A DNA stretch of 64,000 nt, taken from assembly GCF_021044625.1 (NCBI RefSeq), contig NZ_CP087999.1, forward strand, positions 3,431,001 through 3,495,000. The letters run 5' to 3'. Source of the DNA: Geomonas sp. RF6 (GTDB lineage: Bacteria; Desulfobacterota; Desulfuromonadia; Geobacterales; Geobacteraceae). Every line of letters begins with the position of its first letter. Positions within the stretch are counted from its first letter, which is position 1. Position numbers and translations under genes: made by a program. Positions 1 through 64,000 of the stretch are shown piece by piece. The notes under the pieces are model-generated. The model was given only the letters and a program-made list of their open reading frames with translations, was not told the origin of the DNA and did not search any database.

Positions 1-1
1 C

Positions 2-1726
2 TTCTATGCCCCCGATTTCCCTCAGGAGCCGCTCCTTTTCCTCACCACCTTCGGCAGCTGCTACTACTTCGCGATCATGACGTTTCTGGTGTACGCCCTG
101 ATCAATTTCGAATCGACCCTGCAAAACGCCTCCCCCGAGGCGCTCTGGCGGGTGAAACTGGACGTCATAGCGCTCGGCGCCATCCTCGCCGTCCTCATCT
201 TTTACTACAGCCACGCCATCCTGTACCGCACCCTCGACATGGGGTACGTGCCGCTGCGCTCGACCCTCTTCGCGGTGGCGGCGGCGCTTATGTCGTACGC
301 GAGGCTGCACTTTCGCGGCGCGGTGCGCATCACCGTCTCACACTCCGCAGCCTTCAAGTCCGTCGTCTTCGGCGCGGTCGCCTGCTACCTCGTCGTTCTC
401 GGGATGCTGGGGGTGGGGATGCAGTATCTCGGGCCGTTCTTCCCGCGCTCCCTCACGGCGAGCGTCGTCTTCCTCGGCGGCGTTCTTCTCCTGGTGCTTC
501 TCTCTTCCAGGAGGGTGAAGCGGGAGGTGCAGGTCTTCCTGCACAAGCACTTCTATCCGAGCAAGTACGACTACCGGCACCAGTGGCTGAGCCTGACCGA
601 GAGAGTGGAATCCTCCTCTTCCGGCGAAGAGGTCCTGAAGAGCCTCCTTTCCGCCTATTGCGACACCTTCGGGGTGCAGGGTGCAGCTCTTTTCCTGCAC
701 CAGGAGGGGACGGGGTGGTACTGCAGCATCTCCATCCGCGAGATGGACGCGACGGACGACACCCTCCCGAGCGAGAACCAGCTGGTGAAGTACCTGAGGG
801 AGCGCCGCTGGGTATTCAGCACGAGAGACGACAACCCCGAGATCCTGCGGGAGAACGAGGAGTTCCTCGGCAGGCACCGCATCTCCTTCATAGTCCCCCT
901 CTTCGAAGGGGAGCGGCTTGTCGGCCTCCTCCCCCTCGGGGCGCTCGTCAAATCGGACGAGCCGTTCATCTACGAGGACTACGACCTCATGAAGGCGATG
1001 GCCAGGCAGGCGTCCCTCGCGGTGCAGCATCAGCGCCTCTCGGAGGAACTGACCCGGGCGCGGGCGCTGGAGGCCGTCGGAAGCCTCGCCACCTTCGTGG
1101 TGCACGACCTGAAAAACCAGGTCGCCACCATCTCGCTCATCCTGGAAAACGCCCGGCAACACCTGGACAACCCCGAATTCCAGCAGGACATGATGGAGGG
1201 CCTGGGACTCACGGTGGACAAGATGCAGCGCCTGATCGGCAGGCTGGGGAACTTCGGGAACCACAGGACGGAGCTGAGGCCGGTAGATCTCCTGACCCTG
1301 GTAAAGAAGAGCGCGCGGCAGATATCGGGGGCGCAGATAGAGGTTTCAGGGACTTCCCGCATCGCCATGGCGGACGAAGGGGAGATGCAGAAGGTGGTGC
1401 TGAATCTTCTCCTGAACGGGATCGAGGCCTCCGACCGGGAGAGCCCGGTCTTCGTCGAGGTCGGAGGCGAAGACGCCCCCTATATCCGGGTTGCCGACTA
1501 CGGTTGCGGAATGTCCCCCGCCTTTCTCGGCCGCGAGCTTTTCACCCCCTTTCGCAGCACGAAGAAACAGGGGCTGGGGATCGGGCTGTACCAGTGCCGC
1601 CAGATCGTGAAGGCTCACGGCGGCAGGATCGACGTGAGCAGTGTGGAAGGGAAGGGGACCGTCTTTACCGTGTGGCTCTCCCCGCTGGAGGAGAGTGGTT
1701 ACAACGGGAATACGGCGGCGGCATGA
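2..1726 (+). CDS. prsK: PEP-CTERM/exosortase system sensor histidine kinase PrsK (5' end outside window)
   Basis: Membrane histidine kinase that senses an unknown signal and phosphorylates PrsR, the pair associated with exosortase/PEP-CTERM exopolysaccharide systems. The frame is open to the left edge, so the N-terminus is missing; 574 residues are visible. The visible part starts inside a multi-helix membrane domain (several hydrophobic helices in the first 180 residues). A GAF-like domain follows, then an H-box with the phospho-acceptor in FVVHDLKN near residue 366, and a C-terminal HATPase with N box (LLLNGIEAS) and G boxes (DYGCGM, GLGIGLY). prsR begins about 50 bp downstream, so they are probably one operon. 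The family assignment rests on overall similarity to PrsK and on the PrsR neighbour. Confidence 0.88.
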   Translation, partial: FYAPDFPQEPLLFLTTFGSCYYFAIMTFLVYALINFESTLQNASPEALWRVKLDVIALGAILAVLIFYYSHAILYRTLDMGYVPLRSTLFAVAAALMSYARLHFRGAVRITVSHSAAFKSVVFGAVACYLVVLGMLGVGMQYLGPFFPRSLTASVVFLGGVLLLVLLSSRRVKREVQVFLHKHFYPSKYDYRHQWLSLTERVESSSSGEEVLKSLLSAYCDTFGVQGAALFLHQEGTGWYCSISIREMDATDDTLPSENQLVKYLRERRWVFSTRDDNPEILRENEEFLGRHRISFIVPLFEGERLVGLLPLGALVKSDEPFIYEDYDLMKAMARQASLAVQHQRLSEELTRARALEAVGSLATFVVHDLKNQVATISLILENARQHLDNPEFQQDMMEGLGLTVDKMQRLIGRLGNFGNHRTELRPVDLLTLVKKSARQISGAQIEVSGTSRIAMADEGEMQKVVLNLLLNGIEASDRESPVFVEVGGEDAPYIRVADYGCGMSPAFLGRELFTPFRSTKKQGLGIGLYQCRQIVKAHGGRIDVSSVEGKGTVFTVWLSPLEESGYNGNTAAA

Positions 1727-1777
1727 ACTGCTGCCTCTGGTCGATAATCATCAGGACATTTGTGGACGAGGTTACCT

Positions 1778-3139
1778 GTGGCTAAGTTGCTCATTGTCGA
1801 CGACAACAGGGAGATACGGCAGCAGCTCAAATGGGGGCTGGGGCAGGACTTTACCGTCTTTCTCGCCGGTGACGCGAAAGAGGCGCTCGCTCTCTTCAAG
1901 AAGGAGGCTCCCCCCGTGGTGGTCCTCGATCTCGGGCTCCCGCCGTACGAGGAGAGTTCGGAGGAGGGATTTCGTCTTCTGGCCCAGATGCTGGAACTGA
2001 ACCCGTACGCAAAGCTCATCATGCTGACCGGGCAAAACGAGCGGGAAAACGCGCTGAAGGCGATGCGCATGGGCGCGTGCGACTTCTACTCCAAGCCCCC
2101 CGTGCTCGCCGAGCTCAAGGTCATCATCAGCCGCGCCCTCTATCTTGCCGACCTCGAATCGCACAGCCGCACCCACGGGACGGTGCAGTCCGCCGGGGAA
2201 GCGTGGGGGATGATCGGCTGCTGCAAGGAGATGCTCGCCGTCTACACCACCATCCGCAAGGTCGCCGGCTCCAACGCCCCGATTCTCATCACCGGCGAAA
2301 GCGGGACGGGAAAGGAGCTGGTGGCAGGGGCGATCCATGAGACGAGCTTGCGGCGCAAGGGGCCGTTCATCCCCATCAACTGCGGCGCGATCCCGGAGAG
2401 CCTCCTCGAATCGGAACTTTTCGGCCACGAGAAGGGGGCGTTCACGGGGGCTCACCAGATGGTGCAGGGAAAGCTTCAGTACGCCCACAAGGGAACCCTC
2501 TTTCTTGACGAGATAGGGGAATTGCCGATCAACCTCCAGGTGAAGCTCCTTCGCTTCCTGCAGGAGGGGACGATCCAGCGGGTGGGGGGACGCGAGGATA
2601 TCTGCATCGATACGCGCACTACCTGTGCCACCAATGTCGACATCCTGAAAGCGATCGGCGAAGGAAAGTTCCGGGAGGACCTCTACTACCGCATCGGCGT
2701 CATCAACATCCATCTCCCGCCGCTACGGGAGCGGGGGGATGACGTGGTGATAATCGCCGAGCATTTCCTGAAGGCGTTCTCAGCCGAGCAGAAGAAAAAG
2801 GCGGTGCGTTTCACGCCGGCGGCGATCTCCTTTCTGAGGAGCTACGGGTGGCCCGGCAACGTCCGCGAACTGCGCAACAGGGTCCAGCGCGCAGTCATCA
2901 TGTGCGAGGGCGCCACCATCGAGCCTTCCGATCTCGGGTCCGATCCCGAATTTTGTCAGGACACGGAACCGTCGAAAGTGACGATCTCGCTGCGGGAGGC
3001 GAGAGACAGAGTGGAGCGTGAAATGGTGCTGGCAGCCATCCAGCGCCAGTCGGGGAACATGATGAAGGCGGCGGAGGAACTGGGGGTGAGCCGGCCGACC
3101 CTCTACGACCTCATGAAGAAACTTTCACTGCATCCTTGA
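1778..3139 (+). CDS. prsR: PEP-CTERM system sigma-54 response regulator PrsR
   Basis: Response regulator partner of PrsK that activates sigma-54 promoters. Receiver domain: acidic pair DD at residues 8-9 and probable phospho-Asp 51 in VVLDLGLP. An AAA+ domain carries Walker A GESGTGKE and an intact GAFTGA sigma-54 contact motif, and a Fis-type helix-turn-helix lies at the C-terminus ([19 protein letters not shown]). 453 residues, usual for the family. GTG at 1778 is preferred over an upstream TTG at 1760 because GAGG lies just ahead and because residues after it match the canonical receiver start. No exosortase or PEP-CTERM target gene lies downstream here, so its regulon must be elsewhere, probably to the left. 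Confidence 0.9.
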
Positions 3140-3412
3140 GGTCTCCCGAAGGGGACGGTCCTTTTTCGACAGGGACTCTCCCTCAGTTACGCCCGCTGTG
3201 TAAGCTTTGCCGACAGTGGTGTCGGGACTCTTTACAGCTACCCGCGTGGTGTCTCCCGGTCCGTGCCGCAAGTAGCTGAAAAGCCATTTATCATTCCTTG
3301 GTGTGATTTTTGAATGCCCGGTTCTGATGCCTCGGGTACAAGTGGTGAATTTTTCTGACACGGTCGCCCTTCGGCGGAGTGACTTTTTTTTCATACGCAA
3401 GAGGTGGGTGCT

Positions 3413-3634
3413 ATGCTCATTCAGGTGAACTGGACGAACAATCGCTACGATTATGTCAAGGACTTCATGTTGGACAGCCTTATTGAGTCCGGAAAGGTAG
3501 CGAGGTTCTTGCGCAGTACCGGTTGGGTAACAGTAGGGGTTGATCCGATCCGCACCAGCAGGAAGGCAACCACCTACAACGGCCCGGAGAGAAGGGCCGA
3601 AAACCTCTTCGGCGATCGGATGCAGAACAACTGA
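3413..3634 (+). CDS. GSU3473-family small conserved protein
   Basis: A 73-residue soluble protein beginning MLIQVNWTNNRYDYVKDFML and containing SGWVTVGVDPIR and YNGPERR. I recognise it as like a small Geobacter family named after GSU3473; no function is known to me. ATG at 3413 is chosen over GTG at 3404 because AAGAGG lies about 8 bases upstream of the ATG. The gene stands alone: 270 bp separate it from prsR and about 500 bp of non-coding DNA follow. The YNGPERR tail is a short motif seen in several small Geobacter proteins; its role is unknown. Confidence 0.7.
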   Translation: MLIQVNWTNNRYDYVKDFMLDSLIESGKVARFLRSTGWVTVGVDPIRTSRKATTYNGPERRAENLFGDRMQNN

Positions 3635-4132
3635 CCGTCCCCCCGGCGGTAGGCTCCATCCTGACAAACTTTGGTAGCTCCACCGCCAGGTGGCAGCCGC
3701 AATAGGTATGAATCCCTGCTGCGGAGGGGGCAGCTTTTCCCTTCTCTCCTCCGCCCAGCGTCTCTCCGCTGTTCATTCTCCCTTCTCCGAACTCCTCGGC
3801 CACAAACTCGCTGCAGCGGATCTTTTTCAAACTCCTTCCGAAGTAGCACTCGCTCCTCCGGCGCCCCCCCCGTTCCCTGTTCAATCCTTGCCTCACTTGC
3901 TCACAGCCGTGTGTTGAAAAAGTTAAATAAAACCAACGGAGTCGTCTGTTTCTCTCTCTCCGCGTGTGCACGATACCTCGGCGCATGTTGATATGGCATT
4001 TTCAATTTCAAACCGCTGAAGCGGAAAAAGCTCAGCTGTATTAGCAAGCTAGGGCCTTTGGTGTGGAAACGTTTATTTTGGTTCATTGGTTGAAACTAAG
4101 AGCTCGGTGTCCCCAACATAGGAGGCTGAGCC
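3635..4132. other. Intergenic region, no gene recognised
   Basis: About 500 bp between the GSU3473-like gene and the outer-membrane protein gene. The first half is strikingly pyrimidine-rich on the plus strand (3720-3900); the second half is AT-richer. Open frames crossing it are proline/serine-rich, lack ribosome binding sites and do not look coding. Short hairpins occur (for example CCGCTGAAGCGG near 4013), but I match no riboswitch, sigma-54 promoter or RNA gene. Confidence 0.5.
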
Positions 4133-4933
4133 ATGAGAGAGAGAAACTTCAACCGCGCCATTTGCAGGCTTGCAGCACTATTTGCCCTCTGCATCGCTTT
4201 TACTGCCATCGACGCTTATGCAGGAGAAACGAGCGTATATTTCAAGACGGGATGGTTTGAATGGGACGAGCAGCTAAACGGCTCTTCTTTCGTGAAGGAG
4301 CAGGGTTTCCTTCACGCCGCGGGTATCGCCAGGAAGGACGAAGTAAGCCGGTTCACCTTCAACGAGCTTCTGGAGGTATGGGGAGGGGAACTCGATTATG
4401 ACGGGCACGATGTGACCGGAACGGTTCCGATCGACTCGAGCACCATATACATCGGCACCAGGGAAGAATTTTCACTGGGGTATCAGGCTCTTGCGGAAGA
4501 GCGGTTGAATGTGGAGCCGTTCGCGGCGCTGGGGCACAAATTCTGGGTCAGGACCCGCTCCGGTGAGGACTGGAACCTCTTTTACGCAAAGGCAGGGGTG
4601 GCAGGGGAGTACAGGACGGGAGGATGCACCCTCTTTGCCCGCGGCGGGGCCTTTATTCCGATCTACACGAGGAATCATGTCAGCCTGAGCGATTCCGGGT
4701 ACTCGGATGTGGTGGTCGAACCAAAGTCACGGGTGACCGGCTTTGCAGAGGGTGGTGTCAGGGTCGGAGCGGTATCGGTGAGCGTGGAGTACGAAGCTGT
4801 GAAATTCTCCCAATCGGCCAACGTCCCCACGCAACGGATAGCCACCGGCGGCGCGCAGATCGTCGACAACCAGGCCTTTCAGCCCCCCTCCGACTCAAGC
4901 CTCATCTCGCTCAAGCTCGCCTACGCCTTCTAG
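4133..4933 (+). CDS. Outer-membrane beta-barrel protein, function unknown
   Basis: 266 residues with a clear Sec signal peptide: basic start, hydrophobic core LAALFALCIAFTAIDAYA, probable cleavage after AYA near residue 30. The mature part has alternating polar/hydrophobic strands rich in Tyr, Phe and Gly and ends in LKLAYAF, the terminal aromatic signature of BAM-inserted barrels. The size suggests an 8-12 strand barrel. ATG at 4133 follows AGGAGG at about 4120. The convergent CDF exporter gene starts its 3' end 22 bp away. No enzymatic or transport function can be assigned. Confidence 0.75.
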   Translation: MRERNFNRAICRLAALFALCIAFTAIDAYAGETSVYFKTGWFEWDEQLNGSSFVKEQGFLHAAGIARKDEVSRFTFNELLEVWGGELDYDGHDVTGTVPIDSSTIYIGTREEFSLGYQALAEERLNVEPFAALGHKFWVRTRSGEDWNLFYAKAGVAGEYRTGGCTLFARGGAFIPIYTRNHVSLSDSGYSDVVVEPKSRVTGFAEGGVRVGAVSVSVEYEAVKFSQSANVPTQRIATGGAQIVDNQAFQPPSDSSLISLKLAYAF

Positions 4934-4944
4934 ATTGTCCGCGG

Positions 4945-4968
4945 GTGCGGCAAGGTTACTTGCCGCAC
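4945..4968. terminator. Convergent hairpin between barrel protein and CDF exporter
   Basis: GTGCGGCAAG (4945-4954), loop GTTA, CTTGCCGCAC (4959-4968): a perfect 10-bp stem. It serves both convergent transcripts. There is no T-run on either side, so it may act as a bidirectional pause or stability element rather than a classical terminator. The stop codon of the minus-strand gene sits in the loop. Confidence 0.55.
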
Positions 4969-5858
4969 TCCTGCTCGCAGATAACACACGTATCACCGCA
5001 CGGCTCGATGTGTACCAGGACGTGGCTGTTGGGAAGTAGCTCCTTGATACGGCCGGTGATCTTGTCGGAAAGCTCGTGCCCTTCCTGAACCGTCATCCCC
5101 CTTGCCACCACAAGGTGCATATCGATGTAGCGCAGCGACCCCGCCTTCCGCGTTCTCAGATTATGATACTCGACGTACTCCCCCGCATAATCGTCCAGCA
5201 CCTTGTGAATGACCTCTTCATCGGCATCGGGAAGCTTGGCATCAAGGATCGGAGAAAATGCCTCCTTGGTCATCTCGAACGCGGTCTTTAGGATGAGGCA
5301 CGCCACCACTATCGCCACCACCGGGTCGAGAAGCTTCACGCCGGTGAGCTTGATCGCCACCAGACCGGCAACAACCCCGAGGGACGTGTAGACGTCTGTT
5401 CGCAGGTGCTGGGCATCCGCCTCCAGGGCAACGGAATCGGTCTCTTTCGCGACCTTCGAGAGATGCCGGGAGACAAAAAAGTTGGCGCCCGCCGAGAGGA
5501 GCATCACGAAAAGCCCCACTCCGATCTGCTCCACCTCCACATTTCCCGTGACGAGCTTTCGCCCTGCCTCCCACATGATAATCAGTGCCGCCCCGAAAAT
5601 GAGGATCGCCTCGATAGTGCCCGCAACATTTTCGATCTTTCCATGACCGAAGTTGTGCTTGGCGTCGGCGGGTTTCCCTGACTCGCGGATGGAGAACCAC
5701 GCAATGAAGGCTGCGGTGAGATCGATGGCGGAATGGACCGCCTCCGAGACGACACTCACCGAGTGCATCGCGAAACCTGCTGCCAGCTTTATTGCGATAA
5801 GGGTGGTATTGGAAAGGATGGAGATGCGGGCGGCCCGCAGTTTGAGTTGCTGATTCAT
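4956..5858 (-). CDS. Cation diffusion facilitator (CDF) metal exporter with C-terminal Cys cluster
   Basis: Inner-membrane proton-driven exporter of divalent metals. It has about six hydrophobic helices followed by a cytoplasmic CDF dimerisation domain. Metal-site motifs are HxxxD in helix 2 (His42, Asp46) and HxxxD in helix 5 (His151, Asp155), the pattern of zinc-type CDFs rather than the DxxxD of FieF. The last residues carry four cysteines (287, 291, 294, 298), a possible extra metal site. 300 residues from ATG 5858; a GTG three codons upstream (5867) is an alternative start. The substrate is inferred to be zinc or a similar thiophilic metal. Confidence 0.88.
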
Positions 5859-5936
5859 GGTCCTCACCTTACCCCATCTGGCCCCTCAGCACAACCGTTC
5901 CCGAAAATAACGGCATAGTGTCTCCCGCACTTTTCC

Positions 5937-5964
5937 TAAAGAGGGGGACCGGTAGTGACGATGG
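5937..5964 (+). promoter_or_regulatory. Possible sigma-28 (FliA) promoter of the chemotaxis receptor gene
   Basis: TAAA at 5937-5940 and GACGATGG at 5957-5964, separated by 16 bases, resemble TAAA-N15-GCCGATAA. Receptor genes are often FliA-dependent. The spacer is one base long and the -10 has three mismatches, so this is weak. Confidence 0.3.
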
Positions 5965-6007
5965 TATAGCGAGGACCTTACAATCCAAATGCGAAGGAGT
6001 GCAGTGC

Positions 6008-7654
6008 ATGGCAGCCGGAAAAGTCAGCAGGTTCAGTGTGTTTCAACAGATTCTCGTCCTTGCCCTGATAGCGGTGCTTGGGCTGGTCGTTCTTTCCGTC
6101 GCTTCCTTCGGTGTGGTGGGGAAGGTGAAGGTGTCCAGCCCGTTATACCGCGAGATCGTGCAGGGGAAGGACCTCGTCGCCGACATACTCCCCCCTCCGG
6201 AATACATCATCGAGTCGTACCTGGTGGTTCTTCAGGCGAACCACGCGAGCGATCCCCAAAAAGAGCAGCAGCTCCTGGAGCGCTTCAAGAGGCTCAAATC
6301 CGAGTATGACGAGCGACACGCCTTCTGGGAGAAGGAACTTGCGGAAGGGGAGATGAAGCGGCTGATGGTGGAAGCCTCGTACCAGCCGGCGCAGGCCTTT
6401 TTCAACGAGGGGATAAACTCCTTCTTCCCGGCTCTCATGCGCGGGGACCGCGAGAAGTCTGAGGGGTCCCTGAAGACCCTTGCCTCCCTGTACGAGTCCC
6501 ACCGGCAGCAGATCGACCGGCTGGTGACCATCACCAACGCGAAGGGGGTGCAGGTTGAGCAGGAAACAGCAGCTCTTCTCTCGCGCTCCAGCTTCTTCAT
6601 GATATCCCTGTGCCTGGTTGTCCTTCTCTCCTTCGGTGCGGTCAGCGCCCTCATCATCAGGAGCATCAGTGGCACCTTTGCCCTCTGTACCTCCATTACC
6701 GACCGGATCGCTGCCGGTGATCTCACGGTAGCGGTCCCTGTAGAGGGGCGGGGGAGCGTGAGGGTCATGCTCGGCAGCCTGAAGACCATGGTGGACCGCT
6801 TCGACTCCATGCTGCACCAGATCGGCACGACTTCGACGCTACTGGCGGATGCCTCTCAGGAACTGTCGAGATCTTCCGAGGAGATTGCCCAGAACGCCGA
6901 AAGCGCCGCGGCGGAGTCGACCGGTATGGCGACCGCCAGCCAGCAGATGGCGGCCACCTCCCGTGACATCTCCCGCAACTGTCAGTCCGCGGCAGAGAGC
7001 TCGCAGAATACCTCCGCTATCGCAGAAAATGGGGTGGAGATCGTGGGAGGAACGATAACGATCATGGAGAGAATCGCGGTCCGGGTAAAGGGACTTGCCG
7101 ACACGGTGGGGCTTCTCGGTGAGCGCAGCGACCAGATCGGCGAGATCATAGGGACCATCGAGGACATCGCCGACCAGACGAACCTGCTCGCCCTCAATGC
7201 AGCTATCGAGGCGGCTCGTGCGGGAGAGCAGGGACGCGGCTTCGCTGTCGTGGCTGACGAGGTGCGTGCGCTGGCGGAAAGGACGACGAAGGCAACCCGT
7301 GAGATCGGCGAGATGATAAAGGCGATTCAGACCGAGACGAAGGGGGTGGTGAATGCCATGGAGCAGGGGGTAGCCGAGGTGGAGCACGGAACGGAGGAGG
7401 CTACGAAGTCGAGCTCGGCGCTGCAGGAGATACTGGAGCAGGTGAACGCCGTCTCGCTGCAGGTGACGCAGATCGCCTCCGCTGCCGAGGAGCAGACCGC
7501 CACCACCGCGATGATCAGCGGTAACATCCAGGAGATTACCACCCTTGTGCAGAGAACGGCGCAGGAGTCGCATGAATGTGCCTCCCAAGCGGCGCAGCTC
7601 TCCCGCTGCGCCCAGGATCTGGAGACGATCGTGCACCAGTTCAAGGTGGCGTAG
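6008..7654 (+). CDS. Methyl-accepting chemotaxis protein
   Basis: Chemoreceptor that controls CheA. 548 residues: TM1 at about 12-37, a helical periplasmic sensor domain (about 40-195), TM2 at about 196-218, HAMP, then a long cytoplasmic coiled coil. The signalling tip is seen as [20 protein letters not shown] followed by [18 protein letters not shown]. No CheR-binding pentapeptide is present at the end. ATG at 6008 is chosen because AAGGAG lies 8 bases upstream; an earlier in-frame start at 5918 lacks a site. The gene is monocistronic with a strong terminator behind it. The ligand cannot be predicted. Confidence 0.93.
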
Positions 7655-7686
7655 TCTGTAGCATTGTCACGACCTGATCGTTGTCA

Positions 7687-7723
7687 GAGGCGGGCCCACC
7701 GGAAAGGGGGCCCGCCTCTTTAC
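7687..7723 (+). terminator. Rho-independent terminator after the chemoreceptor gene
   Basis: GAGGCGGGCCC (7687-7697) pairs with GGGCCCGCCTC (7708-7718), an 11-bp perfect stem followed by TTTAC and TTTT. Confidence 0.85.
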
Positions 7724-7747
7724 ATTTTGAAGCCTGCCCGGTCTGCA

Positions 7748-7812
7748 GGCACCTTTCGCAAAGGACGCTCCTTATTGCGGCAGGAAGGTGCCAGGGGGGG
7801 ATGCCGACCCCC
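7748..7812 (+). promoter_or_regulatory. Structured 5' leader of modABC
   Basis: Two consecutive hairpins lie about 105-170 bases upstream of modA. The first closes with GGCACCTT (7748-7755) against AAGGTGCC (7785-7792) and contains an inner helix CGCAA/TTGCG plus AGGA/TCCT with a CGC loop. The second is GGGGG (7796-7800) against CCCCC (7808-7812). I cannot match this to the Moco riboswitch consensus or a ModE box. It may be an attenuator or cis-regulatory RNA. Confidence 0.45.
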
Positions 7813-7917
7813 GTGGAGAGCTCCGGAAACGCGGAACTTTTGGAATCGGTGGTATTTTGGAATGGAATCTGCTAAAGGAGTCTGTGCAACGGTTAATCTG
7901 AAGGCGGGGGTACGACG

Positions 7918-8682
7918 ATGGCCGGTCGATTGAAAAGAAAAAGCGCATGGAGCGCTATCCTTCTGCTCCTCTGCTTCTCCGCCCGCGTTCCGGTGGCGGT
8001 GGCGGGAGAGATTCAGGTCGCGGCCGCGGCAAGCCTCAAAGAAGCAATCGGGGACCTCTCCCGGCTCTACCTGACCAGGCACCGGGGTCTTCGCGTCGTG
8101 ACGAACTTCGGAGGGTCCGGCACCATCGCGAAGCAGATTGAAAATGGCGCGCCCGCTGATATCTTCATCTCCGCAAGCTCCGAGTGGACGGAGTATCTGC
8201 AAAAAAGAAAGCTCCTGGAGCCCGGATCGCTCCGCCCCCTTGCCTACAACACCCTTGTCTTTGCGGGGAGTGGCAGCACGAAGGCCGCCTCCATGCACGA
8301 TCTCCCGAAACTGGAACGGATCGCCATGGGGAGCCCCAAGAGCGTCCCCGCGGGGGAATACGCCGCCGAAGCCATAAGGAAGGCGGGGCTGGAAAAGCAG
8401 ATGGAAAAAAGGGTGGTCTTTTCCCGGGACGTGCGCGAGTCCCTCATGTATGCCGAGCGCGGAGACGTAGACGGCGCATTCGTGTACAGAACGGACGCGC
8501 TGCAGGGGAGAAAGACGAGGATCCTTTTCGAGGTCCCCGCGGGGCTCCACTCCCGCATCGTGTATCCGATGGGTCTTACCGCCACGGGAGCGGGAAAGAA
8601 GGAAGCGGCAGAATTCTTCCGCTTTCTGGAGAGCGACGAGGCGAAGGGTGTGCTCTCCAGGTATGGCTTTGCGGTGCGGTAG
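7918..8682 (+). CDS. modA: Molybdate/tungstate ABC transporter, periplasmic binding protein
   Basis: Periplasmic oxyanion receptor of the ModABC importer. 254 residues with signal peptide (AILLLLCFSARVPVAVAG, cleavage near 29). Hallmark ModA segments are AAASLKEA just after the signal, NFGGSGTIAKQIENGAPADI and FISASS, which form the oxyanion pocket. ATG at 7918 is preceded by GGCGGGGGT, a moderate site. modB follows after 86 bp. Sequence alone does not tell molybdate from tungstate; the AOR locus elsewhere in the window makes tungstate plausible as a physiological substrate. Confidence 0.92.
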   Translation: MAGRLKRKSAWSAILLLLCFSARVPVAVAGEIQVAAAASLKEAIGDLSRLYLTRHRGLRVVTNFGGSGTIAKQIENGAPADIFISASSEWTEYLQKRKLLEPGSLRPLAYNTLVFAGSGSTKAASMHDLPKLERIAMGSPKSVPAGEYAAEAIRKAGLEKQMEKRVVFSRDVRESLMYAERGDVDGAFVYRTDALQGRKTRILFEVPAGLHSRIVYPMGLTATGAGKKEAAEFFRFLESDEAKGVLSRYGFAVR

Positions 8683-8768
8683 CGTCCTATAGCGACAGGG
8701 AGTTTCGAGGTAGAGGAGGCGGGCTCAATGGTGAGCACGAAGGAAGTGGAACATAAGGGGGACGCATC

Positions 8769-9452
8769 ATGGTTTCGCTAGCACCTGCCGATTATGATGC
8801 CATAAGGCTCTCCGCGAAGGTCGCCGTCGCTGCCACCGTGGTGTCCCTCCCCTTTGCCCTCGCCTGTGCCTATCTCGTCACCTTCGTCAGGTTCCGCGGC
8901 AAGATGGTCCTGGAAGTGCTGGTGAACCTGCCCCTCACCCTTCCCCCCGTGGTGGTGGGATACCTCCTCCTGCTCCTACTGGGGAAGGAGGGGTGGCTCG
9001 CGTCTCTCCTGCGCCCCCTTGGCATCACCGTCATCTTTACCTGGAAGGCGGCAGTCCTCGCCTCCGCCGTCGTCGGCTTCCCCCTCCTGGTGCGCTCCAT
9101 CCGCATCGGAATGGACGCCGTCGACCGGCAGCTCATAAACGCGTCCCGCACCCTCGGCGCCAGCTGGTACGACACGCTCTTCACCGTGATCCTCCCCCTC
9201 TCGATGCGCGGCATCATCGCCGGCTCCTCCCTCATGTTCGCCCGCAGCCTCGGCGAGTTCGGAGCCACCGTCATCGTGGCAGGGAATATCCCCGGGATTA
9301 CCCAGACCATTCCTCTTGCGATCTACGACTATGCCAGCTCCCCCGCAAGCGAAAAGCTTGCGCTCTCCCTCTGTCTCGTCTCGGTCGCCATATCGGTCCT
9401 CGTCCTCTTCTTTCATGAATATCTGAGCGTCAGACTGGCGCGGAGGGACTGA
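8769..9452 (+). CDS. modB: Molybdate ABC transporter permease
   Basis: Inner-membrane channel subunit. 227 residues, five to six hydrophobic helices, with the permease EAA-type loop visible as INASRTLGASWYDTLFTVILP (the coupling helix that docks on ModC) and the conserved SLGEFGATVIVAGN. One base separates its stop from the modC start, so the two are translationally coupled. Length is normal for ModB. Confidence 0.93.
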   Translation: MVSLAPADYDAIRLSAKVAVAATVVSLPFALACAYLVTFVRFRGKMVLEVLVNLPLTLPPVVVGYLLLLLLGKEGWLASLLRPLGITVIFTWKAAVLASAVVGFPLLVRSIRIGMDAVDRQLINASRTLGASWYDTLFTVILPLSMRGIIAGSSLMFARSLGEFGATVIVAGNIPGITQTIPLAIYDYASSPASEKLALSLCLVSVAISVLVLFFHEYLSVRLARRD

Positions 9453-9453
9453 T

Positions 9454-10509
9454 ATGGAAATCCGCATGGCGGCCAAAAAGACCCTCGGCGACTTCACCCT
9501 CGACGTCGATTTCTCCGTCTCCGGCGATGACATCGGGGTATTCGGCCAGTCGGGGAGCGGGAAGTCCACCCTCGTGGGGCTGATAGCGGGGCTTGCCGAC
9601 CCGGACGAGGGGGAAATCTACCTCGACGATATCTGTCTCTTCAGCAGCAAGAGGAGGATCGCCCTCCCCCCCGAAAAGCGGCGCGTCTCCATCGTCTTCC
9701 AGGCGTCCTGCCTCTTTCCGCACCTGAGCGTCAGGTCGAACCTGCTGTACGGCTTCAAGCGCTGCAGCCCGGAGTACAGAAACGTCGACTTCCATGCCTT
9801 GGTGGAGGTGCTGAAGCTGGAGGGGCTTTTGGAGCGCGGGGTAAGCCACCTTTCGGGAGGGGAGAGGCAGCGGGTGGCGCTGGGGCGGGCGGTGCTCGCC
9901 AATCCGCGGCTCCTCCTTCTCGACGAGCCGCTGAGCGCCCTTGACGACACCCTCAAGTTCCAGATCATCCCGTATCTGAAGGACGTCAGCGCCCGCTTCA
10001 GGATCCCCTATCTCTTCATTTCCCACTCCCTGCTGGAGATGCGCCTTATGGCCGACCAGGTCATTGCGGTGGAGTCGGGGCGGATAGCTGCGCACACGAC
10101 CGCGGAAAAGCTCGCGCGCGAAAAGATGGGGCGCAGCCCCATGGGGTACCTCAATCTTTTGCATCTGGAGGGGATGGGGGTGCAGGAGGGACTTCATCTT
10201 TACCGGTGGGGGGACAACGAGGTGCTCCTTTCAGCGGGGGACGAGCGCCCGAAGGCGCTCTTTGAGCTCTCTTCCCGCGATATCATCCTTTTCAAGAAAC
10301 ACCCGGAGGCGATCAGCGCCCGCAACCTCCTGGAGTGCACCGTGAAAAACACCTTTGCCTCCGGCACGAAGGTGGGGGTGGAGCTCTCCTGCGGTAACAG
10401 GAAGCTCATTGCCGAGGTCGTCGCCGCGGCCGCCTCCGACCTGCAACTGCAGGAAGGGAGCGAGCTGTATGCCGTGGTGAAGGCTTCGTCGTTCAGGCGG
10501 CTCGATTAG
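9454..10509 (+). CDS. modC: Molybdate ABC transporter ATPase
   Basis: ATP-hydrolysing subunit of ModABC. Walker A GQSGSGKST near residue 31, signature LSGGERQRVALGRA, Walker B LLLLDEPLSALD and an H-loop (ISHSL) are all present. The C-terminal third (about 275-351) carries a TOBE/mop-like domain typical of ModC that binds oxyanion and can provide feedback inhibition. 351 residues, full length. It is the last gene of the operon; a REP-like element lies just behind and may end the transcript. Confidence 0.94.
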   Translation: MEIRMAAKKTLGDFTLDVDFSVSGDDIGVFGQSGSGKSTLVGLIAGLADPDEGEIYLDDICLFSSKRRIALPPEKRRVSIVFQASCLFPHLSVRSNLLYGFKRCSPEYRNVDFHALVEVLKLEGLLERGVSHLSGGERQRVALGRAVLANPRLLLLDEPLSALDDTLKFQIIPYLKDVSARFRIPYLFISHSLLEMRLMADQVIAVESGRIAAHTTAEKLAREKMGRSPMGYLNLLHLEGMGVQEGLHLYRWGDNEVLLSAGDERPKALFELSSRDIILFKKHPEAISARNLLECTVKNTFASGTKVGVELSCGNRKLIAEVVAAAASDLQLQEGSELYAVVKASSFRRLD

Positions 10510-10529
10510 AGTTGCCGTTGCAGTGGACC

Positions 10530-10561
10530 GCCGGGAACGCCTGCGGCTTATCCCGGCCTAC
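10530..10561 (+). repeat. REP-like palindromic element (single copy)
   Basis: Starts GCCGGGAACG, ends ATCCCGGCCTAC, and is imperfectly palindromic (GCCGGG against CCCGGC). The layout and the terminal CTAC (GTAG on the other strand) match enterobacterial REP elements. The same core recurs inverted at 58787-58818. It lies between the convergent modC and mnmA genes. Confidence 0.7.
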
Positions 10562-10581
10562 AGTTCACAGTCACATCTGCA

Positions 10582-11664
10582 TCAGGGCGTTCCTGCCTCG
10601 ATCCAGCCGCCGCCTACCACACGATCCCCGTCGTAGAGGACAACTGCCTGCCCAGGTGTCACACCCCCCTGCGGAGTCTCGAATTTTACCCGCAGCTTTC
10701 CGTCCGCCTCCAGCGCCGCTTCGCACGGCACCGGCTTCTGCCGGTAGCGGATGCTGCACGTCCCGTGGAAGCTTTCCGGTGCGGTGCCGGTCCAGGTGGT
10801 GTTCCCGGCGACGAGCCCCCCGCAGGTGAGCTCGTGGCGCGGCCCCACGGTCACGACGGCGTTATCGCGGTCGATGGCGAGTACGTAGAGCGGCTCCGCC
10901 CAGGCGATGCCGAGCCCGCGCCGCTGCCCGACGGTGAACTGGTGTACGCCGTTGTGGACGCCGACCTTCTTCCCGGTGCTCGTGACGATCTCTCCCGGCT
11001 CCGGGTGCACCCCGTTTTCCTCCAGAAAGCGCACATAGTCGTTGTCGGGTATAAAGCAGATTTCCTGGCTCTCCTGCTTCTGGGCGGTCGGGAGGTTGTA
11101 CCTCTCGGCGAGCTGCCGCACCTCGTGCTTTTCCATCGACCCGATCGGGAGGATGGTGCGGGAGAGCTGGTCCGCGTTCATGGCGAAAAGGAAATACGAC
11201 TGGTCCTTGCGCTGGTCGAGCCCCTTGAGGAGCTGGTACGCTCCGGCGGCGTCCTTCTCGATGCGGGCATAGTGCCCGGTGGCGAGGAGGTCCGCCCCGA
11301 AGGAAGAGGCCATCTCCAGGAGCGCCCCGAACTTGATCCTTTCGTTGCAGCGCGCGCAGGGGTTCGGCGTCCGTCCTGCGGCATACTCGCGGACGAAGTC
11401 GTCGATGACCATCTCCTTGAACTTGTCGCGCAGGTCCAGCACCTCGAAGGGGATGCCGAGCCGCTTTGCGACCCTGCCGGCGTCCATGACGTCGGTGAGG
11501 GAGCAGCAGGTCTTTCCGCCTACAGGAGCGTGGCGCGGCTCGTACAACTGCATGGTGACGCCGATAACCTCATATCCCCTTTCCTGTAGAAGGGCGGCGG
11601 TGACGGATGAATCGACGCCGCCACTCATCGCCACCAGAACTTTTTTGCCAACTGACTCGGTCAT
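10582..11664 (-). CDS. mnmA: tRNA-specific 2-thiouridylase MnmA
   Basis: Forms 2-thiouridine at wobble U34 of Lys, Glu and Gln tRNAs. PP-loop SGGVDSS at residues 14-20; catalytic Cys103 (NPCARCN) and persulfide Cys203 (QEICFI) are both present. 360 residues, normal length. ATG at 11664 is preceded by AAGAGG; an upstream start at 11736 has no support. It lies downstream of a tusA-like gene, fitting a sulfur relay to MnmA, but 188 bp separate them and the canonical TusBCD/TusE partners are not in the window. Confidence 0.95.
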   Translation of the reverse strand: MTESVGKKVLVAMSGGVDSSVTAALLQERGYEVIGVTMQLYEPRHAPVGGKTCCSLTDVMDAGRVAKRLGIPFEVLDLRDKFKEMVIDDFVREYAAGRTPNPCARCNERIKFGALLEMASSFGADLLATGHYARIEKDAAGAYQLLKGLDQRKDQSYFLFAMNADQLSRTILPIGSMEKHEVRQLAERYNLPTAQKQESQEICFIPDNDYVRFLEENGVHPEPGEIVTSTGKKVGVHNGVHQFTVGQRRGLGIAWAEPLYVLAIDRDNAVVTVGPRHELTCGGLVAGNTTWTGTAPESFHGTCSIRYRQKPVPCEAALEADGKLRVKFETPQGGVTPGQAVVLYDGDRVVGGGWIEAGTP

Positions 11665-11852
11665 ATTTCCTCTTGATGCACAATACGATGGATTGTTCGC
11701 CAGTCCCTCGAAAGGGGTGGGAACGCTCTGCTCCATAAACAGAAAAACCCCCAGCTGGAGAAAGGGAAGGGAGGGGGAGTGAAATCGCTCACTCGCTCCT
11801 CCCTCCGCCGTCTCAGGAGGGGGATGATGGTGCCGGGTATCGAGACTTGCTA

Positions 11853-12077
11853 CTAGTCCTCACCCTTCTCCAGCGTGAGGGTGTAGTAGCCGTCGGTCTC
11901 CTTCAGGCCGAGCAGCTTGTGCCCTTCCGCTTTCAGGCTCCTCGGGACGTTTTTCACCGGCTCGCCGTCATCGATGAGGAATTCCACCGTCTCCCCGGTC
12001 TCGATGTCTTCAAGGGCAAGCTTCGCCTTCACAAAGTTGGTCGGGCAGGTCACGCCCCGCAGATCTATTCTTTCCAT
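11853..12077 (-). CDS. TusA-family sulfur carrier protein
   Basis: 74-residue SirA/TusA fold protein. The conserved Cys that carries persulfide sulfur is in LRGVTCPTNFVKAK (residue 12, CPT in place of the common CPxP). Start ATG 12077 follows GGAGAGGGAG; upstream in-frame TTG is rejected. It lies between a sulfite reductase gene and mnmA, so it could pass sulfide-derived sulfur to the ThiS-like carrier system or to MnmA. The partner is inferred from context only. Confidence 0.85.
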   Translation of the reverse strand: MERIDLRGVTCPTNFVKAKLALEDIETGETVEFLIDDGEPVKNVPRSLKAEGHKLLGLKETDGYYTLTLEKGED

Positions 12078-12171
12078 ACTCCCTCTCCTCAACGTAAATC
12101 TGGCACGAGGATACCGTTTGCCAGAGAAAAAGGCCAGTCTTTTTCAGAAACTCCGGCGTCGCGCCGGGATC

Positions 12172-13110
12172 CTAGCGGATCGGCAGTTGCGTCTGCACGA
12201 TCTGCGGAGGAATGGTCTCCGCCACCGTGCACTCCGGGAAGCTCTTGCGCAGGTGCTCGAGGAGGGAGGAGCACCCCTCCTGCAGGATGATGTCGCCGAT
12301 GCGGACCCGTCCCTTCCCCTCCGCCTTCTCCTTGTACCAGGCGAGCACTTCCGCCACGAACGGCACTACCTGTTCCTCGGGGAGGAAGGTGGCGTAGAGG
12401 GTGCCGACGAGGGGGCGGCGCCCCCACTTCCCGCCGATGCGCACGGTGTAACCCCTCTTCACGCTCTTCCACGCATCGGTGGGGCAGACCTTCACGCAGT
12501 CGCCGCAGTAGATGCAGTTGGAGCCGTTAAAAACTGGCTTGTCGTCGTCACCCATGGTGATGGCGCCTTCGGTGCAGCTCTTGGCGCACAGTCCGCAGCT
12601 GATGCACTCGTCGGCGCAGAGCTCCGGCCAGATGGCGCCCTGCAATCCGACGTCGTTTGTCGCCGACTTCGGGCAGTCGAAAGGGCACCCGGCGAAACCG
12701 ACCTTGAACTTGTGGTGCCCGGTGGCGGTGCCGAACAGTTTCTCGTCCACCTCGAGCGCCGACTTCTGGGTGTCCACCAGGCCGTTCGGGTTGTACTCGC
12801 ACCCTCCGCAGGCGGTGGGGACGCGCACGCGCGCGCCGCAGGAAGCGACCTTCTGCTGCTCTTCGCCGAGCTCGGCAACGACCGCATCGAAGTCGGAGAA
12901 GTTGATGTTGATGAGCTCGATGGACTGGCGGACCGACAGGTGCACGTACCCCTTGCCGTATTTCTGCGCCACTGCAGCGATCTTGCTCAGGCGGTCCACC
13001 GACATCCGCCCCCCCGGCACCCGCAGGCGCACGGTGAAGAGGTCTTTGCCGCGCTCCTTGATGAAGCCGCCCGCCTTCAGGTTCTTGAGGTCAATCTTTA
13101 TATCTGCCAT
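12172..13110 (-). CDS. Small siroheme sulfite reductase with ferredoxin domain (assimilatory/AsrC type)
   Basis: Probably reduces sulfite to sulfide for biosynthesis. 312 residues: an N-terminal SiR/NiR half-domain (about 1-80), then a siroheme-[4Fe-4S] Cys set C101-x2-C104 and C142-x3-C146 (GCPFDCPKS). A ferredoxin insert carries two further clusters (Cys169, 172, 175, 179 and Cys199, 202, 205, 209), and a C-terminal tail follows. This is the one-subunit layout of AsrC/Fsr-C or low-molecular-weight assimilatory SiR, not DsrAB. It sits 58 bp downstream of the JAMM gene in the metY operon, which argues for assimilation. Nitrite reduction cannot be excluded. Confidence 0.82.
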   Translation of the reverse strand: MADIKIDLKNLKAGGFIKERGKDLFTVRLRVPGGRMSVDRLSKIAAVAQKYGKGYVHLSVRQSIELININFSDFDAVVAELGEEQQKVASCGARVRVPTACGGCEYNPNGLVDTQKSALEVDEKLFGTATGHHKFKVGFAGCPFDCPKSATNDVGLQGAIWPELCADECISCGLCAKSCTEGAITMGDDDKPVFNGSNCIYCGDCVKVCPTDAWKSVKRGYTVRIGGKWGRRPLVGTLYATFLPEEQVVPFVAEVLAWYKEKAEGKGRVRIGDIILQEGCSSLLEHLRKSFPECTVAETIPPQIVQTQLPIR

Positions 13111-13168
13111 CTATAGGGTCTCCTCCTGCGTGCGGCTGGCGCCGGACGCTTTTCTTCAATTGAAAGTC

Positions 13169-13570
13169 CTACTCCGTCACCACCATCTCTTCCGGCTCCA
13201 CCACGCCGTCCGTGATCTTGAACGACTTCGCCACCGGAGCCTCCCGGTCCATGAGGGAGACGATCAGGTGCGAGACATGCGGGGTCAGCGCGAGGCGGAT
13301 GTCCTCCTCCGACGGGCGCGCCGGAGATTCCGGATGCGAATGGTAGATCGCCACCATGTCCCACCCTTTGCGGCGCAGCTCCTTTACCACCGCGAACTGC
13401 TCCTTCGGGTCCATGGTGAAGTGCTCGTTGCTGGCATCCATGTTGGTCATCGGATGGTGCCCCAGGACGAGACCGTCTACCCCCGAGAGGATCCCGCACA
13501 CCTCGAGGGGAAACCCTTCCTGGGAGCGGGCGATTATCGCCTCGAGAATCTGGGAGGGGATCTTAAGCAT
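13169..13570 (-). CDS. JAMM/Mov34 zinc metalloprotease acting on a ThiS-like carrier (HcyD type)
   Basis: 133-residue minimal JAMM domain. Zinc and catalytic residues are complete: Glu23, then HxHx7SxxD as His77, His79, Ser87 and Asp90. In Wolinella a JAMM protein of this kind trims the masked tail of the sulfur carrier for homocysteine synthesis. Here the gene overlaps the ThiF-like gene by 8 bp, and the adjacent ThiS-like carrier has residues beyond GlyGly, so the same job is inferred. No ubiquitin-like fusion or signal peptide. Confidence 0.85.
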   Translation of the reverse strand: MLKIPSQILEAIIARSQEGFPLEVCGILSGVDGLVLGHHPMTNMDASNEHFTMDPKEQFAVVKELRRKGWDMVAIYHSHPESPARPSEEDIRLALTPHVSHLIVSLMDREAPVAKSFKITDGVVEPEEMVVTE

Positions 13571-14384
13571 TGCGCTGCTCCAGGTCGCACACGGTCATCG
13601 CTTCGAGCTCGTCGTGCAGTTCTGTGATGGTGGGGTTGTCGCCGCAGATCGGGCACTTCGCGCTCTTTTTCACCGGGATCTCCCTGAAGCGCATGCGCAG
13701 CGCGCTGTAGGTGAGGAGCCTTCCGGTGAGGAGGTCCCCCGCGCCGAGGAGGAACTTGATCGCCTCGGTCGCCTGGAGAGTCCCCAGCACGCCCGGAAGC
13801 ACGCCGATCACCCCCGCCTGCGAGCAGGTAGGGATAGCCTCCTTGGGGGGGGGGTCGGGGAAGATGCAGCGGTAGCAGGCGGATTCCCCCGGCTTCACCG
13901 TCATGGTCTGCCCGTCGAACTGCAGGATGCCGCCGTGGGAGTACGGCTTACCGGCGAGCACGCAGGCGTCGTTGATGAGGAACTTCGCCGCGAAGTTGTC
14001 GGTGCCGTCGATGACGAAGTCGTACTCCTCGATCATCTCCCTGATGTTCGCCGCGGAAACCCACTCCTGGTACGTCTTCACGTTAAGGTCCGGGTTGATG
14101 GCGAGCATCTTTTCCTTTGCCGAGAGCACCTTCGCCTTCCCCACGTCGGGGGTGAAGTGGATCACCTGGCGCTGCAGGTTGGAGAGGTCGACCTCGTCTG
14201 CGTCGGCGATGCCGATCTGCCCGACTCCGGCGGCGGCCAGGTAGAGAGCGATCGGGGCGCCCAGCCCCCCCGCGCCGATGATGAGCACCTTGCCGTTCAG
14301 GAGCTTGCGCTGGCCTTTACCGCCGACCTCCTTCAGGAGGATGTGGCGGGAGTAGCGGGTGATCTGGTCCTCGGTGAGCTTCAT
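13563..14384 (-). CDS. HesA/MoeB/ThiF-family adenylyltransferase for the sulfur carrier (HcyF type)
   Basis: E1-like enzyme that adenylates the C-terminal Gly of the carrier protein. 273 residues: nucleotide-binding GAGGLG at 37-42, LSNLQRQ following, and a zinc tetrad from CYRC and CPIC (KSAKCPICGDN near the C-terminus). Its start overlaps the thiS-like stop by 4 bp (ATGA), and its end overlaps the JAMM gene by 8 bp, so the three products are translationally coupled. Alternative roles as MoeB or ThiF for Moco or thiamine are less likely because of the metY neighbour. Confidence 0.87.
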   Translation of the reverse strand: MKLTEDQITRYSRHILLKEVGGKGQRKLLNGKVLIIGAGGLGAPIALYLAAAGVGQIGIADADEVDLSNLQRQVIHFTPDVGKAKVLSAKEKMLAINPDLNVKTYQEWVSAANIREMIEEYDFVIDGTDNFAAKFLINDACVLAGKPYSHGGILQFDGQTMTVKPGESACYRCIFPDPPPKEAIPTCSQAGVIGVLPGVLGTLQATEAIKFLLGAGDLLTGRLLTYSALRMRFREIPVKKSAKCPICGDNPTITELHDELEAMTVCDLEQRNA

Positions 14385-14593
14385 AAAGAGCCACCCCCCA
14401 TGAAGTAGAGGAATTCCACCGTGTCGCCGTCCTTCACCGTTATGGCGTCGAAGTCGGCGCGGTCGAGGATGTCGCCGTTCAGTTCCACGGTGACGTACTC
14501 GCGCTGGGCTACCTGGAGCTCTTCGAGGAGCCTCGTTACCGAAAGTGCATCCTGGGCGACTTCTGCCGCTTTGCCATTTACTGTCAGATTCAT
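14381..14593 (-). CDS. ThiS/MoaD-like sulfur carrier protein with masked C-terminus (HcyS type)
   Basis: 70-residue ubiquitin-fold carrier that would bear a C-terminal thiocarboxylate. It ends VEFLYFMGGGSL, so two or three residues lie beyond the GlyGly. ThiS normally ends in GG. A protease must remove the tail before activation, which fits the adjacent JAMM gene. The start ATG 14593 follows CAGGAG. It lies between metY (58 bp upstream) and the activator gene, so sulfur delivery to MetY is the likely function rather than thiamine synthesis. Confidence 0.87.
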   Translation of the reverse strand: MNLTVNGKAAEVAQDALSVTRLLEELQVAQREYVTVELNGDILDRADFDAITVKDGDTVEFLYFMGGGSL

Positions 14594-14651
14594 TGATTAT
14601 GCTCCTGGTGGTCCTTTTTCGGGACGTGGTCTGTGCCGGGCGGGGCGGTTA

Positions 14652-15905
14652 CTACAGCGCCCCGAGCGCCGCGCCGAAGTCGTCTAAGATATCCTCTATT
14701 GCCTCGATGCCAACCGAAACCCTTATGAGCTCTTCGGTCACACCCATGAGCCCCTTTACCTCCGGCTCGTACTCCGCGCAGATCGTGCTCGCCGGGTGGA
14801 TCACCAGCGTCTTCGTGTCTCCGATGTTGGCAAGATTCTTCGCCAGTTTCAACCCGTTTATGACCGTGAAGGCGCTCTGGCGGTCTGCGACCCCGAAGGT
14901 GAGGAGGCCGCCGAACTTGCCGCCGAACTGCTTTTGTGCCGTTTCGTGGTACGGAGAGTCGGAAAGACCGGGGTAGTTGACCCAGGCCACCTTTTCGTAG
15001 CTCTGCAGGAATTCCGCGAGCCTCTGGGCATTGGAGCAATGGCGCTCCATCCGCAGCGCCAGCGTCTCCAGCCCCTCGCCCAACAGGAAGGAATTCATCG
15101 GCGCGGCGCAGGCGCCGAGGTCCTTGTGGATCAGCTTCCTCGTGCGGGAGGTGAAGGCGAAGCCGCGGAACTTCTTGTAGAACGGCTCGAAGTGGGGGAA
15201 TTTTTCGCTCTGCCAGTTGAAGCTACCGCAGTCGATGATGGCGCCGCCGATGGCGTTCGCGGTGCCGTTTATAAACTTGCTGGTAGAGTGAATCACGATG
15301 TCCGCGCCGAGATCCCTCATCCTGGCGAGATAGGGGGTGGATACGGTCGCGTCCACCATGAGGGGGACGCCGTGCCTTTTGGCGATGGCGGAGAGCTCCG
15401 CGATGTCGGGAACGTCCATCTTCGGGTTGCCGATCGTCTCCACGAAGACGAGGCGCGTGCGCTCGCTCATAGCCCCCTCGACCGCCTCCAGATCGGTGGG
15501 GTCGACAAAACGGGTCGTGACGCCGAAGTTGCCGAGGGTGTCACGGAAGAGGGAGAAGGTGCCGCCAAAGAGAGAGGAGGAGGAGACGATCTCGTCGCCG
15601 CTGCGCACTACCGCCATGACAGCGGTGGTGATCGCCGCCATCCCCGAGGCGGTGACGATAGCCGCAATCCCCCCTTCGATGACGGCCAGACGGCGCTCCA
15701 GGGCGTCCAGGGTGGGGTTCCCGATGCGGGTGTAGATCGGCCCTACCGCTCTGCCGCGAAAGATGTCCTCCAGTCCTTCGGCACTGTCCTGGGCAAATGC
15801 GGAGGCTTGCACGATGGGAGCCTTCGTCGCTCCCCCCGGACCCGGTGCCACGCCGCCATGCACCAGCAGGGTATCAAATTTCAGCTCTCGTTCCGCCTTG
15901 CCCAC
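14652..15905 (-). CDS. metY: O-acetylhomoserine sulfhydrylase
   Basis: PLP enzyme that makes homocysteine from O-acetylhomoserine and a sulfur donor. 417 residues, normal for MetY. PLP-binding Lys lies in IHSTSKFINGTANAIGG; other family signatures are YTRIGNPT and SGMAAI. Start is GTG 15905 with AGGAGG 5 bases ahead. It is the first gene of the minus-strand sulfur operon, behind its own promoter and a palindromic operator. Free sulfide or the thiocarboxylated carrier encoded next door could both be sulfur donors; context favours the carrier. Confidence 0.93.
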   Translation of the reverse strand: MGKAERELKFDTLLVHGGVAPGPGGATKAPIVQASAFAQDSAEGLEDIFRGRAVGPIYTRIGNPTLDALERRLAVIEGGIAAIVTASGMAAITTAVMAVVRSGDEIVSSSSLFGGTFSLFRDTLGNFGVTTRFVDPTDLEAVEGAMSERTRLVFVETIGNPKMDVPDIAELSAIAKRHGVPLMVDATVSTPYLARMRDLGADIVIHSTSKFINGTANAIGGAIIDCGSFNWQSEKFPHFEPFYKKFRGFAFTSRTRKLIHKDLGACAAPMNSFLLGEGLETLALRMERHCSNAQRLAEFLQSYEKVAWVNYPGLSDSPYHETAQKQFGGKFGGLLTFGVADRQSAFTVINGLKLAKNLANIGDTKTLVIHPASTICAEYEPEVKGLMGVTEELIRVSVGIEAIEDILDDFGAALGAL

Positions 15906-15943
15906 AGCGCCTCCTAAATCTATGGAAATAATCTTCTTCTTGC

Positions 15944-15962
15944 GGTAATAAACTCTATTACC
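15944..15962 (-). promoter_or_regulatory. Palindromic operator in metY leader
   Basis: GGTAATA-AACTC-TATTACC (plus-strand reading): 7-bp perfect arms with a 5-bp spacer, 39 bp upstream of the metY start and downstream of its predicted promoter. Position suits repression by roadblock. The Rrf2 regulator encoded divergently is the natural candidate, without proof. Confidence 0.6.
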
Positions 15963-16008
15963 TACTGCCGAGGTGTAAAACCGGCAGCTTAATGAAATGG
16001 TGTGGCAG

Positions 16009-16038
16009 AGGATAAAGAATATGTGGTGGATTTGTCAA
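16009..16038 (-). promoter_or_regulatory. Sigma-70 promoter of the metY operon
   Basis: On the minus strand TTGACA (16038-16033), then 17-18 bases and TTATCC/TATCCT (about 16015-16009). A perfect -35 and a fair -10; start would fall near 16002. Confidence 0.65.
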
Positions 16039-16062
16039 GAAATAAAAGGGTGATACCAGAGT

Positions 16063-16150
16063 AAAAAGGTGGGGAATAGGTACCGCGGCTCCCCCTTTTC
16101 GGGGACTCAGGTCGCTTGGGCGCTGCAGTCCGTGCTCTCCTCCCTCTTTT
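16063..16150. other. Hairpin-rich element between divergent metY and Rrf2 genes
   Basis: Between the two divergent promoters lies AGGTGG, then GGTACCGCGG (16079-16088), then a hairpin CCCC-TTTT-GGGG. The TACCGCGG piece resembles the T-box core, but an insertion separates it from AGGTGG and no Stem I is seen. Orientation and function are unresolved. Confidence 0.3.
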
Positions 16151-16212
16151 CTTGAGAATCAGGCGCTTGCGCGAACGGAGGTGCTGCATGCGGTAAAGGA
16201 AAAATTACTTCT

Positions 16213-16240
16213 TGACAATAGTGCTGCTCCAATGATAATC
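16213..16240 (+). promoter_or_regulatory. Sigma-70 promoter of the Rrf2 regulator/cys operon
   Basis: TTGACA (16213-16218), 16 bases, GATAAT (16235-16240): near-consensus. The start codon of the regulator is 30 bp further on. Confidence 0.75.
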
Positions 16241-16270
16241 AGTAATCTACCTAGTTGATAGGATAAAAAG

Positions 16271-16732
16271 ATGATCTCTAAAAAGACCAAGTACGGCCTG
16301 AAGGCACTTATCTACCTTGCACAGCATTACGAAGAAGGGCCGATCCTGATCGCCGACCTGGCGCGGGAAGAGCGGATCCCCAAGAAGTTCCTGGAAGCGA
16401 TCCTTCTCGCTCTGAAAAATAGTGGCATCCTGCAGAGCCAGAAAGGGAAGGGGGGTGGGTACTTCCTCGCCAGGGCGCCGAAGACGATCACCTTCGGCCA
16501 GGCGGTCCGCGTTATGGAGGGCCCCCTCGCCCCGGTCCCCTGCGTCAGCGAAACCTCCTACGCAAAGTGCACCGAGTGCGAGGACGAGAACACCTGCGGC
16601 ATCAGGTTTGTCATGAAGGAGACGCGGGACGCCATCGCGAAGGTGCTCGATGGCACCACCCTTGCCGACGTCCTTGAGCAGATCGAAAAAGCAGAGAAAG
16701 AGCACCGAGGGATACTGGATTTCTGCATCTAG
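16271..16732 (+). CDS. Rrf2-family transcriptional regulator (IscR/CymR-like) of sulfur genes
   Basis: 153-residue winged-helix DNA-binding protein: N-terminal Rrf2 HTH (MISKKTKYGLKALIYLA, recognition helix around IPKKFLEAILLALKNSG). The ligand region has cysteines at 91, 100, 103 and 109, a spacing that could hold an Fe-S cluster as in IscR/NsrR, although the pattern is not identical to either. CymR-like regulators without a cluster control cysteine genes in other phyla. Position between the metY operon and cysTWA-cysK strongly suggests control of sulfur assimilation. The effector is unknown. Confidence 0.85.
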   Translation: MISKKTKYGLKALIYLAQHYEEGPILIADLAREERIPKKFLEAILLALKNSGILQSQKGKGGGYFLARAPKTITFGQAVRVMEGPLAPVPCVSETSYAKCTECEDENTCGIRFVMKETRDAIAKVLDGTTLADVLEQIEKAEKEHRGILDFCI

Positions 16733-16748
16733 TCCGACGTACCTCCGG

Positions 16749-16845
16749 GTAGACGTCGGGTACCTCCTAAGGCGGGCCACTTCCCCTGCGAGTGGCGGCG
16801 CAAGCCGCCACCCCGGGGGCTTCCTGCCGGACTCTCGACGTCTAC
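16749..16845 (+). promoter_or_regulatory. Structured leader before cysT
   Basis: GTAGACGTCG (16749-16758) pairs with CGACGTCTAC (16836-16845), enclosing a strong hairpin GTGGCGGC-GCAA-GCCGCCAC (16792-16811). A further pairing GCCACT/AGTGGC is possible as an alternative. There is no terminal T-run. It lies in the 160-bp gap between the regulator and cysT and could be a cis-regulatory RNA or an intra-operon processing element. Confidence 0.45.
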
Positions 16846-16891
16846 GACGCCCTGTCTCGCGACGGGAGGGGGCGAAAAAACGGAGCGTACC

Positions 16892-17722
16892 ATGGCTGTC
16901 TTCGGCAAGAAAGATTCAGTTCTCCCGGGCTTTGCCCCCTCCCTTGGCTACACCCTCTTTTATCTCAGCATCATCGTGCTGATCCCGCTTTCCGCGCTCG
17001 CCTGCAAGACCGCTACCCTTTCGTGGGGAGAGTTTCTGGAGGCGGTGACGGCTCCGCGGGTACTCGCCTCCTACCGGGTCACCTTCGGCGCGGCCTTCAT
17101 CGCCGCCTTCACCAATGCGATCTTCGGCGTCCTCGTCGCCTGGGTGCTGGCGCGCTACCGTTTCCCCGGCAAAAGGATCCTCGACGCCCTCGTCGACCTC
17201 CCTTTTGCGCTCCCCACCGCGGTCGCCGGTATCACGCTGTCGAGCCTCTACTCCTCCAACGGCTGGCTTGGCTCCTTTCTGGAAGGGCACGGCATAAAGG
17301 TCGCCTTCACCCCTGCGGGTATCGTCATCGCCATGATCTTTATCGGTTTTCCCTTTGTGGTGCGCACCGTTCAGCCGGTACTGGAGGAACTCGACCGCGA
17401 GATAGAGGAGGCGGCCGCCTGCCTCGGCGCCGACCGCTGGCAGACCTTCTGCCGCGTCCTCTTCCCTACCATGCTCCCGGCGATACTGACCGGCTTTGCC
17501 CTCTCCTTTGCGAGGGGGGTGGGGGAGTACGGCTCCATCATATTCATCGCCGGCAACATGCCGATGGTTTCCGAGATCACCCCCCTTCTCATCATCACGA
17601 AGCTGGAGCAGTACGACTACGCCGGCGCCACCGCCATCGCCTCCGTCATGCTGGTCGCCTCCTTCCTCCTCCTTCTGGCGATAAATCTTCTGCAGAAGTG
17701 GAGCCGCCGTTTCGCGGCATGA
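16892..17722 (+). CDS. cysT: Sulfate ABC transporter permease CysT (CysU)
   Basis: Inner-membrane channel half for sulfate/thiosulfate import. 276 residues, about six helices; the EAA loop is visible as IEEAAACLGADRWQTFCRVLFP and is followed by FARGVGEYGSIIFIAGN, characteristic of CysT. ATG 16892 follows CGGAG. It is the first of three transporter genes (cysT-cysW-cysA). No periplasmic binding protein gene accompanies them. Confidence 0.92.
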   Translation: MAVFGKKDSVLPGFAPSLGYTLFYLSIIVLIPLSALACKTATLSWGEFLEAVTAPRVLASYRVTFGAAFIAAFTNAIFGVLVAWVLARYRFPGKRILDALVDLPFALPTAVAGITLSSLYSSNGWLGSFLEGHGIKVAFTPAGIVIAMIFIGFPFVVRTVQPVLEELDREIEEAAACLGADRWQTFCRVLFPTMLPAILTGFALSFARGVGEYGSIIFIAGNMPMVSEITPLLIITKLEQYDYAGATAIASVMLVASFLLLLAINLLQKWSRRFAA

Positions 17723-17767
17723 TCAGCAGCAAAGCGTGACCTCGAGTGAGGTCGGAAGGAGTGCCCG

Positions 17768-18649
17768 ATGCACGCAACGAAGATTTTGGGACATAAGGGG
17801 AGGGGGGGCTTGAACGTCTCGGAGCCGGCCGCCGTGCGCTGGCTCCTTGTCGCCGCCGCCATAGCCTTTCTCGCCCTCTTTCTCATACTCCCCCTGTGCG
17901 CCGTCTTTTCCCAGGCGCTGGAGAAGGGGTGGGACGCCTATCTGCAGGCGTTGAAAGAGCCGGACACCCTCGCGGCGATCAGGCTCACCCTCATTACCGC
18001 CGCCTTCTGCGTCCCGCTCAATCTCTTCTTCGGGGTGGTGGCGTCGTGGGTGATCACCAAATTCAACTTCCGCGGCAAGAGCCTCCTCATCACCCTTATC
18101 GACCTGCCCTTTTCGGTTTCACCGGTCGTCTCCGGTCTCATCTACGTCCTCATCTTCGGGCTGCAGGGGTGGCTCGGGCCGTGGCTCCAGGAGCACGACA
18201 TAAAGATCATCTTCGCGGTCCCGGGGATCGTGCTCGCCACCCTCTTTGTCACCTTCCCCTTCGTGGCGCGGGAGCTTATCCCCCTCATGGAGGCGCAGGG
18301 GCGCGACGAGGAGGAGGCGGCGCTGACTCTCGGGGCGAGCGGCCTGCAGACATTCCTGCGGGTGACGCTCCCCAACATCAAGTGGGGGATACTCTATGGA
18401 GTCATTCTGTGCAACGCGCGGGCGATGGGGGAATTCGGAGCCGTCTCCGTCGTCTCCGGGCACGTGCGCGGCGCGACGAACACGGTGCCGCTGCAGGTGG
18501 AGATACTCTACAACGAGTACAGCTACGCCGCCGCCTTCGCCGTCGCCTCCATCCTCGGGCTCCTCGCATTGGTGACACTGGCGGTGAAGACGGTGGCAGA
18601 ATGGAAGATCCAGCAGACCCTCACCGGCGCAGTAAGGAAAGGTAACTGA
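17768..18649 (+). CDS. cysW: Sulfate ABC transporter permease CysW
   Basis: Second channel half of the sulfate importer. 293 residues with about six helices, EAA loop [22 protein letters not shown], then [17 protein letters not shown], the CysW signature. AAGGAG precedes the ATG at 17768. cysA begins 1 bp after its stop, indicating tight coupling. Confidence 0.92.
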
Positions 18650-18650
18650 C

Positions 18651-19718
18651 ATGATCGAGATCAGCGGCATCAGCAAGCGTTTCGGCAACTTCGAGGCCCT
18701 CAGCGACCTCTCCATGACCTTCCCCTCCGGAGAGCTCGTCGCCCTCCTCGGCCCTTCCGGCTCCGGGAAGACGACTCTCCTGCGCATCATCGCGGGGCTG
18801 GAGGCGCCCGACAGCGGCAGCATCCTCTTCAACGGGGAGGAGGCGACGGAGAGGGACGTGCGGGAGCGGCAGGTGGGGTTCGTCTTCCAGCACTACGCCC
18901 TCTTCAGGCACATGACGGTCTTTGACAACATTGCCTTCGGGCTGACCGTAAAGCCGCGCAAGGAGCGTCCGTCGAAGCGGGAGATCGCGGGGAGGGTGCG
19001 GGAGCTTCTCGGTCTCATCCAGCTGGAGCAGCTGGCCGATCGCTACCCGGCACAGCTCTCGGGGGGACAGAGGCAGCGCGTGGCGCTCGCGCGAGCCCTC
19101 GCGGTGCAGCCGCAGGTTCTTCTGCTGGACGAGCCGTTCGGGGCGCTCGACGCGAAGGTCCGCCTCGAACTGCGCCGCTGGCTGCGCAAGCTGCACGACG
19201 AGATTCACGTCACCAGCGTATTTGTCACCCACGACCAGGAGGAGGCGCTGGAGGTTGCAGACAGGATCGTGGTGATGAACAGTGGGCGCATCGAGCAGCA
19301 GGGGACGCCGAGCGAGGTGTACGACCGTCCGGCGACACCGTTTGTCTTCGACTTCCTGGGGAATGTGAACCTCTTCCACGGCCGGGTGCACCAGGGGAAG
19401 GCGCAGCTCGCCGGGGTGGAGGTGCAGGCGCCGGAGCATGCCGCCATCAGTAATACCCCTGCCATCGGCTACGTCCGCTCCCACGACATCGAGCTCGCCC
19501 GGCACCCGCTGGACGCGACCGCCATCGAGGCGCAGGTGAGGCACATCCTCGCGGTGGGACCTCTGGTGCGGGTCGATCTATCCCTCGTGGGGAGCACCGC
19601 GAAGGTGGAGGTCGACCTCTCCCGCGAGGCCGCCGACCGCCTCACCCTGCAGGTAGGGGAACGCGTCTACGCACGCCCCCGCAAGGTCCGCGTCTTCACC
19701 GGCGACTACCAGATCTAG
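18651..19718 (+). CDS. cysA: Sulfate ABC transporter ATPase CysA
   Basis: ATPase energising CysTW. Walker [10 protein letters not shown] near residue 35, Q-loop FQHYALF, signature [15 protein letters not shown], Walker [12 protein letters not shown] and an H-loop VTHDQEEA are intact. A TOBE-like regulatory C-terminus follows (about 240-355). 355 residues, the usual CysA length. It ends the transporter cluster; cysK starts 202 bp later behind a separate promoter. Confidence 0.94.
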
Positions 19719-19780
19719 CGATTCTCCTCCCCCTGCACCCCATTGTCTCACCGATGTGGTCAAGAATGGGGAGAATGTAG

Positions 19781-19807
19781 TTGACAATGGAATGCGATAA
19801 TTATAAA
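19781..19807 (+). promoter_or_regulatory. Probable cysK promoter
   Basis: TTGACA at 19781-19786 followed by an AT-rich stretch with TATAAA at 19802-19807 (spacing 15; a poorer hexamer fits at 17). About 110 bp of leader precede the start codon. Confidence 0.45.
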
Positions 19808-19920
19808 GGTAGTTCTGGATTTTCTGCCAGCAGCGAGCTGGATAAAGAAGCTGCACCCCCACACAGTACCCGGCGACGCTGCAAAAGTGGCCCGCAATAA
19901 ACAGCGAAAGGAGAAGCTCC

Positions 19921-20874
19921 ATGTCCCGCATTTATGAAGACAACTCGCAGTCTATCGGCAACACCCCGCTGGTTCGCCTGAACCACGTCACCAAAGGTGC
20001 CCAGGCTACCGTACTGGCGAAGATCGAGGGGCGCAACCCGGCGTACTCCGTCAAGTGCAGGATCGGAGCTAACCTGATCTGGGACGCGGAGGCACGAGGC
20101 GTGCTGAAGCCGGGGGTCGAGATCGTTGAGCCGACCAGCGGCAACACCGGCATCGCTCTTGCCTACGTCGCCGCTGCCCGCGGCTACAAGCTCACCCTCA
20201 CCATGCCGGAGACGATGAGCATAGAGCGTCGTCGCGTCCTCGCGGCGCTTGGCGCCAACCTGATCCTCACCCCCGGTTCCGCAGGGATGAAGGGTGCCGT
20301 GGCAAAGGCTGAAGAGATCGCCGCCTCCGACCCGGCGCGTTACTTCCTGCCGCAGCAGTTCAAGAACCCGGCGAACCCGGAGATTCACGAGAAGACCACC
20401 GGTCCCGAAATCTGGGCCGACACCGACGGCGGCATCGATGTTCTCGTATCGGGGGTCGGCACCGGCGGCACCATCAGCGGCATCTCGCGCTATATCAAGC
20501 AGACGCAGGGGAAGCAGATCCTTTCCGTCGCCGTGGAGCCGAAAGAGAGCCCGGTGATCTCGCAAAAGCTTGCCGGTGAAGAGCTGAAGCCCGGCCCGCA
20601 CAAGATCCAGGGTATCGGCGCAGGCTTCATCCCCGAGACCCTCGACCTTTCCCTCGTCGACCGTGTTGAGCAGGTGGAGAGCGCCGAGGCGCTCGCCTTC
20701 GCGCAGCGGCTGGTGAAGGAGGAAGGGCTCCTGGTGGGGATCTCCAGCGGTGCCGCCGCAGCCGCCGCCGTGCGGCTGGCGAAGCTCCCCGAGTTTGCCG
20801 GGAAGACCATCGTGGTCATCCTCCCGGACCTCGCAGAAAGGTACCTCTCCACCGCCCTCTTCGAGGAAGCGTAG
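19921..20874 (+). CDS. cysK: Cysteine synthase A (O-acetylserine sulfhydrylase)
   Basis: PLP enzyme forming cysteine from O-acetylserine and sulfide. 317 residues. Schiff-base Lys45 in [13 protein letters not shown]; substrate loop [12 protein letters not shown]; phosphate-binding loop [10 protein letters not shown]. The text matches enterobacterial CysK unusually well across its whole length, including the [15 protein letters not shown] segment where many homologues have SVKDR. RBS GAAAGGAG precedes ATG 19921. It ends the sulfate uptake/cysteine block. The sequence suggests possible acquisition from a gammaproteobacterium, which needs a tree. Confidence 0.95.
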
Positions 20875-20882
20875 GTAAAAGA

Positions 20883-20920
20883 GAGGGATGCCCGGCATCG
20901 TCCGCGGCATCCCTCTTCCC
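20883..20920 (+). terminator. Hairpin after cysK
   Basis: GAGGGATGCC (20883-20892) pairs with GGCATCCCTC (20906-20915); followed by TT only, so termination may be partial. Confidence 0.6.
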
Positions 20921-21075
20921 TTCCCCCATCCTTTTCGTTCCCCCGCCGTCCCGACCTTCCCGGTTTCCCACTGTTTTAATTCAAGATCCTCCCTGCAGTG
21001 CCGATTCTATTACTATCCCTTAATTCAACCGCTGTCTCGTTGGCACGACGCAATCTTCACCAGAGGAGAACGGTA

Positions 21076-21387
21076 ATGTCGAACCTTGACTGGTACAAGC
21101 TGTATGCGGATGAAGAGCCGATTGTGGAGAGGGAGCTTCTGAACAAGGTCCTGTCCAACGGAGCACTCGCCACCTTTGCCCTCGTGCGTCACCAGGGGGA
21201 GTACAAGGCGATGCTCTACGTCAACGGCAAGCGGGTGAACGGCCCTCCCTTGCCGCAGCCGCTGGCGAGCAGCAGGGACGACGTTACCCACTGGATGGGG
21301 AACAAGCCCGGCGTCGGTCTCACCGCCAGCGAAGCGGACAGGATCATCGACGCGGTGCTTGAACGCAGAGACCGGTGTGCGCTGTAG
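21076..21387 (+). CDS. Conserved hypothetical protein, 103 residues
   Basis: Not recognised. ATG 21076 has AGGAG 8 bases upstream. Predicted soluble, mixed alpha/beta; central segment ATFALVRHQGEYKAMLYVNGKRVNGPPLP looks like a beta sheet with a turn, and the C-terminus is helical (ASEADRIIDAVLERRDRCAL). No signal peptide, membrane helix or metal motif. The gene stands alone between cysK and a lipoprotein gene. Confidence 0.6.
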   Translation: MSNLDWYKLYADEEPIVERELLNKVLSNGALATFALVRHQGEYKAMLYVNGKRVNGPPLPQPLASSRDDVTHWMGNKPGVGLTASEADRIIDAVLERRDRCAL

Positions 21388-21555
21388 GTGGCGTTTCTCC
21401 TCCACGGAGCGACGCACCAGCGGAATGAGATTTCGTTTTACTACCCGCGGGATCCCTCCCTTTTGGCTTGACTTGCCATGGCGTTGCTGATAAGACGGCT
21501 GAACTTGTTGGCCTGCTATCCCCGGCGCCTGGCGCTTATGCTGAAGGAGGAAGAA

Positions 21556-22356
21556 ATGTCGTTTCTGTCACCTCGTACCTTTTGTCTTTTTGCGCTGATC
21601 TCCCTGATGGCGCTGCAAACCGGTTGCGCTACGCAAGAGGCGGCCAAGAAAGCGGTAGTGTGGCATTCGCGCGATCAGTTCGTGGCGCTGGTGGACCGCG
21701 ACGAGAGGGGGGAGAAGGCCCCGCCGAACCAGCACCCTGTCTCCCTCTCCGACAAGAGGCTCCACTCGGAGCTTGCCGCCCTGCGTGTGAAGTTTCCGAA
21801 CAACCCGAAGCAGGTGCGCGTTTTCGACGAACCGGAAGTGAAGCTTCTCACCGAGCAACTCCCCGCCGCGCTGCAGAAGGCGCGCCCCGACCAGGACGTC
21901 GTCTTTGCCGTCTACGGAAGAAACCCCGTTCTCGCCGGCATCGGCAGCGAAGAGGTTGTCACCACCGGGCGAGCCTTTTACCGGGAAAACCGGCTGAACC
22001 TCATTCTGGGGATGCTGCGCGAACAGATCCGGGAACTGGACCGTCGCCTGCAGCCCTTCGTCCCCCCCTCCCGCGGGAAGGGGGTTGAACTGCCCGGTGT
22101 CGTTACCAGCACCTCTTCAAAGGTCACTTTTGCAGCACAGCGACCCGACTGGCTGGTGATAGCTGTTCCCGAGGCTTCGGCCGAGGCAGCGCTCGCTCCC
22201 GAGCCTGAAGTCGCGGGGGCGCCGGTGAAGGTCGCTCCTGTTGCGGCGAAGGACTTCGAGGAGCGCCTGAGGGTTCTTGGTGAGTTGAAGGCGAAAGGGC
22301 TCATCACAGAGGACGAGTACCGCGCGAAGAAGGAGAGCATCCTGAAGGAACTCTGA
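21556..22356 (+). CDS. SHOCT-domain lipoprotein, function unknown
   Basis: 266 residues. Signal peptide with lipobox LQTGC (lipidated Cys about residue 24). The middle segment (about 45-190) is unfamiliar; it is followed by an Ala/Pro-rich linker and a C-terminal SHOCT-type helix-turn-helix (LRVLGELKAKGLITEDEYRAKK), a short domain thought to mediate oligomerisation. ATG 21556 is chosen because AAGGAGG lies 5 bases ahead. It has its own terminator and probably forms a single-gene transcript. Confidence 0.72.
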   Translation: MSFLSPRTFCLFALISLMALQTGCATQEAAKKAVVWHSRDQFVALVDRDERGEKAPPNQHPVSLSDKRLHSELAALRVKFPNNPKQVRVFDEPEVKLLTEQLPAALQKARPDQDVVFAVYGRNPVLAGIGSEEVVTTGRAFYRENRLNLILGMLREQIRELDRRLQPFVPPSRGKGVELPGVVTSTSSKVTFAAQRPDWLVIAVPEASAEAALAPEPEVAGAPVKVAPVAAKDFEERLRVLGELKAKGLITEDEYRAKKESILKEL

Positions 22357-22375
22357 GACGACAGACCGAGAGTAC

Positions 22376-22408
22376 AAAAGCCCCTGCCATTTCGGCGGGG
22401 GCTTTTTT
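22376..22408 (+). terminator. Rho-independent terminator after the SHOCT lipoprotein gene
   Basis: GCCCCTGCC (22380-22388) pairs with GGCGGGGGC (22394-22402) and is followed by TTTTTT; A-tract on the other side. Confidence 0.88.
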
Positions 22409-22457
22409 GTGGACCGAGTTGTCACACCAGTCCGACCAGTCCGACAGCCACTCAATG

Positions 22458-23246
22458 CTATGGCTCCGCCTGCATCTGTGCCCCCTCCGGGATGGTGCAG
22501 ATGAGAATGTCGCCGGTTTCGCTGCACCCTTCCCAGACGATCCTGCCGTCCGTCTCCACCACCGGGATGCGCCTGGAGTGGAAGTCCAGCAGCCGCAGAT
22601 CGAGCCGGCTCCCGAGATCCTTCCGGAGGCGCGCCACCTCGCGCCTCAGCGCCCGCCGCCCCGCCTCCTCCAGCTCATAGCGGTCCCGGCGGTCACCCCC
22701 TCTCCCCCGTGCCACGAAGGGGAGAAGGGTATAGCGGCGTATCCTCCTCTCCAGGCAGAAGTTTACCCCCCACTCAATGATTCCGATGCCTCCCCGTACC
22801 AACACGCTCTGCAGCGAGGTCTCTACCCCCTGCGCGAGGAGGCGGTGCACCCCGGCGCAGGTGCCGTCGAAGGCGCCCCGCCCCACCAGCGCGTCGTGCT
22901 CCTCCCGATCACCGTGCAGGCTCACCTTCACGCGGGTCCGCGCCGCGGAAAGGAGCGCCACCAACTCATCGGGGAGGGCGAGTGCATTGGTGGTGAGGGC
23001 GGTCTTCGCGCCGGCGGCGCGGGCCTCCTCTATCAGCTCGGGGAGGTCGGGGTGCAGCGAGGGCTCCCCGCCGCAGTAGCGGATCTCTCTCGCTCCATGC
23101 CGGAGAAGCCAGCGCTGGCGGTACAGCAGGACCTCGCCAGGGGGGTCGCTTCCGGCAGGAGGTGCGAGGCAGAAATCGCACCGCGCATTGCACCTGCGGG
23201 TTACGCGGAAACAGAGTGCGGCGGGGAGCCTCTCCTTTTCTCTCAT
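22458..23246 (-). CDS. Radical SAM protein, function unknown
   Basis: 262 residues with the SAM cluster motif CNARCDFC (Cys19, 23, 26) and the following GGEPSLHP. It has no recognisable SPASM or B12 domain; the C-terminal third is Arg-rich and then contains a small sheet. The neighbours (a lipoprotein and a DUF2795 gene) give no clue, and it seems to be transcribed alone. Could act on a nucleoside or peptide substrate; I do not assign one. Confidence 0.75.
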   Translation of the reverse strand: MREKERLPAALCFRVTRRCNARCDFCLAPPAGSDPPGEVLLYRQRWLLRHGAREIRYCGGEPSLHPDLPELIEEARAAGAKTALTTNALALPDELVALLSAARTRVKVSLHGDREEHDALVGRGAFDGTCAGVHRLLAQGVETSLQSVLVRGGIGIIEWGVNFCLERRIRRYTLLPFVARGRGGDRRDRYELEEAGRRALRREVARLRKDLGSRLDLRLLDFHSRRIPVVETDGRIVWEGCSETGDILICTIPEGAQMQAEP

Positions 23247-23300
23247 GGCTTTTCCTGTCTCGCAAGGTGGCGTAAAATAAGCCCTTTTATTCTGCCTTGA

Positions 23301-23329
23301 TTGGCACTGTCCGGCAAAGATGCTAGAAT
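23301..23329 (+). promoter_or_regulatory. Promoter of the DUF2795 gene
   Basis: TTGGCA (23301-23306), 17 bases, TAGAAT (23324-23329). Confidence 0.55.
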
Positions 23330-23391
23330 TCTAAGGTAGCCATTGTGGCTTGCAACCAAGGAGAGACGGCAGCCAGACAGGAGGAAGGATT

Positions 23392-23700
23392 ATGGCGAAT
23401 GTCGGACGTGGTGGAGGTCATTCACCTGCTAACATAACAAAACATCTCAAAGGGATCGATTTCCCCGCCCAGAAGGAAGACCTGGTGAAGCATGCCCAAC
23501 ACCAGAAGGCGGAGGCGGTAGTCCTCGACGAAATCAAGAGGATGGACGACCGCGAGTACAACAGCATGGCGGATGTCATGAAAGCGTTTGGTAGCGAAAG
23601 AGGAGGTTCAGACGAAGGATCGTCCTCCAAAGGGTCGTCTTCCAAAGGATCGTCCTCGTCATCCTCAAAGGGGCGTTCTTCTTCGTCCAGCAAGAAGTAG
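23392..23700 (+). CDS. DUF2795 protein with Ser/Lys-rich tail
   Basis: 102 residues. Positions about 10-66 form a DUF2795-type helical domain (ANITKHLKGIDFPAQKEDLV then DEIKRMDDREYNSMADVMKA). The last 32 residues are low-complexity Ser, Lys and Gly encoded by a degenerate 15-bp tandem repeat (23620-23690). AGGAGGAAGG lies before ATG 23392. The function is unknown; DUF2795 proteins are often stress-associated. The tail may be disordered or nucleic-acid binding. Confidence 0.78.
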   Translation: MANVGRGGGHSPANITKHLKGIDFPAQKEDLVKHAQHQKAEAVVLDEIKRMDDREYNSMADVMKAFGSERGGSDEGSSSKGSSSKGSSSSSSKGRSSSSSKK

Positions 23701-23732
23701 CCACCTCAACAACCCGCTTCTGGCGGCAAAAG

Positions 23733-23769
23733 AAAAGGGCCTAAACCGGAAACCGGTTCGGGCCCTTTT
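23733..23769. terminator. Bidirectional terminator between DUF2795 and DUF2383 genes
   Basis: AAAAGGGCC (23733-23741) pairs with GGCCCTTTT (23761-23769), with a nested CCGG/CCGG pairing. A- and T-tracts serve both convergent genes. Confidence 0.85.
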
Positions 23770-23793
23770 CCATTTCATCTGCCGGCGCTCGCC

Positions 23794-24237
23794 CTACCTG
23801 GCATTCAGGGAAGCGAGTGCCTCGCGGATGAAGGAAAGATGGTAGCGCTCATCGGAGAGGTTCGACTGCACAATGGAGACGATTTCGAGGGGGAGGTCGA
23901 GACGGGAGGCATCCTCATACTTCGTGTTCGTCAGACGCTCGTTGCTTTCCATCGCTTCCAGCGCCCCCTTCGTTCCGGTGAGGCTGCGCAGCGCGGTGAA
24001 TCCTGTGATGAAGAACCCCTTGAAGTCGGAGGTGAGCTCCGGAGGGGTGCCGCCGAGCTCCAGTATCTTCGCCGACAGCAGGTCGATGTGCTTGCGGTGG
24101 TCCGCCTGGAAGAGGATCAGCTTCTCCTTGATGATCTGCTCGCTGACATTCTTGATGGCCTGGTCGTAGGCGTGCGTTGCGTCAACGTCGAGGTGAATCA
24201 ACTTTTGCAGCTGATTGATAATTTCGTCCCGGGTCAT
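23794..24237 (-). CDS. DUF2383 ferritin-like four-helix protein
   Basis: 147 residues, all helical, resembling PA2169-type DUF2383 proteins of the ferritin/rubrerythrin clan. Possible metal-site residues are Asp/Glu and His in HLDVDATHAYDQA, FQADHRKHI and NLSDERYHL. No ferroxidase activity is claimed. It starts with MTRDEIINQLQKLIHL behind AAGGAGGAC. This family is often found with other stress proteins such as the DUF2795, SDR and holin-X-like genes next to it. Confidence 0.78.
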   Translation of the reverse strand: MTRDEIINQLQKLIHLDVDATHAYDQAIKNVSEQIIKEKLILFQADHRKHIDLLSAKILELGGTPPELTSDFKGFFITGFTALRSLTGTKGALEAMESNERLTNTKYEDASRLDLPLEIVSIVQSNLSDERYHLSFIREALASLNAR

Positions 24238-24348
24238 TGCGGGTCCTCCTTATGTATTCTTTTTAATCATTTTAACATTGGGAGGGGGCATTACAAACCG
24301 CCCCGCAGAGGTGGGGAGGGTCCCTCCCTACCTCGCCGCATCTACTCG

Positions 24349-25380
24349 TTACATCTCGTTGTTTCTCTCCGCCGCGCGGTCGGCAAGGCTCGTCAGGATG
24401 CGCGGGGTAAAGCGTGACCGGCTCTCCCTCCCCAGATGCAGCACACCCCCGTACGCCGGGTCCGGCGCCGGGAGAAGGCGAGCGGCCAGTTCTGTCGCCC
24501 CTGCGTACACCCCGGGGAAGAGGGCGTTGCAGGCATGCATGAGGGTCGCCGGGAGCGAGATGATCAGCCGCGCGTCACCGTAGCGGCAGGCGTTCAGGAT
24601 CTTGCGGGCGGCGGTGCGGGAGGAGCTGGAAAAGAGGGGGAAGGCATCGGAGATGGAGAACCAGGCGTACTCCTTCCGGTGCTGCCCCTTGAAAAAGGCG
24701 TGCAGGTGCGAGCCTGTGCGCATGAGCCCGGGAATGACCGTCGTCACCCGGATCCCGTCCTTCGCCAGTTCCGCCCGCAGCCCGTCGGAGAGGCCGGTGA
24801 GGGCGAACTTGCCGACCGAATAGGCCAGCAGGTGAGGGACCGCCACGATCCCCCCTATCGAGGATATATTCACGATGCGCCCGCCCCCCTGCCGGCGCAT
24901 GAGCGGTGCGACAGCGCTCACCGTGTACAGCGGTGCCCAGGCGTAGATGTCCATGGCGTCGCGGAAGTCCTGCAGGTCCAGGTTCTCCATCGGGGCGACC
25001 TGCACGATCCCCGCATTGTTGACGAGTACGTCGATGCGGCGCCGGTACCGCATGATCTGATCCACCGCCTGCTGCACCTCGTGCGGATTTGCCACGTCGC
25101 ACTGCAGCGCCAGCACGTCGGCGCCGCGCCTTTCCAGGTCGAGCCTCGCCCGCTCCAGCGCCTCGGCGTCGCGCGCGAGAAGGGTGACCGCGGCGCGCTC
25201 GTCTGCAAAGAGCCGGGCCAGTTCCAGCCCGAGCCCCCGGGATCCGCCGGTGATGACTACGGACGCCCCGGCGAAGCTGACCCGGCGCAGGCGACGCGCC
25301 ATCGCCGAGGTGACAACCGCCGCGGCCGTTCCCGCCAGGAGAAAGGAGAGTGCGCGGCTTTTCTTTCTTGTCGGATTCAT
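24349..25380 (-). CDS. Membrane-anchored short-chain dehydrogenase/reductase
   Basis: 343 residues. An N-terminal hydrophobic segment (ALSFLLAGTAAAVVTSA) anchors the protein, then a classical SDR fold: cofactor motif TGGSRGLG, NNAG, and catalytic Ser-Tyr-Lys in ISSIGGIVAVPHLLAYSVGK. A C-terminal extension of about 80 residues follows. ATG 25380 is preferred because GGGAGG lies 6 bases upstream. The substrate is unknown; a lipid or long-chain alcohol is plausible for a membrane-bound SDR. Confidence 0.82.
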   Translation of the reverse strand: MNPTRKKSRALSFLLAGTAAAVVTSAMARRLRRVSFAGASVVITGGSRGLGLELARLFADERAAVTLLARDAEALERARLDLERRGADVLALQCDVANPHEVQQAVDQIMRYRRRIDVLVNNAGIVQVAPMENLDLQDFRDAMDIYAWAPLYTVSAVAPLMRRQGGGRIVNISSIGGIVAVPHLLAYSVGKFALTGLSDGLRAELAKDGIRVTTVIPGLMRTGSHLHAFFKGQHRKEYAWFSISDAFPLFSSSSRTAARKILNACRYGDARLIISLPATLMHACNALFPGVYAGATELAARLLPAPDPAYGGVLHLGRESRSRFTPRILTSLADRAAERNNEM

Positions 25381-25545
25381 GTACATCCTCCCGCACCGCT
25401 TCACGGTGCCGCGGCCGCTTCTATCGGCCATCACCTTAAAGTATAGGGGAGGGGGGGCGGAAGTCAATCCGGTGTGCCTGCGTAAATCCCTGTATTGTAA
25501 GGGGAAATGACGGACCCGCCGCGGATCTCTCCCGGTGTCATGGGA

Positions 25546-25574
25546 TTGACAGAAGTTGCGGTAACCTTAGAATT
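25546..25574 (+). promoter_or_regulatory. Possible promoter of the holin-X-like/DUF3618 pair
   Basis: TTGACA (25546-25551), 17 bases, AGAATT (25569-25574). The -35 is perfect and the -10 is poor. Confidence 0.4.
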
Positions 25575-25645
25575 TATAGTGATTGGACAGTTTTACCCGC
25601 GCCCCCGTCGGAGGGGGTGCCCCGAATCGGCAAAGGAGGCCGTTC

Positions 25646-26047
25646 ATGATCGAAAGAAAAGAAGATCGTCCCCTCGGGGAGCTGTTCTCCGAGCTGATGA
25701 ATGAAATACGCACCTTGCTGAAGCAGGAAGTGACGCTTCTGCGCACCGAGATGTCCGAGAAGGCGATCCGCTTCGGCAAAGACGCTGCCGCGCTGGGAGC
25801 AGGCGCGGTCGTTCTCCACACCGCCTTTCTGACCATCGTGGCCACCCTCGTCCTCGCGCTCGGCAACTTCGTACCGATGTGGCTTTCGGCGCTTCTGATC
25901 TCCATCCTGCTCGTTGTGGGAGGTGTCGTACTGATACAGAAGGGGCGCAAGGACCTGACCCAGATGAAGGCTGTGCCGGAAAGGTCGACGGAAACCGTTA
26001 AGGAGACGGTAAAATGGGCAAAATCACAAGTGAAAACCACCCGGTAA
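25646..26047 (+). CDS. Phage-holin-superfamily (holin-X/YqjE-like) membrane protein
   Basis: 133 residues: amphipathic N-terminus (LFSELMNEIRTLLKQEVTLLRTEM), two transmembrane helices (about 52-75 and 80-101), then a charged tail. This layout is typical of the Actinobacterial holin-X/YqjE family, which despite the name is found in stress-envelope operons without phage. AAAGGAGG precedes ATG 25646. Its 3' end overlaps the next gene by 34 bp, indicating coupling. Confidence 0.75.
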   Translation: MIERKEDRPLGELFSELMNEIRTLLKQEVTLLRTEMSEKAIRFGKDAAALGAGAVVLHTAFLTIVATLVLALGNFVPMWLSALLISILLVVGGVVLIQKGRKDLTQMKAVPERSTETVKETVKWAKSQVKTTR

Positions 26048-26547
26048 CGCCGAGGCCGACAGTCCTCATGCAGGAGGAGATCCGGCACACCGAGGCTGAG
26101 ATCACCGACACCCTCCACTCCATCGAGGCGAAACTGGCCCCGGCGCGTTTGAAGGAGCAGGTGAAGACGAAGGTGGTGAACGGCACGGTGAACACGGTGG
26201 TGCACCTCGGCTACACCATGAAGAGAAGGCCGGTGCCGAGTGCTGCTATCGGGGTGGGGCTCCTCTGGCTCCTGAGAAGGCGCGCGCACAAGAAGGCGGT
26301 GCGCGTGGAGGTTCCGGTACGGAGGGTCGATCTGGGGGACACCATCGTGGAGGTTCTTCCGAAGGAGATGAAGAAGAACCCGATGAAGACGATGAAGAAG
26401 TACGTCACTCTCGGCAGGATGGCCTTTGCCTTCTTCTCGGTGGCGAGCGCGGTCATGATGCGGGGGAAGAGGGCGCAGCAGTCGCTGGACAGGGAGCGCT
26501 ACGGAGTGGGGTACGGAGAGTTCGGCGAGCACCCGGCTCGCCTGTGA
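26014..26547 (+). CDS. DUF3618-domain membrane-associated protein
   Basis: 177 residues. The N-terminal DUF3618 motif is EIRHTEAEITDTLHSIEAKL; a central hydrophobic stretch (VPSAAIGVGLLWLL) and a second near 138-150 follow. It overlaps the upstream holin-X-like gene and has AAGGAGA before ATG 26014. The two genes recur together in many proteobacteria and are thought to serve the envelope under stress; no molecular function is known. Confidence 0.75.
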   Translation: MGKITSENHPVTPRPTVLMQEEIRHTEAEITDTLHSIEAKLAPARLKEQVKTKVVNGTVNTVVHLGYTMKRRPVPSAAIGVGLLWLLRRRAHKKAVRVEVPVRRVDLGDTIVEVLPKEMKKNPMKTMKKYVTLGRMAFAFFSVASAVMMRGKRAQQSLDRERYGVGYGEFGEHPARL

Positions 26548-26633
26548 GTGGAGACGCCTGCCGCGCGGGGAGCACCGATTCCTGTCGGGGCCTGTGCCCC
26601 TATCCGGAACCGACTCTTTCGGGCGGGCGCCTC

Positions 26634-28466
26634 CTACTGTCCCCCCTCTTTCCCTTCGAGCGCAAGTGCCGCGCCGATGAGGGAGAGGTGGGTCAGTGCC
26701 TGGGGAAAGTTCCCGAGCATCCGCCCGGTGCCGGTGTCGTACTCCTCGGGGAAGAGCCCCAGGTCGTTTCCGGTGGCAACGGCGCGGGCAAAGGCTTCCC
26801 GGGCTTCCTGCCAGCGACCCTGGCGGGCTAGGCACTCCGTGAGCCAGAAGGAGCAGGCGATAAAGACCCCCTCCCTCCCTTCCAGGCCGTCACTGCCAGC
26901 GGCATAGCGCCGCAGGAGCCCCCCCTCGGAGAGCTCCTCCTGTATCGCGTCCACGGTGCGCACCATGCGCGGATCGTCCCAGGCGAGAAAGCCGGTCATC
27001 GGCATCAGCAGCAGGGAAGCGTCGAGCTCCCTCCCTCCGAAATATTGCACGAAGATCCCGCGCTCCCGGTCGTACCCCTCGTTCTCCACACTCTCCCCGA
27101 TATCCCGGGCAAGGGCGCTCCACTCCTCCAGCGGAGCCTCGCGCCCGAGCTCCCTTGCCAGGGAAACGGCCCTGTCGACCGCGGCCCAGCACATGACCTT
27201 CGAGAAGACGAAGTGGCGCGCCTGCCCGCGCATCTCCCAGATGCCGTGGTCTTTCCTGCGCCAGTTGCGGGCGACCGCGCCGACGAGGTGAGTCAGGAAG
27301 TCCCAGTAGTCGTCGTCGGGTGAGGCGCCGAGCTGGTGCCAGCGCCAGGCGTGGTCGAGGAGCTCGCCGTACACGTCGAGCTGCAGCTGGCGTGAGGCGA
27401 CGTTCCCCACCCGCACCGGTGCTGCCCCGTCGTACCCCTCCAGCGTCGCCACCCGGTACTCCTCCAGGTGCCTCTCCCCTCCGACACCGAACATGATCTG
27501 CAACTCGTCGACGCTTCCGGCGGTGGAGCGCTCTATGAAACGGCGAAAGGCGTCCGATTCCTCGTGGTAGCCGATCTCGGTGAGGGCGCGGACGGTGAAG
27601 ACCGAATCACGGATCCAGGAATAGCGGTAGTCCCAGTTGCGCGGCCCCCCCGGCGCTTCCGGGAGGGAGGTCGTCGCGGCCGCCGCTATGGCCCCCGTCG
27701 CGCAGTTGGAGAGCCCCTTCAGGACGAGCGCGGAGCGCAGGACGAGGTCGGGAGCGGCGGTAGTCGTCTTCTCCGACTGGCACCACCCCCGCCACCACCG
27801 TACCGACTCCTCGAAGCGCCACTCCATTTCCGCGACATCCGGGGGATCGACGGCATCCCCGTCGAGGAGCTCCGGCGGCCGGTGCAGGATGGAGACCCGG
27901 CGGCGCTCCCCGGAGGAGAGGGTAACGGTGGCGCCGAGGGCGTGGCGGTCGACCTGCTCCAGCGGGAGGTCGCCGGAGAGAAGGAGCCCGTTGCACCCCC
28001 CAAGCGCGATGAAGCTCTCCTTGCGGTATCTCTTGATCCACGGCTGGATACCGCCGTAGTCGAAACGGGGCACGATCGTCACCCGGACGGGGACCTCCCC
28101 CTCGACCCCCTCCACGATGCGCAGAAGCTGCTGGTACGACTGCATGACTCGTCCCCCCCCGACGGGGAAGAGGTCGAGAAGCCGGACGCTCCCGCTCTCC
28201 GTGGTGAAGACCGTCTCCAGGATGAGGGTGTGCTGCAGGTAGGAGCGTCGAACCCGGTACGGGGCGAGGGGGGCGATCCTGAAGAAGCCGCCGGTCTGCC
28301 AGCCGAGGAGACGTCCGAAGCAGGAGGGGGAGTCTACTCGCGGGATGCAGCACCAGTCCACGGAGCCGTCCCTGGAGACGAGGGCGGTGCAGGAACAGTC
28401 GGCAATGAAGCCATAGTCGCTGATCGGCGGGTACGGCTCGCCGCTCCGTAAGAGGTGCTCTTCCAT
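26634..28466 (-). CDS. Glycoside hydrolase family 15 protein (glucoamylase/trehalase-like)
   Basis: About 610 residues, cytoplasmic. N-terminal beta-sandwich (ISDYGFIADCSCTALVSRDG onward), then an (alpha/alpha)6 barrel with the GH15 hallmarks GGPRNWDYRYSWIRD, GIWEMRGQARHFVFSK (general acid Glu) and a final EEYDTGTGRMLGNFPQAL (general base region). The ATG at 28466 matches where the family usually begins; earlier in-frame starts exist at 28526 and 28598, none with a strong site. The substrate could be trehalose, maltose or an alpha-glucan. It is divergent from the EEP/PLD pair. Confidence 0.88.
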   Translation of the reverse strand: MEEHLLRSGEPYPPISDYGFIADCSCTALVSRDGSVDWCCIPRVDSPSCFGRLLGWQTGGFFRIAPLAPYRVRRSYLQHTLILETVFTTESGSVRLLDLFPVGGGRVMQSYQQLLRIVEGVEGEVPVRVTIVPRFDYGGIQPWIKRYRKESFIALGGCNGLLLSGDLPLEQVDRHALGATVTLSSGERRRVSILHRPPELLDGDAVDPPDVAEMEWRFEESVRWWRGWCQSEKTTTAAPDLVLRSALVLKGLSNCATGAIAAAATTSLPEAPGGPRNWDYRYSWIRDSVFTVRALTEIGYHEESDAFRRFIERSTAGSVDELQIMFGVGGERHLEEYRVATLEGYDGAAPVRVGNVASRQLQLDVYGELLDHAWRWHQLGASPDDDYWDFLTHLVGAVARNWRRKDHGIWEMRGQARHFVFSKVMCWAAVDRAVSLARELGREAPLEEWSALARDIGESVENEGYDRERGIFVQYFGGRELDASLLLMPMTGFLAWDDPRMVRTVDAIQEELSEGGLLRRYAAGSDGLEGREGVFIACSFWLTECLARQGRWQEAREAFARAVATGNDLGLFPEEYDTGTGRMLGNFPQALTHLSLIGAALALEGKEGGQ

Positions 28467-28674
28467 GGGGTCACCGTGCGCGGTGGGGGCGATGCAGAAG
28501 TGGCTCGCAGCAAGGTACGGGCGCATTTCTAGCCTATCGGAAAAGGTATGCAAGTCAAAAGGGGGGCGCTGCGCGTGCCGTCTCCCCTCCATTGACACTC
28601 ACCTTTGCTGTCAGTAGTCTTTAGTAAGATCGCGGTTTTGCGGCGCCGCGAGTGGGAGAAGGACCCGCGCCACC

Positions 28675-29421
28675 ATGCCGAAGACCCTCACCATCATGAC
28701 CTACAACGTCCACAGCAGTATCGGCATGGACGGCAAGGCCTCGCCGCTGCGCATCGCCGAGGTCATCGACGTCCTGAACCCCGACGTGGTGGCGATGCAG
28801 GAACTCGACGCCCGGCTCGTGCGCACCGACATGATCGACCAGGCGCATCTCATCGCCCGCACCCTGCAGATGTACTACCACTTCCACCCCTCCCTCCAGG
28901 TGGAGGAGGGGGAAGGGGAGTACGGCAACGCCATCCTGAGCCGCTTTCCGGTGCGCCTCGTGAAAGCGGGGCCCCTGCCGGAGGAACCGGTGCACGCCTC
29001 CTTTGAACGGCGCGGCGCGCTCTGGACGGAGATCGAGGTGGAGGGGAGCCCGCTGCAGATAGTTACCACCCATTTCGGGCTGAACCGCCGGGAGCGGCTC
29101 CTGCAGGCCCAGGCGATCACCGGGGAGGAATGGATCGGGAGCACGGGGTGCACCCCCCCGCTCGTCCTCTGTGGCGACTTCAACGCGGTGCCGGGTTCCG
29201 GTGCCTACCGGAGGCTCACGAAAGGGCTGCGCGACGCCCAGCGGGAGCTGCAGTGGCAGATGCCGTTCGGCACCTGGCCGGTGCGCTTCCCGATGCTGCG
29301 CATAGACCATCTCTTCATATCCGAGGGGCTCGCCGTCCGTGCCGTGAAGGTCCCCCGTACCCCCCTTACCAGGGTCGCCTCCGACCATCTCCCCCTTCTG
29401 GTAACAGTGGAGCTTTTATGA
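28675..29421 (+). CDS. Endonuclease/exonuclease/phosphatase (EEP) family protein
   Basis: 248 residues with the EEP catalytic set: TYNVHSSIG near the N-terminus, MQELDA, CGDFNAVPGS, IDHLFIS and the final SDHLPLL (Asp-His pair). It likely hydrolyses a phosphodiester in DNA, RNA or a phospholipid. Its stop overlaps the start of the phospholipase D gene (ATGA), so the two form an operon. EEP plus PLD pairs suggest phospholipid remodelling, but that is inference. Confidence 0.85.
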   Translation: MPKTLTIMTYNVHSSIGMDGKASPLRIAEVIDVLNPDVVAMQELDARLVRTDMIDQAHLIARTLQMYYHFHPSLQVEEGEGEYGNAILSRFPVRLVKAGPLPEEPVHASFERRGALWTEIEVEGSPLQIVTTHFGLNRRERLLQAQAITGEEWIGSTGCTPPLVLCGDFNAVPGSGAYRRLTKGLRDAQRELQWQMPFGTWPVRFPMLRIDHLFISEGLAVRAVKVPRTPLTRVASDHLPLLVTVELL

Positions 29422-30941
29422 GCATCGTGAAGTCCGGGATCAACTGCAAGGGGGTGTACGAGACGGGAGGAAGCGGCGTCATCATCGACTCCCGCGACTA
29501 CTACCGCGCCTTCTACCATACCGCGCGCCAGGCCCGCCACTACATCCTTCTGGCCGGGTGGCAGTTCGACTCTGAGGTGGCCCTGCTGCGCGGGGAGGAG
29601 GCGGCCCTCGCCGACCGCGACGTCCGCTTCCTGCACTTTCTGGAGGAGCTCTGCGAGAAGTCACCCGATCTGGAGGTGTACATACTCGCCTGGGACTTCA
29701 GCGTGATCTTTTCGCTGGAGCGGGAATGGTTTCAGACCCTCATCTTCGACTGGTCCACCATTGACCGGCTGCACTTCCGCTTCGACGGGAAGCATGCGGT
29801 AGGGGCTACCCACCACCAGAAGTTCGTGATCGTCGACGGGCAGATCGCCTTCCTCGGCGGAATGGACATCTGCGCCTCCCGCTGGGACGACCGCCTGCAC
29901 CTGGAGAAGAATCCGCTGAGGGTCGATGCGGACGGGACCGCCTACGGCGGATACCACGATATACAGTCGTACCACACCGGCCCGGTGGTAAAGGAGCTCA
30001 TCGCCCTGTTCGCGCAGCGCTGGCTCGACTCGGGAGGGGATGCCCTGATCTTCCCGACGGTGACCGCCCCTCTCGACCTCGGGGGGGTGCGCGGCATCCC
30101 GATAACGGCCGGCACCGTCGCCGTGAGCCGCACCCAGGCGCTCAACCTGGAACCGCCGCAGCCGGAGATTCACGAGATCCGCCGCCTCTTCATCGACGCC
30201 ATCCTCTCCGCGCAGCGGCTGATCTACCTGGAAAACCAGTACTTCAGCTCGCAGGCGTGCTACTGGGCGCTCGTGCAGAGGATGACGGCGCCGGAGCGCC
30301 CGAAGCTGCAGATCGTCCTCGTCCTGCCGCAGCTTCTTCCCTTCACCGAGGAGCTTTTCCTGGGGGTCCCCCAGATGAGGATGCTGCGCGCGCTGAAGCG
30401 GGTGGCACAGCAGCATGGCCACGAGTTCAGGGCGTACTCCTCCGCCTGCGGCAGGAAGGGGGAGCGCAAGATGACCTTCATCCACTCAAAGCTCCTCCTG
30501 GTCGACGACCGCTTCCTCACCGTCGGTTCCGCGAATGCCACGAACCGGAGCATGGGACTCGACACGGAGATCAACGTGAGCTGGGAGGCGGAGGAGGGGG
30601 AGGGCTCGCCTCTCACCGACTCCCTGCGCACGGTGCGCGCCACTCTCCTCGCGGAGCACGCGGGGCTTCTCGGCGAGGACCGTCTCTTCGAGAAGATCGA
30701 GGGGGTGGTCTCCACTCTCGATACCCTTGCCGATGATCCCGACTGCCGGCTGTGCCACTATGCCCCGAACGGAGCTCTGGAGGAGAGCGTCTGGCCCGAG
30801 GCGCTCGAGCCGATAGCCCGCTTCGTCGATCCGGAGAAACCTGTCCTGGAGGAGTTCGTGTACGAGAACCTCTCCCGTTACGAGACGAGCTCCCTCCTGA
30901 AGGGGGTAGCCATCATCAGCCAGTGGCTCTCCGCGCTGTAA
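29418..30941 (+). CDS. Phospholipase D-family protein with two HKD motifs
   Basis: 507 residues. Two HxKx4D motifs are intact: HHQKFVIVDG with GG following (about residues 132-141), and HSKLLLVDDR followed by GSAN in the second half. This is the full two-lobe PLD fold of phospholipase D or cardiolipin synthase-like enzymes. No signal peptide is seen. ATG 29418 is set by the 4-bp overlap with the EEP gene. Whether it hydrolyses or transfers phosphatidyl groups is open. Confidence 0.9.
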   Translation: MSIVKSGINCKGVYETGGSGVIIDSRDYYRAFYHTARQARHYILLAGWQFDSEVALLRGEEAALADRDVRFLHFLEELCEKSPDLEVYILAWDFSVIFSLEREWFQTLIFDWSTIDRLHFRFDGKHAVGATHHQKFVIVDGQIAFLGGMDICASRWDDRLHLEKNPLRVDADGTAYGGYHDIQSYHTGPVVKELIALFAQRWLDSGGDALIFPTVTAPLDLGGVRGIPITAGTVAVSRTQALNLEPPQPEIHEIRRLFIDAILSAQRLIYLENQYFSSQACYWALVQRMTAPERPKLQIVLVLPQLLPFTEELFLGVPQMRMLRALKRVAQQHGHEFRAYSSACGRKGERKMTFIHSKLLLVDDRFLTVGSANATNRSMGLDTEINVSWEAEEGEGSPLTDSLRTVRATLLAEHAGLLGEDRLFEKIEGVVSTLDTLADDPDCRLCHYAPNGALEESVWPEALEPIARFVDPEKPVLEEFVYENLSRYETSSLLKGVAIISQWLSAL

Positions 30942-31038
30942 AGACCTGCCCCGTGCGGATCTCCGCACAGCGAAACCTGCATTACAAAAAATTTATGATA
31001 CCCTTGGCTTGGTGCCGTGCGGTGGGTAGAGCGCTGCA

Positions 31039-31053
31039 CGGCACTGTCGCTGC
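31039..31053 (+). promoter_or_regulatory. Candidate sigma-54 promoter of the T6SS genes
   Basis: CGGCAC-TGTCG-CTGC has GG and GC 10 bases apart and differs from TGGCAC-N5-TTGC at two positions. It lies 64 bp upstream of the tssJ start. Many T6SS clusters use sigma-54, but no activator gene is adjacent. Confidence 0.4.
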
Positions 31054-31117
31054 CTTTACGATGAGTGCGCCGCAAGGCGCGCAGGGTGACCGGAACCGTC
31101 CAACAGGGAAGAGAATC

Positions 31118-31669
31118 ATGAGACCGTTACTGCGCTTCTTACTGACTTTCGCAGCGATGGCAACTCTCGCATCCTGCGCCTCCACCCCCATCCCCCAACA
31201 AGCACCTGCCCCTCCCCAGTGGTCCTTCGAACGGGAGGCGATCCGCCTGCGACTCGTAGGGGACCAGCAGCTGAACCTCTACCACAAGACGCCGCACGCC
31301 CTGGTGACCTGCCTGTACCAGCTGCGCGACCCGAACGCCTTCAACCAGGCGGTCGGGGAGCCGGACGGGATGGCGCGGCTTCTGGAGTGCAGCCGCTTCG
31401 ACCCGAGCGTCGCCACCGCGAAGCGGCTGGTTATCCAGCCGCGGCAGGAGCTGGAGGAGAGGGTCGATCGCGCGGAGGGGGCCCGCTATCTCGGCTATGT
31501 CGCGGGGTACTTTGCTGCGCCGGTGGAAAACTCCGTCTACCTCGTGGAGGTCCCGGTGATACAGCACGATACGGGGCAAAAGGGGGAGAAGGCGCTGAAG
31601 CCCGCCCCGGTGACGCTCGACCTGCGCCTCGGCCCGGACCGCGTCGTGGCGGAGGAAGAGACGCACTGA
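31118..31669 (+). CDS. tssJ: Type VI secretion lipoprotein TssJ
   Basis: Outer-membrane lipoprotein of the T6SS membrane complex that binds TssM. 183 residues with signal peptide and lipobox LASC (lipidated Cys about residue 20). The transthyretin-like TssJ fold is suggested by REAIRLRLVGDQQLNLY, followed by PHALVTCLYQLRDPNAFNQ. ATG 31118 is preceded by AGGGAAGAG. It is the first of four T6SS genes (J, L, M, A). Confidence 0.85.
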   Translation: MRPLLRFLLTFAAMATLASCASTPIPQQAPAPPQWSFEREAIRLRLVGDQQLNLYHKTPHALVTCLYQLRDPNAFNQAVGEPDGMARLLECSRFDPSVATAKRLVIQPRQELEERVDRAEGARYLGYVAGYFAAPVENSVYLVEVPVIQHDTGQKGEKALKPAPVTLDLRLGPDRVVAEEETH

Positions 31670-31966
31670 CGCCGGAGAGCGAAAGGTGTGGCTGCAGGAT
31701 GTCCTGCAGCAGCAGTTCAACCACGTTCCTCGCAACAAGATCTGGCACGAACCGGGACGCCCCCCCCCGAGCGACCGCAGACCAGCGGGGTCGTCCCAGC
31801 AAGTCGCAGAGCCTCCTGACAGAAGTCAAACCGGGAGCGGCCCGCCCGCTTCCGGCAACGACAAGGCTCGTCACTCCTCTTCCCCTGCAGGGAATCGGGA
31901 GTGCAGCCCCCTCGCAAACTCCGACTGAAACGAAGCAGACACAAGGATGACCACACGGGGAAAGCC
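31670..31966. other. Gap in the T6SS cluster, no gene recognised
   Basis: 297 bp between tssJ and tssL, where tssK usually lies. The longest frame gives a Ser/Pro/Arg-rich peptide with no resemblance to TssK or any T6SS protein and no ribosome site. An 8-10 base C-run occurs near 31762. I see no hairpin terminator. Confidence 0.5.
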
Positions 31967-32644
31967 ATGCATCTTACCGATTGCTTTGCACCGCTCATCT
32001 CGTATCTGGTCCACTTTCAGCGCAACGCCAAGGAGAGCCTCCTGAGGGCGGATCAGCTCCGGGCGGAGATCGACCATCTGCTGGAACAGGGGGAAGCGCT
32101 CGCAGAGCGGGAAGGGGTGAAGGAAGGGTATCTCGCCGCCCGCTTCGCCGTCTGCGCATGGGGTGACGAGATCATCCTGAACTCCGCCTGGGTCGAGCGG
32201 CACGAGTGGCCGAAGGAAGATCTGCAGCGTCACTACTACGGTAGAAGCGATGACGGGGAGGAGTTCTTCGAGCGGCTGAAGGATCTCTCCCTCCTCGAGC
32301 AGGATGTGCGGGAAGTCTACTACCTTTGCCTATCCCTCGGCTTTACCGGCCGCTACTGCGGGCCCGGCGCGGAGGAGGCGCTCACCAAGCTGCGCTCGGC
32401 CGAGCTGAAGGTGCTGACCGGCAGCTCCTCCTCGGGGCCCGCCGACGAGCGCGACCTCTTCCCGGGGGGATACCCACAGGACCTGCCGGCGGACGGGAAG
32501 GACGCAGGGAGGTCCTTCCTGCGCGCCCTCCCTCCTTTCCCGGTCCTGGCGATCCCTCTCCTCTTCTTCGTTGTCCTCTTCGTGGTCTTTCGGGTGGCAC
32601 TCGGGGGGATGACGGAGACTCTTCTGAAGAGAGTGCCCTTTTGA
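31967..32644 (+). CDS. tssL: Type VI secretion protein TssL (DotU/IcmH)
   Basis: Inner-membrane partner of TssM. 225 residues: an N-terminal cytoplasmic helical DotU domain (LTDCFAPLISYLVHFQRN, then AVCAWGDEIILNSAW and LSLGFTGRY) and a single C-terminal transmembrane helix (about 195-217). It has no peptidoglycan-binding OmpA extension. ATG 31967 is chosen to match the domain start. tssM begins 60 bp later. Confidence 0.9.
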   Translation: MHLTDCFAPLISYLVHFQRNAKESLLRADQLRAEIDHLLEQGEALAEREGVKEGYLAARFAVCAWGDEIILNSAWVERHEWPKEDLQRHYYGRSDDGEEFFERLKDLSLLEQDVREVYYLCLSLGFTGRYCGPGAEEALTKLRSAELKVLTGSSSSGPADERDLFPGGYPQDLPADGKDAGRSFLRALPPFPVLAIPLLFFVVLFVVFRVALGGMTETLLKRVPF

Positions 32645-32704
32645 CAAAGAGGGTGCAGCAGCTGCGGCGGTAGCGTATGGCCGCCTCCTTAGAAGGAGGG
32701 TTCC

Positions 32705-35700
32705 ATGAATGAGCGTACCAGGCATCTTTTGGAGATAGCGGTGCTCCTCCTCTTGCTGGCCGCGGCGCCGCTGGTGGCGCGGTGGATCTCCGTCCCCCCC
32801 TGGGTGGCGCTTTGCCTGCTCGTCTTTCTGGCGGGGATTTGCGTCGCCCTCTTCTTCCTGCGCAGCATAATGGGACGGCGCTGCGAGGCAAAGCTCGTGC
32901 ACAAGGAGCTGGAAGAGGAGAGCGAGCTGCCGCAGGAGCCTCCCCCACCAGAGGAGACGGCGCTGGAGGCGTTGCAGGAGAAGTGGCGCGTGGCGCTGGA
33001 GAAGCTTCAGGCGTCCCACCTGAAGAAGATGGGGGACCCGGTGCACGCGCTGCCGTGGTACCTGGCGCTCGGCGCCGGCGGCTCCGGGAAGAGCAGCATG
33101 CTGCACAGCTCCAGACTCTGCTCCCCCTTTTTTTCCCCCTCCGAAGAACTCCCCCCTCCGACCCGCAACTGTGACTTCTGGTTCTTCGAGAAGTCGGTCT
33201 TCATCGACACCGCCGGCCGCTACTCCTTTCCGGTGGACGAGAAGGAGGACCGGGAGGAGTGGGAGCATTTCCTCACCCTGCTGGCCAAACACCGGCGCAA
33301 GGAGCCTTTGAACGGTGTCGTCATCACCGTGGCGGCGGACCGCCTTCTCTCCCTCGACCCGGACGGAAGCAGGGGGGAGGCGCGGGTCCTGCGCCAGCGC
33401 GTCGACGAGCTGATGCGCATATTCAAGGTCAAGTTCCCGGTGTACGTCCTGGTGACGAAGTGCGACCTCATCGAGGGGATGGAGCGCTTCAGCGCCCTTC
33501 TCCCCGAGAGGACGGCGTCGAGCCCCATGGGGCGGCTGAACGAGAGGATCTCGGAGAACGCGGAGAGCTTCACCGCAGGTACGATCGCCGCCGTGCAGGA
33601 GAGGCTGCGGTTTTACCGGCTGCAGCTTTTGAACGACCCGGCGGCACGCCGGGAGGCCGAGTCCCTCGCGCTCTTCCCGGAGGAGTTCGCCCTCCTGAAG
33701 GAGCCGCTCACCATCTTCATGACCTCCCTTTTCAAGGAGAACCCGTACCAGGAGCCCCCGGTGCTGCGCGGCCTCTTCTTCGGCAGCGCGTTGCAGAAGG
33801 GGTACCCCCTTTCCCTTCTCTCCGGCACCATGCACCCCGCCTCGGAACAGCGCCAGCTTCCGGGGACAGACCGCGGGTTCTTCCTGCAGGAGCTCTTCGC
33901 CACCGTCATGCCGAGGGACCGCTCACTTCTCTCCCCCACGAGACAAGGGATCCGGTGGAGGGCGATGACCGCGGACCTCGCCTTCATGTCCTGGGCGCTC
34001 GTCATGATCGCCCTGTCCGGCCTGCTCGGCTTCTCCTTCATAAAGAACCTCCGCACCATACGCGTCGCCTCGGCCCAGCTCGCCCCCCCCGTGGCGGCGG
34101 GGAGCGATCTGGAAGTGCTGGAGCGGTATCGCGCGGCGATCGCCACGGTGGAGGGGCAAAACAGGGGGTGGATGACTCCGCGGCTCGGGCTCACCGGGAG
34201 CATCGAGGTGGAGCGTGGACTTAAGGAGAAATTCTGCCGCCGCTTCAGGAAGACGGTACTCTCCCCCCTCGACAAGGATCTGGAGCAGAACGTCGCCCTC
34301 CTGCACTCGTACTCACCCGATGCTACCTATTGCCAGTACGCCATGCACCTGGTGCGTCGGCTGAACATCCTCAGGGCCCGCATCGGCGGGGCGCAATTGG
34401 CGGAACTGCAGAAAAAGCCGCTTCCGGCGGCGCCGCTCCCGGTCGGCGTCACGGAGAGGGGGGGACAGGAGCCGGGGAGGAAATTCGGCCAGCTCTACCT
34501 CTCCTATCTTGCCTGGAGCAAAGATGGCGATGCCCTGAAGGCCGAAGCGCAGAGTCTCCAGGCCCGCCTGAGGTATGTGCTGGCGATGAAGGAAGGGAAC
34601 CTGCGCTGGCTCTGCCACTGGGTAGAGCACAACGAAGGGCTCACCCCCCTGACCCTCGCCCCCTTCTGGGGAGGGGTGCCTTCCGGGGCAGACGAGCCGG
34701 TCATCTACCCCACGTACACCCGGAAGGGGATGGCGCGGCTGAGCGCTCTGGTCGGCGAGGTGGAGGGGGCCAGCGGCGGGAAGGGGAGGTATGCCGCTGC
34801 CAGGGCGGACCTGGAGAACTGGCAGCGTAATGCGGCGTTCGTTGCATGGCAGACCTTCGCACAGGACTTCTCCCGCGGCGTAAAGCGGCTGCGCGGCAAT
34901 AATGAATGGCAGCGGGTCGCCTCGGTGATCGGTACGGAGCAGGGGCCGTATCTTGCCCTCATGAACCGGCTCACCTGGGAACTGGAGCCGCTTTCTCACG
35001 GCACCGGGGTGCCGGTATGGTTGCGCCAGCTCTACCTCCTGCAGGGGGCTCGGACGCAGCGCGCGGCCCCGTATGACGGAATCATGGCAAAGGCGGCGGA
35101 CACCGGGGCGCCGACCTCCGGCGGGATAAAGCAGAAGCTTTCCCGCGGGGGTGGAGGAGTCGGTGCCGATCCCCTGCAGGAAACAGCGGCAGCGTGGCGG
35201 GAATACCTCTCCGCGCTCGGGGCGATTGCTCCCGCGGCCGCCTCCCGCGGGCAGTCTTTCCAGCTCGCGGCGCAGACCTTCACCGACGACCCTGCTACCG
35301 GGAGGAGCCCGTTCTTTGCGGCGTATCACTCCCTGAACCGGATACGCCTCGGCGTCGGGGCGGACAGCCCAATGGCGGAGGTCCCGGCACGCCTGGTGGC
35401 GGGGCCGATGGAGTTTCTCTGGTACTACATCAGGAAGGAAGCGGCAGCGAAGCTGCAGGAGGAGTGGGAAGAAGAGGTGGTGCCGGGGGGCGTTGAGCTT
35501 CCGACTCCGCAGGCAACGCAGGTTCTCCTCGGGCCGGACGGCCTCGCCTGGAAATTCGCCAAGGGACCCGCGGCCCCCTTCCTGGTGCGCACCGACGGGG
35601 GGTTCAAACCGAAAGAGGTGCTCGGTGCGACCCTCCCTCTCGACGGCGCCTTCTTCTCCTTCATGTCCCGCGGCACTAACGTCGTCGCCAGTGCACTCTC

Positions 35701-36145
35701 CCGGCAGGCGAGCTACACGGTGGGGATAAAGGCGCTTCCGAGCGAGGCGAACCAGGATGCCACGAGCCATCCTCACGCCACCCGTCTCGACCTGCTGTGC
35801 GCCGGAAATACCCAGAGTCTCGTGAACCTCAACTACCCCACCGGGAAGACCTTCTACTGGGCGCCGGAAAACTGTTCCGACGTCGTCTTGAAGGTCGAGG
35901 TGGGAGACCTGGTCCTCACCAAGCGCTACGGGGGGCCGCGCGGGTTCCCCGCTTTCCTGAACGATTTCCGGGGAGGGAGCCGCACCTTTGCCACCTCCGA
36001 GTTTCCCGCCGAAGCGGGCGCCCTGCAAAAACTGGGCATAAAGCATGTGAGGGTCAATTACACCTTCACCGGGAGCGCCCCCGTTCTAAGACAGAGTGCC
36101 GCAGCCCAGGCACATGTACCCCGCTCCATAGGCAAATCGTACTAG
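32705..36145 (+). CDS. tssM: Type VI secretion protein TssM (IcmF)
   Basis: Inner-membrane core of the T6SS trans-envelope complex. 1146 residues: two N-terminal helices (about 10-28 and 33-52), a cytoplasmic NTPase domain with Walker A GAGGSGKSS at 123-131 and Walker B-like FIDTAGRY, a third helix near 420, then a long periplasmic part that contacts TssJ. The P-loop is intact, unlike in some TssM. AAGGAGG precedes ATG 32705. The cluster carries no sheath, tube, ClpV or VgrG genes in this window. Confidence 0.93.
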   Translation: MNERTRHLLEIAVLLLLLAAAPLVARWISVPPWVALCLLVFLAGICVALFFLRSIMGRRCEAKLVHKELEEESELPQEPPPPEETALEALQEKWRVALEKLQASHLKKMGDPVHALPWYLALGAGGSGKSSMLHSSRLCSPFFSPSEELPPPTRNCDFWFFEKSVFIDTAGRYSFPVDEKEDREEWEHFLTLLAKHRRKEPLNGVVITVAADRLLSLDPDGSRGEARVLRQRVDELMRIFKVKFPVYVLVTKCDLIEGMERFSALLPERTASSPMGRLNERISENAESFTAGTIAAVQERLRFYRLQLLNDPAARREAESLALFPEEFALLKEPLTIFMTSLFKENPYQEPPVLRGLFFGSALQKGYPLSLLSGTMHPASEQRQLPGTDRGFFLQELFATVMPRDRSLLSPTRQGIRWRAMTADLAFMSWALVMIALSGLLGFSFIKNLRTIRVASAQLAPPVAAGSDLEVLERYRAAIATVEGQNRGWMTPRLGLTGSIEVERGLKEKFCRRFRKTVLSPLDKDLEQNVALLHSYSPDATYCQYAMHLVRRLNILRARIGGAQLAELQKKPLPAAPLPVGVTERGGQEPGRKFGQLYLSYLAWSKDGDALKAEAQSLQARLRYVLAMKEGNLRWLCHWVEHNEGLTPLTLAPFWGGVPSGADEPVIYPTYTRKGMARLSALVGEVEGASGGKGRYAAARADLENWQRNAAFVAWQTFAQDFSRGVKRLRGNNEWQRVASVIGTEQGPYLALMNRLTWELEPLSHGTGVPVWLRQLYLLQGARTQRAAPYDGIMAKAADTGAPTSGGIKQKLSRGGGGVGADPLQETAAAWREYLSALGAIAPAAASRGQSFQLAAQTFTDDPATGRSPFFAAYHSLNRIRLGVGADSPMAEVPARLVAGPMEFLWYYIRKEAAAKLQEEWEEEVVPGGVELPTPQATQVLLGPDGLAWKFAKGPAAPFLVRTDGGFKPKEVLGATLPLDGAFFSFMSRGTNVVASALSRQASYTVGIKALPSEANQDATSHPHATRLDLLCAGNTQSLVNLNYPTGKTFYWAPENCSDVVLKVEVGDLVLTKRYGGPRGFPAFLNDFRGGSRTFATSEFPAEAGALQKLGIKHVRVNYTFTGSAPVLRQSAAAQAHVPRSIGKSY

Positions 36146-36175
36146 CCCCCGAGAGCAGTCGCCACATACAGTACA

Positions 36176-36212
36176 GCCCCCCCCTTCCTCCGGCAGAAGG
36201 GAAGGGGGGGGC
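36176..36212 (+). other. G/C-run hairpin between tssM and tssA
   Basis: A C-run ending CCCCTTCC (36181-36188) pairs with GGAAGGGG (36200-36207) extended by further G. It has no T-tract, so it is probably an mRNA structure rather than a terminator. Confidence 0.45.
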
Positions 36213-36292
36213 GTTCAGGTACTATCTTTTCCGGCGGAAGATCCTCTCGTCGATCTAGCCGTCGGCACGCTGGAATTGTGGAGGCGCAAGAG

Positions 36293-37855
36293 ATGGAGAT
36301 CGCCAAACTGCTCGACCCCATCGCGGGGGAGAGCGCGGCCGGCACGGAGGTGCGCAACGATCCGCTTTTCGAGGCGTTGCAGTCGGAGGTGGAGAAGCTG
36401 ACGTGCCCCTCCTATGCGGGGATCGTCGACTGGGAAGGGGTGGTGGAGCTTGCATCCGAGATCCTCGCGAAGAAGTCGAAGGACCTGGTGGTCACCAGCT
36501 ACCTCGCCGTTGCACTCCTCCATACCCGCACCACAGAAGGTGTTCTTCCGGCGCTGCGCCTTTACTACGGCATGCTCGACAACTTTTGGGACGATCTGTA
36601 CCCGGTGCGGGCAAAGGCGCGGGGGAGAATGCTGTCGGTGGAGTGGTGGCTGGAAAAGACGCTGAAGGCGCTGCAGGGGGGGAAGGTGTCGCTCCCCGCG
36701 GGGGAGGAAACGGTCGCCCTCGAGCTGCTGGACAAAATCGAGGCCCTCTTGGTGGAGCGCCTCCCCGGCGCCCCCTCTCTGGAGCCGCTGCGGCGCTATT
36801 TCCTGGAGGTCGGAGGGGGCGCGGCCGACAAGGTGGTGCCGGTGGTGCCGGTTGCCTCGGACGTCCGCTCCCCCGAGACACTCGTGCCGGTCCCGCCGCC
36901 GGTGGAAAAAACTGAGCTCCCGGCAGTCGGGGGGGAAGATCTCGAGAAGACGCTCGGCGCTCTGATGCGCTGCGCCCTCCTCCTGCGCCGGGGCGAGCCG
37001 TGCAACCCGCTCGGCTACCGCCTCCTCCGGAATGCTCTCTGGAGCACCGTGTCGGCATTGCCACCGTCGCTGGAAGGGCGCACCCGTATCGCTGCACCGG
37101 ATCATCAGCTTGCGGCAACGCTCAGGGAACTGCGGCAGAAGCGCTGCGCCAAGCATCTGCTGGAGGTATCGGAGGAGCGCCTTGCACGGTTCGCGCTCTG
37201 GCTCGACCTGAACCGCCTGAGCTTCGAGGCGCTCGGGCACCTCGGTGGCTCCTACCTTTCCGCCCAGGAAGCGGTCGTGCATGAAACCTGTCATCTGCTC
37301 CTGCGTCTGCCCGGTCTGGTGGAGCTCTCTTTCTGCGACGGCACCCCTTTTGCCGACGCAGAGACCCGCCGCTGGCTCCGGCAGACCCTCCCGGCGTCAA
37401 CGCCGCCCTCGCCGCAGGTCGTCCCTTCACAGGAGGTTGCCGAGGGGGATGTGGTCGCGCTCCCCGGCGCGGTCGAGGAGGCGCAGCTCCTGGCTCGCGA
37501 GGGGCAGCTCACCGAAGCGGTGCACCTGCTGCACGAAAAGGTACAGGGCTGCCGTTCCGGCCGGGAGAGGCTCGTGTGGCGCCTTTCCCTCCTTGATTTT
37601 CTGCTCGGTGTCGGCTGCACCGATATCGCCCTTCCACAGTCGGAGGTGGTGATGAGCGCGCTCGACCGGCACGCGCTGGAGAAGTACGAACCCGGCCTGG
37701 CGCTGAGCGGGCTGAAGCTCGCCTACCTGGCACTGCAGGCACAGAAGGAGCCGGCGCAGCAGGAGAGGGCGCAGGGTATCCTCCGGCGGATCGGTCGCCT
37801 CGATCCTGCCGAGATGCTGCGGCTGGAAAAGGTGGCAGAGATCCCGAGGGAGTAG
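36293..37855 (+). CDS. tssA: Type VI secretion protein TssA
   Basis: Organises tail assembly in T6SS. 520 residues beginning with the ImpA N-terminal domain (PIAGESAAGTEVRNDPLF, then SKDLVVTSYLAVALLHT and YGMLDNFWDDLYP), followed by a Pro-rich linker near 190-205 and a helical C-terminal domain (VasJ-like). ATG 36293 is preferred to GTG 36278 because GGAGG precedes it. It closes the four-gene set. Confidence 0.88.
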   Translation: MEIAKLLDPIAGESAAGTEVRNDPLFEALQSEVEKLTCPSYAGIVDWEGVVELASEILAKKSKDLVVTSYLAVALLHTRTTEGVLPALRLYYGMLDNFWDDLYPVRAKARGRMLSVEWWLEKTLKALQGGKVSLPAGEETVALELLDKIEALLVERLPGAPSLEPLRRYFLEVGGGAADKVVPVVPVASDVRSPETLVPVPPPVEKTELPAVGGEDLEKTLGALMRCALLLRRGEPCNPLGYRLLRNALWSTVSALPPSLEGRTRIAAPDHQLAATLRELRQKRCAKHLLEVSEERLARFALWLDLNRLSFEALGHLGGSYLSAQEAVVHETCHLLLRLPGLVELSFCDGTPFADAETRRWLRQTLPASTPPSPQVVPSQEVAEGDVVALPGAVEEAQLLAREGQLTEAVHLLHEKVQGCRSGRERLVWRLSLLDFLLGVGCTDIALPQSEVVMSALDRHALEKYEPGLALSGLKLAYLALQAQKEPAQQERAQGILRRIGRLDPAEMLRLEKVAEIPRE

Positions 37856-37975
37856 GGGGAGGGCGCGGCTGCACATTTAAACGAAGGGACATGCCGGACG
37901 TTGTTGCGGTGGGAAAGTCGTCCGGTACTCTTGAAGTGCACAATTACAGGTGGCGCAACCTGAAGGAGAGATGAC

Positions 37976-38179
37976 ATGACCGAATATAACATGACGGAAG
38001 GGTGTGAGGAGCACAAGTACAGGCACGATGCGCACTCATGCGTGTGGTGTGAGCTGCACGGGCTGAGGAAGGAGATCAGTGAACTGAAGCTCGAGATGAG
38101 CGAGCTGAAGAGGCAGGCTAAGGGGGAGCCGCTGGTTCGGACTCAGCTGTGGGGGGCGGGGAGTCACGACCGTGCCTGA
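37976..38179 (+). CDS. Small Cys/His-containing coiled-coil protein
   Basis: 67 residues. The N-terminal part has Cys, two His and CVWCELHG (MTEGCEEHKYRHDAHSCVWC), a possible zinc knuckle. A short coiled coil follows (LRKEISELKLEMSELKRQ). AAGGAGAG lies ahead of the start. I do not recognise a family. The strong ribosome site and heptad pattern support it as a real gene. Confidence 0.6.
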   Translation: MTEYNMTEGCEEHKYRHDAHSCVWCELHGLRKEISELKLEMSELKRQAKGEPLVRTQLWGAGSHDRA

Positions 38180-38214
38180 TGCGAACAGGAGGCGGCTGCC
38201 CGAGATAAAAAGAA

Positions 38215-38249
38215 AGCTGGGAATCTCCCGCGAGATCCCAGCTCTTTTT
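38215..38249. terminator. Terminator between the small coiled-coil gene and the GYD gene
   Basis: AGCTGGGA-TCTC pairs with GAGA-TCCCAGCT, ending in TTTTTA; A-rich on the other side, so usable by both convergent genes. Confidence 0.85.
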
Positions 38250-38293
38250 ATTTCCGGGCGGCATTTCCCCTTCTGTGAGATCCGCCAGGCCGG

Positions 38294-38596
38294 TTACTGT
38301 TGCGGCAGGTTTCTTACCAGTTCCTTGTACTTGCTCCACTCCGTCGCGGTCCAGACCTCGGTGGTGGCCTGGCCGAAGGTGCGCACAATCGTGGAAACTT
38401 CCATCGCGGTCTCCAGGTCGGGCGCGTTAAAGATGTCGAGGTAATCGTACGGCCCCAACAGCGCGAAGTTGTGCACCCACTCCACTTTCGGGCACTTGCT
38501 GCGGATCTGTTCGGCCGCCTTCTTCTCCAGTTGTTCCAGCGAAGCCGGTGACCGAAGGGCCTCCGGTGCGAGCCGGGTAAGCATGATAAACATCAT
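38294..38596 (-). CDS. GYD-domain protein
   Basis: 100 residues matching the GYD family (MMFIMLTRLAPEAL, then LLGPYDYLDIFNAPD in place of the GYD motif, and ATEWSKYKELV). A ferredoxin-like alpha/beta fold related to dimeric barrels is likely. The function is unknown in general. AGGAGAG lies upstream. It is divergent from cysC. Confidence 0.8.
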   Translation of the reverse strand: MMFIMLTRLAPEALRSPASLEQLEKKAAEQIRSKCPKVEWVHNFALLGPYDYLDIFNAPDLETAMEVSTIVRTFGQATTEVWTATEWSKYKELVRNLPQQ

Positions 38597-38802
38597 GGCA
38601 CTCTCCTCCTTCCGTTAATCCTTCTGCTCCTCTTTCAATTTTATCGCAGCACGGGGGGAGGGGGATTCGGCGGGGGAAGATAGCTTCGCTGTTGAAAAAG
38701 GGGAGGGATTGGCTAACATTGAGGGCGGTTAACGGTTGTCTCACCGACTGCGCAGGCGACCGATCCAGGTCGGAAGCCGCCGGCTTTACCCCGGGAGGTG
38801 CC

Positions 38803-39528
38803 ATGAACAGTCCTGGCGAGCACATACTATGGCAGGAACGGCGTGTGAAAAAGTGGGATTACCTGGACCGCAACGGCCACTGCTCCCTGGTCCTGTGGTT
38901 CACCGGGCTCCCCGCTTCGGGAAAATCGACTCTGGCCTGCCGGGTCGAGGAGGCGCTCTTCGCCAAGGGGTGGTACACCTACCTGCTGGACGGCGACAAC
39001 GTGCGCCACGGGCTCAACTCCGACCTCGGTACCTCGATCACGGACCGGCGTGAGGATGTCCGCAGGGCAGGGGAGACGGCGCGCCTTTTCGTCGACGCCG
39101 GCGTCGTCGTTCTCACCGCCTTTGCTTCACCTTTCCAGGAGGAGCGGGACAGGGTGCGCGCCCTCTTCGCGGCGGGGGAGTTCGTGGAGATATACCTCAA
39201 GTGCGATCAGCCCCTCTGCGAGGCGCGGGACCCGAAAGGTCTGTACCGGAAGGCGCGGGCGGGACTCCTCCCTGGATTTACCGGGGTCGATCTTCCCTAT
39301 GAAGAACCGAGGAACCCCGAGCTCACCATAGACACCGGCTCCTTGGACATCCCCAACTGCGTCAGCCGGATCCTCGAGTACACCACCACCCTGGAGACGC
39401 TGCGCCAGGAGAGGCACCACTCCCAGAGACAGCTGAGGGTCGAAAGGAGGGTGCGCCCCCGCGTCGACGAGCAGAGGCAGCAACCGCTCGACGAATCCTC
39501 TTTTCCCTACTGCTCCTTCAGCCTGTAG
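38803..39528 (+). CDS. cysC: Adenylylsulfate (APS) kinase with C-terminal extension
   Basis: Phosphorylates APS to PAPS. P-loop GLPASGKST at residues 36-44, LLDGDNVRHGL, DRREDVRR and TAFASPF are conserved. The core APS kinase ends near residue 200 and is followed by an unusual Arg/Gln-rich tail of about 40 residues. CGGGAGG precedes ATG 38803. It is monocistronic and lies away from the cysTWA and cysK block. No sulfurylase (CysDN or Sat) or PAPS reductase gene is in the window. Confidence 0.92.
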   Translation: MNSPGEHILWQERRVKKWDYLDRNGHCSLVLWFTGLPASGKSTLACRVEEALFAKGWYTYLLDGDNVRHGLNSDLGTSITDRREDVRRAGETARLFVDAGVVVLTAFASPFQEERDRVRALFAAGEFVEIYLKCDQPLCEARDPKGLYRKARAGLLPGFTGVDLPYEEPRNPELTIDTGSLDIPNCVSRILEYTTTLETLRQERHHSQRQLRVERRVRPRVDEQRQQPLDESSFPYCSFSL

Positions 39529-39570
39529 TTCGCCCGAACGCGCAGGTCGGCGGCCGGTCCTGCCGGAATG

Positions 39571-39604
39571 AAAAAAGGGAGCTGCCGATGCAGCTCCCTT
39601 TTTT
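39571..39604. terminator. Bidirectional terminator between cysC and the FIST gene
   Basis: AAAAAAGGGAGCTGC (39571-39585), loop CGAT, GCAGCTCCCTTTTTT (39590-39604): perfect 15-bp arms with T-runs both ways. Confidence 0.92.
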
Positions 39605-39627
39605 CGTCACCGATTTTGCCGGTCGCC

Positions 39628-40740
39628 TTACTTGAAGGCCACCATGGTGGCGGTCTGGTTGATATGCCCGATGAACTGCTCCCCGTAGGTGCTGAAGCCG
39701 ATGGTGGGGATGTCGCTGAAGAGTTCGCCGTAGGCGCCGGTCAGCCCCTTTTGCCCGAGCTCCAGGGTGCGCAGGATGCAGTTGAAGTTGATGATGCCGG
39801 AGATGGAGCCGAGTTCCGCCTTCGCGTTTTCGAGGGCGCTCTTTGTGTCGGCGATGATGTCGGTGGATTCCAGAAGGCTCAGTTCCATACCTTCCTTCAC
39901 GCCGCAGTAGAAGATCATGCCGCCGTCCTTCGGGTTGATCTGCTGCGGGCTGCGCACGAACGGCTCCCCCTCGAAGACAAGCCCGACCGGGTTGTGCATG
40001 AAACGGTTCGGCGCTTCCTCAACGGAGGTCCCCACCGCTTCGGCGTACGCCTCGGCTGCCGGCTTCCCGTTGAACTCCAGCACTTCACGCGCCTCTTCTA
40101 TCGCCTTCGTCACGACCAGCTTCTGCGGAAGCGGATTAAAGCTCTGGGTCTTGATGAAGGTGAACTCGCCGGTCGGCTCCAGCACCGCGAGGAGCGCGGC
40201 GTGCTTGTAAGCCTTTCCGTTGGCGTAGACATAGGTGGCGGCGAACTTCAGGTCGTCTCCGGCGGAGCCGCCGATAAACCCGATGTTGGTGAGGTCGCCG
40301 ATGCGATCGATGATGCGCTCCTCGGCGCCGCTCAGGCCGTCCACCAGAATGAGGCCGAGATGGCTCTTCGGGTCAAGAGCGGACATCGGCGTACCGAAGA
40401 ACTCTGCAAAGGAGGCGAAAGCCTTGTCAACCGCATCGTCGGCATTAACGTCTTCCACCACCGCTACTTTCACCTGCTTCAGGGAGTCGTTGCTGAAAGC
40501 CATGGCGACGACGGAATTCTTCAGCATCTTCCCGCTCACGAGTTCGCCGGCCGTGGTGCAGCCGAAGGTGGAGGCTCCGGGGAATGCCTCCTGCATCTTT
40601 GCCGCGATGCCGTCGGCATCAAAGGTCGAGGAGGCGAAGAAGACCACCATGTGCGTATCGAAGCCGGACAGCTGGGACTGAAGGTCTAGTACTACGTCTT
40701 GCAGATCGATTTTTTCCGAGGCAACAGTCTTGATATTCAT
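39628..40740 (-). CDS. FIST domain sensor protein
   Basis: 370 residues with N-terminal FIST (beginning with VVFFASSTFDADGIAAKM, then FGCTTAGEL) and FIST_C domains. FIST domains are small-molecule sensors, thought to bind amino acids. There is no kinase, GGDEF or membrane module, so it must act with a partner. A 63-residue gene ends 20 bp upstream of it. The segment GFIGGSAGDDLKF is typical of the family. Confidence 0.85.
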   Translation of the reverse strand: MNIKTVASEKIDLQDVVLDLQSQLSGFDTHMVVFFASSTFDADGIAAKMQEAFPGASTFGCTTAGELVSGKMLKNSVVAMAFSNDSLKQVKVAVVEDVNADDAVDKAFASFAEFFGTPMSALDPKSHLGLILVDGLSGAEERIIDRIGDLTNIGFIGGSAGDDLKFAATYVYANGKAYKHAALLAVLEPTGEFTFIKTQSFNPLPQKLVVTKAIEEAREVLEFNGKPAAEAYAEAVGTSVEEAPNRFMHNPVGLVFEGEPFVRSPQQINPKDGGMIFYCGVKEGMELSLLESTDIIADTKSALENAKAELGSISGIINFNCILRTLELGQKGLTGAYGELFSDIPTIGFSTYGEQFIGHINQTATMVAFK

Positions 40741-40760
40741 ACAATCCTCTCTCCTTAAGT

Positions 40761-40952
40761 TTATTTGAGCTCTCTGATCAAGGCTTCCAGCTTTCCGATA
40801 ATGACGGGATCATCTTCAGATTGCGCGGTGAATTTGGCCGGATCAATCCCCTTAAGGAGCAGTTTCGTCTTGATCACCCCCACCAGCATTGCATTGTCCT
40901 TGGCCCTTTGGTTAATCACTGTGTCGATCATTTGCTTGATTTTGCCGGCCAT
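40761..40952 (-). CDS. Small protein upstream of the FIST gene
   Basis: 63 residues, helical: MAGKIKQMIDTVINQRAKDN then VGVIKTKLLLKGIDPAKF. AAGGAG lies before ATG 40952. It is 20 bp from the FIST start, so probably co-transcribed and possibly a partner. I do not recognise a family or function. Confidence 0.6.
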   Translation of the reverse strand: MAGKIKQMIDTVINQRAKDNAMLVGVIKTKLLLKGIDPAKFTAQSEDDPVIIGKLEALIRELK

Positions 40953-41000
40953 TCCTATTCTCCTTACTGTGTCAATAGTGTGCGCACCGCAGTATGCCAA

Positions 41001-41445
41001 GCGACTACCTTTGGTGCCTCCGATACGTCAACTTCTTCCCCTGTATTCGGTGTCAGGTCCCTCTTTCTCCTGTCGATGAAGCTCCAGTCTTCCATCCCTG
41101 TAACTTTTCGCCGGACCCTTCAATAGTAGCGGCAGTTTTACTAGAAGTATCGGAGGATGCAGAACAATGTTTAGCGCTTTCTACTGTCATTGAAATTATA
41201 AATTAGCAATAAATGTGGCAGAGCAATTCTGATTGAGGACCGGCAACGAGCTGGAAACAGTAGGGTGTTCTCAAAGTGTAGAATAATTCTAATGCAACAG
41301 CATCACTAATGGCTATTTAATTTTATTATATTAGAGAAAAAGAATCTACGGCTGTTTTATGAGTGGCGGGAGGCAGGGAAGGGGGGGAGTCCCCTCCCGC
41401 GAGCGCCGCACGTGGCGCGGCGTCCGCAGGGAGGGGAGAGGTGGT
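41001..41445. other. AT-rich intergenic region
   Basis: 445 bp that become markedly AT-rich from about 41150 to 41360, in contrast to the flanking high-GC DNA. It is likely promoter DNA for the FIST operon (minus strand) or a short acquired remnant. A sigma-54-like string at 41205-41220 on the minus strand has the -12 element but lacks the GG of the -24. No gene is seen. Confidence 0.5.
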
Positions 41446-41934
41446 TCACGGTACGGCGCAGTCCGACTTGTCACCCTGGATCTTCGCCACGGCATGCGGC
41501 ACCGCCGCCCACACCGCGTCGAGGTTCTCGATGGCCCCCTTCGGGCTGCCGGGGAGGTTGATGATGAGGGTGTTGCCGCGGATCCCGGCGACGGCGCGGG
41601 AGATCATGGCGTGCGGCGTCTTCTGGAGGCTTTTCGCCCGCATGACCTCGCCGAAGCCGGGGATGACACGGTCAAGGACTTCCACGGTGGCGTCGGGGGT
41701 CACGTCCCTTGGGGAGACCCCGGTACCGCCGGTGGTGAGGATGATGTCGGCGACGTCGCCGTCTGCCCACTCCTTCAGGGTGCGGGAGATCAGCGCTGCC
41801 TCGTCGGGTATGACCGCGCTGCGAACCGTCGTCACTCCGCGCTCCTCGAGGTACTTCTCCAGCGCCGGGCCGCTGCTGTCCACGCGCTCGCCGCGGGATC
41901 CCTTGTCGCTCAAGGTCAGTATCGCTCCCCTCAT
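41446..41934 (-). CDS. mogA: Molybdopterin adenylyltransferase (MogA/MoaB type)
   Basis: Adenylylates molybdopterin before metal insertion. 162 residues: MoCF fold with ILTLSDKGSRGERVD at the start, ILTTGGTGVSPRDVTPDAT (substrate loop) and NLPGSPKGAIENLDAV. It starts 2 bp after moaC ends, with GGAGGG upstream. MogA and MoaB are hard to separate by sequence; context in a Moco operon supports the call. Confidence 0.9.
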   Translation of the reverse strand: MRGAILTLSDKGSRGERVDSSGPALEKYLEERGVTTVRSAVIPDEAALISRTLKEWADGDVADIILTTGGTGVSPRDVTPDATVEVLDRVIPGFGEVMRAKSLQKTPHAMISRAVAGIRGNTLIINLPGSPKGAIENLDAVWAAVPHAVAKIQGDKSDCAVP

Positions 41935-41936
41935 CG

Positions 41937-42413
41937 TTACCCCTCCCTGCGGTAGGTGCCGCTTTTTCCCCCTTCCTTGTAGAGGAGGGCGATCTCTCCG
42001 ATCCGTATCGACTTGTCGGTACCCTTGCACATGTCGTACACGGTGAGTGCCGCCACCGATGCTGCGGTCATCGCCTCCATCTCCACGCCGGTGCGCTCGA
42101 AGGCGCGGACCGTCGCCTGGATGCGCACGATCCCGGTCGCGCTCTCGGTCTCGAACTCGATCCCGCTGTAGTGGATCGCCAGGGGGTGGGAGAGGGGGAT
42201 GAGGTCGGGGGTCTTTTTCGAGGCGGCGATGCCGGCAAGGCGCGCCACTCCGAGGACGTCACCCTTTGTCATGACGCCGGCGACGATCGCCTCCAGCGTT
42301 TCCGGCTTCAGGTGCACGGTGGCGGTGGCGATTGCGGTGCGCATGGTGGGGGTCTTTGCGGAAACGTCCACCATGATGGCGCGTCCCTGTTCGTCGAAAT
42401 GGTTGAAAGACAT
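41937..42413 (-). CDS. moaC: Cyclic pyranopterin monophosphate synthase MoaC
   Basis: Acts after MoaA to form cPMP. 158 residues with the conserved DVSAKTPTMRTA, LIPLSHPLAI (active-site His), VRAFERTGVEMEA and MCKG (KGTD). AAGGAG precedes ATG 42413. It lies between moeA and mogA in a three-gene Moco operon. moaA lies 9 kb away. Confidence 0.95.
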   Translation of the reverse strand: MSFNHFDEQGRAIMVDVSAKTPTMRTAIATATVHLKPETLEAIVAGVMTKGDVLGVARLAGIAASKKTPDLIPLSHPLAIHYSGIEFETESATGIVRIQATVRAFERTGVEMEAMTAASVAALTVYDMCKGTDKSIRIGEIALLYKEGGKSGTYRREG

Positions 42414-42492
42414 GTGCTGCTCCTTTTTCTGTGCTGGTTGGTGCGAAAACGGTCCCTTCCGTTGCGGGAAAGGGATGTGCTGGCGCAGGATG

Positions 42493-43707
42493 TTACCCTT
42501 CGGTGAGGTCGACGTCCCTCAGCATGAGGAGCTCGACGGCGCTTCCGGCCGGTACCAGGGATGCCTCGAGCGGCAGGACCGCGAGAGCGTCCGCCGACAC
42601 CATGGTGGGGAGGGCCGCGGTGTGCTGGCTTCCCGAGCTGTAGGCGCGATAGGTGCCGTCTTCCCGCTCCACCCGTACCCGGACGAAGTTCAGTTTCCCC
42701 GGCGCCTTGCGGATTTCCTCGGCAAGGACCCCCTTCACGAAGGTTCTCACCACCTTCTTCTCACCCATCATCTTGCGCAGCGCAGGCTTTACGAAGAGCT
42801 CGAAGGTCACCATGGTGGAAACCGGATTCCCCGGGAGGGAGAAGACCGGGAGACCGTTTATGCTGGCAAAGGCGGTGGGCCCTCCCGGCTTTATGGCGAC
42901 CTTCCAGAACCCTTCGGTCGCGCCGAGCTCGGAGAGGATCTCTCGCACGAGATCGCGGTCCCCCGCGGAGACGCCGGCGGAGGTGATCAGTGCGTCGCAA
43001 CGCACCCCCTCCAGCATCTTTTCCCGCAGGCTCTCGCGCTCGTCCGCCGCGATCCCGAGGATCACGGGGATGGCGCCGCACTCGCGGACCGCAGCGGCAA
43101 GGGAAAGGGCGTTGGAGTTTATGATCCTTCCGGGGCCGGGGGTCTTGCCGAGTTCGATCAGTTCGTCGCCGGTGGAGAGGATAGCCACCCGCGCCCTTTT
43201 GTAGACCGGTACCAGCGCCTTCCCGATGGAGGCGAGGAGGCTCACCTGGGGAGGGGCGATAATGGTCCCGGCATGAAGGGCCACCCCCCCCGCCCTCAGA
43301 TCCTGCCCCTGAAACCGGATGTGCTGCTTTGCGCGGACAGGAGCCTTCAGCGTCACCCTCTCCCCTTCCTGGGTCGTCTCCTCGATCGGGACGATCGCGT
43401 CGCATCCGGGAGGGGTAGGGGCGCCAGTCATGATCCTGATCGCGCACCCCGGCTCGACTGCCGTTGTGGGGACGGCGCCGGCGGGGATGTAGCCGGTGAC
43501 CCGAAGGGTGGCGGGAAGGGGGGTGCAGTCGGCGGCGCGTACAGCGAAGCCGTCCATGGCGGAATAGTCGCAAAGGGGGATGTCCCACGGCGTGTGCACG
43601 TCTTGGGAGAGGACTCTTCCATGCGCTTCAAGGAGCGCTACCTTTTCCTCTCCCAGGACCTTCGTCTGCCCGAGAATGATGCCGCGTGCTTCTTCAAAGG
43701 AAGGCAT
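42493..43707 (-). CDS. moeA: Molybdopterin molybdenumtransferase MoeA
   Basis: Inserts molybdate or tungstate into adenylylated molybdopterin. 404 residues: MoeA N-terminal domains with SAMDGFAVRA and IMTGAPTP, MoCF core with ILSTGDELIE, SAGVSAGDRD, KPGGPTAFASI and SLPGNPVSTMVTFEL, then a C-terminal barrel. ATG 43707 is used; an upstream in-frame TTG at 43743 is less likely. First gene of moeA-moaC-mogA. A tungsten preference is possible, given the AOR locus nearby. Confidence 0.94.
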   Translation of the reverse strand: MPSFEEARGIILGQTKVLGEEKVALLEAHGRVLSQDVHTPWDIPLCDYSAMDGFAVRAADCTPLPATLRVTGYIPAGAVPTTAVEPGCAIRIMTGAPTPPGCDAIVPIEETTQEGERVTLKAPVRAKQHIRFQGQDLRAGGVALHAGTIIAPPQVSLLASIGKALVPVYKRARVAILSTGDELIELGKTPGPGRIINSNALSLAAAVRECGAIPVILGIAADERESLREKMLEGVRCDALITSAGVSAGDRDLVREILSELGATEGFWKVAIKPGGPTAFASINGLPVFSLPGNPVSTMVTFELFVKPALRKMMGEKKVVRTFVKGVLAEEIRKAPGKLNFVRVRVEREDGTYRAYSSGSQHTAALPTMVSADALAVLPLEASLVPAGSAVELLMLRDVDLTEG

Positions 43708-43809
43708 AAAGAAAGACCTCGTGTGTATCTTGGGGAGGGACAAAAAAAACGGGAGGGCGTCAGAAGCTCTCGCTCAAGCCGCCATCCCGTCTTTTGAAAC
43801 TGTACTCTT

Positions 43810-44082
43810 CTATTCAGCGGTGGTCGGATCGATGATCGTCTTTACTTCTTCGACGCTGTTGGCCGGGAAGCCGCCCTGCTTCGCATGCTCCAGTACCATC
43901 TCCTTGTTCGGCGCGATGTACACACAGTAGATCTTGTTGTCGGTGACATAGCTGTGTACCCACTGGATCTGCGGCCCGAGGCCGGAAAGGACGCTGCAGG
44001 ACTTCTGGGAAATGGCCTGGAGGTCGTTAGCGGGGATCTGTCCTGCGCCGGGAATTTCGCGTTCGATGACGTATTTTGGCAT
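43810..44082 (-). CDS. DUF4242-family protein
   Basis: 90 residues, with MPKYVIEREIPGAGQIPAND at the start and KIYCVYIAPNKEMVLEHAKQGGFPAN near the end, typical of DUF4242 (a ferredoxin-like fold; some relatives bind nickel). TAAAGGAG lies before ATG 44082. No function is known; it sits about 100 bp upstream of moeA in the same direction and may share its transcript. Confidence 0.78.
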   Translation of the reverse strand: MPKYVIEREIPGAGQIPANDLQAISQKSCSVLSGLGPQIQWVHSYVTDNKIYCVYIAPNKEMVLEHAKQGGFPANSVEEVKTIIDPTTAE

Positions 44083-44335
44083 GGTAGGCTCCTTTAGGCA
44101 ATATTGTTTACACGGTACTTTTAATGGATCTCGGTAATGAAGCTGCAACCGGGAAGATGTCTCTCATCTTTCCTTGCCGCCGCCGGTACTTGTGGGGTTC
44201 CCTCTCATCGATCCCCTGCCGGGGGTGTTCCGGGGACTCTTTGCGGCACAGCGGACAAAAAAAGGGCCACGGCTCGCGTTGCAGCTGTCGAGCCCTGGCC
44301 CACTCTCGCCAGGACAGCAACTCCTTTCTACAAAC

Positions 44336-44611
44336 CTACTTGGCGGTGGACTCAACGCGGTCGAGCTGATCCTGCGCTTCCTGCAGTTTCATTTCGAGTT
44401 TTTTGAGTTCTTCCGGGGAGTACTTCCGGTCCCCCTTCTTGATCTCCATGTTGAGTTTCTTGATTTTCTTCTCCAGAGTCTGGACACGGCTGACGCAGTT
44501 CTTAGAGGCGAGATCGCAAATTACTTTCTCCTGATTCGGGTCCGCAGCGAGAGCCGGCACCGTTGCTGACACAAGCAGCGCAACAAGTGCTATCATTGTG
44601 CTTCTCTTCAT
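44336..44611 (-). CDS. Small periplasmic coiled-coil protein
   Basis: 91 residues with a signal peptide (MIALVALLVSATVPALAA; cleavage near 22) and a charged coiled coil with two Cys (VICDLASKNCVSR). TAAGGAGG precedes ATG 44611. It lies downstream of the porin gene in the same direction. Function unknown. Confidence 0.68.
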   Translation of the reverse strand: MKRSTMIALVALLVSATVPALAADPNQEKVICDLASKNCVSRVQTLEKKIKKLNMEIKKGDRKYSPEELKKLEMKLQEAQDQLDRVESTAK

Positions 44612-44662
44612 GGTGAGCCTCCTTAGGTTCGAGTAGATGCACCTCTCATAAGTGTACAGCCT

Positions 44663-44701
44663 GAGGCTCCTGTCTGGCAAGCCAGACAGGAGCCTCTTTT
44701 T
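44663..44701 (+). terminator. Perfect 16-bp hairpin between the porin gene and the small periplasmic protein gene
   Basis: GAGGCTCCTGTCTGGC (44663-44678), AA, GCCAGACAGGAGCCTC (44681-44696), then TTTTT on the plus strand only. Both neighbouring genes are on the minus strand, so the T-run is on the wrong side for the porin. Confidence 0.7.
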
Positions 44702-44710
44702 GCGGATGGC

Positions 44711-45922
44711 TTACCAGTAAATGAAGGTACCGAGCGCGCCGATGTTGGCGTTCTGGGTCTCGCCGTTGTACCAACGGTCCTGCGCCCAGGTGTACTCGGC
44801 GATCAGCTGCACGAACTTCGCGACGTTGTAGGTCACGCTCGCCGTTGCGGACTGCTGCTTCATGATGTTCAGGTCGCTGTCGTTGACGGTCTTGTATGCA
44901 CGGGACTGGCCGTAGTTGGCGCCGAGTTTCACGACCGGGGTGACCATGAAGGTAGCCTGGCCGAGGAAGCCGAAGTTCTGGCGCTCTTTGCCGGTGGCGT
45001 CGAGGGCGCCGAAGTCGGAGATGCCGAGCATGCCGAGGCCTTTGCCGCCGTAGGTCGATGCGAGGAGGTCCAGCGGCCCCATGCCGACTTCCACGCCGCC
45101 TGCGCCGCCGATGGAGCGGGCACGCTTGCCGCTTCTGTCCACGCCGGAGAGGACGGTGTCGGCGCCGAATTTCGCCTCGTTGTACAGACCGGAAACCCAT
45201 GCCTGGACCTTCCCTGCGGGGAAGGTGGTGGCGTAGGAGAGTTCAGCCTCAACGCGCGGCACGTCGGTAATGGTGGCAGCCCCGACGGAGTGCGGATCGC
45301 CGACTGCGATGGCGAACTTCAGACCTGCCATGTCCGGAGTGGTGTAGCGGATCTGGGCGTCGAAGTTGGGGTAGAGGTAGCCGTAGCCGATGTGACCCAT
45401 GGTGGGGCCGTTCGGAACGGGGCCGACGACGCCGACGCTGAACAGGGTCATGTCGGTGAGGATGTTTTTCGCCTGGTACAGGTTGATCGCGCGACCTGCG
45501 AGAACCTGACCGAAGGCACCGGTGGCGGTCATGTTGATTTCACGGAAGTCGATGTTGGGGGAGAGGTCGGTACGGCCCGTTCCCTCGTTCTGGATCTGCG
45601 GGTAAATGCCGAGGCGGATGGCGTAATCCACACCGTTGGTGGTCGGGGCGTTAATGTTGAAGCCGATCCCTACCGGGAGGAGACCGGTCCTTACCCTGAA
45701 GTTACGCTCGTGGTCGCCGCTGCCGCCGATACCGAGCTCGCCGTCGATGACCCCGGCAGGCCTGCCCTGGGCGGACTCGTAGGTCGCGAATACGTTGAGG
45801 AAGCCGTCGGTGGAGAACTTCCAGCCGTTAGCACCGCCTACATCGAAAGCATGAGCGGACGGTACTGCGGTTGCTGCCAGTAACAGTGCCGCTGCCAGTG
45901 TGGATACTCTTTTCTTTTGCAT
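44711..45922 (-). CDS. Outer-membrane porin
   Basis: 403 residues: signal peptide ending SAHA (about residue 25), then a 16-strand-type barrel with many Gly/aromatic repeats, ending GTFIYW (terminal aromatic for BAM). It resembles Geobacter general porins. GGGGGAAAAG precedes the ATG. Expression and substrate are unknown. Placed alone between the small coiled-coil protein and the ThiF-like gene. Confidence 0.82.
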   Translation of the reverse strand: MQKKRVSTLAAALLLAATAVPSAHAFDVGGANGWKFSTDGFLNVFATYESAQGRPAGVIDGELGIGGSGDHERNFRVRTGLLPVGIGFNINAPTTNGVDYAIRLGIYPQIQNEGTGRTDLSPNIDFREINMTATGAFGQVLAGRAINLYQAKNILTDMTLFSVGVVGPVPNGPTMGHIGYGYLYPNFDAQIRYTTPDMAGLKFAIAVGDPHSVGAATITDVPRVEAELSYATTFPAGKVQAWVSGLYNEAKFGADTVLSGVDRSGKRARSIGGAGGVEVGMGPLDLLASTYGGKGLGMLGISDFGALDATGKERQNFGFLGQATFMVTPVVKLGANYGQSRAYKTVNDSDLNIMKQQSATASVTYNVAKFVQLIAEYTWAQDRWYNGETQNANIGALGTFIYW

Positions 45923-46067
45923 ACTTTTCCCCCTTGATCATTGAATGGTACTGCTAAGCAAATTGACGTGTTGGTGGTGCTTTAAGCGAGTTCCTTTCCG
46001 TGTTCCTCCTTTCCGGCCCCACGGGGGCCCTGTAATAGTTGCCTCTCACCCTTACTCCCTCTCCAGG

Positions 46068-46105
46068 CAAAAAAAATGGCCAGTATTCCCGAGGGGAATC
46101 CGGCC
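46068..46105 (-). terminator. Terminator of the AOR/MoaD/ThiF-like transcript
   Basis: On the minus strand GGCC...TTCCC-CTC-GGGAA...GGCC followed by TTTTTTTT (46076-46069), about 80 bp after the ThiF-like gene. Confidence 0.8.
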
Positions 46106-46188
46106 CTGGCAAATTAATGAATTTTCATGCTGAAAGTGGCGGCACTCCCCCTGTCGGTGAGAAAGTCCGAGGGAAGGGGAGAAACTCC

Positions 46189-47064
46189 TCATCCCGCGGC
46201 TCTTCCAGGTGCGGCGGCGGGGGAGGAGACGGTCTCCTGCACATCCTCGTACGATATCTCATGGATCTCCATCTCCAGAAGGTCTATGGAGAGCTTTCTC
46301 CTGCGCAAAAGCTCTCCCTTCCCCAGAAGGATTTTGCATGCCTCGGCAACCTCCAGGCTCGCCACGACGGCTGGGGTGAAGGAGGGATTGCCGAGCTCCT
46401 TTTCGATACCTTTCCCTGCGCTCCAGTTGCGATAGATCTGCTGCACGGTGCGATCTCCCGGGAGCTGGGTCGCCACCTGCCCGTACCAGCCGCCGATCGC
46501 TCCGTACACCATGGGGATGGCGAGCTCCGCGCAGCTTTCCGCGAGCTCGAGCCTCACCGCTATGCTGTCCAGTGCGTCGACGACGACGTCGCAGCCGCGC
46601 AGGATCTCCTCTCCGTTCCCTGCACAGTACGCCTTGTAGTGGGGGGTGACCGTGACTGCGGGATTTATCTCCGCCACCCGGCGGTACGCCATCTCCACCT
46701 TCGGCTTGCCGAGTGACTTCGGGGAAGAGAGGAGCTGGCGGTTCAGGTTGTGCTCCTCGAAGATGTCGGGATCGACAGCGACGATCTGGCCGACGCCTAA
46801 ACGCGCCAGTTCCTCTATCACATACCCGCCGAGCCCGCCGCAGCCGATCACCGCGGCGCGGCTGGCGAAAAGGCGCGCCTGCCCCGCCGCATCGATCATC
46901 TTCCGGTTGCGCTGGTAGCGCGCCGGGAAGAGGCCGTTTGACAGGGCAGCTTCTTCCACCGCGGCATGGCTGAGGCCAAAGCGCACGGCAGCGCTGTCCT
47001 GGACGGACCAGGGGAGGAGGCCGTCTGCGGCGCCCTCCTTCAGGTATGCGAGGAGATTCTCCAT
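46189..47064 (-). CDS. ThiF/MoeB-type adenylyltransferase of the tungsten/MoaD locus
   Basis: 291 residues. An N-terminal extension of about 50 residues precedes the E1-like domain with GCGGLGG at 74-80 and EHNLNRQLL. The two CxxC zinc pairs seen in MoeB are absent. It starts directly after moaD (stop to start with no gap) and follows AOR, the usual AOR-MoaD-ThiF order. It probably activates the adjacent MoaD for tungstopterin synthesis. ThiF for thiamine is less likely. Confidence 0.83.
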   Translation of the reverse strand: MENLLAYLKEGAADGLLPWSVQDSAAVRFGLSHAAVEEAALSNGLFPARYQRNRKMIDAAGQARLFASRAAVIGCGGLGGYVIEELARLGVGQIVAVDPDIFEEHNLNRQLLSSPKSLGKPKVEMAYRRVAEINPAVTVTPHYKAYCAGNGEEILRGCDVVVDALDSIAVRLELAESCAELAIPMVYGAIGGWYGQVATQLPGDRTVQQIYRNWSAGKGIEKELGNPSFTPAVVASLEVAEACKILLGKGELLRRRKLSIDLLEMEIHEISYEDVQETVSSPAAAPGRAAG

Positions 47065-47289
47065 CTACCCTCCACCGACGAGCGGGAACATCGACAGGGT
47101 GTCCCCTTCCTGCAACGCGTCATCGAGGGAGACGTGGCGGCCGTTTACCAGCACGATCCCCATCTCTTCCTCGGTGATCCCCACTTCCTCCATCACGGAA
47201 CGGCCGGTCGTGCCGCACGGGTACTCCCGGTCGGCGACCTTGAACCTGTTATCCCTGAAGGAGGCGAAAAGCTTTACGGTAATCTTCAT
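47065..47289 (-). CDS. moaD: MoaD-like molybdopterin synthase small subunit
   Basis: 74-residue ubiquitin fold protein (MKITVKLFASFRDNRFKVADREY, ending FPLVGGG). The GlyGly end would carry the thiocarboxylate used to make the dithiolene of molybdopterin. It ends in a third Gly, so the terminus may be processed or the GGG is used directly. It lies between AOR and the ThiF-like gene. No moaE is seen in the window. Confidence 0.87.
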   Translation of the reverse strand: MKITVKLFASFRDNRFKVADREYPCGTTGRSVMEEVGITEEEMGIVLVNGRHVSLDDALQEGDTLSMFPLVGGG

Positions 47290-47347
47290 GACCAAACCTT
47301 GATGTTGGTGTGTAGCTTCGATGCTAGCTGCCCGATTTTTCGAAAGG

Positions 47348-47373
47348 CCCGGTGTGGCTTGCGCCACACCGGG
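47348..47373 (-). other. Intercistronic hairpin between aor and moaD
   Basis: CCCGGTGTGG (47348-47357) against CCACACCGGG (47364-47373), 35 bp after the aor stop. No T-run, so it is probably an mRNA stabilising or partial-termination structure that lowers moaD/ThiF expression relative to aor. Confidence 0.6.
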
Positions 47374-47408
47374 AAGTACTGCATTAGCTTTCTCAAGTCA
47401 ACAACTTT

Positions 47409-49139
47409 TTAGAAGTTCCAGAACTCGTCGATCTCTGCGTCGGAGAAGTCCCACAGCGCGTTGTGCGGTGCGACCGGCTCGTACTTGAAGAACTCGGGGA
47501 GCCTGTCGTGGGCGTTTGTGAACCCTGCCGCCACGTTGAAGGCGCGCTCGGTCTTCAGGACGTACTTGCCGAGGGCTACGACGTCGTCGCCGGTCAGGTT
47601 GATGCCGTAGCGGGCGTTGATCATGTCGATGAGGGCCGGGAGGCACTCGGCGATGTCCAGCGCCGGGAAGGCGACGAAGATGCACATGCCGGTGGAGTCA
47701 ACCGCGGCGGTAGCGATCTGCAGGTTGCGGGAGAGCTCGACCTGGCCGTCTTTCTTCAGCGGATCGACGTGGCCGCCGACGTTCAGGATGTTCGTGGCGA
47801 TGGTGTAGCCGGAGGTGTGGTCGGCGCCCATGGTGGAGGTAGCGTAGGTGATGCCGATACCTTTGACGGAACGCGGGTCGTATGCCGGAATCCCCTGGTT
47901 TTTGACGACCGGGGTGCGGACAACGCCGTAGGTGCGGCCGACGGAGCCGGCGCCGTTGCCGAGGATGCGCCCGAGGGCGGTCCCTTTCGCCACCTCTTCA
48001 CGCAGCAGGCGAAGAACGCCTTTGCCGTCGCCGAAGGGGATGATACCTGCTTCCATCGCCACGCCGAACATGACGGCGCCCTCGATGGAGTCGATCCCCA
48101 CGTCGTCCATGGCGTTGTCTGCCTTGGCGATGTCGTCGAGGTCGGAGATCATGCAGTCGGCGCCCAGGCCCCAGATCGTCTCGTACTCGAAGCCGGAGGT
48201 GATGTATTTACCCTGCTCGTCAACGTACTCCTGGGAGCACTGGATGATGCACCCTGCGTGGCAGCCGTGCTTGTGCTTGCCGCCGCGCTTCACGATCGTG
48301 TCGTACATCGTCTCGCCGGAGATGTTGTCGTGGTGTGCGCACTGACCCTGGGTGAAGTTGCGGGTCGGGAGGCCGCCTGCCTCGTGCAGGATGTTCACGA
48401 GGACGTTCGTGCCGTAGGTCGGCAGACCCTGGCCGGAGACCGGGTGGTCGAGCATCGCTTTGGCAAAGGTGCGGGCAGCGGTCTTGAACTTCTCCGGGTC
48501 AGCGACCGGTACCGGTGCGGAGCCGGTCTCGTCGATGGTGATGTACTTGATCTTCTTGGAGCCCATGACTGCGCCGAGGCCGCCGCGGCCGTGGCTGCGG
48601 ATCTTGGAGTCGGGGTCCTTGACGGAGATGTTGGCGGAGGTCATGAGGTACTCGCCGGCCGGGCCGATGGTGATGACGCCGGCTTTCTTGCCGAGTTTCG
48701 CCTCAACCGCGTCGATGACCGCGAAGTTGCCTTTGCCGACGAGCTCCTTCTCTTCCTGGATCGTCACGCCGTTCATGGTGACCTGGAGGCTGTACCACTT
48801 GTCCTCTTTCGGCTGACCTTCGATGATGATCGCCTTCACACCCATGCGGGCAAGCTGCTGCGCCGCGGTGCCGCCGGCGTTACTTTCCTTGATGGTCCCG
48901 GTCAGCGGGCTCTTCGCGCCGGCCGAGAGGCGGCCGCTCTGTGCTGCTGCGGTACCGGTGAGGAGTCCCGGAGCAAAAACGAGCTTGTTGCTGGGGCCAA
49001 GGGGGTTGCAGGTGGGGGGTACTTCAGCTGCGACGATGGTGGAGGTGAGGCTGCGCCCGCCATAGGGTGCCCATGCTGCGGGGACTGCTTCGATCTTGCT
49101 CGTCTTGTCCGTCATGTTCACGCGAATGATTTTTTCCAT
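47409..49139 (-). CDS. aor: Aldehyde:ferredoxin oxidoreductase (tungsten enzyme)
   Basis: Oxidises aldehydes to acids, or reduces acids, with ferredoxin; binds tungstopterin and one [4Fe-4S]. 576 residues, the AOR family length. N-terminal AOR domain starts MEKIIRVNMTDKTSK; cofactor loops include GPAGEYLMTSANISVKD and RSHGRGGLGAVMGSKKIKYI. Cluster cysteines are seen as CHAGCIIQC (CxxxCxxxC) with a further Cys near ATNALS. AGGGAG precedes ATG 49139. MoaD and ThiF-like genes follow. The substrate range is not given by sequence; a nearby alcohol dehydrogenase suggests an aldehyde intermediate. Confidence 0.9.
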   Translation of the reverse strand: MEKIIRVNMTDKTSKIEAVPAAWAPYGGRSLTSTIVAAEVPPTCNPLGPSNKLVFAPGLLTGTAAAQSGRLSAGAKSPLTGTIKESNAGGTAAQQLARMGVKAIIIEGQPKEDKWYSLQVTMNGVTIQEEKELVGKGNFAVIDAVEAKLGKKAGVITIGPAGEYLMTSANISVKDPDSKIRSHGRGGLGAVMGSKKIKYITIDETGSAPVPVADPEKFKTAARTFAKAMLDHPVSGQGLPTYGTNVLVNILHEAGGLPTRNFTQGQCAHHDNISGETMYDTIVKRGGKHKHGCHAGCIIQCSQEYVDEQGKYITSGFEYETIWGLGADCMISDLDDIAKADNAMDDVGIDSIEGAVMFGVAMEAGIIPFGDGKGVLRLLREEVAKGTALGRILGNGAGSVGRTYGVVRTPVVKNQGIPAYDPRSVKGIGITYATSTMGADHTSGYTIATNILNVGGHVDPLKKDGQVELSRNLQIATAAVDSTGMCIFVAFPALDIAECLPALIDMINARYGINLTGDDVVALGKYVLKTERAFNVAAGFTNAHDRLPEFFKYEPVAPHNALWDFSDAEIDEFWNF

Positions 49140-49352
49140 GTTTCTCCATCTCCCTATCATTTTGGGGTTACCGTAAATGACTCCTTTCCGGGAGGGAGGC
49201 TCCGCCGTTTCCCGCGAAACCCGTTGGCCGGACCCCGTGAGGGCTTCCCCTTTTAGGCTGTACGGCTCGGAGGTGCTGCGTTGAAGAACAGAAAAAGCGT
49301 GCTGCGGCGCCTGCTGCGCCACCTCGTCGGAGCGCGGCATAAGAGGGCACCT

Positions 49353-49395
49353 AAAAAGAATGGGCAGGGCTCATCACCACTGCCCATCCTTTTGT
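49353..49395 (-). terminator. Terminator after the alcohol dehydrogenase gene
   Basis: On the minus strand AAAGGATGGGCAG pairs with CTGCCCATTCTTT, followed by TTTT. It separates adh from aor, so aor needs its own promoter. Confidence 0.8.
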
Positions 49396-49433
49396 TGTCT
49401 TACAGAACTCTTCCCGTTGCCGGGAAAAGGGTC

Positions 49434-50597
49434 TTACATGGCGTCTTTGAAGATGCCGATAACCTGCTCAAGGGTAGCCTTGCGCGGGTTGGTGAACTGG
49501 CAGGCGTCTTTCTTCGCGTTTTCTGCCATGATCTTGAGGTCCTGCTCTTTAACGCCGAGCTGGGTGAGGTCAGCCGGGATCCCGATGGAAGCGGAGAGGC
49601 TGCGGATGCGGTCGATAGCTTTCTGGCCAGCTTCGGTCACGGAGAGGCCTTCGACGTTCTCGCCGAGGGCAACTGCGATGTCAGCAAAACGCTGCGGGCA
49701 GGCGATCAGGTTGTACTGGGAAACTGCCGGGAGCAGGATCGCGTTGCAGACGCCGTGCGGGAGGTTGTAGAAGCCGCCCAGCTGGTGAGCCATGGAGTGA
49801 ACGTAGCCGAGGGAGGCGTTGTTGAATGCCATACCTGCGAGGTACTCGGCGTATGCCATCTTGTCACGAGCTTCGAGGTCCTCACCGTTGGCAACAGCCT
49901 TGGAGAGGTAAGCTGCGATGAGCTCGATAGCTTTGATTGCGCATGCGTCGGTGATCGGGGTAGCGATCGTGGAAACGTATGCCTCGACAGCGTGGGTAAG
50001 GGCGTCCATACCGGTTGCTGCGGTCAGTGCGGGCGGCTTGCCGACCATGAGGACCGGATCGTTGATAGCGACGTTCGGGGTTACCCTCCAGTCAACGATT
50101 GCCATCTTGACATGGGTGTCGGTGTTGGTGATGATGCAGAAACGGGTCATTTCAGACGCGGTACCTGCGGTGGTGTTGATGGCGACGAACGGGGGGAAGC
50201 TCTTAGCGGACTTGTTCACGCCTTCGAAGTCGCGGATGTTGCCGCCGTTGGCGATAACAAGGCCAACGCCTTTGCAGCAGTCGTGGGAGGAGCCGCCGCC
50301 CAGGGAGATGAGGGCGTCGCACTTGTTGTCCTGGTACACTTTCACGCCGTCGTGTACGTTCTTGTCAGTCGGGTTCGGCTCAGCGCCGTCGAAGATTACG
50401 CACTCAACGCCAGCTGCCTTCACGATGTCAGCAATCTTGGCGGCAACGCCCATGGAGGAGAGGCCTTTGTCGGTCACGAGCAGGGCCTTCTTTGCGCCGA
50501 GCTGCTTGATCTGCTCACCGGCTTCCTTAGAAGCGCCGACGCCAAGGAGAGTTACCGTAGGAATGTAGAACCCGAATGTCTGATCTGCTAATGCCAT
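49434..50597 (-). CDS. Iron-containing (type III) alcohol dehydrogenase
   Basis: 387 residues, NAD(P)-dependent alcohol/aldehyde interconversion. N-terminal nucleotide-binding domain; metal ligands in DALTHAVEAYVS and in the hallmark GYVHSMAHQLGG and NLPHGVCNA. AGGAGG lies before ATG 50597. It has a sigma-54 promoter with an upstream operator array. Together with AOR it could run alcohol to acid oxidation. A preference for a short-chain alcohol such as ethanol or butanol is inferred from family members. Confidence 0.92.
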   Translation of the reverse strand: MALADQTFGFYIPTVTLLGVGASKEAGEQIKQLGAKKALLVTDKGLSSMGVAAKIADIVKAAGVECVIFDGAEPNPTDKNVHDGVKVYQDNKCDALISLGGGSSHDCCKGVGLVIANGGNIRDFEGVNKSAKSFPPFVAINTTAGTASEMTRFCIITNTDTHVKMAIVDWRVTPNVAINDPVLMVGKPPALTAATGMDALTHAVEAYVSTIATPITDACAIKAIELIAAYLSKAVANGEDLEARDKMAYAEYLAGMAFNNASLGYVHSMAHQLGGFYNLPHGVCNAILLPAVSQYNLIACPQRFADIAVALGENVEGLSVTEAGQKAIDRIRSLSASIGIPADLTQLGVKEQDLKIMAENAKKDACQFTNPRKATLEQVIGIFKDAM

Positions 50598-50704
50598 GTT
50601 TACTTCCTCCTGTTGGTTTTTTTGAGGTGCTGCCACCTCTTGGTTAGCCGTACGCAATTGGCCGATTATTGCATACGGTTTTGTAAAACGGTTTTCTAGC
50701 TTAC

Positions 50705-50719
50705 GCAATCGCCGTACCA
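50705..50719 (-). promoter_or_regulatory. Sigma-54 promoter of the alcohol dehydrogenase gene
   Basis: On the minus strand TGGTACG-GCGA-TTGC, one mismatch to TGGCACG-N4-TTGC, with correct -24/-12 spacing. Transcription would start near 50693, about 95 bp before the start codon. Confidence 0.82.
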
Positions 50720-50824
50720 AAAATGTTGTATACTTAGTTTTTTGTCATCTCTTTCCGTTTGTGCTCGGAAAAACAGGGGTTTCACCTCTGCGCCCTTTTT
50801 CCGCCTGATTTTCACTTTTGCGCT

Positions 50825-50891
50825 CCGTTCTGAAAGGGAACGGTCAGTATGTTCCAATGTGGAACAGTTGTTTTGTTTTGGAACGGTCCGT
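50825..50891. promoter_or_regulatory. Repeated palindromic sites, probable upstream activator sequences
   Basis: CCGTTC-N7-GAACGG (50825-50843), TGTTCC-AATGT-GGAACA (50850-50866), and AACGG-T-CCGTT (about 50882-50892). They lie 110-190 bp upstream of the sigma-54 start, the usual place for enhancers. They also sit within the moaA upstream region, so they could serve both directions. Confidence 0.6.
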
Positions 50892-51109
50892 TTTCCTTTC
50901 GGGCAACCGTTTTGTTTCCTTGTATACGATTACATGGGGGACGCATAATAATAAGTCGTTTCCCTGTAATCAAGGGTATTATGAAGTGGGTTGCGGTATA
51001 CGCCGGAGAAATTCGCTGCCGGCTGCGGCGCGTTGGTACCGTTATTGCCTAGCAACCCTGAGATTTTCCTCTTTTTTTGACTTCAACCACTGCGAGAGAA
51101 GGCAGCGAC

Positions 51110-52084
51110 ATGGCTCTTATAGATTCGTTCGGCAGGCGCATAAACTACCTCAGGCTCTCCATAACCGACCGCTGCAACCTGCGCTGCTCCTACTGTATGC
51201 CCGCGGAAGGGGTGCCCAAGCTGCAGCACGAGTCGATGCTGAGCTACGAGGATCTCTTCCGTGTCGCCTCCACCGCTGTGGAGGTGGGAATCGAGAAGAT
51301 CCGCGTCACCGGCGGCGAGCCGCTGGTGAGAAAAGGGGTGGTGTCGTTCCTGGAGAGGCTGGCGAAGACTCCCGGTCTCAAGGAACTTGTCCTTACCACA
51401 AACGGCGTGTTGCTGGGGGAGATGGCCCACGACCTGCGCAGGGCAGGGGTGGAGCGACTCAATATCAGCCTGGACTCGTTAAAGCCCGAAACGTTCAAAC
51501 GTATCACCCGTTCAGGAGACCTAGGGAAGGTCCTGGACGGAATAGCCGCAGCGGAGGATGCCGGATTCCCGCCGGTGAAGATAAATATGGTGGTGATGCG
51601 GGGAGTAAATGATGAAGAGGTGCTGGACTTCGCGGCGCTTACCCTGAAGAAGCCGTACACGATCCGGTTCATAGAGTACATGCCAACCTTGAAGTGTCAA
51701 GGATGGCACGAAAAAAGTTTCTCGGGAGGGGAGATCCTGGAGCGGATCGGGGAGCGCTACCCGCTCCTCCCTCTCGTGAGCACCGAGATGGCGGGGCCGG
51801 CGCGCAACTTCAGGATCGAGGGTGCGCCGGGGTCGATCGGGATCATCACTCCGATATCCGGGCACTTCTGCGACAGCTGCAACCGCATCAGGATCACCGC
51901 CTCCGGGATGGTGCGCGGCTGCCTCTTTGCGGAAAAGGGGGAGGATCTGAAGCCCCTGCTGAAAGACGACGATCCGGAGATCCTGCGGGAAACCTTGAGG
52001 CGGATCGTGACGGAGAAACCGGACCGGCACCAGCTCGCCGACAAAGAGAGCGGCGGTGTTGCCATGTCCCAGATAGGCGGCTAG
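51110..52084 (+). CDS. moaA: GTP 3',8-cyclase MoaA
   Basis: First enzyme of Moco synthesis, a radical SAM enzyme with two [4Fe-4S] clusters. N-terminal set Cys22, 26, 29 (CNLRCSYC); C-terminal set Cys254, 257, 271 (FCDSCNRIRI and RGCLF); C-terminal GlyGly (QIGG) present. 324 residues, full length. ATG 51110 is chosen; an in-frame ATG at 51077 lacks a good site. In this locus it supplies pterin for AOR (W) and other enzymes. Confidence 0.95.
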   Translation: MALIDSFGRRINYLRLSITDRCNLRCSYCMPAEGVPKLQHESMLSYEDLFRVASTAVEVGIEKIRVTGGEPLVRKGVVSFLERLAKTPGLKELVLTTNGVLLGEMAHDLRRAGVERLNISLDSLKPETFKRITRSGDLGKVLDGIAAAEDAGFPPVKINMVVMRGVNDEEVLDFAALTLKKPYTIRFIEYMPTLKCQGWHEKSFSGGEILERIGERYPLLPLVSTEMAGPARNFRIEGAPGSIGIITPISGHFCDSCNRIRITASGMVRGCLFAEKGEDLKPLLKDDDPEILRETLRRIVTEKPDRHQLADKESGGVAMSQIGG

Positions 52085-52178
52085 GATTTCTTCTGCTCCT
52101 TCACAGGTGCAGCAAAGACTCTCGCCCGCGCCACAAAAAGGTTCACTCGCAACCTCTAGTCTCTGGCAGGAGGGTAAC

Positions 52179-52346
52179 GTGAAAGGTAAAGACAAGAAGG
52201 CGAACATCATCTCCATAAGGATGAGCGACGACGAGCGCGCAGCCGTGCAGCAGATAATGGACCGGACGAACAAGAAGGCTTCCAACGTCATGCGCGAGGC
52301 GTTCACCCTCCTGAAGGAGAAATGGGAGACGTCGCGCCCGGAGTAG
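52179..52346 (+). CDS. Ribbon-helix-helix domain protein
   Basis: 55 residues beginning with GTG at 52179 after CAGGAGGG. Short beta-strand (ANIISIRMSDDERAAVQQI) and two helices (NKKASNVMREAFTLL) give a CopG/Arc-like ribbon-helix-helix fold. It probably is a small DNA-binding regulator or the antitoxin type without a visible toxin partner. Located between moaA and the radical SAM/SPASM gene. Confidence 0.7.
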   Translation: MKGKDKKANIISIRMSDDERAAVQQIMDRTNKKASNVMREAFTLLKEKWETSRPE

Positions 52347-52362
52347 GCGGTCAGCGTCCCTG

Positions 52363-52441
52363 CTCTGTCGTGGCAGGGGGCTCCCCGGCAGGCGCGCGCG
52401 GCCGTTCCTTTTCTCCCGCGCCGTCCCGGTTCACGACAGAG
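52363..52441 (+). promoter_or_regulatory. Leader inverted repeat before the radical SAM/SPASM gene
   Basis: CTCTGTCGTG (52363-52372) pairs with CACGACAGAG (52432-52441), closing a 59-base GC-rich loop that contains further pairing (GGGG/CCCC, GGCGCG). It lies between the RHH gene and the radical SAM gene. Function unknown. Confidence 0.45.
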
Positions 52442-52565
52442 AATCTTGATTCCACCATCTCTCAAGGCACGGTGTGACAGCTGGAATACCGTGGAGGGGG
52501 AGGTCCCTCGAAGGAGGGGGCGTCCCCGGAGGTGTCAACCGGCTCCACCGTCATGTGAGGGCGAA

Positions 52566-53861
52566 ATGTATACCTGTTCCTCCGCTACCCTTTCCGGCCC
52601 CTGCATGGAGACCGGCGAGGCGCTCCTAGAATACCCCTCCCGGCTTTTCGTGGAGACCACCACCCGCTGCAATCTGAGCTGCCTCCAATGCAGGAAGCAG
52701 CGCCCGGACGCCTACCGCAGGCACGACGGCGACCTCGATCTCTCCACCTTCAAGTCTCTGGAGGGGGCTCTCTCGACCCTCGATTCCCTCGTCCTCAACG
52801 GGGTAGGGGAGCCTCTGCTGAACAGCCACCTCGAGCAGTTCGTGAAGCGCGCGAAGAACCTCATGCCCGACGGGAGCTGGGTAGGTTTCCGCAGCAACGG
52901 CATCCTCCTCACCAACATGCGTGCCATCTCCCTCGTCGACGCCGGCCTGGACCGCATCTGCCTCTCCATGGAGGGGGCCGATGTCGCCTCCTCCGGGTCC
53001 GTGCGCTCCGGCAATCAGCTTATGGACCTCGAATGGGCGCTGAAGGCGCTCTCCTCGGCAAAATCGATCTGCAGCCGTCCCGCGCTCGACGTGGGGGTGG
53101 AGTACGTGGTGGAGCGCGACAACCTGGAGGAGCTCCCGGCTGCCCTGGAGTGGGCCGCGGCCCGCGGCGCGAGCTTTGCCATCGTCTCCAACCTGCACGC
53201 CTGCGCCGACCCTGCGGCGGAGAGGCTCCCGGCACCCGGGTGCGACGAGGCGCTTGCCTTGTACCAGGTATGGAAGAGGGAGGCGGAGGCTCAGGGGGTG
53301 GAGATAACCCGCTACTTCGAAATCCTCTGGAAGTACCACAAGACCCCCGGCGAGCGCAGGATCATCGATTTTGTGGCCGCCCTGAAGGGGGAGGCGCAGC
53401 AGCGCGGCGTCACCCTCGATCTTAAGGCGCTCTTCGCCCGCGACTCGCACCATCAGGAGGAGAGCCGCTCGGTCCTCGAGAGGGCGCAGGATGTTGCGCG
53501 CAGGACGGGGCTCGAGCTGAAGCTCCCGGAGAACGCGCTCCATCGTGGAAGGGGCTGCGCCTCTGTGGAGCAGGGGGGGGCCTTCATCTCCTGGGACGGC
53601 AGGATGCTGCCGTGCTACCGTGTCTGGGGGGACTGCCGCACCGGCGCCTTTCCCGCCGCTCCTCCGATGATCTTCGGCAACGTCCTGGAGGAGGACATTC
53701 TGGATATCTGGAACAGCCGACCCTTCCGCACCTACCGCGAGAGCGCCCTGATGGACGACCTCTCCGCCGGCTTCGCCTCCTGCGCCGACGAGGAGTCCCC
53801 GGCGGGGTCCGAATGCAACAGCTGTCTGTGGAGCTACGGAGTCTTCAGCTGGCTCGACTGA
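52566..53861 (+). CDS. Radical SAM/SPASM protein, probable maturase of a tungsten oxidoreductase
   Basis: 431 residues. Radical SAM cluster CNLSCLQC (Cys35, 39, 42); C-terminal SPASM-like Cys-rich part (LPCYRVWGDC, then ASCADEE...ECNSC). Length and layout resemble the tungsten cofactor oxidoreductase radical SAM maturase family, whose members co-occur with AOR-like proteins. The AOR gene is 4 kb away, which supports it. A peptide-modifying role on another small protein is an alternative; no candidate substrate peptide is obvious. ATG 52566 follows GAGGGCG. Confidence 0.7.
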   Translation: MYTCSSATLSGPCMETGEALLEYPSRLFVETTTRCNLSCLQCRKQRPDAYRRHDGDLDLSTFKSLEGALSTLDSLVLNGVGEPLLNSHLEQFVKRAKNLMPDGSWVGFRSNGILLTNMRAISLVDAGLDRICLSMEGADVASSGSVRSGNQLMDLEWALKALSSAKSICSRPALDVGVEYVVERDNLEELPAALEWAAARGASFAIVSNLHACADPAAERLPAPGCDEALALYQVWKREAEAQGVEITRYFEILWKYHKTPGERRIIDFVAALKGEAQQRGVTLDLKALFARDSHHQEESRSVLERAQDVARRTGLELKLPENALHRGRGCASVEQGGAFISWDGRMLPCYRVWGDCRTGAFPAAPPMIFGNVLEEDILDIWNSRPFRTYRESALMDDLSAGFASCADEESPAGSECNSCLWSYGVFSWLD

Positions 53862-53881
53862 ATGAAATGTGAATAGATGCT

Positions 53882-53942
53882 GGGGTCAGGCTTTGCATTT
53901 GGGGATTTCGCAACCGAATGCCCAAATGCAAAGCCTGACCCC
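53882..53942. repeat. Perfect 22-bp inverted repeat, likely mobile element remnant
   Basis: GGGGTCAGGC...ATTTGGG (53882-53903), 17-base loop, and the exact reverse complement (53921-53942). The core with GACCCC ends and a (T)TTGCAT(T) centre resembles ends of small repeats linked to Y1/REP-type transposases in proteobacteria. No transposase gene is present here. Confidence 0.75.
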
Positions 53943-54104
53943 GCTCACCCCCTTCTCGGCCGGCCTATCCTGCCATTTTTCTTCTCTCTTTCCCCTCCGG
54001 AGCTCACTCATCTCTGGCACATTTTTTCTCTTTGTACTAAGATGATGAAAATTTTCTGGAAAGCTGCGCTCTGTCCTGTTATTGTATACACCCGTGCGCG
54101 AGGC

Positions 54105-54134
54105 AAAAGAGGTAGTTAGCTACCTCTCTTTTCT
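54105..54134 (+). terminator. Terminator upstream of nfnA
   Basis: GAGGTAG (54109-54115), TTAG, CTACCTC (54120-54126), then TCTTTT. The element probably ends the radical SAM transcript. Confidence 0.65.
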
Positions 54135-54141
54135 CGGGACG

Positions 54142-54185
54142 CAGTGCGGGTCCCAGGGCCGGCACCAGAGAATACCCCCGCACTG
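54142..54185 (+). promoter_or_regulatory. Leader hairpin upstream of nfnA
   Basis: CAGTGCGGG (54142-54150) pairs with CCCGCACTG (54177-54185), 9-bp stem with a 26-base loop that could form a further GGCC pairing. 165 bp upstream of nfnA; no matched riboswitch. Confidence 0.4.
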
Positions 54186-54349
54186 AGACGTTTCCCGGGC
54201 TCCCCGGGGCTCTCGTTCAGAGGCACTTCCCAGGTCGCTTTCCTGCAGACCGCTTCAAGAAGGTCTCCTCTTTAATTCAATACCAAAGCCCTGCTGCAGC
54301 AAGAGCTATCTAAAAAGTAGAAAGGGTGCACTATGTCCAGAGGTGAGCA

Positions 54350-55201
54350 ATGTTTGAGGTAGTGAGCAATGAGGTACTGGCGCCGAACCTGCACCGTCTG
54401 GTGCTGAAGGCTCCGCGGATCGCCGCGGCGCGTCAACCGGGTCAGTTTGTTATCGTGAGGGCCGCCCGCGGCGCCGAGCGCATCCCGCTTACCATCGGCG
54501 ACGCCGACCTCCAGGCGGGTACGATCACCCTCTTCATCCAGGCCGTCGGGGCCTCCACCCGCCAGATCGTCGCAGTTCCGGCAGGGGGGGCGCTCTCCGA
54601 CGTGGCCGGGCCGCTCGGGAAGCCGACCCACATCCAGAAGTGGGGGCGCGTCGTCTGCGTCGGCGGCGGGGTGGGGACTGCCGTCCTCTACCCGCTGGTG
54701 CGCGGCGTCGCTGAAGCGGGCAACTCCATCACCACCATCATCGGAGCTCGCAACAAGGATCTGGTGATCCTCGAGAAGGAACTGACCGCCCTCTCGGAGA
54801 ACCTGCTCATCACCACCGAGGACGGCAGCGCCGGGCGCAAAGGCTTCGTCACCGACGTCCTGAAGGACCTCCTCGTCGACCCGGAGAAAAAGCCGGACAT
54901 CGTCTTCGCGGTCGGCCCCGTCCCCATGATGCGCGCCGTCTCCGAGGTGACGCGTCCTTTCGCGGTGGAGACGATCGTGAGCCTCTGCCCGATCATGATC
55001 GACGGCACCGGGATGTGTGGCGGCTGCCGCGTCGTGGTGGGGGGGGAGACCCGCTTTGCCTGCGTGGACGGCCCGGAGTTTGACGGTCACCTCGTCGATT
55101 TTGCCAGCTTGAGCGACCGGCTCACCACCTACCGTGAGCACGAACGGAGGCACCGCGAGAAGGAGTGCCATCTTATGAACCAGGAGGCGGCACGTGTCTA
55201 G
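54350..55201 (+). CDS. nfnA: NADH-dependent reduced ferredoxin:NADP oxidoreductase subunit A / sulfide dehydrogenase beta-like
   Basis: 283 residues: FAD-binding ferredoxin reductase domain, then NAD-binding domain (VVCVGGGVGTAVLYP), and a [2Fe-2S] cluster site near the end (LCPIMIDGTGMCGGCRV). The partner gene nfnB overlaps by 8 bp, which is the NfnAB (also SudBA) arrangement. NfnAB couples NADH and ferredoxin with NADP by electron bifurcation. With AOR nearby it could balance ferredoxin and NADPH. ATG 54350 chosen with AGAGGTGAG in front. Confidence 0.85.
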   Translation: MFEVVSNEVLAPNLHRLVLKAPRIAAARQPGQFVIVRAARGAERIPLTIGDADLQAGTITLFIQAVGASTRQIVAVPAGGALSDVAGPLGKPTHIQKWGRVVCVGGGVGTAVLYPLVRGVAEAGNSITTIIGARNKDLVILEKELTALSENLLITTEDGSAGRKGFVTDVLKDLLVDPEKKPDIVFAVGPVPMMRAVSEVTRPFAVETIVSLCPIMIDGTGMCGGCRVVVGGETRFACVDGPEFDGHLVDFASLSDRLTTYREHERRHREKECHLMNQEAARV

Positions 55202-56609
55202 TGAAGCAGTGAAAAAGAAGATGGCAAACCCGAGGGTGCACATGCCGGAGCTCGATGCGACGGTGCGCAGCCGCAACTTCGAGGAGGTGAATCAGGGTCT
55301 TACCTACGAGCAGGCAATCGAGGAAGCGGCACGCTGCATCCAGTGCAAGGGGCGTCCCTGCGTTGAGGGGTGCCCGGTGGCGGTCTCCATCCCGGAGATC
55401 CTCGACGCACTCGTGAACGAGAACCTCTCCGAGGCGGCCCGCATCCTCCAGGCCGACAACGCCCTTCCCGCCGTCTGCGGCCGCGTCTGTCCGCAGGAGC
55501 AGCAGTGCGAGTCGAAGTGCGTGCGCGGCATCAAGGGAGACCCGGTGGCGATCGGCTACCTGGAGCGCTTTGTGGCCGACTGGGCGATGCAGCATGCATC
55601 GGAGCTCCCCGCCGAGGCGCCTGCGACGGCGACCGGCAAGAAGGTGGCGATCGTCGGGTGCGGCCCCGCAGGGCTCACCGCGGCAGGATCGCTCGCCCGC
55701 CAGGGGCACCATGTGGTGATCTTCGAGGCGCTGCACGACACCGGCGGGGTGCTCCGCTACGGCATCCCGGAGTTCAGGCTTCCGAAGGAGATCATCGACC
55801 AGGAAGTGGCGCGCCTCCTCGACCTTGGAGTCACGATCGAGTGCAACGTGATCATCGGCAAGACCCTCACCCTCGCACAGCTGCGCGCGGAGTTCGACGC
55901 GGTCTTCATCGCCAACGGCGCAGGGCTTCCGATGATGCTGAACCTCCCGGGGGAGAACCTGAAGGGGGTGTACTCCGCGAACGAGTTCCTGACCCGCGTG
56001 AACCTGATGGAGGCCGGCCGCAGGGACGATTCCTCCACCCCGATCCTAACGGGCGACAGCGTCGCCGTTATCGGCGGCGGCAACACCGCCATGGACTGCG
56101 TACGCACCGCCAGAAGGCTTGGCGCCGGCCGCGCCATGATCGTCTACCGCAGGACCGAGGCAGAGATGCCCGCCCGCGTGGAGGAGATAAAACACGCCAA
56201 AGAAGAGGGGATCGAGTTCTTCCTGCTCACAGCCCCCCTCGAGGTGAAAGGGGATACCGAGGGGTGGGTGAACGGGCTCACCTGCCAGCAGATGGAACTC
56301 GGCGAGCCGGACGACTCCGGCCGTCGCCGCCCCGTCCCGGTCCCCGGCTCCGACTTCTTCCTGGAGGCGGACGTGGTAGTGAACGCCATCGGCACCCGCC
56401 CAAACCCGCTCCTCACCGCCGCGGCCCCCGAGCTGAAGCTGAACCGCTGGGGGAACATCGCCTGCGACGAGAACGGGGCCACCAATCTCCCCGGCGTCTT
56501 CGCCGGCGGTGACATCGTGCGCGGCGGGGCGACGGTGATTCTCGCCATGGGAGATGGCAAGAAAGCGGCCTCCGCTATTCACCGGTACCTTACCGGGGTT
56601 AATGAATGA
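55194..56609 (+). CDS. nfnB: NADPH-dependent reduced ferredoxin oxidoreductase subunit B (GltA/GltD-like)
   Basis: 471 residues of the GltD/NfnB family. N-terminal [4Fe-4S] sets CIQCKGRPCVEGCP and CGRVCPQEQQCESKC; FAD domain with VGCGPAGLTAAGSLA; NADPH domain with IGGGNTAMDCVRTARR. GTG 55194 is the start, overlapping nfnA. A glutamate synthase small subunit is the main alternative; the overlap with NfnA favours NfnB. Confidence 0.87.
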   Translation: MSSEAVKKKMANPRVHMPELDATVRSRNFEEVNQGLTYEQAIEEAARCIQCKGRPCVEGCPVAVSIPEILDALVNENLSEAARILQADNALPAVCGRVCPQEQQCESKCVRGIKGDPVAIGYLERFVADWAMQHASELPAEAPATATGKKVAIVGCGPAGLTAAGSLARQGHHVVIFEALHDTGGVLRYGIPEFRLPKEIIDQEVARLLDLGVTIECNVIIGKTLTLAQLRAEFDAVFIANGAGLPMMLNLPGENLKGVYSANEFLTRVNLMEAGRRDDSSTPILTGDSVAVIGGGNTAMDCVRTARRLGAGRAMIVYRRTEAEMPARVEEIKHAKEEGIEFFLLTAPLEVKGDTEGWVNGLTCQQMELGEPDDSGRRRPVPVPGSDFFLEADVVVNAIGTRPNPLLTAAAPELKLNRWGNIACDENGATNLPGVFAGGDIVRGGATVILAMGDGKKAASAIHRYLTGVNE

Positions 56610-56656
56610 CAGGGGGGCTGACTGAGTATACAGGGTGACTAAACCCTAGAATGTTC

Positions 56657-56686
56657 TTGACATTTTGTGTGCCAAAGGTGGATACT
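56657..56686 (+). promoter_or_regulatory. Promoter of the sigma-54 activator gene
   Basis: TTGACA (56657-56662), 18 bases, GATACT (56681-56686), about 50 bp before the start codon. Confidence 0.6.
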
Positions 56687-56738
56687 TCGGTCTGCCGAAG
56701 CGCTATGTCGGCCGGAACTTATGAAAGGGTGATTAGCC

Positions 56739-58691
56739 ATGTCTTCACAATCTCTCGCGATACTGCAAAAGGCCTGGAGCCTCTTTGTCGAGGACAACAT
56801 CCTCGATGTGCAGCAGTTGCGGCCAGAGGTGGCGAACTCCTGGCAGCGTTGCCGTAATCTGAACATCAACCCGTACCTGGAGCCCGAGACCCGGGTGGAC
56901 CAGCTGGAGCTCAGGGAGCGCCTCTTCAAGAAGCAGCACCTCTTGAAGGTGGCGCGTCCCTTCCTCGACAACCTGTACAACTTCGTCAAGGGCTCCGGCT
57001 TCCAGGTCGTCCTCGCCGACGAGAACGGCTATCTTCTGGAGGTGCTGGGGGACAACGACATCGTCGCCCGCACCCGCCAGGTCCTCCTCTGTCCCGGCGG
57101 CAACTGGAACGAGACGATGAAGGGGACGAACGCCATCGGAACAGCGGTGGTGGAGAAGAAGCCGGTCCAGATCTACGCGTGGGAGCATTACTGTAAGCCG
57201 CACCACTTCCTCACCTGCTCGGCCGCCCCGATATTCGACCCGGACGGCGAGCTCATGGCCGTCCTCGATATCAGCGGCGACTATCGCGTCGCCAACGCCC
57301 ACACCCTCGGCATGGCCGTCGCGGCCGTGAACGCCATCGAAAACCAGCTGCGCCTCCTGAAGGCGACCGACAAGCTCTTCATGGCGTACCGCTACTCCAA
57401 CGCGCTCCTCGAGCACATGTCGGACGGTCTGATCTCCATCAACAACAACGGCATCGTCACCGAGATCAACGCCAAAGGCGCGGAGATCTTCGGCGTGAGC
57501 CCGGCCCAGGTGAAGGGGCGCCACGTCGACACGATCTACAACGCCCGCTCCACGCTCCTCAAAGTCCTCTCTGACGGCACCGAGTATGACGACCGCGAGA
57601 TCATCCTGGAGAAACTCGGGCGCAAGATCTACAGCTCCGCCTCCCTCTTGCGCGACGACGCTGGCGGCGTCATCGGCGCGGTCGCCGTTTTCCGCGAGCA
57701 CCACGGGCGCCAGCCGAGCAGGCAGCGTGCCACCGTCGTTCATTCCCACAGCTACACCTTCGACGACATCGTGGGGGAGAGCCCGGCGGTCGTCGCCGCG
57801 AAGGAGTGGGCGCGTCTTGCCGCCGCCAGCCCCTCCACCGTCCTCATCACCGGGGAGTCCGGGACCGGGAAGGAGCTCTTCGCCCAGTCGATCCACAACG
57901 CAAGCCAGCGCTCCGACCGTCAGTTCATTGCGCTTAACTGTGCCGCGCTTCCTGAGAACCTCATCGAGAGCGAGCTCTTCGGCTACGAAGAGGGAACCTT
58001 CACCGGCGCCAAGCGCGGCGGGCAGCAAGGGAAGTTCGAGATCGCCGACGGCGGCACGATCTTCCTCGACGAGATCGGCGACATGTCCCTCAACGTGCAG
58101 GCGAAGCTGTTGCGGGTTATCCAGGAGAAGAAGGTGGCCCGCATCGGCTCCTGCAACGAGAAGCTCGTGGACATCCGCATCATCGCCGCCACGCACAAGG
58201 ACCTGAGCCAGGAGGTACAGAAGGGGAATTTCCGCCAGGACCTTTACTACCGTCTGAACGTTCTCGGGATCCACATCCCCGCGCTGCGCGAGCGTCCCGA
58301 GGACTTCGGTCTGCTGACCCGCCACCTGGTGCAGAAGATCAGCACGAAGATCGGAAAGGACGTCCAGATCCACGACACCTTCCTGAAAAAGATTCAGGGT
58401 CACAGCTGGCCCGGCAACATCCGAGAGCTGGAGAACGCAGTCGAGCGCGCCATCATCCGCTGCGGAGTCGATGGCGTTCTCACCGGCGACCTCCTCGACT
58501 GCGGCACGACGCTGAAACCAAAGCCGGAGGTGCGAAAGACCGAGATCACCTCCCTGCGCGACGCGGAGAAGGGGATGATCTACGAAGTCCTCACCTTCTA
58601 CCAGGGGAACATCCAGAAGGCGTCTACCATGCTCGGCATCGGGCGCAACACCCTGTACCGCAAGATGAAGGAGTACGGGATCTCGTACTAG
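56739..58691 (+). CDS. Sigma-54-dependent activator, AcoR-like (GAF-PAS-AAA-Fis)
   Basis: 650 residues. N-terminal AcoR-type GAF region (about 60-205, [19 protein letters not shown]), a PAS domain (about 215-320), a central AAA+ domain with Walker A at 372-379, Walker B at 441-448, and a Fis-type HTH at the end ([19 protein letters not shown]). The sigma-54 contact motif reads GTFTGA (419-424) rather than GAFTGA. There is no receiver domain, so a small-molecule ligand is likely. It is the obvious candidate to act on the adh sigma-54 promoter, 6 kb away. Confidence 0.88.
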
Positions 58692-58713
58692 CATCACCAC
58701 TATCGTCACATTC

Positions 58714-58747
58714 AAAAGCTCCTCTGCCAGCCGCCGGGGAGCTTTTT
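58714..58747 (+). terminator. Terminator after the sigma-54 activator gene
   Basis: AAAAGCTCC (58714-58722) pairs with GGAGCTTTT (58738-58746), ending in a T-run. Confidence 0.85.
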
Positions 58748-58786
58748 TTATGTCATCAAAGAAATTTCCTCGACGGTGTCGCAGTT

Positions 58787-58818
58787 GTAGGCCGGGATAA
58801 GCCGCAGGCGTTCCCGGC
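58787..58818 (-). repeat. REP-like element, inverted copy 1
   Basis: Starts GTAGGCCGGGATAAGCCGC and ends GTTCCCGGC: the reverse complement of the element at 10530-10561 over nearly all its length. Confidence 0.75.
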
Positions 58819-58849
58819 GTCGGCCGGGCCGATCAAGGCTGCAACAGTT

Positions 58850-58879
58850 GCCGGAAACGCTACGCTTATTCCGGCCTAC
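58850..58879 (+). repeat. REP-like element, inverted copy 2
   Basis: Starts GCCGGAAACGC and ends ATTCCGGCCTAC. With copy 1 it forms a head-to-head BIME-like pair, 31 bp apart. Confidence 0.75.
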
Positions 58880-59131
58880 ATTCTCCTCGTTCCTCCCTTT
58901 CAAGGGGAGGGACCTGCCGCCGGGGTTGTGCTTGTATTCAATCTCCCCTTCGCACCGCGCACTCCATATTTCCTGCACATTCATCTTCCATAGTTGCGCG
59001 AGGGTGCCACCTGCAGGATAAGGAATCCGTAATCCTGCCGTGTTGACGTCGCGGCGGCGTTCTGGTAACTTCACCTCCCCTGGAGGAGCCGTTTCAGCCG
59101 CCGACCTTGCCAGCTACGATCGGAGTACCGC

Positions 59132-60442
59132 GTGACTAGAAATACAGCAGAAGAGGAAGAGAGCCGGGATCTGCCGCAGGAAAGGAAACGGCGCACGGTG
59201 TGGCCGCTGGTTCTTCTTCTCCTTGCGGTCGCGCTCGGCTGCTACCTCTACCTCGCCCCCGGGAAGAAAGGGGAGAAGAGTTCCGCCAAAGGGGCGCCCC
59301 CTCCCACCTCCGTGCTGGCAATTCCCGCAGCGAAAGGGGAGATCAGGGTTTTCCAGAACGGCCTCGGCTCCGTCATTCCTCTCAACACGGTAACGGTTCG
59401 CTCCCGCGTCGACGGCCAGCTCATGGAGGTGCGCTTCCGCGAGGGGCAGAATGTGAAACGGGGCGATCTCCTCGCCCTCATCGATCCACGTCCCTTCCAG
59501 GTGCAGCTCGCGCAGGCGGAAGGGCAGCTCGCGAAGGATCGCGAATTGCTGCGCAACGCGCGGCTCGACCTTGCCCGCTACCAGGAGCTCTGGTCAAAGG
59601 ATTCCATCCAGAGGCAGCAGGTAGACACCCAGGAATCGCTGGTGCACCAGCTGGAAGCGGCGCTGAAGATCGACCAGGGGCAGGTGGACAACGCACGCCT
59701 GCAGATCACCTACAGCCGCATCACGGCCCCGATCTCCGGGAGGGTGGGGCTTCGGCAGGTCGACGTGGGAAACCTGGTGCGTGCCACGGACGCCGCGGGA
59801 CTCGTGGTCATCACCCAGATGCAGCCGGCCGGCGTCGTTTTCCCTGTCGCCGAAGACCACCTCCCGAAGGTGATCGCGAAGCTCAAAGGGGGGGCGCGCC
59901 TTGCCGTGGAGGCGTACGACCGGGAGCAACGCCAGCGTCTTGCGCTGGGCGAGCTTGCCACCATAGACAACCAGATCGACGCGGCGACCGGCACCGTGAA
60001 GCTGAAGGCGCTCTTTGCCAATGCCAATGACGAGCTCTTTCCGAACCAGTTTGTGAACGCCCGCCTTCTCCTGGAGACGCGGCAGGGGGTGGTGACCGTC
60101 CCCTCCGCCGCCGTCCAGCGCGGCCCGCAAGGAACCTTCCTTTATCTCGTGCGTCCCGACCATACCGTTTCCGTGCGTCCCGTGACCCTCGGCGAGAGCG
60201 AGGGGGACACGGTGGAGATCGCCCAGGGGCTGGCGCAGGGGGAGCTCGTCGTGGTGGAGGGGGCCGAACGGCTCCGTGAAGGGAGCAAGGTTGTGCTGAG
60301 ACAGGGGACGCCGCACACGGGACGCGGTCCCGGCGAGGGGGGAAACAAGGGGGGAACGGGTCAAGGGGGAGAGGGGCAGGGGCGGCAACAGGGCACCGGT
60401 CCTGCAGGTCCGACGAGAAGCGCTGACGGGGCGGGGCGATGA
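59132..60442 (+). CDS. mdtA: RND efflux periplasmic adaptor subunit MdtA
   Basis: Membrane fusion protein linking inner-membrane pump to outer-membrane channel. 436 residues, N-terminal signal anchor ([19 protein letters not shown]), lipoyl-like hairpin and beta-barrel ([41 protein letters not shown]), coiled-coil in between, and a Gly/Gln-rich tail. GTG 59132 with CGGAG. Operon with two RND genes (mdtB, mdtC). Confidence 0.88.
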
Positions 60443-63400
60443 ATATCTCCCGCCCCTTCATTCTGCGTCCGGTCGCCACGACGCTCCTCATGATAGCCAT
60501 CATCCTCGCTGGGGTGGTGGCGTACCGGCAGCTCCCGGTCGCGGCGCTGCCCCAGGTCGATTACCCCATCATCCAGGTCCGCACCTTCTACCCGGGCGCC
60601 AGCCCCGACGTCATGGCGACCTCGGTGACGGCGCCGCTGGAGCGCCAGTTCGGACAGCTCCCGGGGCTTACCCAGATGAACTCCGCAAGCTCGCAGTCGA
60701 GCTCGGTCATCACCCTTCAGTTCTCCCTCGATCTGAGCCTCGACGTGGCGGAGCAGGAGGTGCAGGCGGCGATTAACTCCGCCTTCACCTTCCTGCCGCG
60801 CGATCTCCCCAATCCTCCGGTGTACAGCAAGGTGAACCCGGCGGACGCCCCGATCCTCACCCTGGCGCTCTCCTCCGACACGCTCACCCTTCCGCAGGTG
60901 GAGGACTTGGCCGACACCCGCCTCTCCCAGAAGATCTCCCAGCTTCCCGGCGTCGGCCTCGTCACCATAAGCGGCGGGCAGCGCCCAGCGGTGCGCATCC
61001 ACGCGAACCCCACCGCACTCGCCTCCTACGGCATGACGCTGGAGGACGTGCGGGCAGCGATCGCCACCGCGAACGTGAACCTCGCCAAAGGGGGCTTCGA
61101 CGGCCCGCGCCAGGCCTACATCATCGGCGCCAACGACCAGCTCTACTCCAGCCGGGATTTCCGCTCCCTCGTCATCGCCTACCGAAACAACGCTCCGGTG
61201 CATCTCACTGACGTCGCCACCGTCATCGACGATGCGGAGAATGTGAACCAGGCGGCGTGGATGAACGACTCGCCGGCGGTGGTGCTGAACATTCAGCGTC
61301 AGCCGGGGGCGAACGTCATCGAGGTGGTGGATCGCATAACGAAGCTCCTCCCCCAGCTGAAGAGCTCCCTTCCCGCTTCGGTGAAGGTCCAGGTACTGAG
61401 CGACCGCACCGTGACGATCCGGGAGTCGGTGCGCGACGTGCAGTTCGAGCTCTTCCTGGCTGTGGCGCTCGTCGTTCTCGTCATCTTCCTCTTCCTGAGA
61501 AACCTCCCGGCCACCACCATCCCGAGCGTCGCCGTCCCCCTCTCCCTCGTCGGATCGTTCGGGGCGATGTATCTTCTCGGCTTCAGCCTGAACAACCTCT
61601 CCCTCATGGCGCTCACCATCTCCACCGGTTTCGTGGTGGACGACGCCATCGTCATGATCGAGAACATCTCCCGCTACGTGGAGGAGGGGGAGCCACCCCT
61701 TCAGGCGGCGTTGAAGGGGGCGAAGCAGATCGGCTTCACCATCCTCTCCCTCACCGTCTCCCTCATCGCCGTCCTCATCCCGCTCCTCTTCATGGGGGAC
61801 GTGGTGGGACGCCTCTTCCGGGAGTTCGCCATCACCCTCGGCGTCACCATTCTCATCTCGGCCGTCGTCTCCCTTACCCTTACGCCGATGATGTGTGCGC
61901 GCCTTCTCAGGCATGTGCCCGAGGAGCGCCAGGGACGCTTCTACCACGCCTCGGGACGCTTCCTCGAGAGGATGATCGAGCGCTACGGCCGCTCGCTCAC
62001 CTACGTCCTGCAGCACCAGACCGCGACCCTGATGGTCGCCGTCGGCACTCTTCTTCTCACCGTCGTCCTCTACATCCTGGTGCCGAAAGGGTTCTTCCCG
62101 GTGCAGGACACCGGCGCCATCATGGGGATCAGCGAGGCGTCGCAGTCGGTCTCCTTCAAGGCGATGGCGGAGCGCCAGCGCGAGCTCGCCCGCGTGATCC
62201 TGAAGGACCCGGCGGTGGCAAGTCTCTCTTCCTTCATCGGGGTGGACGGCGTAAACACCTCCTTGAATTCCGGGCGCATCCTCATCAACCTGAAGCCGCT
62301 GGAGGATCGCGACCTCTCCGCGAGCGAGGTCATCCGCCGCCTGAAGCCGGAGCTCGCCAAGGTGCCGGGGGTGACGCTGTACATGCAGCCGGTGCAGGAC
62401 CTCTCCGTCGACGCGAAGGTCAGCCGGACCCAGTTCCAGTACCTCATTGAAGACCCCAACACGCAGGAGCTGAAGGAGTGGGCCCCGCGCATCGTGGCGG
62501 CGCTGAAGGAGAGGCCCGAGCTCGCGGACGTTGGGAGCGACCAGCAGGACCTGGGGCTTCTCCTTGCGCTGGACATCGACCGCAGCAGCGCCTCGCGCCT
62601 CGGCATCTCTCCGCAGATGATCGACGACACACTCTACGACGCCTTCGGTCAGCGCCAAATTTCCACCATCTTCACGGAGCTGAACCAGTACCGCGTCGTC
62701 CTCGCGGTGGACGAGCCGTTCAGCAAGGGGCCAGAAAGCCTCGACTCCATCTATCTCAAGGGCGCGCAGGGGGGGGCGGTGCCGCTGAGCGCGGTCACCC
62801 GCGCCACCGAGGCCACCACGCCCCTTGTGGTGAATCGCCAGGGGCAATTCCCTGCCGTCACCGCCTCCTTCAACCTGGCCCCCGGGGTATCGCTCGGCGG
62901 TGCCGTCGCAGCGATCGAGGAGGCGACCCGGGAGATGGGTCTCCCCCCGAGCGTGCGCGGCTCCTTCCAGGGGACCGCACAGGCGTTCCAGGAGTCGCTC
63001 AGGAACGAGCCTCTCCTCATCCTCGCCGCGCTCATCACGGTGTACATCGTCCTCGGGGTGCTGTACGAGAGCTACATTCACCCGGTGACGATCCTTTCCA
63101 CCCTGCCGTCCGCCGGCGCAGGCGCGGTCCTGTCCCTCATGATCTGCGGCAGCGAGATGAGCGTCATCGCGGTCATCGGCATCATCCTTCTGATCGGGAT
63201 CGTGAAGAAAAACGGGATCATGATGGTCGATTTCGCCCTTGCCGCCGAGCGGGAAGAGGGGAAGCCGCCCGAGCAGGCGATCTACGAGGCGTGCCTCTTG
63301 CGTTTCCGCCCGATCATGATGACCACCATGGCCGCACTTCTCGGCGCCCTGCCGCTGGCGCTCGGGCACGGCATGGGGAGCGAGCTGCGCCGCCCCCTGG

Positions 63401-63540
63401 GGATATCGATCGTCGGCGGTCTCATCATCAGCCAGATCCTCACCCTCTACACGACCCCCGTCATCTACCTCGCCTTTGACAGGGTGGCGCGCCGCTACGG
63501 CCGCAAGGGAGTTGAGCCGGAGGGGCAGACGCCGGCATGA
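60439..63540 (+). CDS. mdtB: RND multidrug efflux permease MdtB
   Basis: Inner-membrane proton-driven pump, 1033 residues, 12 helices in two halves with large periplasmic domains. Proton relay segment is visible as [19 protein letters not shown] (Asp pair). Overlaps mdtA by 4 bp. The MdtBC pair acts as heteromultimer with MdtA; the second permease gene overlaps its end. Substrates in Enterobacteria include bile salts and novobiocin, but cannot be transferred. Confidence 0.92.
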
Positions 63541-64000
63541 ACATCTCCGCCGTCTTCATAAGGCGCCCCGTCGCCACGACTCTCCTGACGATCGCGGTCG
63601 TCCTCGCGGGGTGCATCGGCTTCAACCTCCTCCCGGTCTCCCCCCTGCCGCAGGTCGATTTTCCCACCATATCGGTCTCCGCGGCGCTCCCCGGCGCCGA
63701 CCCGGAGACGATGTCGACCTCGGTGGCGGCTCCCCTGGAGCGGCAGTTCGGCCGCATCGCCGGGGTGACGGAGATGACCTCCACGAGCTACCGGGGGAGC
63801 ACCAGCATCACCTTGCAGTTCGACCTCTCGCGCGACATCGACGGCGCCGCCCGCGACGTGCAGGGGGCGATCAACGCGGCCCGCGGCTACCTCCCCGCGA
63901 ACCTGCCGAGCAACCCGAGCTACCGGAAGGTGAACCCCTCCGACGCGCCGATCATGATCGTCGCACTGACCTCGCAAACCGTCAGCAAGCCGCAGATGTA
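63537..64000 (+). CDS. mdtC: RND efflux permease MdtC (3' end outside window)
   Basis: First 154 residues of a second RND permease: N-terminal helix ([19 protein letters not shown]) and the first porter subdomain, with [20 protein letters not shown] and [11 protein letters not shown]. It starts by a 4-bp overlap (ATGA) with mdtB, so it is translationally coupled. Runs off the right edge. Confidence 0.9.

Follow-up and report, generated by a model that had tools for sequence, protein, structure and literature searches.

A conserved, predicted bidirectional sigma-54 control region between the alcohol dehydrogenase gene adh and moaA in Geomonas sp. RF6

The intergenic region between adh and moaA of Geomonas sp. 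RF6 quite probably functions as a bidirectional sigma-54 control region. A single array of activator sites, most likely bound by the enhancer-binding protein (EBP) encoded at position 56739, would couple the expression of the alcohol dehydrogenase to that of moaA and a radical SAM maturase, and would also drive an AmiS/UreI-family gene located elsewhere in the genome. The control region comprises about 450 bases and contains two predicted sigma-54 promoters positioned back to back around one set of sites. It lies within a 64,000-nucleotide stretch of contig NZ_CP087999.1 (positions 3,431,001 to 3,495,000), referred to here as the window, and coordinates are those of the window unless another locus is named. 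As judged from comparison of genomes, the predicted promoters, the sites and their spacing are real and conserved.

The -24/-12 element of the adh promoter, TGGTACGGCGATTGC, is located at 50719..50705 on the minus strand. It contains one mismatch to the consensus TGGCACGNNNNTTGC and holds its position in all 27 adh orthologues, which bears out the near-perfect element of the original prediction. The promoter elements of both adh and moaA contain the GG and GC dinucleotides at the standard spacing within TGGCAC-N5-TTGC. A sigma-54 motif by itself proves little, because single matches are common by chance; the window contains 24 sequences with up to two mismatches, compared to 19.5 expected.

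Three 17-bp sites of the TGTTCC-N5-GGAACA type are located between the adh and moaA promoters. UAS2 (50850..50866, TGTTCCAATGTGGAACA) is a perfect TGTTCC-N5-GGAACA dyad, whose pattern has its sole exact match in the 5.26-Mb genome here, according to a genome-wide pattern search. UAS1 (50869..50885, CGTTCCAAAACAAAACA in the adh orientation) is degenerate, with the form TGT-N11-ACA, and UAS3 is at 50826..50842 (CGTTCCCTTTCAGAACG in the adh orientation). Measured from the adh -24 element, UAS1, UAS2 and UAS3 start 166, 147 and 123 bp upstream, which is the enhancer distance that had been proposed. Two of the three palindromes named in the original prediction were retained: CCGTTC-N7-GAACGG (50825-50843), an imperfect conserved site, and the dyad of UAS2. 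The third, AACGG/CCGTT at about 50882-50892, exists, yet is conserved in near relatives only, and its place in the array is taken by UAS1. Loose palindromes number 16 in the window, against 23 expected, and many weak matches to the 17-bp motif may arise by chance. The presence of three TGT-N10-12-ACA sites upstream of the sigma-54 promoter of an iron-type alcohol dehydrogenase gene is the arrangement of AdhR-type systems. Putative control of adh by sigma-54 through the upstream array is supported by the comparison of genomes.

A second -24/-12 element, which had been overlooked, faces in the opposite direction. It is located at 51034-51048 on the plus strand (TGGTACCGTTATTGC), 62 bp before the start codon of moaA, and contains two mismatches to the consensus. 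The presence of this conserved element supports the earlier suggestion that the array is common to adh and moaA. The gene moaA (51110..52084, plus strand; TIGR02666) encodes GTP 3',8-cyclase and is followed by two further genes (52179-53861, plus strand). The 55-residue protein encoded at 52179..52346 is ribbon-helix-helix-like, with a weak DUF6290 match below the cut-off, and its gene stays downstream in most of the relatives examined. The product of 52566..53861 is a putative radical SAM/SPASM metalloenzyme maturase (TIGR04311, above the cut-off). The divergent promoter faces moaA in most of the relatives examined. In two genomes that have no moaA at the locus, the promoter is intact and reads into the pair of ribbon-helix-helix and maturase genes (G030) or straight into the maturase gene (G047). 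Farther downstream on the plus strand are genes for a dihydroorotate dehydrogenase B-like FAD/NAD-binding electron-transfer subunit (54350..55201; NF004862) and a GltA/NfnB-like NADPH oxidoreductase (55194..56609; TIGR01316). A long near-perfect hairpin (GGGGTCAGGCTTTGCATTT...AAATGCAAAGCCTGACCCC) at 53870-53956, between the maturase and electron-transfer genes, resembles a repeat element, and Rfam gave only chance-level miRNA matches to it.

The moaA of the control region is the only one found in the genome of Geomonas sp. RF6, and the idea of a dedicated moaA paralogue was rejected there on this ground. Most of the relatives examined contain two or three moaA genes, and G030 and G047 contain one, elsewhere in the genome. 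Since it is the only copy found, the moaA next to adh must also serve other molybdenum and tungsten enzymes, some basal expression of it is to be expected, and cofactor synthesis may hinge on this regulated gene alone.

The conservation of the control region was evaluated using adh orthologues from 48 genomes of the family, among which the orthologous locus is present in 27 genomes from eight genera. Each of the 27 loci contains three features at similar positions: a sigma-54 site for adh (-107 to -129), a site resembling TGTTCC-N5-GGAACA (-246 to -277), and, at -415 to -437, the divergent sigma-54 site with its GG/GC and TTGC. An alignment of 17 genomes showed that UAS1-3 are conserved, typically 19 and 24 bp apart, together with both promoters, the ribosome site and a 27-nucleotide box in the adh leader. 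Column identity, calculated as mean pairwise identity in an alignment with one genome per genus, is 0.88 for the moaA-side promoter, where the conservation of the region is highest, 0.80 for the adh-side promoter, 0.78 for the leader box, and 0.73, 0.72 and 0.68 for UAS1-3, compared to 0.35 for the other 360 positions.

The genes on the adh side encode a pathway for which the cofactor would be required. The iron-containing alcohol dehydrogenase gene adh (49434..50597, minus strand; PF00465, PF25137) is followed by aor (47409..49139, minus strand; PF01314, PF02730), which encodes a tungsten-type aldehyde:ferredoxin oxidoreductase. An aptamer of the Mo/W-cofactor riboswitch precedes aor (49166..49282, minus strand; RF01055, 53.6 bits against a gathering score of 36). 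The aptamer is missing the P3 stem, and the P3-less form of the Moco/Tuco riboswitch was linked to the tungsten cofactor (PMC2408646). Aptamers of a similar kind are located before aor in each of the six other scanned adh-aor loci that hold the conserved array. The next genes on the minus strand encode a moaD-like sulfur carrier (47065..47343) and a moeB/ThiF-type adenylyltransferase (46189..47064; PF00899). The moaD-like gene was taken from the list of open reading frames, its orthologues are kept in place, and its name is based on the position between aor and moeB. In Geobacter metallireducens, the ethanol dehydrogenase Gmet_1046 and aldehyde:ferredoxin oxidoreductase Gmet_1045 have neighbouring locus numbers (PMC7324539), and aor genes of Pelobacter were likewise predicted to be riboswitch-controlled (PMC3543383). 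The grouping of adh, the riboswitch, and aor-moaD-moeB with moaA and the maturase gene therefore points to a module for the oxidation of alcohol to acid with its own cofactor supply. It fits the proposed co-regulation of aldehyde metabolism and cofactor supply, with the caveat that moaA is single. A second adh/aor copy, with 92% and 89% identity, is present at L037:8292-9655; it carries its own sigma-54 site and riboswitch, and its palindrome differs (TGTTCGTATACGGTACA). This paralogue seems to have switched activator specificity.

The 27-nucleotide leader box, AGAAAACCGTTTTACAAAACCGTATGC, is located just downstream of the adh promoter (50671..50697, minus strand) and had no place in the original prediction. 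Its palindromic part, AAAACCGTTTT, covers the predicted adh start site. When up to three mismatches are allowed, the box occurs in exactly two places in the genome of Geomonas sp. RF6: in the window and at 758123-758149 on the minus strand. Related genomes that have the locus contain one copy each, positioned at the adh promoter. In g13 promoters, an AAAAC...GTTTT element occurs again near the start site, with different spacers. Matches with two mismatches in G019, G025 and G027 were taken as chance, because their contexts in G019 and G027 are without the sigma-54/UAS pattern. A search of the adh leader against Rfam gave no match, and the only riboswitch found was that preceding aor. The leader can be folded into a hairpin (-26.5 kcal/mol, z -3.45 in the window), which was rejected as an RNA switch since the predicted folds of the relatives differ. 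A separate small hairpin, GAGGTGGCAGCACCTC, is located shortly 5' of the adh ribosome site (50622-50645, minus strand). Equivalent hairpins of the relatives are GGGTGGCAACACCC, CCGGG..CCCGG and TGTGG..CCACA, so that the predicted stem has apparently been kept through changes on both of its strands. We tentatively entertain a further possibility, in which the leader box, ARAAANNYGTTYTANRAARNYGTATGC, would be a second control element of the alcohol regulon, either an operator or an RNA signal, and a one-component GAF-PAS activator and a two-component response regulator would have replaced one another across genera on unchanged sites. A regulon-specific operator or RNA signal of this kind would, if true, be previously undescribed.

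The second copy of the leader box is located in a promoter with three sites matching the array, CGTTCCAAAACATAACA, TGCTCCACTATGGAACA and CGTTCCTTTTCAGAACT (loci L115 and L117 of the same genome, G000). Their distances from the -24 element are 167, 148 and 124 bp, compared to 166, 147 and 123 bp at adh. The three-site architecture thus recurs once more in the genome, with spacing within 1 bp. The gene downstream encodes a 175-residue membrane protein (G000:C1:757498-758022; L117:9496-10023, minus strand), which is marginally assigned to the AmiS/UreI family (PF02293, 26.5 bits against a cut-off of 25). In g13 and g2 genomes with the EBP orthologue, sigma-54 promoters are accompanied by TGTTCC/TGTTCT-type sites at both genes; the AmiS homologues have TGTTCT-type sites, and adh has TGTTCCAAAATGGATTG. 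AmiS/UreI-family homologues were also observed near other alcohol dehydrogenase genes in several relatives. In pattern searches of the whole genome of Geomonas sp. RF6, six near-perfect palindromes were identified. Three of them are paired with a sigma-54-like site at enhancer distance, for which a simple density model gives a binomial P of about 0.001, or 0.012 when the adh site is left out. Palindromes GGTTCCATTATGGAACA and TGTTCCAGATCGGGACT are located upstream of the [FeFe]-hydrogenase maturase genes hydE-hydG (L063:10263-10458), and the sigma-54 site there is 147 bp from the first palindrome, the same spacing as at adh. The hydE-hydG promoter region does not contain the leader box. It is possible that hydE-hydG is a third target of array-type control.

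The EBP encoded at 56739..58691 (plus strand) is composed of a GAF-PAS sensor region (PF01590, PF08448), an AAA+ sigma-54 interaction domain (PF00158, 3e-70) with the Walker A sequence GESGTGKE, and a C-terminal Fis-type helix-turn-helix (HTH) domain (PF02954, 2e-13). Its loop has the sequence GTFTGA, with one substitution relative to GAFTGA, and this variant also occurs in two of three close orthologues and in one clostridial relative. Orthologues with at least 56% identity are present in 14 of the 48 genomes, nearly always on the same contig as adh and at a short distance from it; in g13 and g2 genomes, most of them are adjacent to adh. Distant relatives from Clostridium (about 37-39% identical) directly adjoin iron-type alcohol dehydrogenase genes. 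Three of four such clostridial loci also contain the DHODB/gltA electron-transfer gene pair, and the inter-gene region of the Clostridium puniceum relative (L176) contains three 17-bp TGT-N11-ACA sites. As the only protein with an HTH of its type found in this genome, and with orthologues near adh, the 56739 protein is the best candidate for the activator here. The earlier assignment of this role is retained here, but it does not extend to all relatives, since some of those without the protein keep the array.

The array could be bound by a different, unlinked activator, in which case the 56739 protein would regulate something else. The array is conserved in the g7 genus and in G034, G036 and G037, where the 56739 orthologue is absent; it is absent from all seven of the array-keeping genomes for which every candidate was scored (four from g7 and these three). 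Another EBP must serve the array in these genomes, because the array is conserved there. A likely binder is a two-component EBP (REC-AAA+-HTH, about 510-520 residues), which is encoded beside a second alcohol dehydrogenase gene in genomes of this group (G011, G014, G021, G020, G025, G034 and G036) and in G047 as well. Its recognition helix, LGI[AG]RNTLYRK, is nearly the same as the 11-residue helix of the 56739 protein, and TGTTCC-type palindromes occur upstream of the second dehydrogenase gene in several genomes. This second dehydrogenase is more distant, with 42-45% identity (L105-L109, L113, L114). However, no second HTH of this type was found in the genome of Geomonas sp. RF6 at E<=1e-5, and linkage to adh is a feature of the 56739 orthologues. 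An unlinked activator is therefore rather unlikely here. The simplest reading is that activators have probably been exchanged between genera on conserved sites, with the 56739 protein acting in Geomonas sp. RF6.

It is also conceivable, but we consider it quite improbable, that only adh is under sigma-54/EBP control, and moaA is transcribed from an ordinary promoter beside a decayed or non-productive element. An ordinary promoter would be expected of a single-copy housekeeping gene, and the moaA-side element has the two mismatches. Nevertheless, this element is conserved far above the rest of the region (0.88 against 0.35), retains GG/GC and TTGC in 27 of 27 loci, and is kept where another gene stands downstream. 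Finally, the motifs could be chance occurrences in an AT-rich intergenic region, given that single -24/-12 and palindrome matches are about as frequent in the window as expected. The array is beyond chance because its positions are conserved in 27 genomes and in the alignment with one genome per genus. This conservation refutes a chance origin, and the agreement in spacing to within 1 bp between the adh and AmiS-gene promoters, together with the pairing of half of the near-perfect palindromes with sigma-54-like sites at the right distance, also speaks against it (P about 0.001, or 0.012 minus the adh site). We regard chance as extremely improbable.

Bidirectional control by a shared array may operate as follows. 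The EBP, likely the 56739 protein, would bind the three TGTTCC-N5-GGAACA-type sites upon sensing a signal, which may be alcohol, aldehyde or a redox cue. The array-bound EBP could loop in either direction and open the predicted sigma-54 promoters of both adh and moaA. The moaA-side promoter would drive moaA together with the ribbon-helix-helix and maturase genes. Expression of adh and moaA would presumably be raised together, so that alcohol oxidation would be coupled to the supply of the tungsten or molybdenum cofactor and to maturation for the aor product. The aor mRNA would be tuned separately by the cofactor riboswitch. The same activator may drive the AmiS/UreI-family membrane protein from elsewhere in the genome, and we speculate that this protein is a channel of alcohol metabolism. 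Purely alcohol-dependent control of moaA fits badly with its single copy, unless a basal promoter is present.

In Geobacter-like bacteria, the oxidation of ethanol feeds both syntrophy and respiration on electrodes, and the literature searchable here yielded no account of its activation. One enhancer array that couples an alcohol dehydrogenase to the cofactor synthesis and maturation of a tungsten aldehyde oxidoreductase would constitute a specific and testable circuit. It agrees with the suggestion from the genome of G. metallireducens that Geobacteraceae multiply moaA to make more molybdopterin for particular processes (PMC2700814), though moaA is single in the genome of Geomonas sp. RF6. 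The region may also provide a natural case of conserved predicted binding sites served by different activators.

The RpoN regulon of Geobacter sulfurreducens, a neighbouring organism, lists an RpoN-dependent alcohol dehydrogenase; neither moaA nor a gene for an aldehyde oxidoreductase is named in the text (PMC2725144). The AorR regulon of Clostridiales has predicted sigma-54 control of aor-moaD (PMC6615313) and resembles the window in the predicted link between sigma-54 and a tungsten aldehyde oxidoreductase that is accompanied by moaD. The AorR promoter is placed before aor-moaD. In the window, it is adh and moaA that have the conserved sigma-54 promoters, and the aor leader contains a riboswitch. 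The aptamer is an ordinary member of RF01055, P3-less before a tungsten enzyme gene (PMC2408646), and would represent an additional layer of control. The closest precedent is the AdhR regulon of Clostridium beijerinckii, in which AdhR activates the iron-type alcohol dehydrogenase genes adhA1 and adhA2 with sigma-54 through three upstream sites, all of them reportedly needed (PMC7017808). The TGT/ACA class of sites was described for AdhR and AorR (PMC6615313). The two systems are alike in the GAF-PAS-AAA+-HTH activator, the iron-type dehydrogenase target and the three upstream sites. Half-sites of AdhR-type clostridial systems are TGTCCT/TGTCAT, in contrast to TGTTCC here. Unlike those of the AdhR regulon, the sites in the window are predicted to serve a divergent cofactor-biosynthesis promoter as well, and a conserved leader box is present. 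The FhlA-controlled hyc/hyp system of Escherichia coli also consists of divergent sigma-54 operons with common activator sites, which link an enzyme to its maturation genes, but its activator, sites and pathway differ from those of the adh-moaA region. Judged by its predicted elements, the adh-moaA region is functionally coherent and belongs with the sigma-54/EBP alcohol regulons, a class already known. Within this class, it is set apart by the predicted bidirectional enhancer shared by both promoters, by the leader box, and by an activator that has probably changed from genus to genus.
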